Source: Methylocystis rosea SV97
Lineage (GTDB): Bacteria; Pseudomonadota; Alphaproteobacteria; Rhizobiales; Beijerinckiaceae
Direction of reading: 5' to 3'
Assembly: GCF_000372845.1 (NCBI RefSeq)
Contig: NZ_KB889963.1
Location: forward strand, 744,001 to 808,000
DNA length: 64,000 bases
Below, one piece after another: positions 1-64,000 of this stretch. The translations under genes and the position numbers were made by a program. The notes under the pieces were generated by a model. That model searched no databases and was not told where the DNA came from. It was given only the letters and a program-made list of their open reading frames with translations. Numbering within the stretch: the first letter of the stretch is position 1; the number at the start of each line of letters is the position of its first letter.

Positions 1-71
1 CGTCGCAATGTCGCTTCTTGACGCTCCTGTGACATTCTTGGCACGCACGAGCGACGCAGGCGCCGACAATT

Positions 72-1340
72 TCATCCAAGCAGACGCCGTTTTGCGGATT
101 TGCGTCCGCTCGACTTCTCGAAAACGGCCACGATCTCGACATGCGCCGCATAGCGGAACTGGTCGATGGGCGTGATTTCCCGGATGACGTACCCGCCTTT
201 GAGCAAAATTGCGGCGTCACGGGCGAAACTTTGTGCATGGCAGGAGACGGCGACGACGATCGGAGCTTCCGATCGTGCGATTTCAGCCGCCTGCGCGGCG
301 GCGCCGGCGCGCGGCGGATCGAACACGACGGCGTCGAACTCATTGAGTTCACAGGCGCTGAGCGGACGCGTGAAGAGATCGCGGGCGACGTCTTCGAGTG
401 TGCGCAGGCCGGGCGTCGCATGCGCCGCGGCGCGCATCGCCGCGAGTGCGCCGGCGTCCATATCATAGGCTTTCACTTGCGCGCGCCGCGCCAGCCGAAG
501 TGCGAAGGCGCCGACGCCGCAGAACAGGTCGGCGACGTTTTGCGCTTTCGCCGTCGCGCTTAAAACGCGGGCCGCGAGCGTTTCTTCGCCGGCTTGGGTG
601 GCCTGCAGGAATGCGCCAGGCGGAAGCGTGAGCGTCGCTTCGCCGACTTGGATCTGTGGCGCGCGGCGGAGCGCGACAAGCTTGCCGTGATTCGTCAGCC
701 GCGCGAGATCAAGCGCCTCAGCCGCGGCGAGCAGCGCGCCGGTTTCCGTCTCGGAGAGCGGCCCGCCGCCGCGTAACTCGACGTCCAAACCACCGAGGGT
801 CGCCGTGACGGCGATGTCGAGCGGCTTGCCGCGCGGCGCGAGAATCGCCGCGATTGCGCGGGCGGCGGGCAGCGCTCCGGCAAGTTCGGGCGCGAGCACT
901 GGACAGGTCTCGATCTCGACGATTCGATGCGAGCGCGCCGCCATATAGCCGACCCGCGCCTTGCCGGCATCGAACCGGGCGTGGAACGTCACGCGCCGCC
1001 GGCCGGCGCCATGCGCGTCGACGGTCGGCGCCACGTCGAGCGTCAGCCCTGCATTTGCGAGCGCCGTCTCGACGAGACTGCGCTTCCACGCCGCATAGCC
1101 GTCGGCGCGCAGCGTTTGAACGGCGCAGCCGCCACAATCCTCAAAGTGCGGACAGATCGGCGCGATACGCTGCGGCGACGCTTCGACGATGTCGACGAGG
1201 CGCGCGTGCTCGCCGTCGACCTCCGCCGTCACGGTCTCGCCGGATAGCGCATAGGGAATGAAGACGCGCCGCTCGCCAAGCAGCGCCACGCCCTCGCCGC
1301 GATTGCCGAGCCGCTCGATGACGAGGCGCTCAACGCTCAT
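72..1340 (-). CDS. RumA/TrmA-family 23S/tRNA (uracil-5)-methyltransferase
   Basis: This 422-residue protein looks like a class I SAM-dependent RNA m5U methyltransferase. A TRAM-like N-terminus is followed by an iron-sulfur cysteine set (Cys63, Cys69, Cys72 in CPHFEDCGGC, and Cys146), a Rossmann methyltransferase core with a DPPRAG motif, and the catalytic SCH motif (Cys about 367). A C-terminal HVE stretch typical of the family follows. I chose the ATG at 1340 because it starts the conserved TRAM region and overlaps the tlyA stop by 4 bases, implying translational coupling. An upstream in-frame extension has shadow-like composition. The exact target uridine (23S or tRNA) cannot be told from sequence. 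Confidence 0.9.
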   Translation of the reverse strand: MSVERLVIERLGNRGEGVALLGERRVFIPYALSGETVTAEVDGEHARLVDIVEASPQRIAPICPHFEDCGGCAVQTLRADGYAAWKRSLVETALANAGLTLDVAPTVDAHGAGRRRVTFHARFDAGKARVGYMAARSHRIVEIETCPVLAPELAGALPAARAIAAILAPRGKPLDIAVTATLGGLDVELRGGGPLSETETGALLAAAEALDLARLTNHGKLVALRRAPQIQVGEATLTLPPGAFLQATQAGEETLAARVLSATAKAQNVADLFCGVGAFALRLARRAQVKAYDMDAGALAAMRAAAHATPGLRTLEDVARDLFTRPLSACELNEFDAVVFDPPRAGAAAQAAEIARSEAPIVVAVSCHAQSFARDAAILLKGGYVIREITPIDQFRYAAHVEIVAVFEKSSGRKSAKRRLLG

Positions 1341-2071
1341 GATCGCGCCGCGTGAATCAAAAATTCGCGATTGCCGTCGCCGCCCTCGATCGGCGAAGGA
1401 ATGTCGCCGCTTACACGCCAGCCGAGCGCTTCGATTTCGCCTTCGATGCGCGCGCAAACTTGTGCGTGAATCTTCTCGTCGCGCACCACGCCCTTCTTCA
1501 CCGCGGCGCGCCCGGCTTCGAATTGCGGCTTGATCAGCGCGACAAGGTCGGCGCGCGGCCCCGCGAGCGAAAGAACATGCGGCAGCAGGACGCTAAGCGA
1601 AATGAAGCTCGCGTCGATCACGATCAGGCTCGGCGCCTCGGTCAGATGCGCCGCCGTCAGCGTGCGGGCGTCCTGCCCTTCGAGCGAGGTCACGCGCGGA
1701 TCTCCGAGCAGCCGCGCATGCAGTTGTCCGTGACCGACGTCGGCCGCGACGACATGGCGCGCGCCGCGCGTCAGCAGAACGTCGGTGAAGCCTCCCGTCG
1801 AGGCGCCGACGTCGAGACAGAAGCGCCCGTCTGGATCGACGCCGAACTGGTCGAGCGCATGCGCCAGCTTCACGCCGCCCCGCGACACCCAGGGATAAGC
1901 CGCTTGCGCGACAATATGTGCGTCGGCGGCGATCGGCTCGGAGGGCTTTTTGACGATGCGTCCGTCGACGGTGACAAGCCCGGCTTCGATCGCCTCGCGC
2001 GCCTTGGCGCGACTCTCGAAAAGCCCTCGCGCGTGGAGAGCTGTGTCGGCGCGGCTCGCGGCCATCGTCAT
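1337..2071 (-). CDS. tlyA: TlyA family rRNA 2'-O-methyltransferase (hemolysin A family)
   Basis: The 244-residue protein has an N-terminal S4 RNA-binding domain (about residues 9-65, LFESRAKAREAIEAG) followed by an FtsJ-type Rossmann methyltransferase with the SAM loop CLDVGASTGGFTDVLL. In the family, TlyA 2'-O-methylates cytidines of 16S and/or 23S rRNA. The start is ATG 2071 (or ATG 2065). The ATG overlaps the upstream permease stop by 4 bases, and the tlyA stop overlaps the next start by 4 bases, so it sits in the middle of a translationally coupled chain. Annotation as a hemolysin is historical; a methyltransferase role is much better supported. Confidence 0.92.
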   Translation of the reverse strand: MTMAASRADTALHARGLFESRAKAREAIEAGLVTVDGRIVKKPSEPIAADAHIVAQAAYPWVSRGGVKLAHALDQFGVDPDGRFCLDVGASTGGFTDVLLTRGARHVVAADVGHGQLHARLLGDPRVTSLEGQDARTLTAAHLTEAPSLIVIDASFISLSVLLPHVLSLAGPRADLVALIKPQFEAGRAAVKKGVVRDEKIHAQVCARIEGEIEALGWRVSGDIPSPIEGGDGNREFLIHAARS

Positions 2072-2880
2072 TCTCCCGTCTGCAGCAGCGTGCCGGCCCG
2101 CCGCGCGCTTTTCAGCAGCAGGCCGAACGCCGCCGATGCGGCCGCGAAGAGAAAAACGTCGATCGCGAAGCCCTGCGCCAGCAGATCCCAGCGGACGACG
2201 TGATCGATCAATACGGCGCGCAGACCTTCGAACACATAGGTCGGCGGCAGCATCCAGGAGATCGGCTGCAGCCAGTTGGGCAGCGTGGTCACAGGATAAT
2301 AGACGGCGCCGAGCGGCTGCACGAAGAACATCAGCGACCAGACGAGGTTTTCCGCGCCAAGTCCATAACGCAGCAGAATGCCGGAGACGAAGAGACCGAT
2401 GCTCCAGGCGAACAACATCAGCACCACAAAGAAGGCGGCGAAGGCGATCCCCAGCGCCCAGAGATTGAAACCGAAGAACAGGATCGCAAAAATCGTGACG
2501 GGAAGCACGCCGACAGCGAGTCGAATGAGGCTCAAGGCCACAAGCGCGCCGACGAACTCCGCCGGCCGCAGCGGGCTCATCAGAATGTTGGGGAGATTGC
2601 GCGACCACAACTCCTCGATGAAGGAGAAGCAGAAGCCCTGTTGTCCGCGCAGCAGAATGTCCCACAGAAGAATGGCGCCGATCAGCGTGCCGGCGGCCTG
2701 CGCCGCCCCGCCCGGCGCCGCGAGTGCGCCGGCGCGCACGAGATAGGTCTGCAGAAATCCCCAGGTGAGGAGCTGCACGGTCGGCCAATAGATGATGTCG
2801 AGCACGCGCGTGTAAGACGCGCGTAAGAGATAGGCGTAGCGCAGCACCATCGCGCCGATACGCTTGAAGGAAACATTCAT
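2068..2880 (-). CDS. ABC-2 type transporter permease
   Basis: This 270-residue integral membrane protein has about six hydrophobic segments, with cytoplasmic N-terminus RIGAMVLRYAYLLRAS, as in ABC-2 export permeases. It is paired with the ATP-binding protein immediately upstream (4-base overlap at 2877-2880) and with tlyA downstream (4-base overlap). The substrate is unknown. The family includes drug, polysaccharide and Nod-factor exporters, and no sugar-polymer genes adjoin it here. The two-gene ATPase/permease arrangement implies a homodimeric exporter. Confidence 0.85.
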   Translation of the reverse strand: MNVSFKRIGAMVLRYAYLLRASYTRVLDIIYWPTVQLLTWGFLQTYLVRAGALAAPGGAAQAAGTLIGAILLWDILLRGQQGFCFSFIEELWSRNLPNILMSPLRPAEFVGALVALSLIRLAVGVLPVTIFAILFFGFNLWALGIAFAAFFVVLMLFAWSIGLFVSGILLRYGLGAENLVWSLMFFVQPLGAVYYPVTTLPNWLQPISWMLPPTYVFEGLRAVLIDHVVRWDLLAQGFAIDVFLFAAASAAFGLLLKSARRAGTLLQTGE

Positions 2881-3641
2881 GCCGGGGCTCCGTCGACGCG
2901 GCCGCGGGCGACGTCGAGAAACACTTCTTCGAGCGTGTCGCGGCCATAGCGCGCCAGGAGGCTTGCGGGCGAATCATCGTCGACGAGCGTCCCGTCCTTC
3001 AACATCAGCACGCGGTCGCACAGACGCTCGACCTCGCTCATATTGTGGGACGCGAGCAGGATGGCGCAATTATGCGTGCGTCGATGCGCTTCAAGTCGCG
3101 CGCGCACCCAGTCCGCCGTGTCGGGGTCGAGCGACGCGGTCGGTTCGTCCAGCAGCAAGAGCTGCGGGTCGTTGATCAGCGATTTGGCGATGGCGACGCG
3201 CGTTTTCTGGCCTGCGGACAGGCGTCCGGTCTGGCGGTCGAGAAAATCCCCAAGCGCCAGATCCTTCGCGAGCTGTTCGATCTTCGCGTCGAGATCCTCG
3301 ACGTCGTAGAGCATGCCGAAGACGCGCAAATTCTGCCGCACGGTAAGGCGATGCGGCATGTCGACATAGGGACTTTCGAAGTTCATCCGGCCGAGCGCGC
3401 CATAGCGCTCGCGCGACATATCGCAGCCGAAAGCGTGGACCGAACCTTGCGTCGGCTCGATCAGCCCCATCACCATGCCGATCGTCGTGGTCTTGCCGGC
3501 GCCATTGCCGCCGAGCAGGCCGGTGACGGAGCCGGCCTCCAGCGAGAAGTCGAGCGGGCCGACCACTCTACGCTTGTCGTAACTCTTGGAAAGGCCGGCG
3601 ACGACGAGCGTCGGCTTTGGCGCGACTGCATTTTGGGACAT
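2877..3641 (-). CDS. ABC transporter ATP-binding protein
   Basis: The 254-residue ATPase carries Walker A GGNGAGKTT (about residues 44-52), the signature LSAGQKTR, and Walker B LLLLDEPTASLD followed by the switch histidine (SHNMSEVE). This is the layout of ATPases that pair with ABC-2 permeases (CcmA/NodI/drug exporter type). Its stop overlaps the permease start by 4 bases. It begins 40 bases downstream of the mutM stop, so it may be co-transcribed with mutM. The transported molecule cannot be inferred. Confidence 0.92.
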   Translation of the reverse strand: MSQNAVAPKPTLVVAGLSKSYDKRRVVGPLDFSLEAGSVTGLLGGNGAGKTTTIGMVMGLIEPTQGSVHAFGCDMSRERYGALGRMNFESPYVDMPHRLTVRQNLRVFGMLYDVEDLDAKIEQLAKDLALGDFLDRQTGRLSAGQKTRVAIAKSLINDPQLLLLDEPTASLDPDTADWVRARLEAHRRTHNCAILLASHNMSEVERLCDRVLMLKDGTLVDDDSPASLLARYGRDTLEEVFLDVARGRVDGAPA

Positions 3642-3681
3642 GGGGGTTATTAAGCTCGCCGCGCGTCGCCTCGCAAGGGCG

Positions 3682-4551
3682 TCACGTCTGGCACACAGGA
3701 CAATAAAAGGTCGAGCGGCCGGATTGAACGACGCGCGTGATCGTTCCCTTGCAGCCCGGCGTTGGGCAGGCGGCGCCTTCGCGGTCGTAGACGCGGAAAC
3801 TGTGCTGAAAATAGCCGAGCGAGCCGTCGATCTGGCGATGATCGCGCAGCGACGAGCCGCCCGCTTTCAGCGCATCCGTCAAGACATCCTTGATCGCCTC
3901 CGGCAGCCGCGCCAGCGCCGCCGTCGGCCGGCCGCTCGCCGTGACGAGCGATCCCGCCGCGCGCAGCGGCGAAATATGCGCCCGATGCAGCGCCTCGCAG
4001 ACATAGATATTGCCGAGGCCGGCGATCAGGCGCTGGTCGAGCAGCAGCGCCTTCGCCGGCGCCGCGCGTCCGCGAAAGGCGCGGGCAAGGAACGCCGCGT
4101 CGAGCGCGCCATTCAAAGGTTCGACGCCGAGACCACGAAAGAGCTTGTCTTCATCGATCGCCTGCGTGGCGATGAGCAGCATGTAGCCGAAACGGCGCGG
4201 GTCGTTGTAGACGACGCGCCGCGCATGATCGAGATGCAGGACGACATGGTCATGCGCGGCGTTTTTGTCGCGCTTGTGGTGAAACGCGCCCGGCGTTTCT
4301 TCATCGATGCGAAACGAGCCGCTCATGCCAAGATGCATGATCAGCGAATGGCCGTCGTCGAGATCGGCGAGGAGATATTTCGCGCGCCGGCGAAGGTCGA
4401 GAACGCGCCGGTCCTGAAGACGCGCGGCAAAGCGTTCGGGGAAAGGAAAGCGCAGGTCATGGCGCCTCAGCTCAACGCGCTCGATCGTCGCGCCGACGAG
4501 CGCGGGCGCCAATCCCCGTCGCACAGTTTCGACTTCGGGCAGCTCTGGCAT
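3682..4551 (-). CDS. mutM: bifunctional DNA-formamidopyrimidine glycosylase/AP lyase
   Basis: The 289-residue enzyme removes oxidised purines (8-oxoG, FapyG) from DNA. It starts MPELPEVE, so after Met removal the catalytic Pro1 and Glu2 are in place. The conserved lysine lies in RRRAKYLL. The C-terminus carries the zinc finger with cysteines in CPTPGCKG and YCPVCQT. I chose ATG 4551 over an upstream in-frame start because only this gives the N-terminal proline nucleophile. It is divergent from ubiE, an arrangement common in Hyphomicrobiales. Confidence 0.96.
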
Positions 4552-4662
4552 GAAGTGGGTTGATCCCGTCAAAGCGCCGGCGGGCTGGGGCGGCGCGGGC
4601 GTAGCCACCGGCTCGGCGACAGGCTATACCGTCCCCTTCCTTCCTCGTCACCCGAGCGCCTG

Positions 4663-5430
4663 ATGATTGATCGAACTTCCGAGCGAGAGGGCTCGACCCA
4701 TTTCGGCTATTCCGAGGTTCCCTTGAACGAGAAACAGGGCCTCGTCGACGACGTCTTCCATAAGGTTGCGCGGCGCTACGACATCATGAACGACCTCATG
4801 TCGGGCGGCATGCACCGGCTGTGGAAGGACACGCTCGTCGCCAAGGTCAATGCGCGGGGGCGCACGGGCTTTCGCCATCTCGACGTCGCGGGCGGCACGG
4901 GCGACGTCGCTTTTCGCATCGCCGCGAGCGCGGCGCATGACGCGGAAATCGTCGTGCTCGACATCAATGGCGACATGCTCGAAGTGGGCCGCGATCGCGC
5001 GCGCGAGCGCGGCGTTTCCGGAGTCGAATTCATACAGGCCAACGCCGAATCGCTGCCTTTTCCCGATGCGCATTTCGACAGCTACACGGTCGCTTTCGGC
5101 ATTCGCAATGTGCCGCGCATCGACGTCGCCCTCGCCGAAGCCTATCGCGTGCTGAAGCCCGGCGGCCGCTTCCTGTGCCTTGAGTTTTCGCAGGTCGCCG
5201 TTCCGGGCCTCGACAAGCTCTACGAAGCCTATTCGTTCAACGTCATTCCGGCGATCGGCAAGCTTGTCGCGGGAGATTCCGAGCCCTACCGCTATCTCGT
5301 CGAATCGATCCGTAAATTCCCAAGCGCGGAAGAATTCGAACGGATGATCCGCAAGGCCGGCTTTCGGCGCACGGGTTTCGAGCGGTTGACGGGCGGCGTG
5401 GTGGCGATCCATTCCGGCTGGAAGAGCTGA
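4663..5430 (+). CDS. ubiE: ubiquinone/menaquinone C-methyltransferase
   Basis: This 255-residue SAM-dependent methyltransferase of ubiquinone biosynthesis has the UbiE signature regions. These are [22 protein letters not shown] near the N-terminus, the SAM loop [13 protein letters not shown], and the second signature [15 protein letters not shown]. It C-methylates the demethoxy-benzoquinol ring. ATG 4663 fits the family length. The gene is followed by ubiB, giving a ubiquinone pair. The 111-base gap to the divergent mutM should hold both promoters. Confidence 0.95.
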
Positions 5431-5497
5431 TCTCTAACGAGCGCGCTGCGAAAAATCGGGACCCGGTGACGCCGCGCTCTAATCTTTTGCATTCGAA

Positions 5498-5534
5498 CAC
5501 GCTAATTTGGGCGATTCCGCCCAAGTTCAGCGTG
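5498..5534. repeat. intergenic inverted repeat between ubiE and ubiB
   Basis: An imperfect hairpin: CACGCTAATTTGGGCG pairs with CGCCCAAGTTCAGCGTG across a four-base loop, with one extra base and a few mismatches. It ends about 21 bases before the GTG start of ubiB. The surrounding 125-base gap (5431-5555) contains GCTGCGAAAA and GGGACCCGGT pieces that resemble decayed members of the dispersed palindromic repeats of Hyphomicrobiales; that resemblance is from memory, not a search. It could also act as a terminator or attenuator, but there is no U tract. Confidence 0.5.
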
Positions 5535-5555
5535 ATCTAAAGAGCGGCGGCGTTC

Positions 5556-7118
5556 GTGATCCTTGGCGTCGGTCATTTCTATCGTCTGGCGCGCGCCGGC
5601 TACATCATGGCGCGCGAAGGCGTCTTTGCGCTCCTCGATCCGGCGCTTTTGCCGCCGGCCGCGGCGCCGCTCGTGCGCTTCGCCAATCTCTTCGCGGGCG
5701 GCAAGCGCGACGGCGCCGGGCGGGCGCTGGTGCGCGCGCTGGCGCAGATCGGCCCCTCCTATGTCAAGCTCGGGCAGTTTCTGGCGACGCGCCCCGACAT
5801 CGTCGGGGGCGAGATCGCCGATGCGCTGACCGCGCTGCAGGACCGGATGGAGCCGTTCGGCCGCGACAAAGCGGTCGCGATCGTCGAAAAGGCGCTCGGC
5901 CGAAGCATCGACGAGCTGTTTGTGTCTTTCGGCGAGCCTGTCGCCGCCGCGTCCGTCGCGCAGGTGCATGTCGCCCAGGCGCAATACAAGGAGGGCGTGC
6001 GCAAGGTTGCGGTGAAAGTGCTGCGGCCGGGCATCGAAGGCCGATTCGCGCTCGATTTACGCGATATGTATCGCGTGGCGCGGCTGGCTGAGCGCTATTC
6101 TTCCGAAGCGCGCCGGCTGCGTATGATCGAGGTCGTCGATACGCTCGCGCGCACCGTCAGGCTTGAAACCGACTTTCGTCTCGAGGCGGCGGCCGCCTCC
6201 GAATTCGCCGACAATGTCGCCGGCGATCCCGAGATTCACGTGCCCAGCGTCGACTGGAGCCGCACCGATCGTGAAGTGCTGACGCTGGAATGGGTCGACG
6301 GCGTTCCTCTCTCGGATATCGAGCGGGTCGCCGCCGAGGGCTATGACCTCAAGGCGATCGGCCGCAACGTGCTGCAGTCATTTCTGCGCCATGCGATGCG
6401 CGACGGCTTTTTTCACGCCGATATGCATCAGGGCAATCTCTTCGTCGACAAGCGAGGCCGGCTCGTCGCCATCGACTTCGGCATCATGGGACGGCTGGGC
6501 CTGAAGGAGCGCCGGTTCCTCGCCGAAATTCTCTACGGCTTCATCATTCGCGACTATAAGCGCGTCGCTGAGGTTCATTTTGAGGCGGGCTATGTTCCCG
6601 CCAGCCATTCCATCGAAGAATTTTCGCAGGCGCTGCGCGCGATCGGCGAGCCGATGCATACGATCAACGCCGCCGATATTTCGATGGCGCGGCTGCTGAC
6701 GCTGCTCTTCGAAGTGACGGCCCTCTTCGACATGCGCACGCGCACCGAGCTGGTGCTGCTACAAAAGACCATGGTCGTCGCCGAAGGCGTCGCCCGCGCC
6801 TATGATCCCAAGCTCGACATCTGGAAAACCTGCGATCCGGTGGTTCGCTCCTGGATCGAGGAGAATCTTGGCGTCAAGGCGAAGATCGAGGACGCGAGCA
6901 GAAGTCTCACGGAGCTGGCGAAGCTCGCGACGCGGCTGCCGCAGACATTGCAGGACGCCGAAACGGCGATTCAGCGGGTGAGCGAAATGTCAGAGCGCGG
7001 CGTCGATCTTTCGCCGCGCTCGATCGAGGCGCTGGGCGAGACGCGCCGCCGCTCCGACAGAACGCTGCTGATCGGACTCGCCTTAGTGCTCTTTGCCGCT
7101 ATGTGGATATTCCATTGA
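5556..7118 (+). CDS. ubiB: ABC1/UbiB-family atypical kinase, ubiquinone biosynthesis
   Basis: The 520-residue protein belongs to the ADCK/UbiB protein-kinase-like family needed for ubiquinone synthesis. It shows the KxGQ motif (KLGQFLATRPDI), an alanine-rich loop PVAAASVAQVH replacing the usual glycine loop, catalytic-core HADMHQGN and the DFG-like IDFGIMG. A single hydrophobic segment sits at the extreme C-terminus (LLIGLALVLFAAMWIFH), as expected for this membrane-associated family. Translation probably begins at GTG 5556 with a weak upstream purine stretch. It follows ubiE, so the two form a ubiquinone pair. Confidence 0.94.
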   Translation: MILGVGHFYRLARAGYIMAREGVFALLDPALLPPAAAPLVRFANLFAGGKRDGAGRALVRALAQIGPSYVKLGQFLATRPDIVGGEIADALTALQDRMEPFGRDKAVAIVEKALGRSIDELFVSFGEPVAAASVAQVHVAQAQYKEGVRKVAVKVLRPGIEGRFALDLRDMYRVARLAERYSSEARRLRMIEVVDTLARTVRLETDFRLEAAAASEFADNVAGDPEIHVPSVDWSRTDREVLTLEWVDGVPLSDIERVAAEGYDLKAIGRNVLQSFLRHAMRDGFFHADMHQGNLFVDKRGRLVAIDFGIMGRLGLKERRFLAEILYGFIIRDYKRVAEVHFEAGYVPASHSIEEFSQALRAIGEPMHTINAADISMARLLTLLFEVTALFDMRTRTELVLLQKTMVVAEGVARAYDPKLDIWKTCDPVVRSWIEENLGVKAKIEDASRSLTELAKLATRLPQTLQDAETAIQRVSEMSERGVDLSPRSIEALGETRRRSDRTLLIGLALVLFAAMWIFH

Positions 7119-7125
7119 CGTAAGC

Positions 7126-8928
7126 TCAGGGCTTTGGCGTGATGCGCAGATTGGTGTCTGGTTGAGGAATCCTACCTGATCGGATGGTCGGCGAATCCCG
7201 CCACTGTGCGCCTATTTCCTGGATTTCCGCGGCGCGCGTCAGCATAGCGTTAAGAACTGCGGGCGTCTGCTCGTATTCCCGCGCAAGCGCGGGGTAGCGC
7301 TCCAGAAAACGACCGAAGGACTCCACAGTCGGGCCGCTACTCGTCTGCGCGATCCCTTCACACGAACGGGTGAGATCGTCGAGCGTCTGCTCCATGCGGG
7401 CCATGGCGACGAGGAAGCGGCGCCAACGAGGCGCGTCCATGTCGTCGCCGTCAAAATCCGCCAGCCGTTCGCCCGCTCTTTCGCCGAGCGCAACCAGCTT
7501 TCGGACAGTTTCCTCCGTCATTGCGATATTGAGGCCGCCCTCGTCGTCCGAAAGTCCGACATGGACGATACGCTCACGGTAGCCCGGCAGAACGCTCTGC
7601 AGATTATCCTGCCAGTCCTTCGCTGCATCGACGAGCCGGAACAGGAAGTCGCCGAAGCCCGAGAAAGGCAGAATGGGCAAGCTTGCCCCTTCGCGCGGAT
7701 TGCGGAACATCCAGATGCGCCCGTCACCCCCCTCTGGATCATGCCGCTTCGGATCAAAGACATCGAGCGAGATGGCGAAGGTAGGCGTATTCGGCAGCAG
7801 CTTGTCGAAAAAATGGACTGGGAAGTTGCTCGAGAGCCCTCCGTCGCTAAAAAGGCAGCGTCTTAATGTCTGCTGATCGGGCTTCGAGGCATATTTGTAG
7901 TCGCGTCGCCAGAGCGGAACAGCGGAAATGAGCCCTGGGAAGCTGAGGCTCATGCGCGCGGCGACGACGATGGGCAAATCGTCCCGGTGGGGAAACGTAT
8001 AAAATTCGCCGGGCTCCCCCTGCGACTGAAAATCTCGTTCGCAGACCTTGAGGAGGTGGTCGATGACCCGTGCGGGAAAGAGCCTCTTCCATTCTCCAAT
8101 CTCAAAGACGAAACCAAAGGTGGCGTCACCCTCGCGTCCGCTATCGAGCGGCAGCGTATAGGGACGCTTCTCCATCAGACTCGTCGTCATCATCATCAGC
8201 GAGATCGGACGCCCGTCTTGCGGCGGCTTCTTGAGCTCGCCGAATGTCAGCGGCGCTGAGTCGGGCGCGCGGTCTGCCGCTTCGTCGATCAGCCGAGTGA
8301 GCCAGTCCGTAAAGCCTTCGTGTTCGCCTCCATCTTGTCGCAGGCCAGGGCATAGGCCGTAGTCGTTGTCGGGCAGCTCACGCTTGAACGCCACTATCAA
8401 ACGCCAGACGAACGCGACGGCGACTCCAAGCGTAACAAGCAGAATAAAAAGGACAAGGCTCGGCCAGAAGGCGGCGCCCTGAGTGACGAGCAGCAACGCG
8501 AGGAAGAACCCAAGGCTTCCCCCGATGATCGCCTCCTTACGGTAGCCAAGAAAAGCTGCGCGCAGCACGCCGGCGACCTTCCCGAACGCCGATCTCGATT
8601 CGAGTAGCGCGATGAAAATATCGAACAGCGGTTTTAGCGCGGGCGTCGGTTGAAAGAGGCTCTTGAGATGTGGCCCGACTTCGTCGGGCACCGTCGCGAG
8701 CCTTACGAAGCCGCCTTTGTCGGACAAGCGCCCATATTCCGCGGCGGCCGCTGCTGCAGCGGCGATGGCGCCGGCGGACGTGCCGCCGATGTTCGAGAAA
8801 CGATACTTCTTGGCGAGAGATGTCAGCGCTAGCGGATAAACGACGCCGGACGTGATGCCGCCCTTCATGACGATGTCGCAAAACTCTTGAGGCGCGGCGA
8901 ACGCCGCCTGCGATTGATCGCTGCTCAT
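7126..8928 (-). CDS. patatin-like phospholipase with central membrane segments
   Basis: The 600-residue protein has the patatin oxyanion-loop MKGGITSGVVYP, the nucleophile elbow GGTSAGAI (Ser51), and the catalytic Asp motif SDGG (Asp363), so a Ser-Asp dyad acyl hydrolase is expected. Unusually, two hydrophobic segments (about residues 135-152 and 157-183) interrupt the domain between the Ser and Asp motifs, suggesting membrane anchoring. Convergent with ubiB, only 7 bases away. Lipid substrate unknown; the family includes phospholipases A and T6SS/effector lipases, and nothing secretory adjoins it. Confidence 0.85.
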   Translation of the reverse strand: MSSDQSQAAFAAPQEFCDIVMKGGITSGVVYPLALTSLAKKYRFSNIGGTSAGAIAAAAAAAAEYGRLSDKGGFVRLATVPDEVGPHLKSLFQPTPALKPLFDIFIALLESRSAFGKVAGVLRAAFLGYRKEAIIGGSLGFFLALLLVTQGAAFWPSLVLFILLVTLGVAVAFVWRLIVAFKRELPDNDYGLCPGLRQDGGEHEGFTDWLTRLIDEAADRAPDSAPLTFGELKKPPQDGRPISLMMMTTSLMEKRPYTLPLDSGREGDATFGFVFEIGEWKRLFPARVIDHLLKVCERDFQSQGEPGEFYTFPHRDDLPIVVAARMSLSFPGLISAVPLWRRDYKYASKPDQQTLRRCLFSDGGLSSNFPVHFFDKLLPNTPTFAISLDVFDPKRHDPEGGDGRIWMFRNPREGASLPILPFSGFGDFLFRLVDAAKDWQDNLQSVLPGYRERIVHVGLSDDEGGLNIAMTEETVRKLVALGERAGERLADFDGDDMDAPRWRRFLVAMARMEQTLDDLTRSCEGIAQTSSGPTVESFGRFLERYPALAREYEQTPAVLNAMLTRAAEIQEIGAQWRDSPTIRSGRIPQPDTNLRITPKP

Positions 8929-8938
8929 AATGCATCCA

Positions 8939-8980
8939 TAAAAATAAAAACGCCGCCCGCGTTAAATATGGCGGGCGGCG
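8939..8980 (-). terminator. rho-independent terminator after the FKBP gene
   Basis: A perfect 10-base stem CGCCGCCCGC/GCGGGCGGCG encloses a 10-base loop. On the minus strand it is followed by a T-rich run (complement of AAAATAAAAA). It lies just downstream of the FKBP stop and upstream of the patatin start, so it separates these two minus-strand genes. Confidence 0.8.
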
Positions 8981-9008
8981 CTGGATTCCGTCAATGTGCG
9001 GCGCAGCG

Positions 9009-9446
9009 CTACTTCACCCCGACCAGCTCCACATCGAAGATCAGCCAGGCGTTCGGCGGAATGACGCCGCCGGCGCCGCGCGCGCCGTAGCCGAGTTCCG
9101 GCGGAATGACCAACGTGCGCTTGCCGCCGACCTTCATGCCTTCAACGCCTTCGTCCCAGCCCTTGATCACCTGACCCTGGCCCAGCCGGAATTCGAACGG
9201 TTGGCCGCGATCATGAGACGAGTCGAATTTCTTGCCCTTCTCGCCATTGTTGTAAAGCCAGCCGGTGTAATGCATGACCGCCGTCTGACCGATCTTGGGG
9301 GTCGCGCCGGTCCCGACCTTCGTGTCCTTGTGCTGAAGGCCGGTGAGGCTTTTCGTCATCTGCTCCTCCGTGCGCGCTTCAACGGTGAGCGCGAGACTCG
9401 CGACTGCGGCAAATGCGGCCAGAACCGCTTTGGAGACAAGGCGCAT
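9009..9446 (-). CDS. exported FKBP-type peptidyl-prolyl cis-trans isomerase
   Basis: This 145-residue protein has a signal peptide (MRLVSKAVLAAFAAVASLALTVEA) and a single FKBP domain: YTGWLYN, FDSSHDRG, FRLGQGQVIKGWDEG, LVIPPELGYG and a C-terminal FDVELVGV. The conserved rotamase pocket residues are present, so it is probably an active periplasmic folding helper. It is shorter than FkpA because it lacks the N-terminal dimerisation arm. Expression as a single gene is suggested by the terminator at 8939-8980. Confidence 0.92.
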   Translation of the reverse strand: MRLVSKAVLAAFAAVASLALTVEARTEEQMTKSLTGLQHKDTKVGTGATPKIGQTAVMHYTGWLYNNGEKGKKFDSSHDRGQPFEFRLGQGQVIKGWDEGVEGMKVGGKRTLVIPPELGYGARGAGGVIPPNAWLIFDVELVGVK

Positions 9447-9508
9447 CTTTCGTTCCTCCAGCTTGTTTGAATCGCCGATCGAGCGCCTCTGGTCGAGGAA
9501 ACCCGAAC

Positions 9509-10510
9509 TTATTCCAGCACGCCAGTGTCACGGGCGAGTTGCAGCAAATCCTTCTGCGGCCGCGCGCCGACGTGAGAGATGATCTCCGCCGCGGCGAGCG
9601 CGCCGAGCATGGCGCTGCGTTCATGCGGCAAGTCCTGCGTGTAGCCGGCGAGAAAACCGGCGGCGAAGAGGTCGCCCGCGCCGGTCGTGTCGACGACCGC
9701 ATCGACAGAACAGGCCGGCGCGGCGAGGGCGCTCGCGCCATTCGCCACGACGCAGCCCTTTTCCGACCGCGTGACGACGCCAAGAAGTCCGTCTTCGGCG
9801 CGCAGCGCCGCGAGCGCCGTCTCGAAATCGCCGGTTTGATAGAGCGCGTGCAATTCGCTTTCATTGGCGAAAACGATGTCGACCACCCGATCGCGGATGA
9901 GAGAGAGAAATTCGCCGCGATAGCGATCGACGCAGAAACTGTCGGAAAGGGTGATCGCCACCTTGCGTCCGTTGGCGCGCGAGATCTTCGCGGCCTTCAG
10001 GAAGGCCTCCTTGGCGCCGGGCGGGTCCCAGAGATAGCCCTCCATGTAGAGGACCTTCGCGCGCGCGACCGTCTCCTCGTCGATGTCCGTCGGGGCGAGC
10101 GCCTGACAGGCGCCGAGGAACGTGTTCATCGTGCGCTGGCCGTCCGGCGTCACGAAAATCAAGCAGCGCGCGGTCGCGGCGCCGTCGGCGGCCGCCGGCG
10201 TGTCGAAGGCGACTCCGGCCTTGCGGATGTCGTGCGCGAATTCGCGCCCCGCGTCGTCTTCCTTGACCTTGCCGACGAATCCCGCGGCGCGCCCCAGGCT
10301 CGCAAGGCCCGCCATGGTGTTGGCGGCCGAGCCGCCGGAAATAACCGTCGTCGGGCCCATCGCTGTATAAAGTTCAGCGGCCCGCGCTTCGTCGACAAGC
10401 GTCATCGAGCCTTTGCGCAGTCCGGCCTGCAGCAAATCGTCGTCCTCGGCGCGCGCGATCGTGTCGACGATGGCGTTGCCAATGCCCAGAACATCAAATG
10501 ATAAGGTCAT
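9509..10510 (-). CDS. PfkB-family carbohydrate/adenosine kinase
   Basis: The 333-residue protein is a ribokinase-family kinase. Features are the N-terminal DVLGIGNAIVDTIA, the GGSAANTMAGLASLG substrate/lid motif, a nucleotide-binding NESE stretch and the C-terminal DTTGAGDLFAAGF motif with the catalytic Asp. The whole pattern is closest to the alphaproteobacterial proteins annotated as adenosine kinase, but the substrate is inferred from family likeness. ATG 10510 is preferred over an in-frame codon 30 bases upstream because the domain starts directly after it. Confidence 0.88.
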   Translation of the reverse strand: MTLSFDVLGIGNAIVDTIARAEDDDLLQAGLRKGSMTLVDEARAAELYTAMGPTTVISGGSAANTMAGLASLGRAAGFVGKVKEDDAGREFAHDIRKAGVAFDTPAAADGAATARCLIFVTPDGQRTMNTFLGACQALAPTDIDEETVARAKVLYMEGYLWDPPGAKEAFLKAAKISRANGRKVAITLSDSFCVDRYRGEFLSLIRDRVVDIVFANESELHALYQTGDFETALAALRAEDGLLGVVTRSEKGCVVANGASALAAPACSVDAVVDTTGAGDLFAAGFLAGYTQDLPHERSAMLGALAAAEIISHVGARPQKDLLQLARDTGVLE

Positions 10511-10670
10511 GAGCGTCGTTAATCCGTTTAGCGTAGGCAATCGGGCGTCTGCGCGCCGCTGGCGCGTTGTTTAGCATTGCGCCGCGGTTCCGTCGATCAC
10601 ATGCGAGGCATTCGCGAAATTCGCAAAACGAGGCGGCCGAGCGCCGCGCCGTCCGAATATGGATTTGCGT

Positions 10671-11201
10671 CTATCGGCTAATCGGCGACAGGATCACCTC
10701 GATGACGATGACGAACAGCGCCGCCGCGAAGAAGGCCGGCGCCGGGCGCAGCGACACGTGCCGGAACACGAAGGCGTACATGAACACCATCCAAATCAAA
10801 ATCGGAAAGAGCAGAAAGCGCAGGAGCTTTTCGGTCGGCAAGGGCGGCGGCAGAGCAATGCCGAAGAGGAGGTGCAGGATAGTATAGACGAGCGCCGCAA
10901 GCCCGCTCATGATGGCGAGCGCCGTGGCGGTGCGCTGAAACTTTGCGTCCTCTTTCAAAACGCGCAGCAGGCCGTACGTTCCGCCGTAGAGAAGGACCAC
11001 GCTCAGCACGCCGTAGATCAGGCTCCCGAGCAGCGAGTGGTTGAACGACTGCGCGATCGCCTGGAGCACGCCATAGGCGCCGAAAGCGCCCCACATCAAT
11101 TCGCGCGAATCCGGCAGCGAGAGCTGCGACGCTTCGAGATTGATCATCTTGAGCACCGTCTGCGGCGTCTGCTGATTGAGAAGCGGAATATTGATCGGCA
11201 T
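10671..11201 (-). CDS. hypothetical integral membrane protein
   Basis: A 176-residue protein of unknown family. The first 45 or so residues are soluble (LLNQQTPQTVLKMINLEAS). Then there are about five hydrophobic helices (e.g. LLGSLIYGVLSVVLLYGGTY, LLFPILIWMVFMYAFVF, FFAAALFVIVIEVIL). I chose ATG 11201; the longer upstream reading is Arg/Pro-rich shadow sequence. It stands alone between the kinase gene and a probable terminator, so context gives no function. I do not recognise it. Confidence 0.75.
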   Translation of the reverse strand: MPINIPLLNQQTPQTVLKMINLEASQLSLPDSRELMWGAFGAYGVLQAIAQSFNHSLLGSLIYGVLSVVLLYGGTYGLLRVLKEDAKFQRTATALAIMSGLAALVYTILHLLFGIALPPPLPTEKLLRFLLFPILIWMVFMYAFVFRHVSLRPAPAFFAAALFVIVIEVILSPISR

Positions 11202-11260
11202 GGAGAGCGTTTCCGTTTTTGGCGTGGGAGAAGGCGAAGGCCTTACCCGCATTGGAAGCG

Positions 11261-11312
11261 AAAAGCCGTGCGGGCCCAGCGCGCCGCAAGAGCGCTGGCC
11301 AGGCCGCACGGC
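11261..11312 (-). terminator. probable terminator after the glycosyltransferase gene
   Basis: A long GC-rich hairpin: GCCGTGCGG...CAGCGC pairs with GCGCTG...CCGCACGGC, with a small bulge and a short loop. On the minus strand it is followed by TTTTCG. It lies 77 bases beyond the end of the minus-strand glycosyltransferase gene, so it probably closes the gmd-rmd-glycosyltransferase unit. Confidence 0.6.
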
Positions 11313-11388
11313 CAATTGGCGCCTCTCTAACACGCTTTGAGGGAGCGCGGAAATCCGGCGTTCTCATGGTGCAACGCAAACCAGCAGG

Positions 11389-12813
11389 CTACGGCAGGCG
11401 CCGGCTCCAGTCCTCACGCGCGACAACCTCGACGATGCGCCGCGCGGCGTCGCGCCAGGCGACGCGCAAGACCTGGTCCTGGTCGGCGACGCGGCGGCCG
11501 TCGAGAAAGTCGGCGATCGTCTCCGCCAGCGCTTTGGCGTTATTGACCTGAAAATAGAGCGCGCCAGCCCGTCCGACCTCGCGAAAGACCGGGATGTCGC
11601 TGCAGATGACCGGGCGGCCGCGGCGCGCCGCCTCGACGATCGGCAGGCCGAACCCTTCGGCATAGGAGGGGAAGATCAGCGCCGCCGCGTGGTCGTAGAG
11701 AAACGAAAGCTCGTCGTCGTCCGCGTCGTCGAACCAGAACAGCCGACGGCCGAATTCCTTATGTCCGAGAATTTCGCTTGCCACCGCTTCTTCAAACCAG
11801 CCGCGCCGGCCGACGAAGACGATCCGGACATCGCGGCCACTCGCCCAGAGGTCTTCACAGGCGCGAAGGGCGACGCGCTGACCCTTGCGCGGTTCGATCG
11901 TGCCGACGGCGAGAAAGACCGGCGCATCCCCGGCGACCGCCGCTTTGACCTTGTCGCGCGGCGCGGCGTCTGCGCGCAGCGCAAGATCGGAGCCGCAGTG
12001 AAACCAGCCGATCTTGAGACCAGGACGATGCGGCAGCCCTTGCGCGGCGACATAGTCGGCGAGTTCATCGGCGACGGTTCGCGAAATCGCCAGGAAACTG
12101 TCGCTCTCGAGGAGCGCCTTGCGCAGCCAGGCGCGATAGCGCGGCACCGTCACTTCGTGGCAGGCGTGCGGATAAAGCTCCGGAATGAGATCGAAGATGC
12201 AGGTGACGACCTCGCCGCCCGCGTCCCGAATCCTCGCAAAAACCGGCGCGAGTTCGTCGAAGGCGTTCCAGCTGTCAGAAAGCATCAGAAAGCGGTCGCC
12301 TCCGGCGATCGCGATCTCGGAGTCGGGCGCGGCTTCGCCGCCGACAAGTTCGGCGATGAAGCCATTGGCGGTCAGCAGCCGACCGTCCTCGCAGCGTGCC
12401 GCCAGAACCGGCAGGTCGAAGCTTTCGCCGCTATAGAGGCCGCGCGTCACTTCCTTGACGACGCGCTGAATGCCGGTGCCGGCGTCGCGCTTGATCGTTC
12501 CCGTCACATCGACCAGCAGCCTTCGCGCCGGCAGCGGCGCGCCGCGAGCGGCCGGCGCGCCCTCACCGGACGCCGACGGCCTCGTCGCGTCGGGCGGCGG
12601 GCGAAAACGCGCGACGACAGCGTTGGCGGCGTCGGCGAGAAACGCTTCGACCGGCCGAAGAAAGCGATAGATGTGGCCGGAGACCGAATAGATCAGCCGA
12701 TGGCGCTCGTGGGTCAGATGCAGGAGTTCGGCGCGCAAATAATCGAGCTGGAATTCGAGCAGGCGGATGCGTTCGCGGTCCTGCTCGGGCTCTCGGTTTT
12801 GCCGCTCGCTCAT
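11389..12813 (-). CDS. GT4-family (GT-B) glycosyltransferase
   Basis: The 474-residue protein has an N-terminal charged, probably coiled segment (about residues 1-60) and a linker. A glycosyltransferase group 1 domain follows with GTIEPRKGQ, FPSYAEGFGLPIVEA and the EX7E-type C-terminal nucleotide-sugar site. It contains IKRDAGTGIQRV, a stretch seen in mannosyl/rhamnosyl transferases. Being the third gene after gmd and rmd, it probably uses GDP-D-rhamnose or GDP-mannose to build a cell-surface glycan. Donor and acceptor are inferences. It follows rmd with a 10-base gap. Confidence 0.85.
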   Translation of the reverse strand: MSERQNREPEQDRERIRLLEFQLDYLRAELLHLTHERHRLIYSVSGHIYRFLRPVEAFLADAANAVVARFRPPPDATRPSASGEGAPAARGAPLPARRLLVDVTGTIKRDAGTGIQRVVKEVTRGLYSGESFDLPVLAARCEDGRLLTANGFIAELVGGEAAPDSEIAIAGGDRFLMLSDSWNAFDELAPVFARIRDAGGEVVTCIFDLIPELYPHACHEVTVPRYRAWLRKALLESDSFLAISRTVADELADYVAAQGLPHRPGLKIGWFHCGSDLALRADAAPRDKVKAAVAGDAPVFLAVGTIEPRKGQRVALRACEDLWASGRDVRIVFVGRRGWFEEAVASEILGHKEFGRRLFWFDDADDDELSFLYDHAAALIFPSYAEGFGLPIVEAARRGRPVICSDIPVFREVGRAGALYFQVNNAKALAETIADFLDGRRVADQDQVLRVAWRDAARRIVEVVAREDWSRRLP

Positions 12814-12823
12814 GACCGCTTGC

Positions 12824-13813
12824 TCATGACGGCGCCGTTGTGGCCTGCGCTTGGGCGGCGCGGGCGTCGTCGAGGAGCGCCTGCAGCATGTCGTCGATGT
12901 CGTGGCGGGGGCGCCAGCCGGTCGCTTCGGTCAGTCTCGTCGCGTCGCAGGCGACGCTGGCGATGTCGCTTTCAGGGCGCAGCAGCGCCGGATCGACCTC
13001 GATCTCAAATTGCGCCCTTGCCTGTCCGCGCAGCCGCTCGAGCAGCGCCTCCATGCGATGCGCCCTTCCGGACGCGATGTTGAAGATCGAGACGGAAGCG
13101 GGCAGATCCCGCGCACTTGCGATCAGCCGCAAATAGGCGTCGATGACGTCGCGCACGTCGAGGAAATCGCGGGCCTTGGAGAGATCGCCGACCCTGAGGC
13201 GGGGCTCGGCGCGCCCCGCCTCGATCGCGGCGATCTGCGCGGCGAAGGAGGCGAGCGCGAAGTTGCGATTGCGCTGGCCCGGTCCTGAATGATTGACCGG
13301 CCGCGCCACGATGAGTCGCCCTTTGGGAGCCAAGAGATCCGAAAGCGCGCTCTCGGCGGCGACCTTCGAGCGGCTGTAGACGTCCACCGGCCGCAACGGG
13401 GCGTCCTCGTTCAAGACCCCGTCGCGAAAGCTTGCGCCATAGGCCGCCGCGGTTGAGGCGAAGAGAAACGCCGCGGTTGGGCAGTGCCGGGCGACCGCCG
13501 CCCCAAGCGCGAAAGAACCATGAAAATTCACCCGCCAAGTCATTTCGGCGGCGTGCAGCGCCTGCGCGATCGACGACTGACCCGCGAGATGGACGACGAG
13601 ATCGGGACGCATGCGCGCAATCAGCGAATCGATCGCGGCTTCGTCGACAAGATCGGCGACGGCTGCGGCGAAAGCCTCATGGCCGCCGCGTTCGCCGGGA
13701 CGCAGCAGCAGCGACCGCGTCGCCTGCGGATAGGCCTCGGCCAGGGCGGCGCAGAGGTGGCCGCCGACAAATCCGGCGCCGCCCGTCACCAAGATGCGCT
13801 CGAAGGCGGCCAT
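12824..13813 (-). CDS. rmd: GDP-4-keto-6-deoxy-D-mannose reductase (NAD-dependent epimerase family)
   Basis: The 329-residue short-chain dehydrogenase has the NAD-binding TGGAGFVGGHL, the VHLAGQSS stretch, catalytic YSRSK (YxxxK), RPVNHSGPGQ and the SKARDFLDVRDV block that marks the GDP-keto-deoxymannose reductases. It lies directly downstream of gmd (20-base gap) and therefore probably reduces the Gmd product to GDP-D-rhamnose. GDP-fucose is less likely because the fused epimerase/reductase type differs. ATG 13813 begins the Rossmann fold; the longer upstream reading is shadow sequence. Confidence 0.85.
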   Translation of the reverse strand: MAAFERILVTGGAGFVGGHLCAALAEAYPQATRSLLLRPGERGGHEAFAAAVADLVDEAAIDSLIARMRPDLVVHLAGQSSIAQALHAAEMTWRVNFHGSFALGAAVARHCPTAAFLFASTAAAYGASFRDGVLNEDAPLRPVDVYSRSKVAAESALSDLLAPKGRLIVARPVNHSGPGQRNRNFALASFAAQIAAIEAGRAEPRLRVGDLSKARDFLDVRDVIDAYLRLIASARDLPASVSIFNIASGRAHRMEALLERLRGQARAQFEIEVDPALLRPESDIASVACDATRLTEATGWRPRHDIDDMLQALLDDARAAQAQATTAPS

Positions 13814-13833
13814 CGCGGGCGCCCTTTTTCGGG

Positions 13834-14829
<996 letters not shown>

Positions 14830-15031
14830 TCAAATTGGCCGGCGGTCGTGGCGAAGGCGAAACCCCCGCAGCGGCGCGGCCTCAGGGCGTTCCGCGCCCT
14901 GGCGCGGGCGCAAAGGGCGCGCGCGAGGGAATTACAGAATCAGGGCGCGTGAAGCAAGAGCGTGGGCGGGGAACAGGCCGGACGGCGGCGCGCGCCGCCG
15001 TCGGCAGTGTCGAGAATTGGCGTTGGAGCGC

Positions 15032-15376
15032 TTACGCCGGCTTGTCGGGCGGCGGCAGCTTGCCTTCCGGCGTCGCCTTGTCGATCACTTCCGGCAAATA
15101 CTGAGCGAGAAGCGCTTTCGCCTTGTCGATGTCGATGCCGGCGTTCTTGGCGATTTCCATCAGCTTATCGGCGTTGACCACCTTGCCAATGTCCATCTCG
15201 CTGATCTTTTCATTGGGACCGAGGCCGACCCAGGAGTGGATCTGCTTCCCCAGTCCGGAGTTCTCGAAATTCTTGACGACGCCGTCGAGGCCGCCCTGCT
15301 TCTCCACATAATCCTTAATAAGGGTCAGGGCTTCAGCCCCGATCACGCCGCCAGCGATCGCTTTGAGCCAACTCAT
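15032..15376 (-). CDS. YidB-like (DUF937) family protein
   Basis: The 114-residue protein matches the YidB/DUF937 pattern: GGLDGVVKNFENSGLGKQIHSWVGLGPNEKIS, then a helical region and LLAQYLPEVIDKATPEGKLP. The function of the family is unknown. A GGGAGAA ribosome site precedes ATG 15376. The 214-base gap upstream to gmd (14818-15031) shows no further gene. Confidence 0.85.
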   Translation of the reverse strand: MSWLKAIAGGVIGAEALTLIKDYVEKQGGLDGVVKNFENSGLGKQIHSWVGLGPNEKISEMDIGKVVNADKLMEIAKNAGIDIDKAKALLAQYLPEVIDKATPEGKLPPPDKPA

Positions 15377-15392
15377 GAGTATTCTCCCTTTT

Positions 15393-15420
15393 TAAAAAAG
15401 CGCGCGCTTTGCGCCGCGCT
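15393..15420 (-). terminator. terminator after the LOG-family gene
   Basis: AGCGCGCGC and GCGCCGCGCT pair around a TTT loop with a single-base bulge, followed on the minus strand by TTTTTTAAA. It sits downstream of the LOG-family gene stop (15507) and directly upstream of the YidB-like gene. Confidence 0.65.
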
Positions 15421-15506
15421 AGCTGAGATAAGGCGGGGCATAGGCTTTACAATGGCAGGGGATCGGGCAGGATCGGGCGGGCGATCGCCGGCACAGCCTA
15501 AGGCCT

Positions 15507-16445
15507 TCATTCAAATAGGAGATCCTCCTTGCGTTCGCCCCAGCGTCGGATTTCTTCCCAAATGTCAGGGGCGGTTTCGGCGTAGCGGAAAATATCCCGG
15601 TCCTGTGGAGCGATGACGCCCTCGTCGACCAGAAAGTCGACGTCAAAGGCGCGTCGCCAATAGCTTTCGCCGACGAGGATGATCGGGATCGGCTTGACCT
15701 TGCCGGTCTGCACCAGCGTGAGCGTCTCGAACAATTCGTCGAACGTGCCAAAGCCCCCCGGAAAGGCGACCAGCGCTCGCGCCCGCAGCATGAAATGCAT
15801 TTTGCGCAGCGCGAAATAGCGGAAGCGCAGGCAAAGCGATGGCGTGACATAGCTGTTGGGCAGCTGCTCGTGCGGGAGGGTGATGTTGAGCCCCACCGTC
15901 TCGGCGCCGGCCTCGAAGGCGCCGCGGTTCGCCGCCTCCATAATGCCCGGTCCGCCGCCGGTGACGATCGCGAGGCGCGGCCGGTCTCCGCTCTCGCGGG
16001 CGGCGCCGACGAGCGCGCCGAACTCGCGCGCGATCTGATAATAGCGCGAATTATCGCGGGCGCGTTTCGCCGCCGCGAGCTGTCTGGCGAGAGCCGCGTC
16101 ATTGGGATTGGCTGTCGCGCGCGCCTGCGATTCGGCGAGGCGGCTTTCCGCTAAAGCGGGCTCGACGATGCGAGTCGAACCGAAAACGACGACCGTATCG
16201 GTGACGCCATGGCGTCGCAGCAGCAGTTCGGCCTTGAGGTATTCGAGCTCCAGTCGGGGACCGCGCGCTTCGGCCGACGTCAGGAAATGAATGTCCTCGT
16301 CGGCCTTGCGATAGGACGGACTGGAGAGGATCGCCTGCAGCCGCTTGGCGGCGGCGAGGTCCGGGATATGCGGCGCCGGGAGTGCGGACGGGGCCGGCCC
16401 GTCGGGCTCAGGCCGAGAATTTCGCTCTTCATCGCTTGCGCTCAA
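15507..16445 (-). CDS. LOG family protein (TIGR00730-like, Rossmann fold)
   Basis: The 312-residue protein contains the LOG-family nucleotide-binding VTGGGPGIMEAANRGAF and the catalytic-type PGGFGTFDELFETLTLVQTGK. In the family this hydrolyses nucleoside 5'-monophosphates to base and ribose phosphate (cytokinin-activating LOG, or PpnN-like). It has an N-terminal extension of roughly 100 residues beyond minimal LOG. The start is an unusual TTG at 16445: it has a clear AGGAG ribosome site about 7 bases upstream, and no in-frame ATG precedes the conserved domain. A lysine decarboxylase label would be misleading. Confidence 0.87.
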   Translation of the reverse strand: MSASDEERNSRPEPDGPAPSALPAPHIPDLAAAKRLQAILSSPSYRKADEDIHFLTSAEARGPRLELEYLKAELLLRRHGVTDTVVVFGSTRIVEPALAESRLAESQARATANPNDAALARQLAAAKRARDNSRYYQIAREFGALVGAARESGDRPRLAIVTGGGPGIMEAANRGAFEAGAETVGLNITLPHEQLPNSYVTPSLCLRFRYFALRKMHFMLRARALVAFPGGFGTFDELFETLTLVQTGKVKPIPIILVGESYWRRAFDVDFLVDEGVIAPQDRDIFRYAETAPDIWEEIRRWGERKEDLLFE

Positions 16446-16568
16446 TCATACTCTCCTTTGGCGCCCATACTCTCCTTGGCGCTTTTCTTTATTTCCGGAT
16501 ACGTCCGGCGTATATGACCCGCCGGACGCCGGACGGCGAAGATTGATCGAGGAGCAGGGCGGGAGCGC

Positions 16569-17315
16569 ATGGCCGGGCATAGTCAATTCAAGAACATCAT
16601 GCACAAGAAGGGCAAGCAGGACGCGATCCGCTCCAAGCTGTTTTCAAAGCTCGCCCGAGAAATCACCGTCGCCGCCAAGATGGGCATGCCCGACCCGAAT
16701 ATGAACGCGCGGCTGCGCGCCGCCGTTCTCGCCGCTCGGGCGGAGAACATGCCAAAGGACAACATCGAACGCGCGATCAAGAAGGCCTCGGGCGCCGACG
16801 CCGAAAATTACGATGAAGTGCGTTACGAGGGCTACGCGCCGGGCGGCGTCGCCGTGATCGTCGAGGCCCTGACGGACAATCGCAACCGCACGGCCGGCGA
16901 GGTGCGCTCCTATTTCACCAAGGCTGGCGGCGCGCTCGCCGAGACCGGCGCCGTGTCCTTCATGTTCGACCGCGTCGGGCTCATCGAATTCGATAAGAAG
17001 GCGGCGACTGAAGATGCGATGATGGAGGCGGCGATCGACGCCGGCGCCGACGACGTTTCGACGACCGACGAGACGCATGAAGTGATCACGTCCGTCGAAT
17101 CGCTGCGCGACGTCGCCAAGGCTCTCGAGGAGAAATTCGGCGAGCCGCGCAAGGCGGCGCTCGTCTGGCGCCCGCAGAACACGATCAAGGTCGACGATGA
17201 TTCGGGCGAGAAGATCCTCAAGCTCGTCGGCTTGCTCGAGGACAATGACGACGTTCAGACCGTCTACGCCAATTTCGAGGTCTCCGACGCGCTGGTCGCC
17301 AAGCTCTCGGGATAA
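16569..17315 (+). CDS. YebC/PmpR family transcriptional/translation regulator
   Basis: The 248-residue protein begins [18 protein letters not shown], with the three-domain YebC layout at full length: conserved [33 protein letters not shown] and [14 protein letters not shown]. Members bind DNA as regulators, and some have been tied to translation of proline stretches. ATG 16569 follows a GGGAG site. In many proteobacteria yebC neighbours ruvC; here no ruv gene is in view and a TetR gene follows. Confidence 0.95.
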
Positions 17316-17358
17316 CCCGGCGACGGGGCGATGACGCCGATCCGCGCCGGGGTGAGAG

Positions 17359-17979
17359 ATGCACAATAAGCGAGGCTATCACCACGGTTCGCTCAAACAG
17401 GCGCTGATCGACGCCGCTTTGGACATTCTCGCCGAAGGCGGACCATCGGCGCTGACGCTCACCGAGGCGGCGCGCCGCGCCGGTGTTTCGCCCGCCGCCC
17501 CCTACCGTCACTTCAGCGGACGCGACGCGCTGATGAGCGAGCTGGCGCGCCGCGGTTTTGAGACCTTTGGCGCACGAATTGAAACGGCGTGGGACGAAGG
17601 CCGACCTGACGCCAAGAGCGCGATGCGGGCGATGTGCGCCGCCTATCTCAAATTCGCGCGGGACGAACCGGGGCTTTACGCAGCCATGTTCGGGCAGGCG
17701 AAGACGCTTGCCGACCCCGGCGCCGGCGGCGCCGCCGACCATGCGCTCGAAATCCTTTGGCGCGCCGTGGTGGCCTGGCTGCAGCAGGCGGGCGCGCCGG
17801 CGCAGGGCGCGCGCTACGCGGCGCTGCAAATCTGGTCGCTCGCCCATGGCGTCGCGATGCTGACCATCTCGGGCCATTTCGATCCCGTCAAAAGCGCGGA
17901 TCCGGCGCTGGTGCTCGAGAGCGCCGCGCAAGGCGTCATGGAGAGCGCTGCTGCGCGCGCGAAAGCCGCGCCAGCTTAA
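17359..17979 (+). CDS. TetR/AcrR family transcriptional regulator
   Basis: The 206-residue protein has an N-terminal TetR helix-turn-helix (about residues 8-55: LIDAALDILAEGG, LTEAARRAGVSPAAPYRHFSGRDALMSEL). A C-terminal ligand domain of the WHG type follows. Its ligand and target are unknown. It begins 43 bases after yebC and is followed by the min operon, which has its own upstream region. No adjacent efflux pump suggests a target. Confidence 0.9.
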   Translation: MHNKRGYHHGSLKQALIDAALDILAEGGPSALTLTEAARRAGVSPAAPYRHFSGRDALMSELARRGFETFGARIETAWDEGRPDAKSAMRAMCAAYLKFARDEPGLYAAMFGQAKTLADPGAGGAADHALEILWRAVVAWLQQAGAPAQGARYAALQIWSLAHGVAMLTISGHFDPVKSADPALVLESAAQGVMESAAARAKAAPA

Positions 17980-18084
17980 TCTCTTAATAAAGCGCGACCG
18001 GGCGCCAAATTACGCGCGCGCTTTAATCCTTCATTAACGTTAACGCCCTCAAATGACGCAAATCCTAATTGCGTGAGGGCTCCC

Positions 18085-18882
18085 GTGACGCAAGCGTCAT
18101 CCCGACACATCCGCTTCAGAGGCAGGTCCTTTCCCGTCCTGACGCTGGAGCCCGAGCAGCCGATCGAAGGCTGGTTCGAGCAGCTCGACGCGCTGCTTGA
18201 GCAGTCGCCCGCCTTTTTCAGCCGGAAGTCGATCGTCATCGACCTCGCCAAACTGACGATTGAGCGGCCACAACTCACCGAGCTCCTCGAAAATCTCACC
18301 CGGCGCGGCATACGCCTCATGGGATTGTCGGGAGTCGACCCGTCATGGGCCAGCGACGATCTGCCGCCGATTCTGGCTGGCGGTCGCGCCACCCCGCAAC
18401 CGCCGCCGGACGTCAGCGCAACGCGCGCCAAAGACGCAAGCCCTGGAACGCTGTCCCCAAGCGAAGAAGCAGCCTTCGAGGATATCGCCAACGCGCTCGG
18501 CGCCGGCGGCGCGCAGTCCGTCGATCCCAAATCGTCCGAGCCGGCCCCCACGGCTGCGCCGCTGATCCTGCTGGAGCCGGTGCGCTCCGGGCAGTCGATT
18601 TATCACCCGGACGGCGACGTGACGGTCATCGGCTCCGTCGCGTCGGGCGCGGAAATCATGGCGGGCGGCTCCGTGCATATCTACGGAACGCTGCGCGGCC
18701 GCGCGATGGCCGGCGCCTATGGCGAAAAACGCGCGCGAATTTTCTGCCGCAAGCTCGAAGCCGAGCTGCTCTCGGTTTGCGGCGTTTATCTCACCGCCGA
18801 CGAGATCTCGGCGAATGTTCAGAGCCAATCCATCCAGGCCTGGCTCGAAAACGAGACGGTCAAGATCGCGCGGCTCGATTAA
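18085..18882 (+). CDS. minC: septum site-determining protein MinC
   Basis: The 265-residue FtsZ inhibitor has an N-terminal domain (IRFRGRSFPVLTLEP, about residues 8-105) and a linker rich in Pro/Ala. The C-terminal beta-helix domain has the signature HPDGDVTVIGSVASGAEIMAGGSVHIYGTLRGRAMAGAYG. I prefer GTG 18085 (MTQASS) over GTG 18073: a GAGG site lies about 6 bases upstream of it, and the family usually begins near this point. First gene of minCDE; minD begins 13 bases later. Confidence 0.94.
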   Translation: MTQASSRHIRFRGRSFPVLTLEPEQPIEGWFEQLDALLEQSPAFFSRKSIVIDLAKLTIERPQLTELLENLTRRGIRLMGLSGVDPSWASDDLPPILAGGRATPQPPPDVSATRAKDASPGTLSPSEEAAFEDIANALGAGGAQSVDPKSSEPAPTAAPLILLEPVRSGQSIYHPDGDVTVIGSVASGAEIMAGGSVHIYGTLRGRAMAGAYGEKRARIFCRKLEAELLSVCGVYLTADEISANVQSQSIQAWLENETVKIARLD

Positions 18883-18895
18883 GAGAGGACGAACA

Positions 18896-19711
18896 ATGGC
18901 CAAGACTTTGGTGGTGACCTCCGGCAAAGGAGGCGTCGGAAAGACAACGTCGACCGCGGCTCTCGGCGCCGCGCTGGCGCAACAGGGTCACAAGGTCGCG
19001 GTCGTCGACTTCGACGTCGGCCTGCGCAACCTCGATCTCGTTATGGGCGCCGAGCGGCGCGTCGTCTTTGATCTCATCAACGTCGCCCAGGGCGACGCGA
19101 AGCTGCATCAGGCGCTCATCCGCGACAAGCGCTTGAACAATCTCTATCTGCTGCCCGCGTCGCAGACGCGCGACAAGGACGCCTTGACCGAAGAGGGCGT
19201 GCAGCGCGTCATCAATGAATTGCGCGAGAAGTTCGACTGGATCGTCTGCGACAGTCCCGCCGGCATCGAACGCGGCGCGACGCTCGCGATGCGCTTCGCC
19301 GACGTCGCGGTGGTCGTCGCCAATCCGGAAGTCTCCTCGGTGCGCGATTCCGATCGCATCATCGGATTGCTCGACGCCAAGACCGAACGCGCCGAAAAGG
19401 GCGAACGCGTCGAGAAGCATCTGCTGCTGACGCGCTATGACGCGCAGCGCGCCGGCCGCGGCGAGATGCTCAGCGTCGACGACGTGCTCGAAATTCTCTC
19501 GATACCGCTGCTTGGGATCGTGCCGGAGAGCGAAGACGTTCTGCGCGCGTCGAACGTCGGCGCGCCTATCATTCTTCACAACGCCATGAGCCCTGCGGCG
19601 CGCGCCTATTCGGAAGCGGCGAAGAGGCTGTGCGGCGAAAAACTGCCGGTGAATATTCCCGCGGACAAGCGGGGACTCTTCGTTCGGCTCTTTGGTCGGA
19701 GGGCGGCATGA
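18896..19711 (+). CDS. minD: septum site-determining protein MinD (ATPase)
   Basis: The 271-residue ParA/MinD ATPase has the deviant Walker A SGKGGVGKTT with the signature lysine, DFDVGLRNLD, and a DSPAGIE Walker B-like stretch. The C-terminal amphipathic membrane-targeting helix is KRGLFVRLFGRRA. It oscillates with MinE and recruits MinC to place the division septum. ATG 18896 follows GAGAGGA. Its stop overlaps the minE ATG by 4 bases. Confidence 0.97.
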   Translation: MAKTLVVTSGKGGVGKTTSTAALGAALAQQGHKVAVVDFDVGLRNLDLVMGAERRVVFDLINVAQGDAKLHQALIRDKRLNNLYLLPASQTRDKDALTEEGVQRVINELREKFDWIVCDSPAGIERGATLAMRFADVAVVVANPEVSSVRDSDRIIGLLDAKTERAEKGERVEKHLLLTRYDAQRAGRGEMLSVDDVLEILSIPLLGIVPESEDVLRASNVGAPIILHNAMSPAARAYSEAAKRLCGEKLPVNIPADKRGLFVRLFGRRAA

Positions 19712-20028
19712 ATATTTTCGGATTGTTCGGGCGTCGCGGCGCCACCGCGCCGGTTGCGCGCGAGCGCCTGCAGATCCTTCTCGCGCATGAACGCAAATCG
19801 GCGCGCGATTCGGATCTGATCGCCGTGCTGCACAAGGAAGTCCTCATCGCGATCTCCAAGCACATCAACGTCGACCCCGAAAAGGTCATGGTGAAGATGC
19901 ATCGCAAGGAAGACATGTCGCTGCTCGAAATCGACATTGAAATCGAGCCGGCGGCGACGCTCGAAAGCGCCGCGGCCTTCGCGGATGACGCCGTGCTTGA
20001 AGAGGATCTGAGCGGCAAGGCGGCCTGA
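19708..20028 (+). CDS. minE: cell division topological specificity factor MinE
   Basis: The 106-residue MinE has the N-terminal membrane-targeting MNIFGLFGRRG, the anti-MinCD region RERLQILLAHERKS, and the topological domain DLIAVLHKEVLIAISKHI. The Ala/Glu-rich tail (about 20 residues) is longer than in E. coli. The ATG overlaps the minD stop (ATGA). A strong terminator follows at 20054. Confidence 0.95.
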   Translation: MNIFGLFGRRGATAPVARERLQILLAHERKSARDSDLIAVLHKEVLIAISKHINVDPEKVMVKMHRKEDMSLLEIDIEIEPAATLESAAAFADDAVLEEDLSGKAA

Positions 20029-20053
20029 TGCGCGCGCCGCGAAACGCCTGAAG

Positions 20054-20090
20054 GCGCCGCGCCAATTTTTTGGCGCGGCGCTTTCCCTTG
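20054..20090 (+). terminator. rho-independent terminator of the min operon
   Basis: A perfect 11-base stem GCGCCGCGCCA/TGGCGCGGCGC with loop ATTTTT is followed by TTTCCCTT, 26 bases after the minE stop. Confidence 0.8.
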
Positions 20091-20166
20091 CGCCAATGTT
20101 AATGCATATTACATTGGTGTCGGCCCCGCTTTGCGGCGGGCGGCCGTTGACAAACTGGAGCCCATC

Positions 20167-20649
20167 ATGAGCTGCCATCGTTATTCTCGCATGTCGTCAT
20201 CCGCAGAGGGCGGCACGCCCTGGGGGCATCACGGACGAATGTCCTGGAGGCCCTACGAGATCGCGGCGGTGATCCTTGGCTTTTTGATCTTCTGGCCGCT
20301 CGGCCTCGGCATACTGGTCTGGAAGCTTTGGCAGCGCAGCCAGGGCTTTGAGGGCGACTTCTTCGCCTTCGCCCAGGAGCAGGGCGCGCGGGTGAGGGAC
20401 GCCGTGAGCGGCGTCGCTCGAGAGGGTTCGGCTGCCTGGGGCGGTCCCTCCTTCATGCGCTCCACCGGCAATGTCGCCTTTGATGAGTGGCGCGAAGGCG
20501 AACTCGCGCGTCTTGAGGAAGATCGTCGCAAGGTCGCCGAAGCGGAGCGCGACTTCGCCGAACATATCGACCAGCTGCGCCGCGCCCGCGACCGCGAAGA
20601 GTTCGAATCCTTTATGCGCGGCCGCAAGGGCGAGGATAAAGGCGCATAA
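20167..20649 (+). CDS. DUF2852 membrane protein
   Basis: The 160-residue protein has one N-terminal-half membrane segment (YEIAAVILGFLIFWPLGLGILVWK). A soluble charged tail follows with FDEWREGELARLEEDRRKVAEAE...LRRARDREEFESFM, the pattern of the alphaproteobacterial DUF2852 family. The tail is probably coiled coil. Function unknown. ATG 20167 was chosen; ATGs further in (MSSSAEGG, MSWRPYE) are possible. It is followed by a perfect terminator. Confidence 0.85.
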   Translation: MSCHRYSRMSSSAEGGTPWGHHGRMSWRPYEIAAVILGFLIFWPLGLGILVWKLWQRSQGFEGDFFAFAQEQGARVRDAVSGVAREGSAAWGGPSFMRSTGNVAFDEWREGELARLEEDRRKVAEAERDFAEHIDQLRRARDREEFESFMRGRKGEDKGA

Positions 20650-20688
20650 CGCCGGTTAAGGCTGCGCAGGCGCTGACCTGAACAGAAG

Positions 20689-20730
20689 AGGCGCAAATCG
20701 GCGATGTCCGATTTGCGCCTTTATTTTTTG
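20689..20730 (+). terminator. rho-independent terminator after the DUF2852 gene
   Basis: A perfect 13-base stem AGGCGCAAATCGG/CCGATTTGCGCCT with a 6-base loop is followed by TTATTTTTTG. It may also help stop the convergent SH3 gene, but the T-rich tail is on the plus strand. Confidence 0.9.
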
Positions 20731-20770
20731 CGGCTTCGGGGCCGAATTTTCTCGGCTCGCACGCCCGTTC

Positions 20771-21256
20771 TTAACGGGGAATGACGGACCGTTGGCGCGT
20801 CAAAAGACCCCCTCTGACGAATCCGGTCTTGCCCTGATAGGAGACGCGGCACCAGCCCCTGCCGAGTCCATTTCTACAGCGAAGGACGTCGACCTTTTTG
20901 CCGCCGGGAATGACCTCGATAACCGAGGAAAACATGCTCGCGCGCCGCTTGAGACTGGCGGCGTCAGTTGTCACGACTGGCGCAACGATGACCTGCGATC
21001 CGGACGTCCCGAGCGCAGGAGCGTTCACCCACCCCGTCTTCGAACCGTAGCGGACTTGGCACCAGCTGTGGCGCCAGCCAGGGTTGCAGCTCAAGACCTG
21101 CACATCAGATCCGGCCGGGATCTGGCCGATTCTACGCCACGACGTCCCCGGTCCAGAGCGTAGCGTCGCCGGACTTTGGGCGGTGGCCGCCTTGGCGATG
21201 TCCTGGACAAGAAAAACGACGAGGCCGACCGTCGCTGCAGCGAGCATGTTTCGCAT
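20771..21256 (-). CDS. exported protein with two bacterial SH3 domains
   Basis: The 161-residue protein starts with a signal peptide or anchor (MRNMLAAATVGLVVFLVQDIA). It has two SH3b-like repeats, each with a WC pair (HSWCQVRYGSKTGWV and RGWCRVSYQGKTGFV) and an initial 'LRSGPGTSWRRIG'-type strand. Such proteins usually bind or sense the cell wall, so a periplasmic role is likely. ATG 21256 has GGGAG 8 bases upstream; a TTG at 21283 is in frame but lacks support. No enzyme domain is attached, so its partner is unknown. Confidence 0.8.
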   Translation of the reverse strand: MRNMLAAATVGLVVFLVQDIAKAATAQSPATLRSGPGTSWRRIGQIPAGSDVQVLSCNPGWRHSWCQVRYGSKTGWVNAPALGTSGSQVIVAPVVTTDAASLKRRASMFSSVIEVIPGGKKVDVLRCRNGLGRGWCRVSYQGKTGFVRGGLLTRQRSVIPR

Positions 21257-21785
21257 GACTAAAATCTCCCAAGTGAACGACAATGGACTTCTGGTTTCTC
21301 GCGTTGCGCCGACATATCCGGCGGGCGAATGAGGGTTTTGCTGATCCGTTTAGAGGGTCTTTCAGCAACGCTCCGAGTCGTTCGTTGTTGGAAGAAGACA
21401 AATCGCAGCGCTTGATCGTCTTTCAGTTGGGATAGACCTGAAGCTTTTCTAGAGGGGCTGCACAACATTCTGAGATCGGAGCGCGCAACCCCATAGCCGC
21501 AGCATGCGTCTGCAAGCTGACTGATCGGCTCAAAATGGAATGTGAGCGCCCCACGTCCTGGCGAAAGACGAATTTTAAGTTCCGTCCCCTTTGCGCCATC
21601 AGTGGGCCATTACGATGACTTCTTGCGGCTTTTCCGTTATAGGTAGCAAATGTCCTTCGTCGCAGACGCTTGGACTGAGCGTCATGCCCAGGCGTTTTCT
21701 CAATACTCAATTACGCTTGTGCCGAGGCGGGTCTTTCGAGCGACCTTCCTTGCCATATACGTCAACAGAAAGATCTTCAGCTTCA
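21257..21785. other. AT-richer intergenic stretch with no recognised gene
   Basis: About 530 bases between the SH3 gene and the next plus-strand gene. The base composition is visibly less GC-rich than the flanks. Short open frames occur on both strands (e.g. 21423-21710 minus) but none has a ribosome site or recognisable protein features. It may hold the promoters of the two divergent genes. I see no hairpin with a U tract, tRNA or repeat. Confidence 0.5.
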
Positions 21786-22367
21786 ATGCGCCAGCCCACT
21801 CGTCCGTTCATCACGGCATATAAAGGTCGGTCTCCCAAATCTCGCACTTCGAATCCGTGGAAGATCGACGAGCCTGAAAATGCGAGTGGGAGTCCATCGC
21901 TTAATGGCTCCGGCGCTTCGGCCGCCCCTGAGGTCGAACGTGACGCCTCCTATTTGGCGGCTCTAAACGCGGCGGACGCGGTTTTCGGCGCCAAAGCGGC
22001 TGAACGTCCCCAGATTCTCTCGCCATCGACGGGCCTGCCGGGGCGGGTGCTCCCGAACCTGTTGCAGGACGACGCCATAAGCGATCCTCCGGCGCGAGGC
22101 GCATCAGTTCGGACGCGTCGTGTGCGTCAGCCGGCCAAAGTTAAAGAGGCTGTTCCTGCGGAACCAAAAAAGGTGAAGCCGCAGATCGCGCCGCAGACAG
22201 CAGCGACCCCGATTTTCACGGCGCAGCGCGCAAAAGAACCGGAACCGGAAGTCATTCTCAAGACATCGTCGCGGGCGATCAGGACGATTCGACGGAAATG
22301 GGTTTTGAAGACTGAACTCAAAGCCGGCGAAACATGGAAGCGGCGCTTGAGCAGATTTGCGCGCTGA
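21786..22367 (+). CDS. hypothetical basic, low-complexity protein
   Basis: A 193-residue reading from ATG 21786 (MRQPTRPFITAYKGRSPKSR). The N-terminus is basic with an NPWKIDEPEN stretch. The middle is Ala/Pro-rich, and the C-terminus is strongly basic (RAIRTIRRKWVLKTELKAGETWKRRL), suggesting DNA or nucleic acid contact. The N-terminal pattern vaguely recalls a rhizobial family of small hypothetical proteins, but I cannot confirm it. The ribosome site is weak and the frame is open further upstream to 21591, so the start is uncertain. Function unknown. Confidence 0.55.
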   Translation: MRQPTRPFITAYKGRSPKSRTSNPWKIDEPENASGSPSLNGSGASAAPEVERDASYLAALNAADAVFGAKAAERPQILSPSTGLPGRVLPNLLQDDAISDPPARGASVRTRRVRQPAKVKEAVPAEPKKVKPQIAPQTAATPIFTAQRAKEPEPEVILKTSSRAIRTIRRKWVLKTELKAGETWKRRLSRFAR

Positions 22368-22515
22368 TCACGCTTCTTTTGCCGCCGCGCTCATGCGCAG
22401 CGCATCCCGTGCAACTTGCGCGGGCGTGTGGATCGCCCGCCACAGTCCTCAAATATTTGAGCATTAACCACAATTCTCGACCCTGAATTAACGGCCCGGC
22501 GCCCATCCTCGCGGC

Positions 22516-23463
22516 ATGGTCCGCCGCGCCCATAAATTGTTGCTCGTGCCGGCGCTTGTCGCGGCGACGCTTTCCGCTTGCTCGATCGGGCAGAAGCCGC
22601 AGCGGCCGGCCTGGCGTACCCAGGCTGAAAACGCCTGTCTCGCGGAAAGGCGCGTCAACCCTTCCGACTACATCGCGCTCGCGCCCGAAGTCGACGGTCC
22701 GGGCATTTGCGGCCTGACGAGGCCGTTCAAAGTGACGGCGCTGCAGGGCGGGGCCGTTTCGTTCAACGCGACCGCCACGCTCGACTGCTCGATGGTGGCC
22801 GAACTCGACGCCTGGCTCGCCGACACCGTCCAGCCCGCCGCGCAGGCGCGCTTCGGACAGCAGGTGGTTCAGATCAATTCAATGGGCTCTTACGCCTGCC
22901 GCGGCATGAACAATCAGCGCGGCGCGCAGCTTTCTGAACATTCCTTCGGCAATGCGCTGGACATCGGCGGCTTCGTGCTCGCCAACGGTCGCGAGATCAC
23001 GCTCGTGAGAGACTGGCGCAATGGCGACGAACAGACGCGCGCCTTCCTGATGGACGTGCATCGCGGCTCGTGCGGGCATTTCTCGACGGTGCTGTCGCCA
23101 GGCTCCAACGCCTTTCACTACAACCATATTCACGTCGATCTCGCCCTGCACGGCCGCTCGGGGCGCAGCATCTGCAAGCCCGCGCCGCAAGAGACGCTGC
23201 CGCCGCCCGACCCGTCGCCGCTGATCGCGCAGGGGCGCGCGCCGCCTGCGCCGGATGACGAGACCGACAATGACACGACGGGCAAGCCGCCGCTCGCCGC
23301 GTTCGAAGGACCTGGAGTCGGCGCGCGGGACGGGTTCGGCCCCGTCGCCGGACCTGAGGCCTATGCGCCGCCGCCGCCGCTTCCGCCGCGCCGGGACGGC
23401 ATCGGCCAGCTCATCGAAGATCCGGATCAGACGTCAAGCATCGACCGGCGCCGAAGACTATAA
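22516..23463 (+). CDS. extensin-family lipoprotein
   Basis: The 315-residue protein starts with a lipoprotein signal (LLLVPALVAATLSACS, lipobox Cys). The extensin-like C-terminal domain follows: CGLTRPFKV, ATLDCSMVAELDAWL, GSYACRGMN, LSEHSFGNALDIGGF, and FHYNHIHVDLA with the His residues of a DD-carboxypeptidase-like (VanY/MepA-like) metal site. Family members are probably peptidoglycan-active. The last 110 residues are a Pro-rich, disordered tail. Its 3' end overlaps the convergent hicA stop by 6 bases. Confidence 0.88.
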   Translation: MVRRAHKLLLVPALVAATLSACSIGQKPQRPAWRTQAENACLAERRVNPSDYIALAPEVDGPGICGLTRPFKVTALQGGAVSFNATATLDCSMVAELDAWLADTVQPAAQARFGQQVVQINSMGSYACRGMNNQRGAQLSEHSFGNALDIGGFVLANGREITLVRDWRNGDEQTRAFLMDVHRGSCGHFSTVLSPGSNAFHYNHIHVDLALHGRSGRSICKPAPQETLPPPDPSPLIAQGRAPPAPDDETDNDTTGKPPLAAFEGPGVGARDGFGPVAGPEAYAPPPPLPPRRDGIGQLIEDPDQTSSIDRRRRL

Positions 23464-23670
23464 ATCTTCCCGCGTCAGTCCTGTTCGTTTGGCTATCCTC
23501 GCCAACATTCGTGGCCCGATCTCCTCGCCATCGTGAAACGCAAATATGAAATCAGGAAACCCACTTTTGGCATACGTCCGGTGAGAGCCGGCGGATCGCT
23601 TTTCCGTCCAACCTTTTCTTTCCAGCGCCGCACGAAGACGCTTCGCCTTTACGCTCGGCCATGGCGTCAT
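23458..23670 (-). CDS. hicA: HicA-type toxin (mRNA interferase)
   Basis: The 70-residue protein has the HicA dsRBD-like fold pattern and its catalytic histidine (SAGSHRTYAK, His30), with FIFAFHDGEEI and a C-terminal GLTREDL. HicA toxins cleave mRNA. It follows the antitoxin gene with a 4-base overlap (ATGA), so the order is hicB-hicA, the reverse of the most common hicA-hicB. The 3' end overlaps the convergent extensin gene by 6 bases. Confidence 0.88.
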   Translation of the reverse strand: MTPWPSVKAKRLRAALERKGWTEKRSAGSHRTYAKSGFPDFIFAFHDGEEIGPRMLARIAKRTGLTREDL

Positions 23671-23873
23671 GCAGCCGCGAAAGTAATATGAATCGGCTCA
23701 GTCGGGCGTTCGCCATGTTCGATGCGGTCTGCGATGACGCGTAGGGCCAGCGCCTCCACCTGAGCGATGGCCGCCTCGCGGGTCGTCGCGTATTTCAACG
23801 CGCCCGGAATTTCCAGGATTTCGGCGATCCAGCGGCCGTCCACCTCCTGCTCGGTCTCCACAGTCAGCTTCAT
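23667..23873 (-). CDS. hicB: HicB-type antitoxin, minimal form
   Basis: The 68-residue protein has the HicB RNase H-like domain pattern (VETEQEVDGRWIAEILEIPGALKYATTREAAIAQVEALALRV), which neutralises HicA. It lacks the C-terminal helix-turn-helix or ribbon-helix-helix found in longer HicB proteins, so it is unlikely to bind its own promoter by the usual means. Its stop overlaps the hicA start by 4 bases. The start is ATG 23873, 9 bases from the upstream gene's end. Confidence 0.85.
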   Translation of the reverse strand: MKLTVETEQEVDGRWIAEILEIPGALKYATTREAAIAQVEALALRVIADRIEHGERPTEPIHITFAAA

Positions 23874-23882
23874 CGCCCTTCC

Positions 23883-24293
23883 TCAGCGCTTGCTCGCGCC
23901 CACATTGACGAGTCGCAGAACGAGCCACGCCGGCACGACGAAAATGGCGCCGGCGAGCACATAGCTGACAAGCTCACGCACCGCGCCAAATCCCAGCTGA
24001 TAGATGCGGTCGAAGAAGGCCTGCACGCCGCGAAAAATATCGATCGGCCGCAGTTCCAGCCACATCAGCAGGGCGCCGACGACGAGCGAAATGACGAACA
24101 ACCGCGCGAGAGTGTTGAGGGGCGAGCCGCCGAGGAAATTTTCAAGCGTGTTGTTCGACGCCATCTGCTTGGTTTCCTGTGAAATTTTGTCGGAGCTCGG
24201 CAGGAGCAGCACGTCGTGGGCGGTCTCTGACCGCTCAGGCCGGGGCGGCTTGTCGAGATGCGGCCAATTGGCGAAGGGTCCCTGATCAGCCAC
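23883..24293 (-). CDS. small two-TM membrane protein (DUF6460-like)
   Basis: The 136-residue protein has an N-terminal soluble stretch of about 55 residues, then LGGSPLNTLARLFVISLVVGALLMWLELRPIDIFRG and a second membrane segment YVLAGAIFVVPAWLVLRLV. The pattern resembles the DUF6460 family of Hyphomicrobiales. A shorter start at the internal Met (MASNNTLENFLGG, 24161) would give the usual family length. It ends 9 bases before hicB. Function unknown. Confidence 0.75.
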   Translation of the reverse strand: MADQGPFANWPHLDKPPRPERSETAHDVLLLPSSDKISQETKQMASNNTLENFLGGSPLNTLARLFVISLVVGALLMWLELRPIDIFRGVQAFFDRIYQLGFGAVRELVSYVLAGAIFVVPAWLVLRLVNVGASKR

Positions 24294-24329
24294 CGGGGCG
24301 CTCCCGCGGACACGTCGTCGCTTTGGTCC

Positions 24330-24764
24330 TCACAGAGCGCCTCCAGGCGAGGTCTCTTCGCGGAACAGGCGCATTATGCGGCGCAGAAAGCGCTCGGTAA
24401 AGGAGAGCGCGCGCTCGAACTCCTCTTCGCTCGGCGCCATGTTCGGCCTGGCCGCCGGGGGGACGGGCGCAGCTTCGGCGCGCGCTTTGAGCGCGGCGTT
24501 CTCCTTGCGCAGACGCTCGATCTCCGCCTCAAACGCGGCGCGCTCCTCGGCGCCGAGCCGACACGCCGTGACGCCGTCCTTGGCCGAACAATAGGACAGG
24601 GCGCCGGTCTCCTTGTTCAGCCGGACATAGCCGCCCTCGGCAGGGGTGAGCGTGAAGCGTTCGCCGTCCGGCGCGATGATTGGCGGCGGCGTTTCGGCGA
24701 CCGCCGGCGCCCCGAAGGACGCGGCAAGGACAATCGCGAGGAAGAGATGCTTTGCTTTGCCCAT
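24330..24764 (-). CDS. exported hypothetical protein with coiled-coil segment
   Basis: The 144-residue protein has a clear signal peptide (MGKAKHLFLAIVLAASFGAPAVAE). A compact domain follows with two cysteines (YCSAKDGVTACRLGAEERAAFEAEIERLRKE) leading into a coiled coil. A conserved-looking C-terminal helix (EFERALSFTERFLRRIMRLFRE) ends it. It is seen in other Hyphomicrobiales as an uncharacterised periplasmic protein, from memory only. ATG 24764 is chosen; the upstream in-frame sequence is not signal-like. Confidence 0.75.
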   Translation of the reverse strand: MGKAKHLFLAIVLAASFGAPAVAETPPPIIAPDGERFTLTPAEGGYVRLNKETGALSYCSAKDGVTACRLGAEERAAFEAEIERLRKENAALKARAEAAPVPPAARPNMAPSEEEFERALSFTERFLRRIMRLFREETSPGGAL

Positions 24765-24847
24765 GGTCGCCGCTCTTAAGGGGAAGCTTGCTCGCACATG
24801 GGCGTTTGTCGTTCGCGCGTCAATGGCGGGCGCGCGCATCGGCCGCG

Positions 24848-24877
24848 CTTGAATGGCTCGGCCGGCTCGGCCATATA
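24848..24877 (+). promoter_or_regulatory. sigma-32 (RpoH)-like promoter upstream of hsp20
   Basis: CTTGAA, a 15-base spacer, then GGCCATATA fits the heat-shock consensus CTTGAA-N13-15-CCCCATNTA except for two bases. It lies about 60 bases before the hsp20 ATG and in the gap between divergent genes. The predicted leader contains a small GAGCC/GGCTC hairpin but no clear ROSE-type thermometer. Confidence 0.55.
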
Positions 24878-24937
24878 GCTGGAGCCGGAGCGCTTCACGG
24901 GCTCTGGCCGAAGAGGCGCCAACAGGGCTTCAACGAC

Positions 24938-25363
24938 ATGTCGCGTCCGCCGCTCAATTCGCCGTTCCTGCTCGGCTTCGATGAGATCGAAAGGGCGCTC
25001 GACCGCGTCGCCCGCACCGCCTCCGACGGCTACCCGCCCTATAATATCGAGCGCATTCCGCGCGTCGAGAGCGCGCCAGAGCGGCTTCGGATCACACTGG
25101 CCGTCGCGGGCTTCACCCGCGACCAGCTCGACGTCTCCCTCGAAGAGAATCAGCTTGTCATCCGCGGGCGCCAAACCGAGGATCGAGAGCGGCATTTCCT
25201 GCATCGCGGCATCGCCGCGCGGCAGTTTCAGCGCGCCTTTCTCCTGGCCGAAGGGATGCAGGTGCTGGGGGCCGATCTCGTCAACGGGCTGCTCTCGATC
25301 GATCTGGCGCGGCCCGAGCCGGCGCGGGTCATCAAAAAGATCGAAATCGCGGCTCGCGACTGA
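24938..25363 (+). CDS. Hsp20/small heat shock protein (IbpA-like)
   Basis: The 141-residue class A small heat-shock protein has an N-terminal FDEIERALDRV, the PPYNIER start of the alpha-crystallin domain, and the conserved ITLAVAGFTRDQLDVSLEENQLVIRG. The domain continues with a HRGIAARQFQRAFLLAEGMQV region and the GLLSIDLARPEP end, matching IbpA of rhizobia. It holds unfolding proteins in the cytoplasm. ATG 24938 has no strong ribosome site. A heat-shock promoter match lies upstream. Confidence 0.93.
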   Translation: MSRPPLNSPFLLGFDEIERALDRVARTASDGYPPYNIERIPRVESAPERLRITLAVAGFTRDQLDVSLEENQLVIRGRQTEDRERHFLHRGIAARQFQRAFLLAEGMQVLGADLVNGLLSIDLARPEPARVIKKIEIAARD

Positions 25364-25539
25364 GCGCTTCCGGATCACACATGGAATCCTGTGATGTAGA
25401 TTTCGGATCGGTCGATTGCCCGCCTTCTCGCCGGGATCGACGCCCAGGATCAACGCCCAGTTGCGACAAATGTCGTCGCCGTCAACGCTTGCCGGCGCCA
25501 TTTGCTTGAGAGCCTGCGCAGAAAGCCCTATCAGGTGTC

Positions 25540-26859
25540 ATGTTCGAGCTAGCCGTCGCGCTTGTGTTGATAGTCATCAACGGGATTTTCTCGTTGTCCG
25601 AACTCGCCATCGTTTCGTCGCGCAAAGTGCGGCTGAAGACTTTGGCCTCCGAAGGTCGCCGCGGCGCCGCCGCCGCCCTGGCGCTGGCGGAAAATCCGGG
25701 ACGCTTCCTCTCCACCGTTCAGATCGGGATCACGCTCGTTGGAGTCCTCGCGGGCGCCTTTTCAGGCGCCGCGCTCGGTCAGCGGCTTTCGCAAGAGCTG
25801 CGCGCGCTTGGTCTATCGGACAGTGCGGCGGACTGGATCGGCTATGGCGGCGTCATCGGCGTCATCACCTATCTTTCCGTCGTGATCGGCGAATTGCTGC
25901 CCAAGAACATCGCGCTGCGCCATGCGGAAGCCATCGCCTGCCGCATGGCCGCGCCGATGGCGTTGCTTTCCACTCTGGTCACGCCGGTGGTCTGGCTGCT
26001 CGATGAGTCGACGAAGCTCATCTTGCTGTTCGTCGGCCAGGCCAACGAGCTTCAGTCCTGGGTCACCGATGAAGAAATCAAGACCTTTGTCGCCGAGGCG
26101 CATTCGGCTGGGGCGATCGAGGCCGACGAACAGCAGATGATCGCGGGCGTGCTGCGGCTGGGCGACCGCGCCGCGCGTGCGCTGATGACCCCGCGCACGG
26201 AGGTGGACTGGCTCAATCTCGGCGAGCCCGAAAACCTTTTGCGCGAGAAGCTCATCGAGACGTCCCATGCGCGCCTGCCGGTCAGTCGGGGCGATATGGA
26301 CGACATGATCGGCGTCCTGCTGATCCGAGACCTGCTTGGACCCGCGCTGCGCGGCGAGCCGCTCGACCTCGAATCCCATGTCCGGTCGGCGCCGGTGGTG
26401 CCCGATTCGATCGACGCGCTCGACGCGCTGAATGTTCTGCGCGAAGCCGAGACGCCGATGGCGCTCGTGCACGACGAATATGGCCATTTCGAAGGCGTGG
26501 TGACGCCCGCCGATATACTCGACGCCATCGCCGGCGCGTTCAGATCCGACGAGGGGCACGAAGAGCCGGAGGCGCTTCAGCGCGAAGACGGCAGCTGGCT
26601 GCTGGCCGGCTGGATGCCGGTCGATGAAATGGCCGAGCTTTTGCACGTTGCCCTGCCCGAGAACAGGAGCTTTGAAACGGTGGCCGGCCTCGTCCTCGAC
26701 GGGCTTATCCGCTTCCCGACCCTCGGCGAAACGGTGGAGAAGCTCGGATGGCGCTTCGAAGTCATCGACCTCGACGGACGCCGGCTTGACAAGGTGCTGG
26801 CGTCAAAGCTGACCGTCGACAACCTTAACGGCGCACGTTCGAGAGACGCTAACGGCTGA
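25540..26859 (+). CDS. hemolysin C/CorC family (CNNM-like) CBS-domain membrane protein
   Basis: The 439-residue protein has an N-terminal DUF21 membrane domain with about four helices (residues 1-190; LVLIVINGIFSLSELAIVSSRKVRLKTLA). A pair of CBS domains follows (LMTPRTEVDWLNL to VTPADILDAIAGAF), then a C-terminal CorC/HlyC transporter-associated domain (GSWLLAGWMPVDEMAELL). Relatives take part in magnesium/cobalt transport or resistance; the hemolysin name is historical. Confidence 0.92.
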   Translation: MFELAVALVLIVINGIFSLSELAIVSSRKVRLKTLASEGRRGAAAALALAENPGRFLSTVQIGITLVGVLAGAFSGAALGQRLSQELRALGLSDSAADWIGYGGVIGVITYLSVVIGELLPKNIALRHAEAIACRMAAPMALLSTLVTPVVWLLDESTKLILLFVGQANELQSWVTDEEIKTFVAEAHSAGAIEADEQQMIAGVLRLGDRAARALMTPRTEVDWLNLGEPENLLREKLIETSHARLPVSRGDMDDMIGVLLIRDLLGPALRGEPLDLESHVRSAPVVPDSIDALDALNVLREAETPMALVHDEYGHFEGVVTPADILDAIAGAFRSDEGHEEPEALQREDGSWLLAGWMPVDEMAELLHVALPENRSFETVAGLVLDGLIRFPTLGETVEKLGWRFEVIDLDGRRLDKVLASKLTVDNLNGARSRDANG

Positions 26860-26941
26860 GTTGCGGGAAGATCTTCGCCCCAAGCGCTTAACCTTTGCCC
26901 GGGCGGCAGGCGCGCCGACGGCGCGCCCCTTACTGGGACGG

Positions 26942-27211
26942 TTAGTGCAGGCTCACCATCTGCAGATGATTTTCACGAGCGTTGCCGATGCAGCCTTCTT
27001 CCGAATCCGCAAGCACGATCGGCGCGCCATCCGCACCGAAAAGCGCAAAGATCGTCAGCCCTGGCGCAATCTGCGGCGCCTGCGGGTAAAGCCGGTTGAC
27101 GTCTTCCGAACTCATCGATCGCACATAAGCGATGAGGCCATCGCCAAGTTGCGCGAACTGCTCGGGCGTCAGCGGAGACTCTCTGGTTTCGGTGGCGGTT
27201 TTCATTTCCAT
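26942..27211 (-). CDS. DUF1150 family protein
   Basis: The 89-residue protein shows the DUF1150 pattern: LTPEQFAQLGDGLIAYVRSMSSEDV..., LTIFALFGADGAPIVLADS and ENHLQMVSLH at the end. It is a small alphaproteobacterial protein of unknown function, often encoded right after hsp20. Here it is convergent with the CorC-like gene and two genes from hsp20. ATG 27211 has GGAGG 5 bases upstream; ATG 27205 is the alternative. Confidence 0.85.
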   Translation of the reverse strand: MEMKTATETRESPLTPEQFAQLGDGLIAYVRSMSSEDVNRLYPQAPQIAPGLTIFALFGADGAPIVLADSEEGCIGNARENHLQMVSLH

Positions 27212-27315
27212 CTCTACCTCCAAGGCGGTCCTTTCGTCCCCGCCGACGGCCCCATTGGCGGGCGCGCCGTCTGAAATAAGATGTGTAGCCTTTGGAGATT
27301 TTGAAGGGGTCGCGG

Positions 27316-28611
27316 CTACAGGCCGAGCGCCAGCCGTGCAGGATCTTCGAGCAACTCTTTGACGCGCACCAGGAAAGTCACGGCTTCCTTCCCGTCGACG
27401 ACACGGTGATCGTAAGAAAGCGCCAGATACATCATCGGCCGCGCTTCGATCTTACCGTCGACGACCACAGGACGTTCCTGAATCTTGTGCATGCCGAGAA
27501 TGCCCGATTGCGGCGCATTCAGGATCGGCGTGGACATCAGCGAACCATAGACGCCGCCGTTGGAAATCGTGAAGGTGCCGCCCTGCAGATCGGCGATGTC
27601 GAGCGCGCCCTCGCGCGCTTTGCGCCCAAGTTCGGCGATGGTTTTTTCGATCTCGGCGAGCGACAGACGGTCGGCGTCGCGCACCACCGGCACGACGAGT
27701 CCCTTCTCCGTGCCGACGGCGACTCCGACGTGGCAGAAGCGCTTGTAGATGATGTCCGTCCCGTCGATCTCCGCATTGACGGCAGGGATCTCTTCCAGCG
27801 CCTGGCAACAGGCGTTCACGAAGAAGCCCATGAAGCCAAGCTTCACGCCGTGCCGCTTCTCGAACGCCTCCTTGTAGCGTTTGCGCAATTCGATGAGCGC
27901 CGACATGTCGACTTCGTTGAACGTCGTCAGCATGGCGGCGGTGTTTTGCGCCTCTTTCAGCCGGCGCGCGATCGTCTGACGCAAGCGCGTCATCCTCACC
28001 CGCTCTTCGCGGCGGGCGTCGTCCTGCGGAACGGGGACGCGGGGCGGCGGCGCCTCGACTCGCGCTTCCTGGGCGGGAAGCTCCTGGACGCGGCCTTCTT
28101 GCGCGGGCTGCGGGGCGGCCGCCTGACGCGCGGCGAATTGAACGACGTCCGATTTCAGCGCCTGGCCGCGCTTGCCGCTGCCGGGAACCTGAGCAATGTC
28201 GATCCCTTGCTCGACGGCGATCTTGGCGGCCGATGGCGCGGGCGGCATCTGGGTCGCGGCGGGCGCAGCCGGCGCCGGAGCCGGAGTGGATTTGGGCGCA
28301 GGCGCTGCGGGGGCGGGCGCCGGCTTAGGCGCGGGACTCTTGCCGGCGGTCTCGCCGCTCTTCCCCGGCGCGGCGGCGCCCTCGGCGATTTGCCCGAGCA
28401 GCGCGCCAGGACCGACAGTTTCGCCCTCCTTGGCGACGATCTCGGCGAGCACGCCGGCGGCGGGGGCGTTGACTTCGAGCGTGACTTTGTCGGTCTCGAG
28501 CTCGGCGAGCGCCTCGTCGGCGCGCACCGCGTCGCCCGCCTTCTTGAACCAGCGGCCGATCGTCGCTTCAGTCACCGATTCGCCCAAGGTCGGCACGCGT
28601 ATTTCAGCCAT
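27316..28611 (-). CDS. sucB: 2-oxoglutarate dehydrogenase E2 (dihydrolipoyl succinyltransferase)
   Basis: The 431-residue E2 has one N-terminal lipoyl domain (lipoyl Lys in [11 protein letters not shown], about residue 44) and a long Ala/Pro linker. A peripheral subunit-binding domain follows ([21 protein letters not shown]), then the catalytic acyltransferase domain ending with YDHRVVDG (His/Asp active site). With SucA it forms the TCA-cycle complex. It begins 27 bases after the sucA stop, so the two are co-transcribed. The E3 gene is not in view. Confidence 0.96.
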
Positions 28612-28638
28612 CGGCTCTCTCTTCGCTCGCGTTGCGTC

Positions 28639-31626
28639 TTACGGCGCGAACGCTTCTTCCAGGAACAATTTCAGCTGTGCAAGGTGCCGGGACATGGTGC
28701 CCGTGGCCGTCGACGCCGAGGCGGCGCGTCCAACGTAGCGGGCGCGCTTCGACTTGCCGCCGATCTGCGTCAGCACCCATTCGAGATAGGAGTCGACGAA
28801 GGACCAGGCGCCCATGTTCTTGGGCTCTTCCTGGCACCATACGACGTCCGCGTCCCTGAAGCGCCCAAGCGCCGCGACGAGACCCTTGAGCGGAAAAGGA
28901 TAGAGCTGCTCGACCCGCAGCAGATACACGTCGTCGACGCCGCGTTTCTCGCGTTCGTCGAGGAGGTCGTAATAGACCTTGCCCGAACACAAAATGACCC
29001 GGCGAATGTTTTCGTCGGCTTTGAGGACGAACGTCTCCGTCGGCGACGTTTCAGCGTCGTCGAGGAGCAGCCGCTGAAAGCTCGAGGCCATGCCCATTTC
29101 GCCGAGCCGCGAGACGGCGCGCTTATGGCGCAGCAGCGATTTCGGGGTCATCAGCACCAGCGGCTTGCGGAAGCTTCTGTGCAGCTGACGGCGAAGGATA
29201 TGGAAGTAGTTCGCAGGCGTCGTGCAATTGGCCACCTGCATATTGTCTTCGGCGCACAGCTGCAGATAGCGCTCAAGCCGCGCGGAGGAATGTTCCGGAC
29301 CCTGGCCTTCGTAGCCATGCGGCAAGAGGCAAACGAGGCCCGACATGCGCAGCCATTTGCGTTCGGCCGATGAAATGAACTGGTCGAAGACGACCTGCGC
29401 GCCATTGGCGAAATCGCCGAACTGCGCCTCCCACAACACCAGCGCGTCGGGCTCGGCCAGCGAATAGCCATATTCGAAGCCGAGCACAGCCTCTTCGGAG
29501 AGCATCGAATTGACGACTTCGTAGCGGCCCTGGCCTTCGGCGATGTGATTGAAGGGCAGATAACGCGCTTCATTCTCCTGATCGATGAGCACGCTGTGAC
29601 GCTGCGAAAAGGTGCCGCGCTCGCTGTCCTGCCCGGAGAGCCGCACATTGTAGCCTTCATAGAGCAGCGAACTGATCGCCAGCGCTTCGGCCGTCGCCCA
29701 GTCGATCGGCCCGCCATGTTCGATGGCCGCCTTGCGATTGTCGAGAAAACGCTGGATCGTGCGGTGGGCGTGAAAATCGGGCGGCGTCGAGGTGATCTCG
29801 GCGCCGATGTGCTGCAGCGTCTCGAGCGCCACGCCGGTCTGTCCGCGCCGCTCGTTCTCCGAGAGTTGCCAGCCCGATTTCTTTCCCGCCCAGCGGCCGT
29901 CGAGCCAATCCGCCTTGTTGGGCTTGTAGCTCTGGCCCGCTTCGAACTCTTCGTTGAGCCGCGTGCGCCAGTCTTCCTTCATGCGATCGACGTCTTCGCG
30001 AGTCGTCACGCCTTCCGCGATCAGACGGTCCGCATAGATATCGAGCGCCGTGCGGTGCGCCCGGATTTTCTTATACATCAGCGGCTGGGTGAATCCCGGC
30101 TCGTCGCCCTCATTATGGCCGAAGCGGCGATAGCACCACATGTCGATGACGACGGGCTTTTGGAACTGCTGACGGAACTCGGCGGCGACGCGGGCGGCGA
30201 AGACGACGGCTTCTGGGTCGTCGCCGTTCACGTGAAGAATCGGCGCCTCGACCATCTTCGCGACATCGGACGGATAGGGCGAGGATCGCGAGTAGCGCGG
30301 GTAGGTGGTGAAGCCGATCTGATTGTTGATGATGAAGTGGATCGAGCCGCCGGTGCGATGCCCCTTCAATCCGGAAAGGCCGAAACATTCCGCGACGACG
30401 CCCTGGCCGGCGAAGGCCGCGTCGCCGTGGATGAGGAGCGGCATCACCGAGCGGCGGTCGCCATCGGCGCAATGATGCTGATCCTGCTTGGCGCGCACTT
30501 TGCCGAGCACGACCGGATCGACAATCTCGAGATGCGACGGATTGGCGGTGAGCGAGAGATGCACCTTGTTGTCGTCGAACACGCGATCCGATGACGCGCC
30601 GAGGTGATATTTGACGTCGCCGGAGCCTTCGACTTCATCCGGCAGGAAGGAGCCGCCCTTGAATTCGTGAAACAGCGCCCGATGCGGCTTGGCCATCACT
30701 TGCGAAAGCAGGTTGAGACGGCCGCGGTGGGCCATGCCAAGAACGATTTCCTGCACGCCGAGCGCGCCGCCGCGCTTGATGATCTGCTCCAGCGCCGGAA
30801 CAATGGATTCAGCGCCGTCGAGACCGAAGCGCTTCGTGCCGGTGTATTTGACGTCGAGGAACTTCTCGAAACCTTCCGCCTCGACGAGCTTGTTGAGAAT
30901 GGCGCGCTTGCCTTCCTGCGTGAAGACGATCTCCTTCTTCGGGCCTTCGATGCGCGCCTGCAGCCAGGCTTTCTCCTCCGGATTGGAGATATGCATGAAT
31001 TCGAAGCCGATCGTTCCGCAATAGGTGCGGCGCAGGATCGTGACCATTTCAAAGAGCGTGGCGTATCGCATCCCCAACACGCCATCGAGGAAGATTTTGC
31101 GCTCGTAGTCCTCGTCGGTGAACCCGTAGGTCTGCGGATTGAGCTCGCCGTGATCGTAGCGCTGCTCCAGTCCGAGCGGATCGAGATTGGCGTGCAGATG
31201 GCCGCGCATGCGATAGGCGCGGATCATCATCAGGGCGCGCACGGAATCGCGCGTCGCCCGCAACACGTCCTCGCCGCCGGGCGTCGGCGGGGCGACGGGA
31301 ACGATTGGCGATTTCACAGGCGCCGGCGCCTCGCCAATGATCGCGCTCACCCATTCGCCGTTCGGCTGCGGCCAGTCGCGCCGCGCCCAGCTCGGGCCGT
31401 GGGCGACGACCTGCTCCTGCGGTCTGACGCCCATCTCGGCGAAGAAATTGCGCCAGTCGGCGCTGACCGAGGAGGGATCGGCCTCATAGGCCGCAAGCAG
31501 GCCCTCGAGATAGCCCGCGTTCGCCCCCTGCAGAAACGATGTCGAAGCAAGAAAGTCATTTTGCGGCGAGCGCGCGCCCACCGGCGCGGCGGGTCCGGCG
31601 CCGCCATTGGTTTCAAAACGCGCCAT
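28639..31626 (-). CDS. sucA: 2-oxoglutarate dehydrogenase E1 component
   Basis: The 995-residue thiamine-diphosphate E1 decarboxylates 2-oxoglutarate. It has the N-terminal E2-binding FLQGANAGYLEGLLAAYEADP, the AHRGRLNLL active-site loop, the ThDP/Mg motif GDAAF...NNQIGFTT, FGHNEGDEP, and a transketolase C-terminal domain ending near the stop. Length is normal for the family. ATG 31626 (MARFETNG) is preferred over ATG 31641 because GGAAAG then forms its ribosome site. Confidence 0.97.
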   Translation of the reverse strand: MARFETNGGAGPAAPVGARSPQNDFLASTSFLQGANAGYLEGLLAAYEADPSSVSADWRNFFAEMGVRPQEQVVAHGPSWARRDWPQPNGEWVSAIIGEAPAPVKSPIVPVAPPTPGGEDVLRATRDSVRALMMIRAYRMRGHLHANLDPLGLEQRYDHGELNPQTYGFTDEDYERKIFLDGVLGMRYATLFEMVTILRRTYCGTIGFEFMHISNPEEKAWLQARIEGPKKEIVFTQEGKRAILNKLVEAEGFEKFLDVKYTGTKRFGLDGAESIVPALEQIIKRGGALGVQEIVLGMAHRGRLNLLSQVMAKPHRALFHEFKGGSFLPDEVEGSGDVKYHLGASSDRVFDDNKVHLSLTANPSHLEIVDPVVLGKVRAKQDQHHCADGDRRSVMPLLIHGDAAFAGQGVVAECFGLSGLKGHRTGGSIHFIINNQIGFTTYPRYSRSSPYPSDVAKMVEAPILHVNGDDPEAVVFAARVAAEFRQQFQKPVVIDMWCYRRFGHNEGDEPGFTQPLMYKKIRAHRTALDIYADRLIAEGVTTREDVDRMKEDWRTRLNEEFEAGQSYKPNKADWLDGRWAGKKSGWQLSENERRGQTGVALETLQHIGAEITSTPPDFHAHRTIQRFLDNRKAAIEHGGPIDWATAEALAISSLLYEGYNVRLSGQDSERGTFSQRHSVLIDQENEARYLPFNHIAEGQGRYEVVNSMLSEEAVLGFEYGYSLAEPDALVLWEAQFGDFANGAQVVFDQFISSAERKWLRMSGLVCLLPHGYEGQGPEHSSARLERYLQLCAEDNMQVANCTTPANYFHILRRQLHRSFRKPLVLMTPKSLLRHKRAVSRLGEMGMASSFQRLLLDDAETSPTETFVLKADENIRRVILCSGKVYYDLLDEREKRGVDDVYLLRVEQLYPFPLKGLVAALGRFRDADVVWCQEEPKNMGAWSFVDSYLEWVLTQIGGKSKRARYVGRAASASTATGTMSRHLAQLKLFLEEAFAP

Positions 31627-31688
31627 CTCAATCTTTCCCAAAAGCGCCGGCGCTCAAAGCCCCCGACGAAGCGATGAGCGGGCCAGCG

Positions 31689-32573
31689 CTAGCCCTTCAG
31701 CGCTTCGACCAAGGTCTTTCCCAGCCTCGCAGGCGAGGGCGACACTTTGATGCCCGCGGACTCCATGGCTGCGATTTTACTTTCGGCGTCGCCTTTGCCG
31801 CCCGAGACGATCGCGCCCGCGTGGCCCATACGGCGGCCGGGAGGCGCGGTGCGGCCCGCGATGAACCCGACCATTGGCTTCTTGCGGCCGCGCTTAGCTT
31901 CGTCTTTCAAGAATTGGGCCGCGTCTTCCTCCGCCGCCCCGCCGATCTCGCCGATCATGATGATGGACTTAGTTGCCTCGTCTGCGAGAAACAACTCCAG
32001 CACTTCAATAAAATCCGTGCCTTTGACGGGATCGCCGCCGATGCCGACGGCCGTCGTCTGACCTAAGCCTTCGCGCGTCGTCTGGAACACCGCCTCATAG
32101 GTGAGCGTGCCGGAGCGCGACACCACGCCGACCGAGCCGCGTGAGAAAATATTGCCAGGCATGATGCCGATCTTGCTCTCGCCGGCGGTGACGACGCCCG
32201 GGCAGTTCGGCCCGATGAGGCGGGACTTGGAGCCGCAGAGCGCGCGCTTGACGCGGATCATGTCCTGGACTGGCACGCCCTCGGTGATGCAGACGATGAG
32301 CGGGATCTCCGCCTCGATCGCCTCGCAGATGGCGTCGGCGGCGCCTGGCGGGGGCACATAGACCACGGACGCGTCGGCGCCGGTCTTTTCGCGCGCCTCG
32401 AGCACCGTGTCGAAAACCGGAAGATCGAGGTGGACCGAGCCGCCTTTGCCCGGCGAGACGCCGCCGACCATTTTGGTCCCATAGTCGAGGGCCTGGACGG
32501 AGTGGAAGGTGGCGGTCTTGCCGGTGAAGCCTTGGGTGATGACTTTGGTGTTCTTGTCGATCAGCACGGACAT
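31689..32573 (-). CDS. sucD: succinate--CoA ligase [ADP-forming] subunit alpha
   Basis: The 294-residue alpha subunit has the CoA-binding start [26 protein letters not shown], the [15 protein letters not shown] stretch, [10 protein letters not shown], and the phosphohistidine motif [16 protein letters not shown] 32573 starts the family consensus MSVLIDKNT; upstream in-frame sequence is low-complexity. sucC (beta subunit) is absent from the gap upstream, which instead leads to rplA. The 254-base gap at 32574-32827 holds the rplA terminator and probably the sucD promoter. Its subunit partner must be encoded elsewhere. Confidence 0.95.
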
Positions 32574-32780
32574 GAAGCGCAAATCCCGAAACAAGCGAAA
32601 ACGGCGCGCGCGCCTTTGAATAAGCGAAAAACCGGAGCCGCCGCCCGTCGTCGCCCGCGCGGAACCTATTGACAAAAGCTCAGCCGCACAAGGCGGAGAA
32701 GGCCCCTGCGACAGGGGGCCGCGTCGCGCTCTCACCGTCTGTTTTGGCGCGGCGAGTCTTTACGTTGGATGAACCAAAAC

Positions 32781-32811
32781 AAAAAGCCGGCGGTCACCCG
32801 CCGGCTTTTTT
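32781..32811 (-). terminator. strong bidirectional terminator after rplA
   Basis: AAAAAGCCGGCGG and CCGCCGGCTTTTT form a perfect 13-base stem around a 4-base loop. A-runs and T-runs on both sides make it usable on either strand. It lies 17 bases beyond the rplA stop and ends the rplK-rplA unit. Confidence 0.93.
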
Positions 32812-32827
32812 GTCGAAAGAACTTGTC

Positions 32828-33532
32828 TCAGTGCGGGGCGGCGCCCAGGCTCGATACGTCGACCTTCACCCCCGGCCCCTGCGTGGAGCTGAGCGCGACG
32901 CGCTGAATATAAGTGCCTTTGGCGCCCTGCGGCTTCGCCTTGGCCACGGCGTCGACGAAGGCCTTGATGTTCTCGACGAGCTTGCCGTCGTCGAACGAGG
33001 CCTTGCCGATCGTTCCCTGCACGATGCCGGCCTTTTCGACGCGAAACTCGACCGCGCCGCCCTTTGAGGCCTTCACCGCGCCGGCGACGTCCATCGTCAC
33101 CGTGCCGACCTTCGGATTCGGCATCAGGCCGCGCGGGCCGAGCACCTTGCCGAGACGGCCGACGAGCGGCATCATGTCGGGCGTTGCGATGCAGCGGTCG
33201 AAGTCGATCGTTCCGCCCTGCACCGTCGTCACGAGATCCTCGGCGCCGACGACGTCGGCGCCCGCCGCCGTGGCTTCATCAGCCTTGGCGCCGCGCGCGA
33301 AAACCGCGACGCGCAGAACGCGGCCGGTGCCGTTCGGCAGATTGACCACGCCGCGCACCATCTGGTCGGCGTGTTTGGGGTCGACGCCGAGATTCATGGC
33401 GATTTCGACAGACTCGTCGAACTTGGCCTTGGCGCGCTCGCGCACGAGCTTCACCGCCTCGTCGATCGCATAGAGCTTCGTGCGTTCGATGCCCTCGCGG
33501 GACTTGGCAATACGTTTTCCGACATGCGCCAT
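32828..33532 (-). CDS. rplA: 50S ribosomal protein L1
   Basis: The 234-residue L1 starts [15 protein letters not shown] and has the signature [16 protein letters not shown] (about residue 130) and a C-terminal conserved [13 protein letters not shown]. It forms the L1 stalk and, in many bacteria, represses its own rplK-rplA leader. ATG 33532 lies 4 bases after the rplK stop. Usually rplJ-rplL-rpoB-rpoC follow; here a terminator and sucD do. Confidence 0.97.
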
Positions 33533-33536
33533 GGTC

Positions 33537-33983
33537 TTACTCCACCACCTCAAGGCCCATCGCGCGGGCGGAGCCGGCGATCATCGACATCGCGGATTCA
33601 ATCGAAGCGCAGTTGAGATCGACGATCTTCTTTTCCGCGATGTCGCGGATCTGCGCCTGCGTGATCTTTCCGACGACGTTGCGGCCCGGCAATTTGGAGC
33701 CGGAGGCCGGCTTCTTGCCGATCTTGAGGCCCACGGCCTTCTTGAGGAAGAAGCTGACCGGCGGCTGCTTCATTTCGAAGGTGAAGGAGCGGTCCTGATA
33801 GGCGGTGATGACGACGGGGATGGGCGTCCCCTTCTCGATCTGTCCCGTCTTGGCGTTGAACGCCTTGCAGAACTCCATGATGTTGAGGCCGCGCTGGCCG
33901 AGCGCGGGACCGATCGGCGGCGACGGATTGGCCGCGCCGGCCGGCACTTGCAGTTTGATATAGCCGGCGATTTTCTTCGCCAT
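33537..33983 (-). CDS. rplK: 50S ribosomal protein L11
   Basis: The 148-residue L11 begins [16 protein letters not shown] and carries [25 protein letters not shown] and the C-terminal RNA-binding domain with GSARAMG. It binds the GTPase-associated centre of 23S rRNA. First gene of rplK-rplA. The gap 33984-34201 should contain its promoter and the terminator of the preceding gene. Confidence 0.97.
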
Positions 33984-34121
33984 TTGCTTTCTCCAACGTT
34001 TGACGCCCGCCGCGATTTTTCACGCGTCGGCGCCGGTTGCAGTTCGTGGTCCGGTCTGGAGCTCCCCGATGGCGTCGGGGCAGACCCGCCACGTATGATT
34101 TTCGCTTCCTTTGGAAGGAAC

Positions 34122-34147
34122 GAAAAAAGCCCTCGGCGAGAGGGCTT
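34122..34147 (-). terminator. terminator between the coiled-coil gene and rplK
   Basis: AAGCCCTC and GAGGGCTT form a perfect 8-base stem around a 5-base loop, followed on the minus strand by TTTTTT. It insulates rplK-rplA from genes upstream on the same strand. Confidence 0.82.
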
Positions 34148-34201
34148 GCGACTTATACTGACGAGATCGGGAAAAGCAACTGATTGCTGCTGATGCGAGC
34201 C

Positions 34202-34537
34202 TCAATGCCCCTCGGGCGTGAGGCCGACATGCTCTTCGAGCCTGCGTAAGCGCTCTTCGAATTCGGTCAGCAGAACGCCGTGGCCGATGGCGGATGAGTG
34301 ATATTCCATCACCGAGCGGCGCAGGCCGGAAATCTGGTCGCTCAGGCGCTTCTCCTGCTCCTTGATCTGCTTTTCCAAATTCATGATGTCTGAGCCGACA
34401 TCCGCGCGCAGCGAATGGACCTCGGAGCGGACGTCAGCGACGTCGCTCTTCGTCGCCATCTCTTCGCGAAGGCCGTCCACCTTCGCGTCGATCTTGCGCA
34501 GCAGCGCCAGCGTGAAATTCTCGGGCTCGTCGCTCAT
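34202..34537 (-). CDS. hypothetical coiled-coil protein
   Basis: A 111-residue protein from ATG 34537 (MSDEPENFTLALLRKIDAKVDGLREEM). It is almost entirely predicted helix with a heptad pattern (IDAKVDGLREEMATKSDVADVRSEV..., LEKQIKEQEKRLSDQISGLRR), then EFEERLRRLEEHVGL. It resembles small coiled-coil proteins that follow ribosomal loci in some alphaproteobacteria, but I recognise no family. An upstream ATG (34549) is possible. It sits between nusG and rplK and is followed by a terminator. Confidence 0.72.
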   Translation of the reverse strand: MSDEPENFTLALLRKIDAKVDGLREEMATKSDVADVRSEVHSLRADVGSDIMNLEKQIKEQEKRLSDQISGLRRSVMEYHSSAIGHGVLLTEFEERLRRLEEHVGLTPEGH

Positions 34538-34636
34538 CGCGGCTTCCATCGACTGCGGCAATCCGCCGACCCAACATAGCGTCGCATTGCGCCTTTGTCT
34601 CCGGCTTCCCACCTCCATCGAGGAAAGGAAGCCTGC

Positions 34637-34897
34637 ATGTCAGATTACGCAAAGCGCCTCGCCTTCATGGCCGCCGGACTCGCGGCGATGATCTTCTCCA
34701 ATTTATACATGGGAGAGACGCTGCTCGGCTGGGCTGGCCTGCTCGCGGGGATCGGCTTCTATTATTACGGATGGCGTGGCGTTTGCCCGGCGTGCCGAGC
34801 TCAGCGTTGCGCCGTCGCGCCCCCTGAGCGGAAAGATGCGACCGCGGACGGCGGCGCCAAGGGAGAAAGCGGGCCGGATAGATCGCCCGCGCGTTAG
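34637..34897 (+). CDS. small membrane protein with CxxC motif
   Basis: The 86-residue protein from ATG 34637 has AGGAAAGG just upstream. It carries two hydrophobic segments (LAFMAAGLAAMIFSNLYM and LLGWAGLLAGIGFYYYGW), then CPACRAQRC, a possible metal-binding or redox cysteine trio, and a charged tail. It is divergent from the coiled-coil gene and convergent with nusG (3-base gap). Family not recognised. Confidence 0.65.
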   Translation: MSDYAKRLAFMAAGLAAMIFSNLYMGETLLGWAGLLAGIGFYYYGWRGVCPACRAQRCAVAPPERKDATADGGAKGESGPDRSPAR

Positions 34898-34900
34898 GCC

Positions 34901-35431
34901 TTAAACCTTCTCGACCTGCGCGAACTCCAGTTCGACCGGCGTCGGCCGGCCGAAGATCGACACGGCGACCTTGAGGCGCGAACGCGCCTCGTCGATCTCC
35001 TCGACGAGGCCGTTGAAAGAGGCGAAAGGCCCGTCGGCGACGCGCACCGTCTCGCCCACCTCGAACATGATCGTCGGCTTTGGCCGCTCGACGCCATCGG
35101 CGACCTGGCCCTTGATGCGCAGGGCCTCTTCCTCGCTGATCGGCATCGGCTTGTTGTCGGCGCCGAGAAAGCCCGTGACCTTCGGCGTATTCTTGATGAG
35201 CGAGAACACCTGATCGGTGAGTTCGCATTTCACCAGCACATAGCCGGGGAAGAATTTGCGCTCGGCGGAGACCTTGCGTCCGCGCCGCACTTCCATGACC
35301 TGTTCGGTCGGGACCAGAATCTCTTCGAATTGGTCGGCGAGTCCGCGCTGCGCCGCGCCCTCGCGGATCGCCTCGGCGACCTTCTTTTCGAAGTTCGAAT
35401 AGGCGTGAACGATGTACCAGCGCATGCTCAT
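34901..35431 (-). CDS. nusG: transcription termination/antitermination protein NusG
   Basis: The 176-residue NusG has the N-terminal RNAP-binding domain ([32 protein letters not shown]) and the C-terminal KOW domain ([25 protein letters not shown]...[11 protein letters not shown]). It couples RNA polymerase with Rho and ribosomal S10. It begins 24 bases after secE, so the pair forms the usual secE-nusG unit. Confidence 0.97.
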
Positions 35432-35455
35432 AGCGGCGCGACTAGCTCCAATTGT

Positions 35456-35647
35456 CTATCGACCGACGCCCAGCATCAACCCGACGCCGAAACGCAGCGC
35501 CGAATCGACGACGACGAAAAACAAGCTTGCGAATAGCACCATCAGGATGACGAGGCCGGTCGTGATGAGCGTCTCGCGCCGCGAAGGCCAGGTGACCTTG
35601 CCCGCTTCGGCGCGGACTTCCTGCAGGAATTGAAACGGATTGACCAT
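35456..35647 (-). CDS. secE: preprotein translocase subunit SecE
   Basis: The 63-residue single-helix SecE begins MVNPFQFLQEVRAEAGKVTWPSRRETLITTG, the conserved amphipathic region, followed by one membrane segment (LVILMVLFASLFFVVVDSAL). It stabilises SecY. ATG 35647 gives the normal short length; the longer reading upstream is shadow. The 198-base region upstream (35648-35845) has no tRNA-Trp, which is often found there in other bacteria. Confidence 0.95.
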   Translation of the reverse strand: MVNPFQFLQEVRAEAGKVTWPSRRETLITTGLVILMVLFASLFFVVVDSALRFGVGLMLGVGR

Positions 35648-35845
35648 TCGGCTACCGGGCTGTGCGGGGCGCGCGATCCACCCCTCTGAACTCACGTCGC
35701 AAAGGACTCGCGCCGTAAAACGATCGCGGCGCGGGACCTGCCGGCCGCGCGCCACGAATTCAAGCGGCTTATAGCCCCTTAGCGCCGCGCCGCCAAGCGA
35801 AAAACGCGGGAGCCCTGACCCGTCGACGCCGGGTCGTCCTGCCGC

Positions 35846-37069
35846 TCACGGCGTCGCGTCGGCAGTATGGCCGGCGGCGCTGGCCTTCGCCAGCTCGACG
35901 AGATCGGGCGGCAGCAATCGGGCCTCCTCTTCGGTGATGGACGCCACCCTCCCCGCGAGGTTCGACCCGAGGCGCGCCATCGCCTCTTTCAGGTTTGGAG
36001 GATCGTAACGACTACTGGCGCCATAGATGTTGCAGCTGCGGCCGAGCTTCGCCAGCACGCTCCAATGGACCTTCTCATTGACCTGTTCCTCGGCGGGATC
36101 GCCGCTGGAGCTGAAAAAACTGTTGGCGGGCGCCCCGGCCGGAAACATCTCGCGGCTGCGCGGAAAATTCCTGTCGATCGGATATTTCTCGGCGGAATCG
36201 GGGATGTTTCCGTCGATGTTCGGCGTCAACGTGCGCTTGATCGCCGCTTCGTCGAATGAGAGACCGGTGAGCGCCTGCGTGCGCGCAATCATCCAGATCA
36301 AAGCGATGTCCGAAAGCCCCGATTCCGGATAGCCGCCACCGACGTTGCAGTGGACGCCCGGAAACCAGTTCTGCTGGATGTTCGAGGGACGCGGCGCCCC
36401 CTTCTTCACCGTCCAGAAAGTCGGCGTAAACGGACGCCGGCGCTCGTCGACGCCGATCGCGTGCAGCGCGTGGTCGACATGCGGACCGAGCTGCGTGTCC
36501 TCAAAACCGCCGAACACCGCCAGCGTGACGTAGCGGCCGAGCGGCGCAAGCCCGCTGAAACCGGCAGGCACGCCATAGGAGCCGACGGTGTCGAAAACGC
36601 CGAGCAGCTTGATGCGATTGTTCGCCTGAACGTCGGGACCGCTCGGCGGCGCGCCGAGCCGCGACGCCTTCTTCGCGCTCTTATTGGCGCGCGCGATGTC
36701 GAAGATGCTTTTGTCTGTCGTCTTTCGGATGCCGCAGTCGCCAATCAGGCCGGCCAAGGCGCGGGCGGCATAGGCGCCGCGCGAAAATCCATAGATATAC
36801 AGCTCCTGATCGTCCCGATAATTGTCGACGACCCAATTGTAGGCGTCCTGCGCGATGGTCCGCAGGCCGAGGCCGGCGGCGCCGCCGACGATCTTGAATC
36901 CTTCGGCGCCGACGCCGGAAAAGTAGCGGACGTTCTGCTCGACGTCGTCTGCGCCTTTCGGCGGGATGAGCTTTTCGGAGACTTTCTCGTCCCAGGACTT
37001 CTTGCAGATGCTGGTGAAATCGCGCGGCGTATTCCATGTGCCGTCGAGCAGGACAATGTTGCGAATCAT
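35846..37069 (-). CDS. DUF2235 (Tle1-like) alpha/beta hydrolase
   Basis: The 407-residue protein starts MIRNIVLLDGTWNTP and carries the nucleophile elbow YIYGFSRGAYAARALAG (Ser96). NNRIKLLGVFDTVGSYG and PGVHCNVGGGYPESGLSDIALIWM follow, completing the DUF2235 pattern shared with type VI secretion Tle1 phospholipases. ATG 37069 has GGAGG upstream. No secretion genes or immunity gene adjoin it, so it is more likely a cytoplasmic or housekeeping hydrolase; substrate unknown. The ORF continues upstream but only as shadow sequence. Confidence 0.85.
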   Translation of the reverse strand: MIRNIVLLDGTWNTPRDFTSICKKSWDEKVSEKLIPPKGADDVEQNVRYFSGVGAEGFKIVGGAAGLGLRTIAQDAYNWVVDNYRDDQELYIYGFSRGAYAARALAGLIGDCGIRKTTDKSIFDIARANKSAKKASRLGAPPSGPDVQANNRIKLLGVFDTVGSYGVPAGFSGLAPLGRYVTLAVFGGFEDTQLGPHVDHALHAIGVDERRRPFTPTFWTVKKGAPRPSNIQQNWFPGVHCNVGGGYPESGLSDIALIWMIARTQALTGLSFDEAAIKRTLTPNIDGNIPDSAEKYPIDRNFPRSREMFPAGAPANSFFSSSGDPAEEQVNEKVHWSVLAKLGRSCNIYGASSRYDPPNLKEAMARLGSNLAGRVASITEEEARLLPPDLVELAKASAAGHTADATP

Positions 37070-37230
37070 TTTTTCCTCCAACAGCTTAAGCAACTGCGGA
37101 CAAGGGGCGTCAGGGCGCTTTGCGATGCTGACGCGGTTTGGCGGCCCGGGCAAGCAAGTGGAAAATACTTGGCCAGGAAGGGCGCTCGCCATTATGAAAG
37201 GAAAACCTCAGCCAAGCATTGGAGAAACGG

Positions 37231-37572
37231 ATGCGCGCAGGTTGGCTTTTCATGGCCGCATTTGCCGCGGCTGGCCTCGCCGGCTGCAACGCCGCGCGCC
37301 AACCGCAGGTCGTTCCTCCCGGACCAGCGGGCCCGCCGCCGGCGCGTATGGTCGAAGCGCCTCCGCCGGACGCCCCGGGCTGCGCCGGCGCCGTCGCGCG
37401 CTATCGCTCCGTCATCGACAATGATCTCGCGATGGGCCACGTCAACCGGAGCGTCCATGCCCAAATCTCGAAAGAGATCGGCGAGGCGGCGTCAGCCTGC
37501 TCCAGCGGTCAGGACGGCCGCGCGATATCGCTCCTGCGCGCCTCGAAATCGCGGCACGGCTATCCAGGGTGA
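37231..37572 (+). CDS. small lipoprotein, hypothetical
   Basis: The 113-residue protein has a lipoprotein signal MRAGWLFMAAFAAAGLAGCN (lipobox Cys20). A Pro-rich spacer and a helical domain follow with two cysteines (GCAGAVARYRSVIDNDLAMGHV..., SACSSGQDGRA). The pattern resembles small periplasmic proteins seen in rhizobia; function unknown. ATG 37231 follows a GGAG site. It is divergent from the DUF2235 gene. Confidence 0.75.
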   Translation: MRAGWLFMAAFAAAGLAGCNAARQPQVVPPGPAGPPPARMVEAPPPDAPGCAGAVARYRSVIDNDLAMGHVNRSVHAQISKEIGEAASACSSGQDGRAISLLRASKSRHGYPG

Positions 37573-37695
37573 GGCGCGCGCGCCTGCGACATCAGCTTGG
37601 AAGCGCTCCAGACTAGATTGATTGACCTCATGTTTTGGCCTTCTTACTTTCGATGCGGACGCGGCGAGACCGTCGGGGCTCAGCGAACTCGGGAG

Positions 37696-38037
37696 ATGCG
37701 GTTTTTGAAGCGCGACCATTTTCTGGGGGTCCTCGTGGCCTCGGTCTTGGGCATTTCCGCCGCCGCTGCGGCTGAGAACGCCTTCACGCTCACGATCAAG
37801 GATCATCGCTTCGATCCGGCCGAACTTCGCGTTCCAGCCAATCAGCCGGCGACGCTGACCGTGAAGAATCTCGACGCCACGCCCGAAGAGTTTGAAAGCA
37901 AGAGCCTGCGGATCGAGAAAGTGATCCCCGGCAACAGCGAGGCGACCTTTACGCTTCGGCCGCTGAAAGCCGGCCGCTACAAATTCGAGGGCGAGTTTCA
38001 CGATAATACGGCCAAGGGCGAGGTCATCGCGGAATAG
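37696..38037 (+). CDS. periplasmic cupredoxin-like domain protein, iron-uptake associated
   Basis: The 113-residue protein has a signal peptide (MRFLKRDHFLGVLVASVLGISAAAAA) and a single Cupredoxin_1-type beta domain (FTLTIKDHRFDPAELRVPANQPATLTVKNLD...). It contains no Cys or Met after the signal, so the ligands of a type 1 copper site are absent. Acidic and His residues (KDHRFDP, EEFES, GEFHDNT) could bind iron. It lies 2 bases upstream of the FTR1 permease gene and probably feeds it, like the EfeO N-terminal domain. The ribosome site abuts the ATG, so the start is not certain. Confidence 0.82.
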   Translation: MRFLKRDHFLGVLVASVLGISAAAAAENAFTLTIKDHRFDPAELRVPANQPATLTVKNLDATPEEFESKSLRIEKVIPGNSEATFTLRPLKAGRYKFEGEFHDNTAKGEVIAE

Positions 38038-38039
38038 CC

Positions 38040-38873
38040 ATGCTCGGCGCGCTCATCATCGTCTTCCGCGAGGCCATCGAGGCCGGCCTCATCATTGGCA
38101 TCGTTCTCGCCGTGACTCGCGGCGTCGCCGGCTCTCGCGGCTTCGTCGCGGCCGGCGTCGGAATCGGCGCGCTGGGCGCGATTGTCGTCGCCGCTTTCGC
38201 CGACCGGCTCTCGCAAGCTTTCGCCGGCAGCGGGCAGGAGCTCTTTAACGCCTCGATCCTCGCGATCGCCGTCGTCATGCTCGTCTGGCACAACATCTGG
38301 ATGGCGCAGCATGGGCGCGAGCTGGCGCAGAATCTTTCGGACGTCGGGCGGGCGGTGGCGCGCGGCGACGAGACGCTCTTCGCGCTGACCGCCGTCGTCG
38401 GCCTCGCCGTGCTGCGCGAAGGCGCCGAGGTGGCGCTGTTTCTTTACGGCATTCTCGCCTCTGGCGAATCCGGCTGGGACGTCTTCGCCGGGGGACTCGC
38501 CGGACTGGCGCTCGGCGCGTTGACGAGCGTCGCGACATTCTATGGACTCGTCGCGATCCCCCCGCGGCGCTTGTTCGCCGTAACGACATGGCTCATCACG
38601 CTGCTCGCCGCCGGCCTTGCGGCGCAATGCGTCGCTTTTCTGCAGCAGGCGGGCTTCGTGACGGCGCTCTCCGACACCGCCTGGGACTCGTCATGGATTT
38701 TATCGGATAAGAGCATCGTCGGCCGTGTGCTGCACACGCTGATCGGCTATGCCGACCAGCCTTCCGCCATGCAGGTCGCTGTGTATCTCGCGACGCTCGT
38801 CGTCATCGTCGCGGCGACCAGATTTTTTGCCGCGCGGCCGCCTTCGGCCTCGGTGGGCGCTCCGGCGGAGTAG
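38040..38873 (+). CDS. FTR1 family iron permease
   Basis: The 277-residue membrane protein has about seven hydrophobic segments and the two REXXE iron-translocation motifs (FREAIEAGL near residue 9 and LREGAEVAL near residue 125). It carries ferric or oxidised ferrous iron across the inner membrane together with a cupredoxin partner. It is co-transcribed with that partner upstream. No EfeB peroxidase is in view. Convergent with the PBP1a gene. Confidence 0.9.
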   Translation: MLGALIIVFREAIEAGLIIGIVLAVTRGVAGSRGFVAAGVGIGALGAIVVAAFADRLSQAFAGSGQELFNASILAIAVVMLVWHNIWMAQHGRELAQNLSDVGRAVARGDETLFALTAVVGLAVLREGAEVALFLYGILASGESGWDVFAGGLAGLALGALTSVATFYGLVAIPPRRLFAVTTWLITLLAAGLAAQCVAFLQQAGFVTALSDTAWDSSWILSDKSIVGRVLHTLIGYADQPSAMQVAVYLATLVVIVAATRFFAARPPSASVGAPAE

Positions 38874-38913
38874 CGTTTGGCTGGTCGCGCGCGCGCGGCG
38901 ATCGACCGCTGCC

Positions 38914-41163
38914 TCAGCCGCCGCCGAAGAGATCCTCGAATATGCTTCTATCCGGCGCCCCGCGCCTCTGCCGCGGCCGTTCGATCGAGCCGACCGTCGG
39001 TATGTCTTCCGGCGGCAGAAGATCGTCGATCGCGCGCGGCGGCTGCGACCTGGGCGGAGCGTCGCGTGGCGCGGGCGACGCCTCCGCTACGGGCGGTTGG
39101 TCGGGCGAGTCGCCGGGGATATGGGCGGGCGGTCGCGGCGCCGGCGCCGTTCTCGAGGATAGCGGTCGGGGCGCAGGCCTCGACTCCCCGGTGAACAAGC
39201 CGATGAGGTCATCCATCGGCTTGGCGATCTCCTCGGGGAGCGCAATGTTCTCCGACCGCCAGGCGCCCGCGGGCAGTCCGGCGACGGGCTGGCCCTTCAA
39301 GGCGACGCTCATGAAGCGGCTCCAGATTTCGACCGGCAGATTGCCCCCGGAAGCCTTTTTCGTCGGCGAGTTGTCGTCATTGCCGAGCCAGACGCCCGCG
39401 ACCAGCCGGCCCGTGTAGCCGACGAACCAGGCGTCGCGGAAATCCTGACTCGTGCCGGTTTTGCCGGCGGCGTTCCATCCCGGAAGCTCGGCCTTGCGGG
39501 CGGTGCCGGTGAGCAGCGTCTCCCGCATCATGTCGTTCATCATCGCCACATATTGCGGCGCGATGACGCGGCCGAGCGACGCATTCTTGCGCTGATAGAG
39601 AGTCTTGCCGGCGGCGGTCTTCACCTTGAGAATGACATGCGGTTGGACGCCGATCCCGCCATTGGCGAAAGGCGTATAGGCGGCGACGAGCTCGAGCGGC
39701 GTCACCTCCGACGTGCCGAGCGCGATCGAGGCGTTCGCCTGCAGGTCGGACTGGACGCCGAGGCGATGCGCAGTCTTCGCCACGGCCTTGGGGCCGACTT
39801 CGAGGCCCACACGCACGGCGACGGTGTTGAGCGACAGCGACAGCGCCTTGGTGAGGGTGACGGGTCCGAGATATTGACGGCTGTAGTTTTCGGGCCGCCA
39901 GCCTTTGACGTCGAGCGGACCATCCTCGCGCACGGACTCAGGGGTAAGTCCCTGTTCGAGCCCCGTCAGATAGACAAAGGGTTTGAAGGCGGAGCCGGGT
40001 TGGCGTTTCGCCGAGACCGCGCGATTGAACTGGCTGGCCGAATAGTCGCGTCCGCCGACGAGCGCCCGGATCGCGCCGGTGGGATCGAGGGCGACGATCG
40101 CGCCCTGGGCTACGCCGAATTTGGCGCCTTTCTCGTCGAGCTCCTGCTTGAGCGCGCCTTCCGCCGCCATCTCCATGCGCGCGTCGATCGTGGTCGTCAC
40201 GACGATGTCCTGGTCGATCGCGCCGATCGTGTCGTCGAGCATGTCCATGACATAGTCGGCGGCGTAATTGATCGACCCCGCGCCGATGTCGCTTCGGGCG
40301 CGTGCGGAATGCGACAGCGCCGTCGTCGCCGTCGACTCGCTGATATGGCCTTCCTGCGCCATGGCGGCGATCACCTGCGCCGCGCGCTCGGCCGCTCCCT
40401 CCGGATTGCGATCCGGCGCAAGCTTGCTCGGCGCCTTCATCAGTCCGGCGAGGACGGCGGCTTCAGACAAAGTGATGGTTTTCGCGCCATGGCCGAAGTA
40501 GCGCTCGGCCGCCGCTTCGACGCCATAGGCGCCGGAGCCGAAATAGACGCGGTTGAGATAGAGTTCGAGAATCTGGTCCTTGGAATATTTATGCTCGAGC
40601 CAGAGCGCGAGGATCGCCTCCTGGATCTTGCGCGAGATGGTGCGCTCCTGGGTCAGAAACAGGTTTTTGGCGAGCTGCTGCGTCAGGGTCGAACCGCCCT
40701 GCATGCCGCCGCGTCCCGTGACGTTGCGGACAATGGCGCGGCCGATGCCGATCGGATCGACGCCCCAATGCGAGTAGAAGCGGCGATCCTCGATGGCGAT
40801 GAAGGCTTTGGGGACATAGGGCGGGAGGTCCGCGAGCCGGATCGCCGCGCCGCCGGTGTCTCCCCGGTTGGCGAGGAGTTCGCCGTTCACGTCGAGGATG
40901 GCGATATTGGGCGGGCGTTTGGGCACCGCCAGCTGGTCGATCGGCGGCAGCCGCGCGCCGTAATAGACGGCGAGGCCGCCCCCCGCGATGGCCCCCCAGA
41001 GCGCCAGCGTGAAGCTCCAATAGATGAGCGCGCCAAAGAGCGAGCGCGAGCGGCGCGGCGTTTTGCGGGCGCGCGGGCGGGGCGGCGGACGGCGCTCGGC
41101 GCGCAATTCGCCGTCATCGTCGTCGTCGAACCGCGGTTCGCGACGCTTGTCGCTGCGCGCCAT
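38914..41163 (-). CDS. penicillin-binding protein 1A-type bifunctional transglycosylase/transpeptidase
   Basis: The 749-residue class A PBP has a basic N-terminus, one membrane anchor (about residues 43-67), a GT51 domain with IEDRRFYSHWG (catalytic Glu125) and QGGSTLTQQLAKN. The transpeptidase domain has QPGSAFKPF (SxxK), SLNTVAVRV (SxN) and GKTGTSQD (KTG). The tail is Pro/Arg-rich and disordered. It polymerises and crosslinks peptidoglycan. It ends 41 bases from the convergent FTR1 gene and shares a divergent region with the receptor gene. Confidence 0.95.
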   Translation of the reverse strand: MARSDKRREPRFDDDDDGELRAERRPPPRPRARKTPRRSRSLFGALIYWSFTLALWGAIAGGGLAVYYGARLPPIDQLAVPKRPPNIAILDVNGELLANRGDTGGAAIRLADLPPYVPKAFIAIEDRRFYSHWGVDPIGIGRAIVRNVTGRGGMQGGSTLTQQLAKNLFLTQERTISRKIQEAILALWLEHKYSKDQILELYLNRVYFGSGAYGVEAAAERYFGHGAKTITLSEAAVLAGLMKAPSKLAPDRNPEGAAERAAQVIAAMAQEGHISESTATTALSHSARARSDIGAGSINYAADYVMDMLDDTIGAIDQDIVVTTTIDARMEMAAEGALKQELDEKGAKFGVAQGAIVALDPTGAIRALVGGRDYSASQFNRAVSAKRQPGSAFKPFVYLTGLEQGLTPESVREDGPLDVKGWRPENYSRQYLGPVTLTKALSLSLNTVAVRVGLEVGPKAVAKTAHRLGVQSDLQANASIALGTSEVTPLELVAAYTPFANGGIGVQPHVILKVKTAAGKTLYQRKNASLGRVIAPQYVAMMNDMMRETLLTGTARKAELPGWNAAGKTGTSQDFRDAWFVGYTGRLVAGVWLGNDDNSPTKKASGGNLPVEIWSRFMSVALKGQPVAGLPAGAWRSENIALPEEIAKPMDDLIGLFTGESRPAPRPLSSRTAPAPRPPAHIPGDSPDQPPVAEASPAPRDAPPRSQPPRAIDDLLPPEDIPTVGSIERPRQRRGAPDRSIFEDLFGGG

Positions 41164-41441
41164 CGGATACTCGCCTGTCGCCGCCGCACGGGGCCGAAGT
41201 GCCTGATGAAGCGTAACGAAGGCCGTTTAAGGGCCGGTTAAGGGGCGGCGTCCTTATGCCATCCAGCATTTGATTGAGCGCAGTCAGGCTGTGGCCAAAC
41301 CGACACAGGTAAGTAAAATTGAAGCAATCATCTTACGCCGCGCTGGACGCAGGCGCCTCTCCTGCTAACGTTAAGCTAACTTACTAAAGAGTGCATACTC
41401 TGCGGCTCGCGCCCAGAGCCAAGCTCTGGGGGGGATCGCCG

Positions 41442-43925
41442 ATGCGCCACATGCGCCGAACGCCAGCTATTTTCGGTCTCCTCTTCCTCAGCGGCGTCTG
41501 GGCGTCCGTCGCGCTCGCCCAACAGGCGCTGCCGACGATCGAGGTCGGCGGCGCTCGGCGGCAGGCAAGCGCTGCGCGGCCGGGCCCACCCAGTCCAGGC
41601 CGCGCGCTCGCGCCCGCGCCTGCGCAACAACCGTCCTCGACGCTGCTTGCCTTGCGCGACGCTCCGCGCGTTCCGAGCGCCATGCAGCCGGCGCCGGGCG
41701 CTGAGATCGCAACCCTCTCTCGCGCGCAAATCGATAAATCGGTCAATTCGCTGACGACCATGGGCGTGGTGAAATATATGCCGAGCGTCACCGTGCGCGA
41801 GCGCTTCATCGGCGACCGCAACGGCATACTGTCCCTGCGAACGAACAGCACGCTCGCTGGCGCGCAGACCATGGTGTTCGCCGACAACGTGCTGCTGTCG
41901 AACTATCTCGGCAACAGCCCCAGCTTTCCGCCGCGCTGGGGGATGGTTTCGCCTGCGGAAATCGAGCGTGTGGACATCATGTATGGGCCGTTTTCGGCGG
42001 CCTACCCGGGCAATTCAATCAGCGGCGTTATGACGATCACGACGCGGATGCCGGAGAAATTCGAGGTCCATTATCAGGGCGACGGCGCGTTTCAGAACTT
42101 CGGCATCTTTGGCGCCAAGGAGAACAACCTCTCAGGTCATATGAATTTGTTGATTGGCGATAAGATTAACAATTTGAGATATTGGGTCGGTTACGACTGG
42201 CTCGACGCGCGCGGTCAGTCTGCTGATTTTACGGTCGCCAACCCAACGGTAGGGAGCGGCGGAACGCCCGTCATCGCCAAGGGATGGTTCGACGTTGACC
42301 CGCAAGGGCGCCCGCGCCTCATTGCCGCGCTGAACGGTCGCGACCATTCGCAGCAACATCTTGGCAAGGTCAAACTCGATTACGAGTTCCTACCCAATGT
42401 GCACGCCAAATATCAGACGGGCTTGTGGTCTTTCGTCTCCGACGCGGTTGTGACTCCCTTCCTGCGTCGCGCCGACAATGGCGCCGAATTCTATAATTCT
42501 CCAAGTAACGCCGTGCAGTTCGGCCCTTGGCGTTTCAATCTGCCGGCCACAAATCCGGCGCACGCCAACGCCAGCCATCTGATGCAGGCGGCGTCGTTGG
42601 TAAAGAAGGATGGCGGCGTTTTCGATTTCGACATCACCGGCACGTCCTATATTTTTCTCCGGGACTATCGCCACGCCGCCGTTCGCTATGGCGTGCAGCC
42701 GGGCGGCACGAATGTCGTGCAAACCGGCACATATTGGCGCACGCTTGACGCGCGCGGCACGTGGCGTCCCGAATGGGATCTTTTCGGCAAGCATGAAGTG
42801 TCGATGGGCGGCCATTGGGATGTCTATTCGCTGGCCTCGACGCAGACCAATACGCCAGTCTTCACCGACACGTTCTTCACCTCGATTCAGGCGGTTAACA
42901 CCGGCAAGACGTCAACTAAGGGCGTCTATGTCCAGGACGCATGGCGTGTTCATCCCGACTGGCTGATCAGCGCCGGAGGGCGCGGTGACTTCTGGGAAGC
43001 CTTCAACGGCATGAACCAGACGCTGACGGGCTTCAACACCTTTGGCGTTGGAGCGGCGCCGACCTTCTTCACCAATCGTTACAAGCAGTCCTTCTCGCCG
43101 AGCGGCGGACTTGTATGGAATGTGTCGCGGGATTTTGTGATGCGCGGCGCGATCGGACGGGCCTACCGCTATCCGACGGTCAATGAATTGTTCCAAAACC
43201 TCGTGACCCCGAACGCCATCACCATCGCCAATCCCGATCTTCAGCCCGAGATTTCGACGGTCTATGAACTGAGCGGAGAATATACGCTTGAGAACCTGTG
43301 GGGTTCGATCGGCTGGGCGCGGCCGCGCGTCACCCTGTTCATGGACGACCGCTGGAACTCCATCGCCAACCTCATCGATCCGGCTCTTCGAACCAGCGCC
43401 AATGTCAATGTCGACAAGGTGCGTTTCCGCGGCGTCGAGGGCGCGATCGACATGAAGGACTTCTTGACGGAACGCCTTGACATCAATGGCAGCGTGACCT
43501 TCACCGACGCGAAAACCCTGTCCAATTGGCGCCAGCCCAATACACAGGGCATGCAGTTCCTGCGCATTCCGCGCATCCGCCTGCGCGGTTTTGCTGTCTA
43601 TACGCCGCCGTGGGAGCCCAATCTCATCCTCTCGGCGGGCGTGCGATACCAAACCGCCGCCTTCAACAACCTCGACAATTCTGACTTCAACCATGACGTG
43701 CTTGCCGGCGGCTCCAGTTCGTTCCTGTTTTTCGACGCCAAGGCGAGCTACCGGCTTACGCCCGAGTGGACGCTCGCGGCGGGCGTCGACAATATCGGCC
43801 GCTATAAGGCCTATGCCTTTCATCCCTATCCGCAGCGCACCTATTATCTGAGCTTGCGATACGACTTCGCCGAAAAGACTCCAGGCGGTTTCATGCGATC
43901 CCTGCCGGGTCTAAATGCTTTGTGA
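41442..43925 (+). CDS. TonB-dependent outer-membrane receptor
   Basis: The 827-residue protein has a signal peptide (MRHMRRTPAIFGLLFLSGVWASVALA). A TonB-box-like stretch LPTIEV follows shortly after, then a long Pro/Ala linker, a plug domain (LTTMGVVKYMPSVTVRERF to IERVDIMYGPFSAAYPGNSISGV), and a 22-strand-type barrel with ASYRLTPEWTLAAGVDNIGRYKAY near the end. The ligand is unknown; the adjacent iron system is separated by the PBP gene. The start ATG 41442 was chosen by the signal peptide. The 278-base divergent region upstream shows no clear Fur box. Confidence 0.9.
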   Translation: MRHMRRTPAIFGLLFLSGVWASVALAQQALPTIEVGGARRQASAARPGPPSPGRALAPAPAQQPSSTLLALRDAPRVPSAMQPAPGAEIATLSRAQIDKSVNSLTTMGVVKYMPSVTVRERFIGDRNGILSLRTNSTLAGAQTMVFADNVLLSNYLGNSPSFPPRWGMVSPAEIERVDIMYGPFSAAYPGNSISGVMTITTRMPEKFEVHYQGDGAFQNFGIFGAKENNLSGHMNLLIGDKINNLRYWVGYDWLDARGQSADFTVANPTVGSGGTPVIAKGWFDVDPQGRPRLIAALNGRDHSQQHLGKVKLDYEFLPNVHAKYQTGLWSFVSDAVVTPFLRRADNGAEFYNSPSNAVQFGPWRFNLPATNPAHANASHLMQAASLVKKDGGVFDFDITGTSYIFLRDYRHAAVRYGVQPGGTNVVQTGTYWRTLDARGTWRPEWDLFGKHEVSMGGHWDVYSLASTQTNTPVFTDTFFTSIQAVNTGKTSTKGVYVQDAWRVHPDWLISAGGRGDFWEAFNGMNQTLTGFNTFGVGAAPTFFTNRYKQSFSPSGGLVWNVSRDFVMRGAIGRAYRYPTVNELFQNLVTPNAITIANPDLQPEISTVYELSGEYTLENLWGSIGWARPRVTLFMDDRWNSIANLIDPALRTSANVNVDKVRFRGVEGAIDMKDFLTERLDINGSVTFTDAKTLSNWRQPNTQGMQFLRIPRIRLRGFAVYTPPWEPNLILSAGVRYQTAAFNNLDNSDFNHDVLAGGSSSFLFFDAKASYRLTPEWTLAAGVDNIGRYKAYAFHPYPQRTYYLSLRYDFAEKTPGGFMRSLPGLNAL

Positions 43926-44075
43926 TGACGCCATCGCGCGGCGCCCGGCCGAAATTCGTGGACGAACCCCCGGCGGCGCGTCACCCGCCCTTGCGCTTCG
44001 CGTCCTGCCGCGCCAAAGTCTTCGCCCCCGGCGCGGCGGCCTGCCGCGCCGCAATCATATGCGGATTTTCCGGCG

Positions 44076-45194
44076 ATGAAGGTCACCATCGAGAGAGCGG
44101 CGCTGTTGCGGGCGCTCGGCCATGTTCACCGCGTGGTGGAGCGACGCACGACCATTCCGATCCTGGCGAATGTGCTGCTGTCCGCCAAGGACGGCGCGCT
44201 GACGCTCAAGGCCACTGATCTCGATCTTGAGATTACCGAGAAGACCGCGGCGGAGGTCTCCCAACCCGGGGCGACGACGCTGCCGGCGCATACGCTCTAC
44301 GACATCGTGCGCAAACTGCCGGAGGGCGCGCAGGTCTCTCTGGAAGCCACCGGAGACGCCGGACAGCTGACGCTGCGTTCGGGACGTTCGCGATTCAACC
44401 TCTCGAGTCTTCCCGAGAGCGACTTTCCCGACGTCACCTCCGGCGACTTCAGCCATAAGTTCGCGCTCGCGCCGGCGGATCTCAAGCGGCTGATAGAAAA
44501 AACGCAATTCGCCATCTCTTCCGAAGAGACGCGCTATTACCTCAACGGCATCTATCTCCATACGCTTGATGTTGAGGGCCGGCCGATGCTCCGGGCCGTC
44601 GCGACCGACGGCCATCGTCTGGCGCGGCTGGAGCTTCCCGCGCCTGAAGGCAGCGCGGGCATGCCGGGCGTCATCCTGCCGCGCAAGGCCGTCACCGAAG
44701 TAATGCGTCTCATCGAGGATGCGCAGGGAGACGTTTCAGTCGAGCTTTCGATCAACAAGATGCGCTTCACCTTCGGCGACGCGCTGCTGACGACCAAACT
44801 GATCGACGGCACGTTCCCCGATTACGGGCGCGTCATTCCCGCCGGCAACGACAAGCGGCTCACTGTCGAGCGCGACGTCTTCGCCAAGGCGGTCGATCGC
44901 GTCTCGACGATTTCCTCCGAGCGCGGCCGCGCCGTCAAACTCTCGCTCTCCGACAGCAAGCTCGTGCTGTCCGTCACCAATCCAGACCAGGGCTCGGCGG
45001 TCGAGGAGCTCGAAGCCGACTATGACGGGCCGCCGCTCGATATCGGCTTCAACGCCCGCTACCTCCTGGACATCACCCAGCAGCTCGACAGCGACACGGC
45101 GCTCTTCAAACTCGCCGACCCCGGCTCGCCGACGCTGGTGCAGGACCGTGACGGGGCCACGGCGCTCTACGTCTTGATGCCGATGCGCGTTTAA
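44076..45194 (+). CDS. dnaN: DNA polymerase III subunit beta (sliding clamp)
   Basis: The 372-residue clamp starts MKVTIERAALLRALGHVHRVVERRTTIPILANVLL and has all three clamp domains, ending ALYVLMPMRV. It encircles DNA and holds polymerase III. The last 78 bases, including the stop, recur at 46201-46278 with four differences, so the present 3' end may have been delivered by an integrated element. No dnaA or recF is in the window. Confidence 0.97.
   Translation: MKVTIERAALLRALGHVHRVVERRTTIPILANVLLSAKDGALTLKATDLDLEITEKTAAEVSQPGATTLPAHTLYDIVRKLPEGAQVSLEATGDAGQLTLRSGRSRFNLSSLPESDFPDVTSGDFSHKFALAPADLKRLIEKTQFAISSEETRYYLNGIYLHTLDVEGRPMLRAVATDGHRLARLELPAPEGSAGMPGVILPRKAVTEVMRLIEDAQGDVSVELSINKMRFTFGDALLTTKLIDGTFPDYGRVIPAGNDKRLTVERDVFAKAVDRVSTISSERGRAVKLSLSDSKLVLSVTNPDQGSAVEELEADYDGPPLDIGFNARYLLDITQQLDSDTALFKLADPGSPTLVQDRDGATALYVLMPMRV
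45117..45194 (+). repeat. direct repeat, copy 1: 3' end of dnaN
   Basis: The final 25 codons and TAA stop of dnaN. It matches 46201-46278 at 74 of 78 positions: differences at repeat positions 16, 24, 45 and 78. Only one changes a residue (Thr to Ala); the others are two silent third-base changes and TAA/TAG. It is the left boundary of the putative insertion. Immediately after it lies a palindrome AAAGCTTTAAGCTTT. Confidence 0.9.
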
Positions 45195-46200
45195 AGCTTT
45201 AAGCTTTCTCGAAGTAGCGGCTCCCAGGCTTTAATAATCTGTGCTAAATCTATGCGAAGTGCCGGATATTACATTTTTGAAAAACAAATAAAGCCAGAGA
45301 CATGGAGTCCGGCCGGTATATTATTTTTCGATGGAAGTTCCGCAACGATCGTTAGTTCTTGGAAAAATTTTTCTTCCGGGACCGAAGCTCAGGTTATTGC
45401 TGCTGCAATGCGCTATTTCAGCTCTATGGATATCTTGGACGATCAGATTAGGCTCACGTGGTCTTCCTTCACACCAGGTCAATATTACCACAAGGTGGCC
45501 CGGCCTGTGGTCAGTTCGCATTGGCAAAACACGAATCACATGCTGCCTTTGCGTCATGACGCACAGCCTGAGGTGCTAACTCATCAAACACACTTAAGAA
45601 CCCTAATTGGATTGTTGGATAGAATACTGTTGGTCGTTTACCCTTCACGAGACACTCTCTCTACCTACGGCTACGAAATTAGAAACCTATTAATTCTTGC
45701 TTGCACCGAGTGCGAAACGCAGTGGCGTGCCGTCCTGCAGGCCAACGGTTATGTAAAGGAACATTACTCGACCAACGACTATGTGCGGCTTGAACGGGTT
45801 CTACGACTTCGGGAGTATGAAGTCGCCTTGACCCGCTACCCTTCATTCGAACCGATACGTCCTTTCGGTTCTTGGCATGCGGCGGGAAATCCGACCCAGG
45901 ATCTGGGTTGGTATAACGCCTACAACGCCACCAAGCACAACCGAAATGAGAATATACCCAAGGCGAGCTTGGGCAATGCTATGACGGCGCTGTGCGCATG
46001 TTGGGCAGTGTTAGTAGCTCAATACGGCGGCCCCGTTCTGGGTGACGCTCAGGATATTCGCGAATATTTTGACTTAAAGGCAAAACCGAAATGGGACTTG
46101 TCAGAATCCTATATTTTCCACGTGTGTGACGAACATTTTAGGACCTGGAACGCTGTAAGCTGTCCTTTTTAGCTCGCCTCGCAAAGCGCGAGCGTGAGCT
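45195..46200. mobile_element. putative small integrated segment at the dnaN 3' end
   Basis: About 1 kb lying between the two dnaN-end repeats. It contains one AT-richer gene and short AT-rich flanks, including the palindrome just after copy 1 and an imperfect AGCTC/GAGCT hairpin just before copy 2. No integrase, transposase or terminal inverted repeat is visible, so it is either a remnant of a larger site-specific element, a non-autonomous element, or a recombination scar from a related strain's dnaN region. Confidence 0.5.
45252..46172 (+). CDS. orphan protein, possible HEPN-like accessory/defence gene
   Basis: A 306-residue protein of no recognised family, read from ATG 45252 with no strong ribosome site but an AT-rich TAATAAT stretch upstream. 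The codons are much more A/T-ending than those of every neighbour. The N-terminal third is mixed alpha/beta-like (SPAGILFFDGSS, MRYFSSMDILDDQIRL). The C-terminal half is helical with GWYNAYNATKHNRNENIPKA, then ALCACWAVLVAQYG. A W..YN..KH.R stretch followed by a helix recalls HEPN-type RNase/abortive-infection proteins; this is inference only. No partner gene is beside it. Confidence 0.7.
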   Translation: MRSAGYYIFEKQIKPETWSPAGILFFDGSSATIVSSWKNFSSGTEAQVIAAAMRYFSSMDILDDQIRLTWSSFTPGQYYHKVARPVVSSHWQNTNHMLPLRHDAQPEVLTHQTHLRTLIGLLDRILLVVYPSRDTLSTYGYEIRNLLILACTECETQWRAVLQANGYVKEHYSTNDYVRLERVLRLREYEVALTRYPSFEPIRPFGSWHAAGNPTQDLGWYNAYNATKHNRNENIPKASLGNAMTALCACWAVLVAQYGGPVLGDAQDIREYFDLKAKPKWDLSESYIFHVCDEHFRTWNAVSCPF

Positions 46201-46278
46201 GACCCCGGCTCGCCGGCGCTGGTCCAGGACCGTGACGGGGCCACTGCGCTCTACGTCTTGATGCCGATGCGCGTTTAG
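46201..46278 (+). repeat. direct repeat, copy 2: detached dnaN 3' end
   Basis: A 78-base copy of the dnaN 3' end that would read DPGSPALVQDRDGATALY and end with a TAG stop. It has no upstream coding sequence and so is a fragment. It is probably the original or the displaced dnaN terminus. It is followed 38 bases later by the OmpA-like gene, suggesting that gene once directly followed dnaN. Confidence 0.9.
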
Positions 46279-46316
46279 GTCTTGGAGAGACGCGTTCGTC
46301 CCGTTAGGGTCGGCGC

Positions 46317-47168
46317 GTGCTTGTTGAATTCCCTCGCCTCTGGCCGTGGCTTCTCGCCTGTTTCGCCATCGGCGCCGCCGCCGGGGCATTGACCGGGCGC
46401 GCGCCTGAAAATGGCCTCGTCGCCCGCTGGCTGGTGTGGACCGCGCTCGCTTTCGGCGTCGGCCTCCTTCTCGTCCGGCTCGGCGCGCTCGACGCCGCCG
46501 CGCCCTTGGTCGAGGGCGCGCTCGCGGCCTATGCCGTCTTGATTGTTGGCGCCGCGCTCTGCGCCTTGGCGCGGCATCGGTCGATCTGGGCGCATGAGGG
46601 CTGGGCCGTAGGGCTGGTCGCCGCCTCGCTCCTCTGGGTCGGAGCGGTCGTGATCGGCCAGTCCGACGGCGAAGAGGGTCGCCGCTTTGCCGCGTCGACA
46701 AAAAGCGCGGGCGCCGACATGCCGCCCGCGACGTCGCCGCCTGCCGACGAAACACCCACCGCCGGCGCGACCATATCGCCCGTCCACGCGCAAGGGCCGA
46801 GCGCGCCAGCCGCGGCCGTATCCGGCGTCATGACGCTCGTCGACTGCCAGACGGCGCTTGAAGCCTCTTCGACGCCCGGCGCACTGGTCTTTCGCAAAGG
46901 CAGCGCGCAACTCACGCCGTCAGCAACGCGCGCGCTCGACAAGGCGGCGGCGATCATTCGCCGGTGCCCGGAAAGCGCGACGATCGCGGTCAGGGGCCAT
47001 GTTCGCGGTTCGGGCGCGAAAGCGCCCAATGACGCGCTGGCGCAGAGGCGGGCGGAGGCGGCGAGGGGCTATATCGAGGGTCAGGGCGTCGGCGGGCGCC
47101 GCCTCGTCGCATCCCCCGGCGAAGCGGATCAGGCGGAAAACCGCGCCCTCACCTTTGAGGTTCGATGA
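46317..47168 (+). CDS. membrane protein with C-terminal OmpA-like domain
   Basis: The 283-residue protein has an N-terminal membrane region with about four hydrophobic helices (e.g. WLLACFAIGAAAGALTG, AYAVLIVGAALCALA). A Pro/Ala linker follows, then a C-terminal OmpA/MotB-like peptidoglycan-binding fold (LVFRKGSAQLTPSATRALDKAAAIIRRCP, LAQRRAEAARGYI, ENRALTFEVR). The start is GTG 46317. The domain is slightly degenerate around the second strand. It may tether the inner membrane to the cell wall. Context gives no more. Confidence 0.78.
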   Translation: MLVEFPRLWPWLLACFAIGAAAGALTGRAPENGLVARWLVWTALAFGVGLLLVRLGALDAAAPLVEGALAAYAVLIVGAALCALARHRSIWAHEGWAVGLVAASLLWVGAVVIGQSDGEEGRRFAASTKSAGADMPPATSPPADETPTAGATISPVHAQGPSAPAAAVSGVMTLVDCQTALEASSTPGALVFRKGSAQLTPSATRALDKAAAIIRRCPESATIAVRGHVRGSGAKAPNDALAQRRAEAARGYIEGQGVGGRRLVASPGEADQAENRALTFEVR

Positions 47169-47292
47169 GCAGCGCTCGGCGCCGCAACTTCAGGCGCCGG
47201 CGCGGCCCGGTGGCGCCAAATTCCAATTCTACTTAAAACAGCGGCCGCTAAGACTGTCTGCCGGGAGCCTTGTCCGTCGCGAAAGGATCGCC

Positions 47293-49746
47293 TTGAACGC
47301 TTTTGACCCGCCCAAGGCCGCCCATAAGGCCGTCGTCGCCGCGCTGCGCGACGACGTGCAGCGGCGTCTCACTTACACGGTCGGCAAGGACAATGCCGAC
47401 GCAAGTCCGCGCGACTGGTTCGTCGCGACCGCGCTTGCGACCCGCGACCGGCTCGTTCCTTCTTGGCTCGCGTCGACGAAGCGCAATTATCAGGAAGACC
47501 GGCGTCGCGTTTATTATCTCTCTCTCGAATTTCTCATCGGCCGTCTGCTCATCGACACGCTGACCAATCTCGGCCTGACCCAGGCGATGCGCGACGCGCT
47601 CGCCGAACTTGGCGTCGATCTCGATATGCTGCGCGTGCTGGAGCCTGATGCGGCGCTCGGCAATGGCGGGCTCGGGCGCCTCGCCGCCTGTTTCATGGAC
47701 AGCATGGCGACTCTCGAAATCGCCGCCATGGGATACGGCATTCGTTACGACCACGGCCTGTTTCGCCAGACGCTCAAGGACGGCTGGCAGCATGAATATC
47801 CCGAAGACTGGCTCTCCTTCGGCAATTCCTGGCAATTCCCGCGGCCGGAAATCACCTATGACGTCGGCTTCTTCGGCCATGTCGAAAGTTCGCGCCTCGC
47901 CGACGGCATGCTCGCGCATGTCTGGCGCCCCGGCGAAACCATCGTCGCCGTCGCCTATGACACGCCTGTCGTCGGGTGGCGCGGCAAACACGTCAACACG
48001 CTGCGCCTGTGGTCGGCGAGAGCGCCTGACGCGCTGCGCCTCGACGCCTTCAATCAGGGCGATCACGTCGGCGCGCAATCGGAGCAGGCGCGCGCCGAAG
48101 CGATCTCCAAAGTTCTTTATCCAAGCGATTCGACGCCCGCGGGACAGGAGCTGCGGCTGCGGCAGGAATATTTCTTCGCCTCGGCCTCTCTGCAGGATCT
48201 GATCCGCCGTCACCTGAGGCAGACCGGCGACATCCACAAGCTCGCCGACAAGGTGGCGATCCAGCTCAACGACACGCATCCGGCGATCGGGGTCGCCGAG
48301 CTAATGCGGCTTCTCGTCGACGTCCACGGCGTTGAATGGAAGGAGGCCTGGCGCATCACCCAGGCGACTTTCTCTTACACCAATCACACGCTCTTGCCGG
48401 AAGCGCTCGAAACCTGGCCGGTGCAGCTGATGGAGCGGCTGCTGCCGCGCCACATGCAGATCATCTATCTCATCAACGCCATGCATCTCGACTGCCTGCG
48501 CGCCAAGGGCGAGAGCGACCCGGCGACGCTCTCCTCCGTGTCGCTCATCGACGAACGTAACGGACGGCATGTGCGCATGGGCCATCTGGCGTTTCTGGGT
48601 TCGCACAAGGTGAATGGCGTCTCGGCGTTGCATAGCGCGCTGGTCAAGGAGACGGTGTTCAAGGATTTCCATCGGCTCTACCCCGATCGCATCGTCAACA
48701 AGACCAATGGCGTCACCTTCCGCCGCTGGCTGCTCGAGGCCAATCCGCCGCTGTCGCGATTGCTCGCCGACACGATTGGCGCGGGCGTTTTCGATGAGCC
48801 GGAGCGACTGATCGAGCTTGAGAAATTCGCCGAAGACGTCGAGTTCCAGAACCGATTTGCGGCTGCCAAGCGCGAAAACAAGGCGCGCCTGGCGACGACG
48901 ATCTTCGAGCGCGTCGGCGTCAGAGTCGATCCTGCCGCACTCTTCGACGCGCAGATCAAGCGCATTCACGAATATAAGCGCCAGCTTTTGAACGTGCTTG
49001 AAGCCGTCGCGCTCTATCAGGACATCGTCGCGCAGCCCGCCCGCGAATTTGCGCCGCGGGTGAAGATCTTCGCCGGCAAGGCCGCCGCGAGTTATCATCA
49101 GGCGAAGCTCATCATCAAGCTCGCGAACGATGTGGCGAAGGTCGTGAACGCCGATCCGGCGACGCGCGAGCTTTTGAAGATCGTGTTCCTGCCGAACTAC
49201 AATGTGAGCCTCGCCGAGACGATCATTCCGGCGGCCGATCTTTCCGAGCAGATTTCGACCGCCGGCATGGAGGCGTCGGGCACCGGCAATATGAAATTCG
49301 CGCTCAACGGCGCGCTCACCATCGGCACGCTGGACGGTGCCAATGTCGAAATCAGAGAGCGCGTCGGCGACGACAACATCTTCATCTTCGGCCTTACGGC
49401 GCAGGAGGTGGAGCAAAGCCGCGCGAAGGGCATCGACGCGCGCGAGACGATCGCCGCGAGTCCCCGTCTCGCCGAGGCGCTGCGGGCCATCGCCGCCGGC
49501 GTCTTTTCGCCCGACGATCCGCACCGCTACGCGCAGCTTGTCGATACGCTGACCTATTACGATCACTTTCTGGTCGCGAAGGACTTCGACGCCTATTGGG
49601 AGGCGCAGCGCCGCGTCGACGCCCGCTGGCGGGACCAGAAGGCGTGGCGGCGGTCGAGCATTTTGAATACGGCGCGGGTTGCATGGTTTTCCTCCGACCG
49701 CACGATCCGCGAATATGCGCAAGAGATCTGGAATGTCGCGATGTGA
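47293..49746 (+). CDS. glgP: glycogen/starch phosphorylase
   Basis: The 817-residue GT35 phosphorylase releases glucose 1-phosphate from alpha-1,4-glucan ends. Motifs: VYYLSLEFLIGR, ALGNGGLGRLAACF, GYGIRYDHGLF, and the pyridoxal phosphate lysine in EASGTGNMKFALNGALTIGTLDGAN. The start is TTG 47293 (NAFDPPKAAHK) with GAAAGGA about 5 bases upstream; this gives the usual length, whereas the longer reading runs through the OmpA-like gene in another frame. First gene of the glycogen cluster. Confidence 0.95.
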   Translation: MNAFDPPKAAHKAVVAALRDDVQRRLTYTVGKDNADASPRDWFVATALATRDRLVPSWLASTKRNYQEDRRRVYYLSLEFLIGRLLIDTLTNLGLTQAMRDALAELGVDLDMLRVLEPDAALGNGGLGRLAACFMDSMATLEIAAMGYGIRYDHGLFRQTLKDGWQHEYPEDWLSFGNSWQFPRPEITYDVGFFGHVESSRLADGMLAHVWRPGETIVAVAYDTPVVGWRGKHVNTLRLWSARAPDALRLDAFNQGDHVGAQSEQARAEAISKVLYPSDSTPAGQELRLRQEYFFASASLQDLIRRHLRQTGDIHKLADKVAIQLNDTHPAIGVAELMRLLVDVHGVEWKEAWRITQATFSYTNHTLLPEALETWPVQLMERLLPRHMQIIYLINAMHLDCLRAKGESDPATLSSVSLIDERNGRHVRMGHLAFLGSHKVNGVSALHSALVKETVFKDFHRLYPDRIVNKTNGVTFRRWLLEANPPLSRLLADTIGAGVFDEPERLIELEKFAEDVEFQNRFAAAKRENKARLATTIFERVGVRVDPAALFDAQIKRIHEYKRQLLNVLEAVALYQDIVAQPAREFAPRVKIFAGKAAASYHQAKLIIKLANDVAKVVNADPATRELLKIVFLPNYNVSLAETIIPAADLSEQISTAGMEASGTGNMKFALNGALTIGTLDGANVEIRERVGDDNIFIFGLTAQEVEQSRAKGIDARETIAASPRLAEALRAIAAGVFSPDDPHRYAQLVDTLTYYDHFLVAKDFDAYWEAQRRVDARWRDQKAWRRSSILNTARVAWFSSDRTIREYAQEIWNVAM

Positions 49747-49757
49747 GTAAGACTGGG

Positions 49758-49835
49758 TCATTGCGAGCGAAGCGAAGCAATCCAGCGTCGTTCGATCATA
49801 TCTAGTTTGCTTCGTCGCTTCGCTCCTCGCAATGA
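49758..49835. repeat. palindromic intergenic repeat between glgP and glgB
   Basis: TCATTGCGAGCGAAGCGAAG, then CAA, is mirrored by the complement of TTGCTTCGTCGCTTCGCTCC and CGCAATGA, with a 6-base insertion in the right arm, about 26 bases apart. The TCATTGCGAGCGAAGCGAAG core is a very widespread bacterial intergenic repeat motif. It occupies most of the 113-base gap between glgP and glgB and would form a long hairpin in the operon mRNA. Confidence 0.85.
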
Positions 49836-49859
49836 CGATGCGGCTTCAAGGACGATAGA

Positions 49860-52067
49860 GTGACAAAAGCCGACTGGCGCGCTTCCGCAAACGACATCGA
49901 CGCCATCATCGGCGCGCGCCATGGCGACCCCTTCGCGGCGCTCGGCCTGCATGAAACGCCCGCGGGCTATGTCATACGCGCGTTCGTTCCAGGCGCGACG
50001 AGAGTGGAGGCGGTTGCGCCGGACGGCGCCACGATCGCGCCGCTAGGTCGCGTTCACGCCGAAGGCTTCTTCGAAGGGCTGACGCCGCTGAAGGCGCGCG
50101 CGCCATATCGCCTGCGCGCTTCGAACGACTCCGCGCAATGGGAATTCGCCGACCCTTACGCATTTTCCCCCGTGCTCGGTCCCACAGACGATCATCTGCT
50201 CGTCGAAGGCGCGCATCAGAAGCTCTATGACAAGCTCGGCGCGCATGTGCTGACGCATGAGAGCGTCGAAGGAACGCATTTCGCCGTCTGGGCGCCGAAC
50301 GCCAGACGCGTCTCCGTCGTCGGCGACTTCAACCAGTGGGACGGGCGCCGCGAGCAGATGCGCAAGCGGATCGACAGCGGCGTCTGGGAGATCTTCATTC
50401 CCGGTGTCGGCGCCGGCGCCAATTACAAATATGAAATCATCGGGCGGCACGGCGAGCTCTTGCCGCTCAAAGCCGACCCGCTCGGCTTCGAAGCGGAGCT
50501 GCGCCCCTCGACGGCGTCCGCCGTCGCCTCGAAGGCGCCCTATCACTGGGGCGATGAGAGTCACATGCGCGCGCGCGCCGAAGTTGATCCGCGACGTTCG
50601 CCCATCTCGGTCTATGAAGTGCATCTACCGTCGTGGCGGCGCGGCGAGGATGGGCGCTTTCTGACCTATGACGAACTCGCCGATCAGCTCGTGCCCTATG
50701 TCGCCGATCTCGGCTTCACCCATATCGAGCTGATGCCGATCAACGAGCATCCGCTCGACGCCTCCTGGGGCTATCAGCCGATCGGGCTTTTTGCGCCGAC
50801 GCGGCGGCACGGCGACTCATATGGCTTTCGCCGCTTCGTCGACCGCGCGCATCAGGCGGGATTAGGCGTCATTCTCGACTGGGTTCCGGCGCATTTTCCG
50901 ACCGATGAACATGGCCTCGCGCAATTCGACGGCGGGCCGCTCTATGAGCATTCCGATCCCAAGCGCGGTTTTCATCCCGACTGGAACACCGCGATCTATG
51001 ATTATGGGCGGCGCGAAGTGGCGAATTTCCTCATCGCCAGCGCGCTATATTGGCTCGACCGCTTCCACGTCGACGGGCTGCGCGTCGACGCCGTCGCCTC
51101 CATGCTCTATCTCGACTATTCGCGAAAGCCGGGCGAATGGTCGCCCAATCCCGACGGCTCCAACGACAATCGCGACGCCGTCGCCTTTCTTCAAAGGTTC
51201 AATGAACGCGTCTACGCGCTTTATCCCGGCGTCGTGACGATCGCCGAAGAATCCACCGCCTGGGGCGGCGTGACGCGGCCGACATATGCGGGCGGACTCG
51301 GCTTCGGCTTCAAATGGAACATGGGGTGGATGAACGATACGCTGCGCTATCTTTCGTCCGAACCAGTCCATCGCAAATGGCGCCATAGCGAGCTGACCTT
51401 CGGCCTGCTCTACGCCTTCACCGAAAACTTCGTGTTGCCCATCTCTCATGACGAGGTCGTGCACGGCAAGGGCTCGGTCATCGGTAAAATTCCCGGCGAC
51501 GAATGGCGCCGTTTCGCGACCGCGCGCGCCTATTTCGGATTTATGTGGGGCCATCCCGGCAAGAAGCTCCTGTTCATGGGTCAGGAGTTTGGTCAGACAG
51601 GCGAGTGGAATTTCGCGAGCAGCCTCGACTGGTGGCTGCTCGATTTTCCTCCGCATCGCGGACTTCAGGCGTTCATCCGCGATCTCAACCGCCTCTATCG
51701 CGATCACGAGGCGCTCTATGCGCGCGACTGCGAGGCCGAAGGCTTCCAGTGGATCGTCGCGGACGACGCGGAGAGTTCGGTATTCGCCTTCGCGCGTTTT
51801 GGCGCGGATCGTTCCCGCGCGATCGTCGTCGTATCGAATTTCACGCCGGTGACGCGAAGCGCCTATAGGCTCGGCTTGCCGCGGGCGGGACGCTGGCGCG
51901 AACTCGTCAATTCCGACGCGGCGATCTATGGCGGCTCGGGACTTGGCAATCTCGGCGCCATTCACGCGCGCGCCGAGGTGTTCCGCGACTTTCCCGCGAG
52001 CGCCGATATTCTTCTGCCGCCGCTTTCGACTCTCTTCTTCGCATTCGAAAGCGATGAATTAGAATGA
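49860..52067 (+). CDS. glgB: 1,4-alpha-glucan branching enzyme
   Basis: The 735-residue GH13 enzyme makes alpha-1,6 branches. It has an N-terminal N1 domain (residues 1-110) and a CBM48 domain (HFAVWAPNARRVSVVGDFNQWDGR). The catalytic barrel has DGLRVDAVASMLYLDYSR (Asp nucleophile), VVTIAEESTAWGGVTRP (Glu acid) and LPISHDEVVHGKGS. A C-terminal beta domain ends it. The start is GTG 49860 after an AAGGA site. Confidence 0.96.
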   Translation: MTKADWRASANDIDAIIGARHGDPFAALGLHETPAGYVIRAFVPGATRVEAVAPDGATIAPLGRVHAEGFFEGLTPLKARAPYRLRASNDSAQWEFADPYAFSPVLGPTDDHLLVEGAHQKLYDKLGAHVLTHESVEGTHFAVWAPNARRVSVVGDFNQWDGRREQMRKRIDSGVWEIFIPGVGAGANYKYEIIGRHGELLPLKADPLGFEAELRPSTASAVASKAPYHWGDESHMRARAEVDPRRSPISVYEVHLPSWRRGEDGRFLTYDELADQLVPYVADLGFTHIELMPINEHPLDASWGYQPIGLFAPTRRHGDSYGFRRFVDRAHQAGLGVILDWVPAHFPTDEHGLAQFDGGPLYEHSDPKRGFHPDWNTAIYDYGRREVANFLIASALYWLDRFHVDGLRVDAVASMLYLDYSRKPGEWSPNPDGSNDNRDAVAFLQRFNERVYALYPGVVTIAEESTAWGGVTRPTYAGGLGFGFKWNMGWMNDTLRYLSSEPVHRKWRHSELTFGLLYAFTENFVLPISHDEVVHGKGSVIGKIPGDEWRRFATARAYFGFMWGHPGKKLLFMGQEFGQTGEWNFASSLDWWLLDFPPHRGLQAFIRDLNRLYRDHEALYARDCEAEGFQWIVADDAESSVFAFARFGADRSRAIVVVSNFTPVTRSAYRLGLPRAGRWRELVNSDAAIYGGSGLGNLGAIHARAEVFRDFPASADILLPPLSTLFFAFESDELE

Positions 52068-52125
52068 AGATCGAATCGAGCAGGGCGATGAAGATGTCCG
52101 CTTCAAGAGATCGGGACAAAGATTT

Positions 52126-52247
52126 CCTCATCCTGAAGAGGCCCGAAAGGGCCGTCTCGAAGGACGAGGAAACCCTTAAGAGCGACATTCCTCGCCCTCG
52201 CGCTTCGAGACGCCTGTTGCGCAGGCTCCTCAGCATGAGGGCGAAGG
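52126..52247. repeat. paired palindromic repeats between glgB and glgC
   Basis: Two related hairpin units in opposite orientation. Unit 1 (52126-52169) starts CCTCATCCTGAAGAGGCCCG and ends TCTCGAAGGACGAGG. Unit 2 (52190-52247) has CGCTTCGAGACGCCTG, GCAGGCTCCTCAGCATGAGG and the tail GCGAAGG. The paired layout resembles BIME/REP doublets. They fill most of the 228-base gap before glgC, in which I see no gene. Confidence 0.8.
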
Positions 52248-52295
52248 CGCCCCATTTGGGGGATTCCCGCGTCATCGATCTGATGGGAACTGGCG

Positions 52296-53558
52296 ATGTC
52301 CGCCTTTGAAAATCCGCCCCTCGCGCGCCACGCCATGGCCTATGTCCTTGCCGGCGGCCGCGGCGCGCGGCTGATGGAATTGACCGACAGGCGCGCCAAG
52401 CCCGCGGTTTATTTCGGCGGCAAGTCGCGCATCATCGACTTCGCGCTCTCCAATGCGCTCAACTCCGGCATCAGGCGCATCTGCGTCGCGACGCAGTACA
52501 AGGCGCATAGCCTCATCCGCCATTTGCAGCGCGGCTGGAGCTTTTTTCGTACCGAGCGTAACGAGAGCTTCGACATTCTGCCGGCGAGCCAGCGCGTGTC
52601 CGAAGACCATTGGTATCTCGGCACGGCGGACGCGGTCTATCAGAACCTCGACATCGTCGAGAGCTATGATCCAAAATATATCGTGCTGCTCGCGGGCGAT
52701 CACGTCTACAAGATGGACTACGAGCCCATGCTGCAGCAGCATGTGGATTCCGGCGCCGATGTGACGATCGGCTGTTTCGAGGTGCTGCGCGCCGAGGCGT
52801 CCGGTTTCGGCGTCATGCATGTCGACGAAAACGACCGCATCATCTCCTTCATCGAAAAGCCGCGCGATCCGCCGGCGATGCCGGGACATCCGGACCGTGC
52901 GCTCGTCAGCATGGGCATCTATGTTTTCGAGGCGAAGTTTCTCTACGAGCAATTGCGCCGCGACGCCGCTGAGACGCTCTCGACGCATGATTTCGGCAAG
53001 GATTTGATCCCCTACATCGTCTCGCACGGCAAGGCGGTCGCGCATCATTTCGAGCGCTCCTGCGTGCGCGCGGCGAGCGAGCCCAACGCCTATTGGCGCG
53101 ACGTCGGCACGGTCGACGCCTATTGGGCGGCCAATATCGATCTCACCGACTTCACGCCGCAGCTCGATCTTTACGATCGCAACTGGCCAATCTGGACATA
53201 TGCCGAAATCACCCCTCCGGCGAAATTCGTGCACGACCAGGTCGGACGGCGCGGACAGGCGCTGTCCTCGCTCGTCTCGGGCGGCTGCATCGTTTCCGGC
53301 TCAACGCTGCGCCGAACGCTGCTCTTTACCGGCGTGCGCGTGAATTCCTACGCGACCGTCGAGAACGCCGTCGTCCTACCCTATGTCGACGTCGGCCGCT
53401 CGGCGCGGCTCACCAATGTCGTCGTCGACCGCGGCGTGCAAATCCCACAGGGCCTCGTCGTCGGGGAGGACCCGGCGTTCGACGCCGCGCGCTTCCGTCG
53501 CACCGAGGGCGGGGTCTGTCTCATTACCCAGCCGATGATCGACAGGCTCGGCGCATGA
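52296..53558 (+). CDS. glgC: glucose-1-phosphate adenylyltransferase
   Basis: The 420-residue enzyme makes ADP-glucose, the committed step of glycogen synthesis. It has the N-terminal nucleotidyltransferase [47 protein letters not shown] and [13 protein letters not shown], and the C-terminal left-handed beta-helix ([17 protein letters not shown]). The allosteric-site region near the N-terminus (RRAKP) is intact. Its stop overlaps the glgA start by 4 bases. Confidence 0.96.
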
Positions 53559-55012
53559 GTTCGCTGCGCGCGCTCGCCATCGCTTCGGAGATGGCGCCTT
53601 TGGTCAAGACCGGCGGACTCGCCGATGTCGTCGGTGCGCTGCCGCATGCGCTCGCCGCCGAAAACATCGAGCTGCGCACGCTCATTCCGGGTTATCCGGA
53701 CGTTCTAAACGCGTTGCGCGCCGGGGAAACGGTTTTTGAGTTTGACGACCTTTTCGGTGGCCCGGCCTGGATTCACGCCGCGCGCCATAACGGAGCCGCG
53801 ATCTATACGCTCGTCGCGCCGCATCTTTATGCGCGTGAAGGCGGACTCTATACGGGACCGGATGGCGCCGATTATCCCGACAACGCCTTCCGCTTCGCGG
53901 CGCTCGCCTGGGCCGGCGCGCAGATCGGGCTCGGCGCGCTAGATGGATTTACGCCCGAAGTCGTGCATGCGCATGACTGGCAGGCGGCGCTCGCGCCGGC
54001 CTATATGCATTATGCGGACAGGCCGCGCCCGGCGACGATTGTCAGCATCCACAACATCGCCTTCCAGGGACAATTCCCCAAAGAACTGCTGCAGCCGTTG
54101 CGACTGCCGACGCGCGCGTTCGATATCGACGGCGTCGAATATTACGGCGCGATCGGCTTCTTGAAGGCTGGTTTGCAACTCGCCGACCGCATCACGACGG
54201 TGTCGCCAAGCTATGCGCGCGAGATCGAGACGCCGGAATTCGGCATGGGCCTCGAGGGCCTGTTGCGCGCGCGCGCGGATCGCGTGAGCGGCATATTGAA
54301 CGGCGTCGATGAAGAGACGTGGGATCCGGCGACCGATGCGCATCTTGGAACGCGCTACGATCATTGGAGCCTGCCGTCGCGCGCCAGGAACAAGGCGGCT
54401 TTGCAGAAACGTCTGCGACTGCGCGTCGATCCCGACGCCTTTCTCATCGGCGTCGTCAGCCGGCTGTCCTGGCAGAAGGGGCTCGATCTGCTGCTCGACG
54501 TTTTGCCGCAGCTGATGCGCGGCCGCGCGCAACTCGCGCTGCTCGGCGCTGGAGATAAGACGCTTGAAGAAGGATTTGCGGCCGCGGAGGCGGCGCATCC
54601 CGGCCGTGTCGGCGTCCATATCGGCTATAGCGAAGAACTCGCGCATATGATCCAAGCGGGCGCCGACGCCTTCCTCGTTCCGTCGCGCTTCGAGCCATGC
54701 GGACTGACGCAACTTTGTGCGCTGCGTTATGGGGCCGTGCCGATCGTTTCGCGCGTCGGCGGGCTGAAAGATACGATCATCGACGCCAACGAGATGGCGC
54801 TGCAGGCCGACGTCGCCACCGGCCTGCAATTTTCGCCGACGACCGCCGAGGCGCTCGCCCTCGCGCTGCGCGAAGCCGAACGCCTTTTCGAGGACGCCGA
54901 GACGTGGCGCAAGATTCAAGTCAATGGCATGAGAACGGATGTCTCCTGGCGCAATCCGGCGCGCCGTTACGCGAAGCTCTTTCGGGACGCGGCCGCCGCG
55001 AACGTCGGGTGA
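53555..55012 (+). CDS. glgA: glycogen synthase (ADP-glucose)
   Basis: The 485-residue GT5 enzyme extends glycogen from ADP-glucose. It has the N-terminal [16 protein letters not shown] (KxGGL), [25 protein letters not shown], and the C-terminal [21 protein letters not shown]. The ATG overlaps the glgC stop (ATGA), showing translational coupling. Length is normal for the family. Confidence 0.96.
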
Positions 55013-55029
55013 CTGTTTCGGCAACAAAG

Positions 55030-55165
55030 CCCCCTCCCTGTCCCTCCCCCGCTTTGGCGGGAGAGGGGACCCCAACGATCGGCGTAGCGCGCGGTGTGCA
55101 ACATGCGCCGCGTCTTCCTCCCTCTCCCGCAAGCGAAGCGCAGCGGGGGAGGGTTGGGGAGGGGG
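55030..55165. repeat. large palindromic repeat between glgA and glgX/malQ
   Basis: CCCCCTCCCTGTCCCTCCCC followed by CGCT pairs with AGCGGGGGAGGG and TTGGGGAGGGGG (22 of 24 positions). An inner GCGGGAGAGG/CCTCTCCCGC pair makes a nested cruciform of about 136 bases. It spans nearly the whole 154-base gap. Its right arm ends one base before the ATG of the next gene, so GGGGAGGGGG serves as the ribosome binding site. This repeat type (C-rich arms with TCCCGC/GCGGGA) is common between genes in proteobacteria. Confidence 0.85.
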
Positions 55166-55166
55166 T

Positions 55167-58100
55167 ATGATCGGCCGCCTCACCGATGGCGCGCCGGAGC
55201 CGCTTGGCGTCACGCCGGACGCGAGCGGCGCGAATGTCGCGGTGTTTTCGGCTCACGCCGAGGCGATCGAACTTTGTCTCTTCGATGACGCTGACGAAGA
55301 AATCGCCCGTATAAAATTGCCCGCGCGCAGCGGCGACGTTTTTCACGGCTATGTCGAGGGCCTCACTGAAGGCCAGCGCTACGGCTTTCGCGCCTACGGA
55401 CCCGACGCGCCAAACACCAGCCATCGCTTCAATCCGGCGAAACTGCTCGTCGATCCTTATGCGCTGGCGCTTGATCGCGCCTTCACGCTGCATCCGTCGC
55501 TCTTCGCCTATGGCGACGCCGCGCACGCTGATAGCGCCGTGCATCTGCCGAAATCCATTTTCACGAAGCCAGTCCCCGCGGAGCCGCTGCGGCCAAAGCA
55601 TCCCTGGCGCCATACGATCATCTATGAGCTTCACGTCAAGGGCTTCACCGCGACGCATCCCGACATCCCGCCACATCTGCGCGGGACTTTCGCCGGTCTC
55701 GCGCATGACGCTCCGATTGCACATCTGACGCGACTCGGCGTCACGACGCTCGAACTTTTGCCGTGCGCTGCCTGGATCGACGAGCGCCATCTGCCGCCGC
55801 TCGGGCTTTCCAACTACTGGGGCTATAATCCCATCGCCATGATGGCGCCCGACCCGCGTCTCGCGCCGGGCGGATGGCGTGAAGTTCGGGAAGCCGTCGC
55901 CAGACTTCACGGGGCCGGGCTCGAAGTCATTCTCGACGTCGTCTTCAACCATACCGGCGAGAGCGACGAATTCGGTCCGACGGTTTCTTTCCGAGGATTG
56001 GACAACGCCAGCTATTATCGGCTCGCCGATGATCCCGCGCGCTATGTGAACGACTCCGGCTGCGGCAATATTCTCGACTGCGAGCGCGCGCCTGTGGTGC
56101 GGCTCATCATGGATGCGCTGCGCGCCTGGGCGCTCTATGGCGGCGTCGATGGCTTTCGCTTCGATCTCGCGACGACGCTCGCGCGTCGCCCCTCGGGGTT
56201 CGATCGCGACGCGCCATTGCTTTCGGCGATCTTGCAGGACCCCGTGCTGCGGGACTTAAAGCTCATCGCCGAACCTTGGGACATGGGCCCGGGCGGCTAT
56301 CGGCTTGGCGATTTTCCCGAGCCCTTCGCCGAATGGAACGATCGCTATCGCGACAGCGCGCGCGGTTTCTGGCGCGGCGACTCCTGCGGCGTCGCCGAAC
56401 TCGCGACGCGCTTTTCCGGCTCGCAAGATGTGTTTTCGGGCAGGCGTCCGTCGCGCAGCGTCAATTTCATTACGGCGCATGACGGCTTCACGTTGCGCGA
56501 TCTCGTTTCTTACGCGCATAAACACAATGAAGCGAACGGCGAAGAGAACCGCGACGGCGCCGACCATAATCTTTCGTGGAACAATGGCGTCGAAGGCGAA
56601 AGCGACGACGCCGCGATCCATGCGGCGCGCGCGCGGGATGCGCGCAATCTGCTCGCCACGCTGCTTTTCTCTCGCGGAACGCCGATGCTGGCGATGGGCG
56701 CGGAGTTGGGTAAGACGCAGTCCGGCAATAATAACGCCTATGCGCAGGACAATGCCCTCTCATGGATCGATTGGGCGCGCGCCGACGAAGGACTGATCGC
56801 GACGACGGCGAAGCTCATCGCGCTGCGCAAGCGACACGCGGCATTACACGAAGACCGTTTTCTCGACGGCGCGCCGCATGATGCTTCGCTCATCCCCGAC
56901 GTCGAATGGTTGTGTCCCGACGGCGCGCCGATGCGCGAAGACGACTGGCGCGACGGCGAGGCGCAAACGCTTGTCGCCGCGCTTTATGCCGAAGACGATC
57001 GCGTCATCGTCATTCTGCATCGTGGGCCTGACGAAATTGTCGTGCGGCCGCCGCCCGCCCGGGACAATCGCGGCTGGAGATTGGCGTTCAATTCGGCGAA
57101 GGACGGCGCAAGCGGAGACGTTGAAGAAAGCATTTCCGTCGCGCCGCGCTCCGTGACGCTTCTGATCGAGGAAAGCTACGCGCGGCGCCGGTCTACTGCG
57201 CCCGCTTCGGAAGAAATGTTGTCGCGTCTCGCCGCAGCGGCGGGCGTTGAACGACAATGGCGAGATGTGGAAGGCGCGCAACACGACGTCCCGCGCGAGA
57301 CGGTTTGCGCGCTGCTGGCGCAATTGGGCTTTCCGGCCGGAACGCTCAACGACGCGCGCGAGAGTCTCGCGCGGCTTTCCGACTTTCGCGACAGACGCGT
57401 GCCGCCAGCGAGTCTGTCGGCGCAGGAAGGCAAGCCCTTCACGCTTCGGCTCGCCGCGCGCAACGGCCGCACGCCGGGCTGGATCGTCGTCACGCAGGAA
57501 GACGGAAGCTGTTCGCGCATCGCCCTGCGCGCGGAGAACGCCGCGCCGGTCACATGGCGCGGATTGGATGGCCGGCGCTGCGACGGCGTCGAAACGCGAC
57601 TGCCGCCGATGCCCTCCGGTCGTCATCATTTGTCGATCGAGGGCGGCGAAGACTGTGCGCTCACTGTCGCGCCGCCGGGCTGCTATCTGCCTCACGACGC
57701 GCGCCGCGAATTTGGTCTCTCCGCACAGCTCTATTCCGTTCGCCGCGAGGGCGATCAGGGGATCGGCGACTTCTCGACTCTCGCCGAGTTCGCGCGCGCC
57801 GGCGCCAGGGCCGGCGCTGCGCTCATCGCGATCAATCCGCTGCACGCCTTGTTTGCGCAAGACCGCACGCGCGTCAGCCCGTATTATCCGTCCGACCGGC
57901 GGTTTCTCGATCCGCTCTATATTGATGTCTCCGGATTGGGGCGCATGCTCGGCGCGCCGATTGATTTCGACGCGAGCGCCGCGGCCGCTCTCAGCGCCGC
58001 CGCCGATGTCGACTATCCCGGCGTTCATGCGCTGAAGATGGCCGCGCTCGAACGCGCTTTTGAAGTCTTCCTCGATCTCTCGCGCCGCCAGCCCGACGCC

Positions 58101-59387
58101 GCGCTTGTCGTTTCATTCGCACGCTTTATTGCACAAGGCGGCGCGGCGCTCGCGCGTTTCTGCCTCTTCGAGGCGATCAGCGAGGCGCGCAACGGTCAAA
58201 GCTGGCGGATCTGGCCGCAAGAGCTGCGCGAAGGACGCGCCGCGGCGTTGACCGCCTTCGCGCGCGAACATGCGACGCGCGTCCAATTCCACCAATTTCT
58301 GCAATGGCTCGCCGATGCGCAATTTTCACATGCGGCGCAAGATGCGCGCGCCGCCGGCCTGTCGCTCGGCTTCTGCCGCGATCTCGCCATCGGCGCAGCG
58401 CCCGACGGCGCCGAGAACTGGAGCCGCGCGGGAAGTTTCGTCGACGGCTTCTCGGTCGGCGCGCCGCCCGACGCCTTCAGTCGGGAGGGCCAGAATTGGG
58501 GATTGCCGCCGCCAAATCCGATCGAAATGGAAAAAGGCGGCGGCGACGATTTCGCGGAGCTGCTGCGCGCCAACATGCGCCATGCGGGCGCGCTGCGCAT
58601 CGACCACGTCATGGGCCTGGCGCGGCTTTTCGTCATTCCGGACGGCGAAAATCCTGCGGCCGGCGCTTACGTCAATTACCCGTTGGAGACCTTGCTGGGT
58701 CAGCTCGCGCTCGAAAGCAAACGCGCGCAATGCGTCGTCGTTGGTGAAGATCTCGGCACGGCGCCATGGGGATTCCGCGAGCGCATCGAACGCGCCGACG
58801 TGCTGAGCTACCGGGTTCTATGGTTCGAACGTTCGGGAGAGGGCTTCGCGTCGCCGACGCACTATCCGAAGAAGGCCATGGCCTGCGTTTCAACGCATGA
58901 CTTGCCGACGCTCGAAGGCTGGTGGGCGGCGGCGGACATCGCCGAGAAGCAAGCCCTGGGGCTGATCGCGCGCGACACGGCCGAAGCGGCCCGCGCCGCG
59001 CGCCGCGCGGAAAAGGACGCGCTTCTCGACGCGCTTCGCGCACAGGCGCTGATCGACGGCGCGCATCACCCATCAAGCGTCTTCGACGACGCCTTGGCTC
59101 GGGCGCTCCATGCCTTCATCGCGCGCACGCCATCCTTACTCGCCATGGCGCAACTCGATGACCTTGCGGGCGAAACGCAGGCGATCAACTTGCCCGGCAC
59201 CGATTGCGAACGCTTGAACTGGCGACGCAGACGGCCAGAATCGATCGACGCGCTCTTTGATTCGCGCCGCGCCCGCGCGATCCTCGCCGGGCTTTGCCGC
59301 AATGTGGACGCGATTCCCGGCGCATATCGGCCTCCGGGCGACATTGATGCCGCGGACGGACATGAGCGTTTCGAGCATGGCGGGTAA
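55167..59387 (+). CDS. glgX-malQ: fused glycogen debranching enzyme GlgX / 4-alpha-glucanotransferase MalQ
   Basis: A 1,406-residue fusion. Residues 1 to about 670 are GlgX: CBM48 start (EPLGVTPDASGANVAVFSAHAEAIELCLFD), YELHVKGFT, VVFNHTGE, DGFRFD (Asp333 nucleophile), IAEPWD (Glu369 acid), TAHDGFTLRDLVSY. Residues from about 680 on are MalQ: an N-terminal domain (LAAAAGVERQWRDVEGAQH), SAQLYSVRREGDQGIGDFSTLAEF, LRIDHVMGLARLF (Asp1146), VVGEDLGT (Glu1194), THDLPTLEGWW. The frame is continuous across the junction with no stop. It would debranch phosphorylase limit dextrin and transfer the released maltodextrins. ATG 55167 uses a repeat-borne ribosome site. Confidence 0.95.
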   Translation: MIGRLTDGAPEPLGVTPDASGANVAVFSAHAEAIELCLFDDADEEIARIKLPARSGDVFHGYVEGLTEGQRYGFRAYGPDAPNTSHRFNPAKLLVDPYALALDRAFTLHPSLFAYGDAAHADSAVHLPKSIFTKPVPAEPLRPKHPWRHTIIYELHVKGFTATHPDIPPHLRGTFAGLAHDAPIAHLTRLGVTTLELLPCAAWIDERHLPPLGLSNYWGYNPIAMMAPDPRLAPGGWREVREAVARLHGAGLEVILDVVFNHTGESDEFGPTVSFRGLDNASYYRLADDPARYVNDSGCGNILDCERAPVVRLIMDALRAWALYGGVDGFRFDLATTLARRPSGFDRDAPLLSAILQDPVLRDLKLIAEPWDMGPGGYRLGDFPEPFAEWNDRYRDSARGFWRGDSCGVAELATRFSGSQDVFSGRRPSRSVNFITAHDGFTLRDLVSYAHKHNEANGEENRDGADHNLSWNNGVEGESDDAAIHAARARDARNLLATLLFSRGTPMLAMGAELGKTQSGNNNAYAQDNALSWIDWARADEGLIATTAKLIALRKRHAALHEDRFLDGAPHDASLIPDVEWLCPDGAPMREDDWRDGEAQTLVAALYAEDDRVIVILHRGPDEIVVRPPPARDNRGWRLAFNSAKDGASGDVEESISVAPRSVTLLIEESYARRRSTAPASEEMLSRLAAAAGVERQWRDVEGAQHDVPRETVCALLAQLGFPAGTLNDARESLARLSDFRDRRVPPASLSAQEGKPFTLRLAARNGRTPGWIVVTQEDGSCSRIALRAENAAPVTWRGLDGRRCDGVETRLPPMPSGRHHLSIEGGEDCALTVAPPGCYLPHDARREFGLSAQLYSVRREGDQGIGDFSTLAEFARAGARAGAALIAINPLHALFAQDRTRVSPYYPSDRRFLDPLYIDVSGLGRMLGAPIDFDASAAAALSAAADVDYPGVHALKMAALERAFEVFLDLSRRQPDAALVVSFARFIAQGGAALARFCLFEAISEARNGQSWRIWPQELREGRAAALTAFAREHATRVQFHQFLQWLADAQFSHAAQDARAAGLSLGFCRDLAIGAAPDGAENWSRAGSFVDGFSVGAPPDAFSREGQNWGLPPPNPIEMEKGGGDDFAELLRANMRHAGALRIDHVMGLARLFVIPDGENPAAGAYVNYPLETLLGQLALESKRAQCVVVGEDLGTAPWGFRERIERADVLSYRVLWFERSGEGFASPTHYPKKAMACVSTHDLPTLEGWWAAADIAEKQALGLIARDTAEAARAARRAEKDALLDALRAQALIDGAHHPSSVFDDALARALHAFIARTPSLLAMAQLDDLAGETQAINLPGTDCERLNWRRRRPESIDALFDSRRARAILAGLCRNVDAIPGAYRPPGDIDAADGHERFEHGG

Positions 59388-60714
59388 CGAAGCCACGGAG
59401 CGCGGGCTCATCTCTGCGGCGCTCTTTGCGATTTCTGTCGCATTTTCCGCGCATGCCGAACAACAAGGTCCTGACGCAAAGGACATCTCGTCAAAGCAAC
59501 AAGAATTGCGCGGCGTCGAAGACACGATGGGCGCCGCCCAGGAGCGCGCGCGTCGACTTGAAGAGCAGCTTGTCGATCACGCCGCCGCGCGCGAACGACT
59601 GAATGGCGCGCTCATCGAATCGACGCTGCGGCTGCAGGAGACGGAAGGGCGCGCGGCCGAGATCGAAGAGCGGCTTTCGACGCTTACCGAGAGCGAGCGC
59701 AAGATCGTCGCTTCGCTCGAGAGCCGCCGCGGATTGATCATGGAGATCCTTACCGTCCTGCAACGGATGGGCCGTAAGCCGCCGCCGGCGCTGATCGCGC
59801 GCCCGAACGAGATTCTCGAGGCCGTCCGGGCGTCGCTCGCGCTCGGCGCCCTGTTGCCGCAAATGCGCGCCGAAGCGCGCCAGCTGCAGCGCGATCTGTC
59901 GGAACTGGAGCAGGTGCGCGATGGCGTTCGGCGCGAGCGTGAACGCCTCGCGGAGCAGCAAGCGAGTCTCACCGCTCAGCGCGAAAGGCTCGCGCCGATG
60001 ATTGGGGAACGTCAGGAGGCGCTTTCCACCGCGCAAAGCGCCTTGCAGGCGGAGACGGAGCGCGCGCGCACGCTGGCGCAGCGCGCCACCAGCCTCAAGG
60101 ACCTGATCTCGCGCATGGAGGCGGACAGCGCGGCGGCGCGGCGCGCGGCGGAGTCGGCGCGCAAGGCCGACGACGAGCGCGCCAAAGCTCAAGCGATGCT
60201 TTCCGAGCGGGAGCGGCTCAAAGCGTTGTCTGCGCCGTTCAAGGATCCGGCGCGACTTGCGCCCGCCGTCGCTTTCATTGATCTTAAAGGCCGGCTGCCG
60301 GCCCCGGCCTCGGGATCGGTCGTGCGGCGTTTCGGCGCGCCCGACGGTTTTGGCGGCAAGGAGAAGGGCCTGTCGATCGCGGCGCGCGAGAATGGGGTGG
60401 TTATCGCCCCTTGCGACGGATGGATCGCTTTTTCAGGGCCTTACCGAAGTTACGGACAACTCTTGATCATTAATGCCGGCGGCGGTTATTATGTGGTCCT
60501 GGCCGGCATGAGTCGCACCAATGTGAACGTGGGACAGTTCGTTCTCGCAGGTGAGCCGGTTGCCAGCATGGGAGACGGAGCCGCGCAAACCGCGGCGACC
60601 ATCGCAATCGGCGCGAAACAACCCATTCTTTATGTTGAGTTCCGCAAGGACGGAGCGTCAATCGACTCGGGCCCATGGTGGGCAAAGTCAGACAGTCGGA
60701 AGGTCGGCGGATGA
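59362..60714 (+). CDS. EnvC-like murein hydrolase activator (degenerate LytM)
   Basis: The 450-residue protein has a signal peptide (LISAALFAISVAFSAHAE), a long coiled coil (about residues 45-290), and a C-terminal LytM/M23 fold. The metal-binding histidines of active LytM are missing: the usual HxxxD position reads GLSIAAREN and the HxH position reads YYVVLAGM. It therefore probably activates an amidase rather than cutting, as EnvC does. ATG 59362 is preferred (ATG 59377 possible); either overlaps the end of glgX-malQ. The stop overlaps the ctpA ATG by 4 bases. Confidence 0.87.
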   Translation: MSVSSMAGNEATERGLISAALFAISVAFSAHAEQQGPDAKDISSKQQELRGVEDTMGAAQERARRLEEQLVDHAAARERLNGALIESTLRLQETEGRAAEIEERLSTLTESERKIVASLESRRGLIMEILTVLQRMGRKPPPALIARPNEILEAVRASLALGALLPQMRAEARQLQRDLSELEQVRDGVRRERERLAEQQASLTAQRERLAPMIGERQEALSTAQSALQAETERARTLAQRATSLKDLISRMEADSAAARRAAESARKADDERAKAQAMLSERERLKALSAPFKDPARLAPAVAFIDLKGRLPAPASGSVVRRFGAPDGFGGKEKGLSIAARENGVVIAPCDGWIAFSGPYRSYGQLLIINAGGGYYVVLAGMSRTNVNVGQFVLAGEPVASMGDGAAQTAATIAIGAKQPILYVEFRKDGASIDSGPWWAKSDSRKVGG

Positions 60715-62075
60715 TTCGCAAAACAGCCCTTATCGCCACAGGAATCGCAATTGGAGCGGGATGCGCCACGCTTGGCCAGCAGGCGCGCGCCGTCATCGGC
60801 GCTCCGGCTCAAGCCGCTTCCGCCGACACCTACAAGAACCTCAGCCTGTTTGGCGACGTGTTCGACAAGGTGCGCGCCGACTATGTCGAAAAGCCCGATG
60901 AGCAGAAGCTCGTCGAAAACGCCATCAACGGCATGCTGACCTCGCTCGATCCGCATTCGAGCTACCTTGACGCCAAGGCCTTCAAGGACATGCGGACGCA
61001 GACCGAGGGCAAATTCGGCGGCCTCGGCATCGAGGTCACCCAGGAAGACGGGCTCGTGAAGGTCGTCACGCCGATCGACGACACGCCGGCGTCGCGCGCC
61101 GGGATCATGTCCGGCGATCTGATCGGCGCCATCGACGACGAGACCGTGCAGGGCATGACCCTCAATCAGGCCGTCGACAAAATGCGCGGCGCGATCAACA
61201 CGCCAGTCAAGCTGACGCTGTTCCGCGGCAAGAACAAGGATAAGGTCGAGGTCAAGCTGGTCCGCGCCGAGATCCACATCAAATCCGTGCGCTCGCGTAA
61301 ACAGGGCGACGACATCGCCTATGTCCGCATTTCGCAGTTCAATGAAGAGACCGCGGAAGGCCTGCGCACCGCCATGGCCAAGGCGCAGCAGGACATCCCG
61401 GCCGACAAGTTCAAAGGCTACATCCTCGATCTGCGCAACAATCCGGGCGGCTTGCTGGATCAGTCGATCCAGGTCGTCAACTCCTTCATCGACAAGGGCG
61501 AGATCGTGTCGACGCGCGGCCGCAACGCCGACGAAACCCAGCGTTACAACGCCCGCGGCTCCGGCGATCTGTCGAAGGGCAAGCCTGTCGTCGTGCTGAT
61601 CAACGGCGGTTCGGCCTCGGCGTCCGAAATCGTCGCCGGCGCTTTGCAGGATCATAAGCGCGCGACGCTGATCGGGACGCGGTCCTTCGGCAAGGGCTCG
61701 GTGCAGACGATCATTCCGCTTGGCGGTTCGAGCGGCGCGCTGCGGCTGACGACGGCGCGCTATTACACGCCGTCCGGCCGCACAATCCAGGCCAAGGGCA
61801 TTGATCCCGACATGATCATCCTGCAGGACGTGCCGGACGAGCTTAAGGGCAAGGACGACACCAAGGGCGAAGCGTCGCTGAAGGGCCATCTCAAGACTGG
61901 CGACGAGGAAAAGACCGGCTCGCAAGCCTATGTCCCGCCGGATGAGGCGAAGGACAAGCAGCTCACGGCCGCGGTCGAGCTTCTGCACGGCAAGCCGAGG
62001 GCGCAGATCCTCGCCGAACAGTCCAAGGAAGTCGCCAAGGACACGACCAAGCCGCCGTCCAAGGCCGCCAATTGA
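60711..62075 (+). CDS. ctpA: S41 family C-terminal processing peptidase
   Basis: The 454-residue periplasmic protease has an N-terminal signal/anchor (MIRKTALIATGIAIGAGCA), a PDZ domain (FGGLGIEVTQEDGLVKVVTPIDDTPASRAG), and the S41 catalytic core: LDLRNNPGGLL, the serine motif INGGSASASEIVAGAL and the lysine in GTRSFGKGSVQT. It ends in a Lys/Asp-rich disordered tail. In rhizobia envC-ctpA is a conserved pair. The ATG overlaps the envC-like stop (ATGA). Confidence 0.94.
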   Translation: MIRKTALIATGIAIGAGCATLGQQARAVIGAPAQAASADTYKNLSLFGDVFDKVRADYVEKPDEQKLVENAINGMLTSLDPHSSYLDAKAFKDMRTQTEGKFGGLGIEVTQEDGLVKVVTPIDDTPASRAGIMSGDLIGAIDDETVQGMTLNQAVDKMRGAINTPVKLTLFRGKNKDKVEVKLVRAEIHIKSVRSRKQGDDIAYVRISQFNEETAEGLRTAMAKAQQDIPADKFKGYILDLRNNPGGLLDQSIQVVNSFIDKGEIVSTRGRNADETQRYNARGSGDLSKGKPVVVLINGGSASASEIVAGALQDHKRATLIGTRSFGKGSVQTIIPLGGSSGALRLTTARYYTPSGRTIQAKGIDPDMIILQDVPDELKGKDDTKGEASLKGHLKTGDEEKTGSQAYVPPDEAKDKQLTAAVELLHGKPRAQILAEQSKEVAKDTTKPPSKAAN

Positions 62076-62124
62076 CGGTGATGGCCGTGCGGCTTAGACG
62101 GTCGGCGGGAGTTTCCGGCGGTCG

Positions 62125-62889
62125 ATGACCTTTCTGTCCACTTACGCTAATCCAACGCGCTTTCTGCGTTTCGCAGAACGCGCGTTGCCGTGGCTCTCAA
62201 GCGCCACGGCGCTTCTGCTCGCGATCGGGCTCTACGGCGCCTTCACGGCGCCGCCCGACTATCAGCAGGGCGAAACCGTGAGGATCATGTACATCCATGT
62301 TCCGTCCGCCTGGCTTGCGATCTTCGCCTATATCGTGATGACCTCGGCGTCGCTCGGCGTTCTGGTGTGGCGTCATCCCCTCGCCGACGCGGCGCAGAAA
62401 ACCGCCGCCAGCCTCGGCGCCGCTTTCACCTTCATCTGCCTCGTCACGGGCTCGCTGTGGGGCAAGCCGATGTGGGGGACGTTCTGGGTGTGGGACGCGC
62501 GCCTCACCTCGATGCTGGTTCTTTTTCTTCTCTATCTCGGCCTCATCGCCGTCAGGCAGACGATGGACGACACGCCCCGCGGCGCGCGCATCGCGGCGAT
62601 CATGACGCTCGTCGGGGCGATCGACATTCCGATCATCAAATATTCGGTCGACTGGTGGAATACGCTGCACCAACCGGCCTCGGTGTTTCGCATTGACGGA
62701 CCGGCGATCTCCGGATCGATGCTGTGGCCGCTTATCGTCATGGCGCTCGCCGCGACGCTGCTGTTTTCGACGCTGCATATCATGGCGATCCGCAACGAGA
62801 TCCTGCGGCGACGCCTCGCGCGCCTTTCGATGCAGGCCGTCCGCGCCGGCGAAATCGCCGCCGACGAAAGCATGGAGGCCGCCGAGTGA
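62125..62889 (+). CDS. ccmC: heme ABC transporter permease CcmC
   Basis: The 254-residue protein has six membrane segments and the heme-handling tryptophan-rich WWD-type motif WGTFWVWDARLTSMLVL, plus conserved periplasmic histidines (YIHVPSAW and WWNTLHQPAS). It delivers heme to CcmE in cytochrome c maturation system I. The stop overlaps the ccmD GTG start. ccmA and ccmB are not in view. Confidence 0.95.
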   Translation: MTFLSTYANPTRFLRFAERALPWLSSATALLLAIGLYGAFTAPPDYQQGETVRIMYIHVPSAWLAIFAYIVMTSASLGVLVWRHPLADAAQKTAASLGAAFTFICLVTGSLWGKPMWGTFWVWDARLTSMLVLFLLYLGLIAVRQTMDDTPRGARIAAIMTLVGAIDIPIIKYSVDWWNTLHQPASVFRIDGPAISGSMLWPLIVMALAATLLFSTLHIMAIRNEILRRRLARLSMQAVRAGEIAADESMEAAE

Positions 62890-63044
62890 GCGATCACTGG
62901 TTCTATATCGCCGCCGCCTATGGCGTGACGGCCGCGACGCTCGGCGTCGTGACCTTGCGCATCGTCCTTGAGCATCGCCGCCTGCGCGCAGCGCTGGCGC
63001 GCTTTGGCGCGGCTGGCGCGCGCGATGAAGGAGAGGGCGCGTGA
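62886..63044 (+). CDS. ccmD: heme exporter protein CcmD
   Basis: A 52-residue single-helix protein starting at GTG 62886 (DHWFYIAAAYGVTAATLGVVTLRIVLEHRRLR), the size and pattern of CcmD, which helps release holo-CcmE from CcmC. It overlaps both neighbours by 4 bases (GTGA start and GTGA stop), so ccmC-ccmD-ccmG is tightly coupled. Confidence 0.9.
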   Translation: MSDHWFYIAAAYGVTAATLGVVTLRIVLEHRRLRAALARFGAAGARDEGEGA

Positions 63045-63637
63045 GCGACGCCGTCGCGCCGCGCTCTGCGCTGCGCTTTCTGCCGCTGGCGCTCTTCGCG
63101 TTGCTGGCCCTCGTCTTCCTTGTGCGGCTCTTCTCGGGCGACGCTTCGCGCATTCCCTCGGCGCTGATCGGCAAGCCGGCGCCGGCTTTCGATCTGCCGG
63201 CGCTTGAAGGACTGGCCGGCGTTCCCGGTCTCTCGACCGAAGATTTGCGCAAGGGTCACGTGAGTCTTGTCAATGTCTTCGCCAGCTGGTGCGGGCCCTG
63301 CCGACAGGAGCATTCGGCGCTCATGGCGATCGCCGGCGACGAAGCGCTCAAGGCCAAAGGCGTCGAGCTTTACGGGCTCTCCTACAAGGATGAAACGACC
63401 AAGGCCTTAGGTTTCCTTGAGGAGGGCGGCAATCCTTTCGCGCGCGTCGGCGTCGATCCTGCCGGCCGCACGGCGATCGACTTCGGGGTCTACGGCGTGC
63501 CCGAGACTTTCGTAATCAAGGGCGACGGCACGATCGCCTATAAGTTCGTCGGACCGCTGACGCCTTCCGCCATTGCGACGACCCTCATTCCGGAAATTGA
63601 AAAAGCGATGGCGGGCGGAGCGGCCACGACGCGCTGA
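63041..63637 (+). CDS. ccmG: CcmG/DsbE family thiol:disulfide oxidoreductase
   Basis: The 198-residue protein has an N-terminal membrane anchor (LRFLPLALFALLALVFLVRLF) and a periplasmic thioredoxin fold with the redox motif SWCGPCRQE and the CcmG-type GVYGVPETFVIKGDG. It reduces the apocytochrome c CxxCH thiols. Start GTG 63041, overlapping ccmD by 4 bases. Confidence 0.95.
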   Translation: MSDAVAPRSALRFLPLALFALLALVFLVRLFSGDASRIPSALIGKPAPAFDLPALEGLAGVPGLSTEDLRKGHVSLVNVFASWCGPCRQEHSALMAIAGDEALKAKGVELYGLSYKDETTKALGFLEEGGNPFARVGVDPAGRTAIDFGVYGVPETFVIKGDGTIAYKFVGPLTPSAIATTLIPEIEKAMAGGAATTR

Positions 63638-63653
63638 ACGCGTCGAGCCGGGA

Positions 63654-64000
63654 TTATGGCGCTCTGAGGAAGAGGCCGACGGTCAGCGCCGCGCCGACCA
63701 CGACGATGAAGATGCGCAGGATTTTTTCGTCGATGTGATGGATCAGGCGGGCGCCGGCGACGCCGCCGATCGTCGCGCCCACGCTCGTCACCAGCGCCTG
63801 CGGCCAGTGCAGATCCGGCGAGAACAGGAAGATCGTGACGGCGGAGGCGTTCATGACGCCGGCCAAAACATTTTTGGTGGCGCTGGCGACGCGCACGCCC
63901 TGTCCGGCCATGGTCAGCGCGGCGACCATGAGGAAGCCGATGCCGCCGCCGAAATAGCCGCCGTAAACCGAAATCAGAAATTGCGCGAGGGCCGCGCGCG
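63654..64000 (-). CDS. TauE/SafE family sulfite exporter-type permease, 5' end outside window
   Basis: The reading frame is open to the window edge, so the gene is truncated at its N-terminus. The visible 115 residues include YGGYFGGGIGFLMVAAL, the second internal repeat motif of the TauE/SafE (DUF81) family, and further helices TSVGATIGGVAGARLI and ILRIFIVVVGAALTVGLFL. Convergent with ccmG. The substrate (often organosulfur or sulfite) is unknown. Confidence 0.87.
   Translation of the reverse strand, partial: RAALAQFLISVYGGYFGGGIGFLMVAALTMAGQGVRVASATKNVLAGVMNASAVTIFLFSPDLHWPQALVTSVGATIGGVAGARLIHHIDEKILRIFIVVVGAALTVGLFLRAP

Follow-up and report, generated by a model that had tools for sequence, protein, structure and literature searches.

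Behind the beta clamp gene dnaN of Methylocystis rosea SV97 lies about 1 kb of foreign-looking DNA followed by a second copy of the gene's own 3' end, and the question that this locus raises is by what route the intervening gene arrived and which of the two copies of the dnaN end is the native one. The locus forms part of a stretch of 64,000 nucleotides which was analysed as a whole and is called the window here, with positions counted from its first base. The insertion at the locus is genuine: it consists of one gene, comes with a duplicate of the dnaN 3' end and was seen in one genome; dnaN is intact, and a foreign cargo gene belonging to a phage and plasmid family has been inserted behind it. 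The features involved are collected in Table 1.

Table 1. Features of the dnaN locus, in positions of the window
Feature	Position	Strand	Source or remark
dnaN, intact beta clamp gene, its end being repeat copy 1	44076..45194	+	ORF list, domain scan
Repeat copy 1, working dnaN 3' end, stop TAA	45117..45193	+	repeat alignment
Inserted segment, present in 1/39 genus genomes	45195..46200	.	genus-genome DNA search
Cargo gene, 306 aa, matches phrog_19461 (function of family not assigned)	45252..46172	+	
Predicted GC-rich hairpin, cargo stop codon to first two bases of copy 2	46169..46202	+	
Repeat copy 2, displaced dnaN 3' end, then stop base G (TAG)	46201..46277	+	repeat alignment
38-nt spacer, copy 2 stop to OmpA-family start	46279..46316	.	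length as in G028, G013, G018, G005, G017
OmpA-family gene, the native gene after dnaN in relatives	46317..47168	+	domain scan, relatives' loci

The dnaN product is 372 aa long and carries three DNA_pol3_beta domains in the domain scan. The raw alignment of the two tails extends over 80 nt at 95% identity (45114-45193 and 46198-46277), and because the first three bases of the second 80-nt copy belong to a hairpin, the repeat proper is 77 nt long, with 74 of its 77 bases identical and the copies 1084 nt apart. The difference at 45132 (A in copy 1, G in copy 2) exchanges Thr for Ala, and the other two, at 45140 (G/C) and 45161 (G/T), are silent; adding the last base of the stop codon, which is TAA in copy 1 and TAG in copy 2, gives 78 nt with four differences, and this alignment reproduces the original prediction of a 78-base tail repeat with four differences, one of which changes a residue. 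When 150 random 77-mers of the window were compared with the window on both strands as a control, the best other match covered at most 46 of 77 bases (mean 40.6), and chance is ruled out as the source of the 74/77 match. The search of the whole genome for the dnaN tail returned the two copies and one weak 29-nt match (G000 C1:697533), which has no dnaN around it; a wider ordinary repeat, an outcome that the original prediction had named as telling against it, was rejected.

The DNA between the copies agrees with the earlier description of about 1 kb of AT-richer sequence holding one gene and no integrase. Its G+C content (45195-46169) is 48.0%, compared to 64.2% for dnaN, and the GC3 of the cargo gene is 50.7%, compared to 82.0% for dnaN. 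The cargo gene is the single notable open reading frame in the insert and has no Pfam match, so no integrase is encoded there, and no integrase domain was found in the ten large open reading frames scanned between 25.5 and 59.4 kb of the window; the scanned neighbours of the insert are host genes. Elsewhere in the window, a gene at 35846-37192 encodes a catalytic domain like that of the T6SS phospholipase Tle1. The stretch folded for the predicted hairpin (46160-46215) has a z of -3.2, and the whole hairpin core occurs once in the window. The 15-nt core was rejected as a repeat family: allowing at most two mismatches, the genome contains 55 matches to it and 95 to the control, the reversed pattern. 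Scans for promoters and terminators remained at chance level.

The native arrangement can be read from the relatives. Of 61 genomes searched with the dnaN protein, 59 gave a match, 34 of the 36 other genus genomes being among them, and in 22 of 29 same-genus loci an OmpA-family gene begins (by projection) 24-143 nt past the dnaN stop; these are the empty sites for which the original prediction had suggested looking. In the remaining seven loci (G009, G025, G020, G008, G022, G010 and G031) no OmpA-family gene was found within 1.5 kb of dnaN. Counted from the stop of copy 2, the OmpA start in the window is the 39th base; the same count from the dnaN stop holds in the five relatives named in Table 1, and in G001, G026 and G032 the OmpA start is the 38th base. 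Since the spacing from copy 2 matches that of the relatives, copy 2 stands in the native place, and the end represented by copy 1 has been added together with the cargo gene; the window locus equals an empty site plus 1084 nt. The tail DNA was matched in 33 of 39 genus genomes, with two full copies solely in the window's own (G021 has a 33-nt match), and the DNA of the insert was found in one of the 39, again the window's own. A pattern scan of named genomes gave one hit each in Methylocystis sp. L43 and in a Methylocystaceae MAG, which agrees with membership of the Methylocystis group. The segment is therefore not one that every close relative carries, which was the other outcome named beforehand as contrary to an insertion.

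Comparison of the two copies with the same relatives bears on where the added end came from. Measured against G016, the closest relative at the tail, copy 1 has 1 difference in 77 positions and copy 2 has 2. At the three sites where the copies differ, copy 2 has two bases that are found in other strains and one that is found in none of the compared relatives; at least two shared bases would arise by chance with a probability, under a crude uniform model, of about 0.007 when the nine closest genomes are considered and 0.035 when 15 are, and this pattern favours two separate dnaN alleles, one of which would have been brought in. A T at 45149 and at its counterpart is common to both copies, and among nine close genomes G016 is the only one to have it, which points to one local lineage and would also fit copying in place. 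The 300 nt before the tail show 5 differences to G016 and 10-12 to the eight other close genomes, so that a recombination tract from a G016-like donor around the 3' half of dnaN is possible. Inspection by eye also brought to light short stretches duplicated in tandem, with the dnaN stop codon among them, of 21 nt in G004, G015, G016, G021 and G023 (L006, L010, L011, L012 and L025) and of 17 nt in G035 (L014), and in these sequences the stop junction looks as if it rearranges repeatedly.

The cargo protein matches the profile of phrog_19461 at residues 112-263 with an E-value of 8.1e-32. Relatives of this family sit in phages and plasmids, whereas the cargo gene here stands alone on a chromosome. 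Relatives with 33-40% identity were found in 3 of 38 other genus genomes, and further relatives on 11 plasmid records, in Salmonella phage SEN8 near an annotated cos site, and in 12 of 5426 E. coli genomes within one shared phage-like segment; within the order the family is rare, occurring at an E-value of 1e-10 in 6 of 397 genomes, the window's included. A search with a first alignment (A1) yielded 41 viral-contig loci with cargo relatives, of which 31 were taken into a second alignment (A2), three were excluded (L160, which has no open frame over the match, L163, which has no ATG, and L168, which is over-long) and seven others were not entered. Among the 12 of the 41 loci for which gene context was viewed, one relative lies 130 nt behind a Phage_integrase gene (L132) and another has an integrase 1.35 kb before it (L167).

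The sites that the family occupies in the Methylocystis group, in four genomes, are the dnaN end, a clean chromosomal insertion, a place behind a tRNA-Arg gene and a variable locus. The clean insertion, in G013, is a single-gene segment of 875 nt beside an HTH gene (L087:8566-9440), whose flanks are 1-7 nt apart in G004, G018, G016, G000, G015, G005, G021, G028, G017 and G029; no direct repeat of at least 20 nt borders it, and the empty site has lost about 6 nt. In G001 a weak cargo relative starts 22 nt after the tRNA-Arg gene (L088:9363-10041), and the contig ends after it in sequence that is repeated at many contig ends; tRNA genes are a common integrase target. The relative in G005 lies at a strain-variable locus near the glycyl-tRNA synthetase alpha gene. 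Four further loci in the order (L170-L173) show neither direct repeats of at least 22 nt nor a tRNA, and a fifth, with a weak member of the family (L174), is preceded by a tRNA-Thr at a distance of some 400 nt. The places at which the family settles thus differ, long repeats accompanying some but not others, and from G013 and the four order loci without long repeats it follows that it can enter by other routes than one that leaves such repeats.

Displaced dnaN tails were also sought elsewhere. The tail was matched in 289 of 297 genomes of an order sample, and more than one match, in a tally resting on per-genome counts, was obtained in 17 besides the window's own; no second convincing stranded tail was found among the 289. 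Most of the extra matches in these 17 genomes fall within open frames about 370-620 aa long, which by frame length are full genes, and weak ones occur in G115 (C6, a 43-aa frame with a stop, E 0.009), G058 (C12) and G282 (C4). The second match in G087 was rejected, being one gene split across two contig ends. The tail pattern also picked out three viral contigs, in which no stranded tail was found: L081:6119-7465 and L083:4585-5895 encode a full-length DNA polymerase III beta clamp, and in L082 dnaN is cut by the contig end. An ABC-exporter-like cluster lies in L082 between the cut dnaN and tail-like genes, with gene names assigned by eye. Among plasmids the pattern occurs in 17 records, in 6 of them within an annotated dnaN, the other 11 being replicons of 1.75-4.6 Mb, and among phages it occurs in 2 records. 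No convincing case of the elements ending in the same tail that the original prediction had suggested seeking was seen in the three viral contigs or in the order sample, and dnaN was not found as an integration site in the titles and abstract openings of the literature searched.

The reading that we favour, with a confidence that is about even, is an integrase-type insertion at the dnaN 3' end, through which a small mobile segment arrived carrying a single accessory gene of phage type. The segment would have supplied its own copy of the last 77 nt, so that dnaN stayed whole, and the old end would have been displaced to its present position next to the OmpA gene. We infer that a tyrosine-type integrase made the join at a core inside the dnaN end; it would have acted in trans or have been lost later, and what is left would be a stranded or non-autonomous element. 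An integrase-type event is suggested because the repeat has its start within the gene and its end at the stop codon, leaving a clamp of 372 aa, and an end brought from elsewhere because two of the three copy differences equal bases of other strains; the OmpA gene behind dnaN in 22 of 29 loci, the 41 viral loci, the integrase of L132 and the tRNA-Arg of G001 also count in its favour. Of the integration into dnaN originally predicted, the insertion at the 3' end stands, on the grounds of the empty sites, the occurrence in one of 39 genomes, the whole dnaN, the foreign composition and the phage and plasmid family, whereas against the site-specific element stands the lack of an integrase in the insert and in the ten scanned frames, of a convincing second case in the order sample and of a stranded tail in the three viral contigs, to which the clean insertion in G013 and the shared T at 45149 add further weight. 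Site-specific integration at dnaN is plausible. Genomic islands made by integrases in the 3' ends of genes, the kind dealt with by Islander (PMC4383910), show the same regenerated target, displaced fragment and empty sites, but they target a tRNA or tmRNA gene, while here the target is dnaN, the insert is about 1 kb and no integrase accompanies it.

Because the cargo relative in G013 was inserted cleanly and without long repeats, a repair-type (illegitimate) insertion is a live and serious rival, albeit a clearly less likely one, in which a cargo fragment would have been captured at a break at the dnaN end, repair would have duplicated 77 nt and copy 2 would have drifted since. The tandem duplications of 21 and 17 nt at the dnaN stop of relatives and the rare T common to both copies are consistent with such a course, while a duplication that stops at the stop codon, and a drift that twice in three changes arrived at bases of other strains, are not what it would lead one to expect. 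It is improbable that homologous recombination, the alternative named in the original prediction, delivered the arrangement ready-made from a relative together with a stretch of that relative's dnaN 3' half; the proximity to G016 in the 300 nt before the tail would fit this, yet the proposal merely shifts the origin to the donor, and G016 itself has an empty site. We regard as quite improbable the idea of a minimal mobile unit of one gene, with the cargo gene as its core, that is moved by a recombinase and has the dnaN 3' end as one of its sites.

The geometry of the locus, with direct repeats flanking the insert, is identical to that which would result from single-crossover uptake of a circle carrying the cargo gene and a dnaN tail, by homologous recombination within the 77 nt; this is most unlikely, as it requires a circle with a captured dnaN tail, and none was seen among the 6 of 17 plasmid matches checked. 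An assembly artefact, which the occurrence of the arrangement in one genome only might suggest, has next to negligible probability, given the three differences between the copies and the position of the locus within a contig of 3.5 Mb, in a genome assembled into two contigs.

If the favoured integrase-type insertion is indeed site-specific, a replication gene that is essential and universally conserved adds its 3' end to the known integration targets, and the element supplies the last codons of the clamp; the novelty would be the dnaN 3' end as target, the kind of event being already known. If the insertion was of the repair type, what happened was an ordinary acquisition of a gene, accompanied by a long duplication of the target. 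The locus also draws attention to a gene family of phages and plasmids, so far without a name, whose members settle singly in chromosomes, which is common for anti-phage cargo.

As to what the cargo protein does, no convincing match to it was found in Pfam, NCBIfam or PADLOC, the PADLOC-DB anti-phage profiles matched 0 families for 8 members of the cargo family, and single-sequence scans of the genome and of the viral contigs with the cargo protein gave no matches. The PDB, searched by sequence, returned one match at an E-value of 0.2, and BFVD one below 0.001, to an uncharacterised phage fragment of 153 aa. The predicted model (pLDDT 88.5) is rich in beta structure in its N-terminal part and helical in its C-terminal part, which carries a conserved WYxxYNxxKHxR stretch, and the conserved columns of 32 sequences include W220, Y221, Y224, N225, K228 and H229. 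HEPN ribonucleases have the motif R-x4-6-H, a pair that is absent from the conserved columns of the 32 cargo family sequences. The HEPN toxin of HEPN/MNT pairs (PDB 7ae8, 7ae6) recurs among the best structure matches to the cargo model, with a TM-score by target of at most 0.56, but these matches are weak (E-values of 0.4 and worse) and the motif is not conserved in the family. Beside relatives elsewhere lie an AbiE pair in a Rhizobium record, an AbiEii-type gene and a multiubiquitin/ThiF cluster in a Methylovirgula record, and RloB in a Bacteroides record. From these neighbours and the weak HEPN-like fold match one might guess at an accessory, perhaps anti-phage, protein. At one locus (L147:4313-4651) a resolvase N-terminal piece stands in one frame with a DUF4113 domain directly before the cargo relative.
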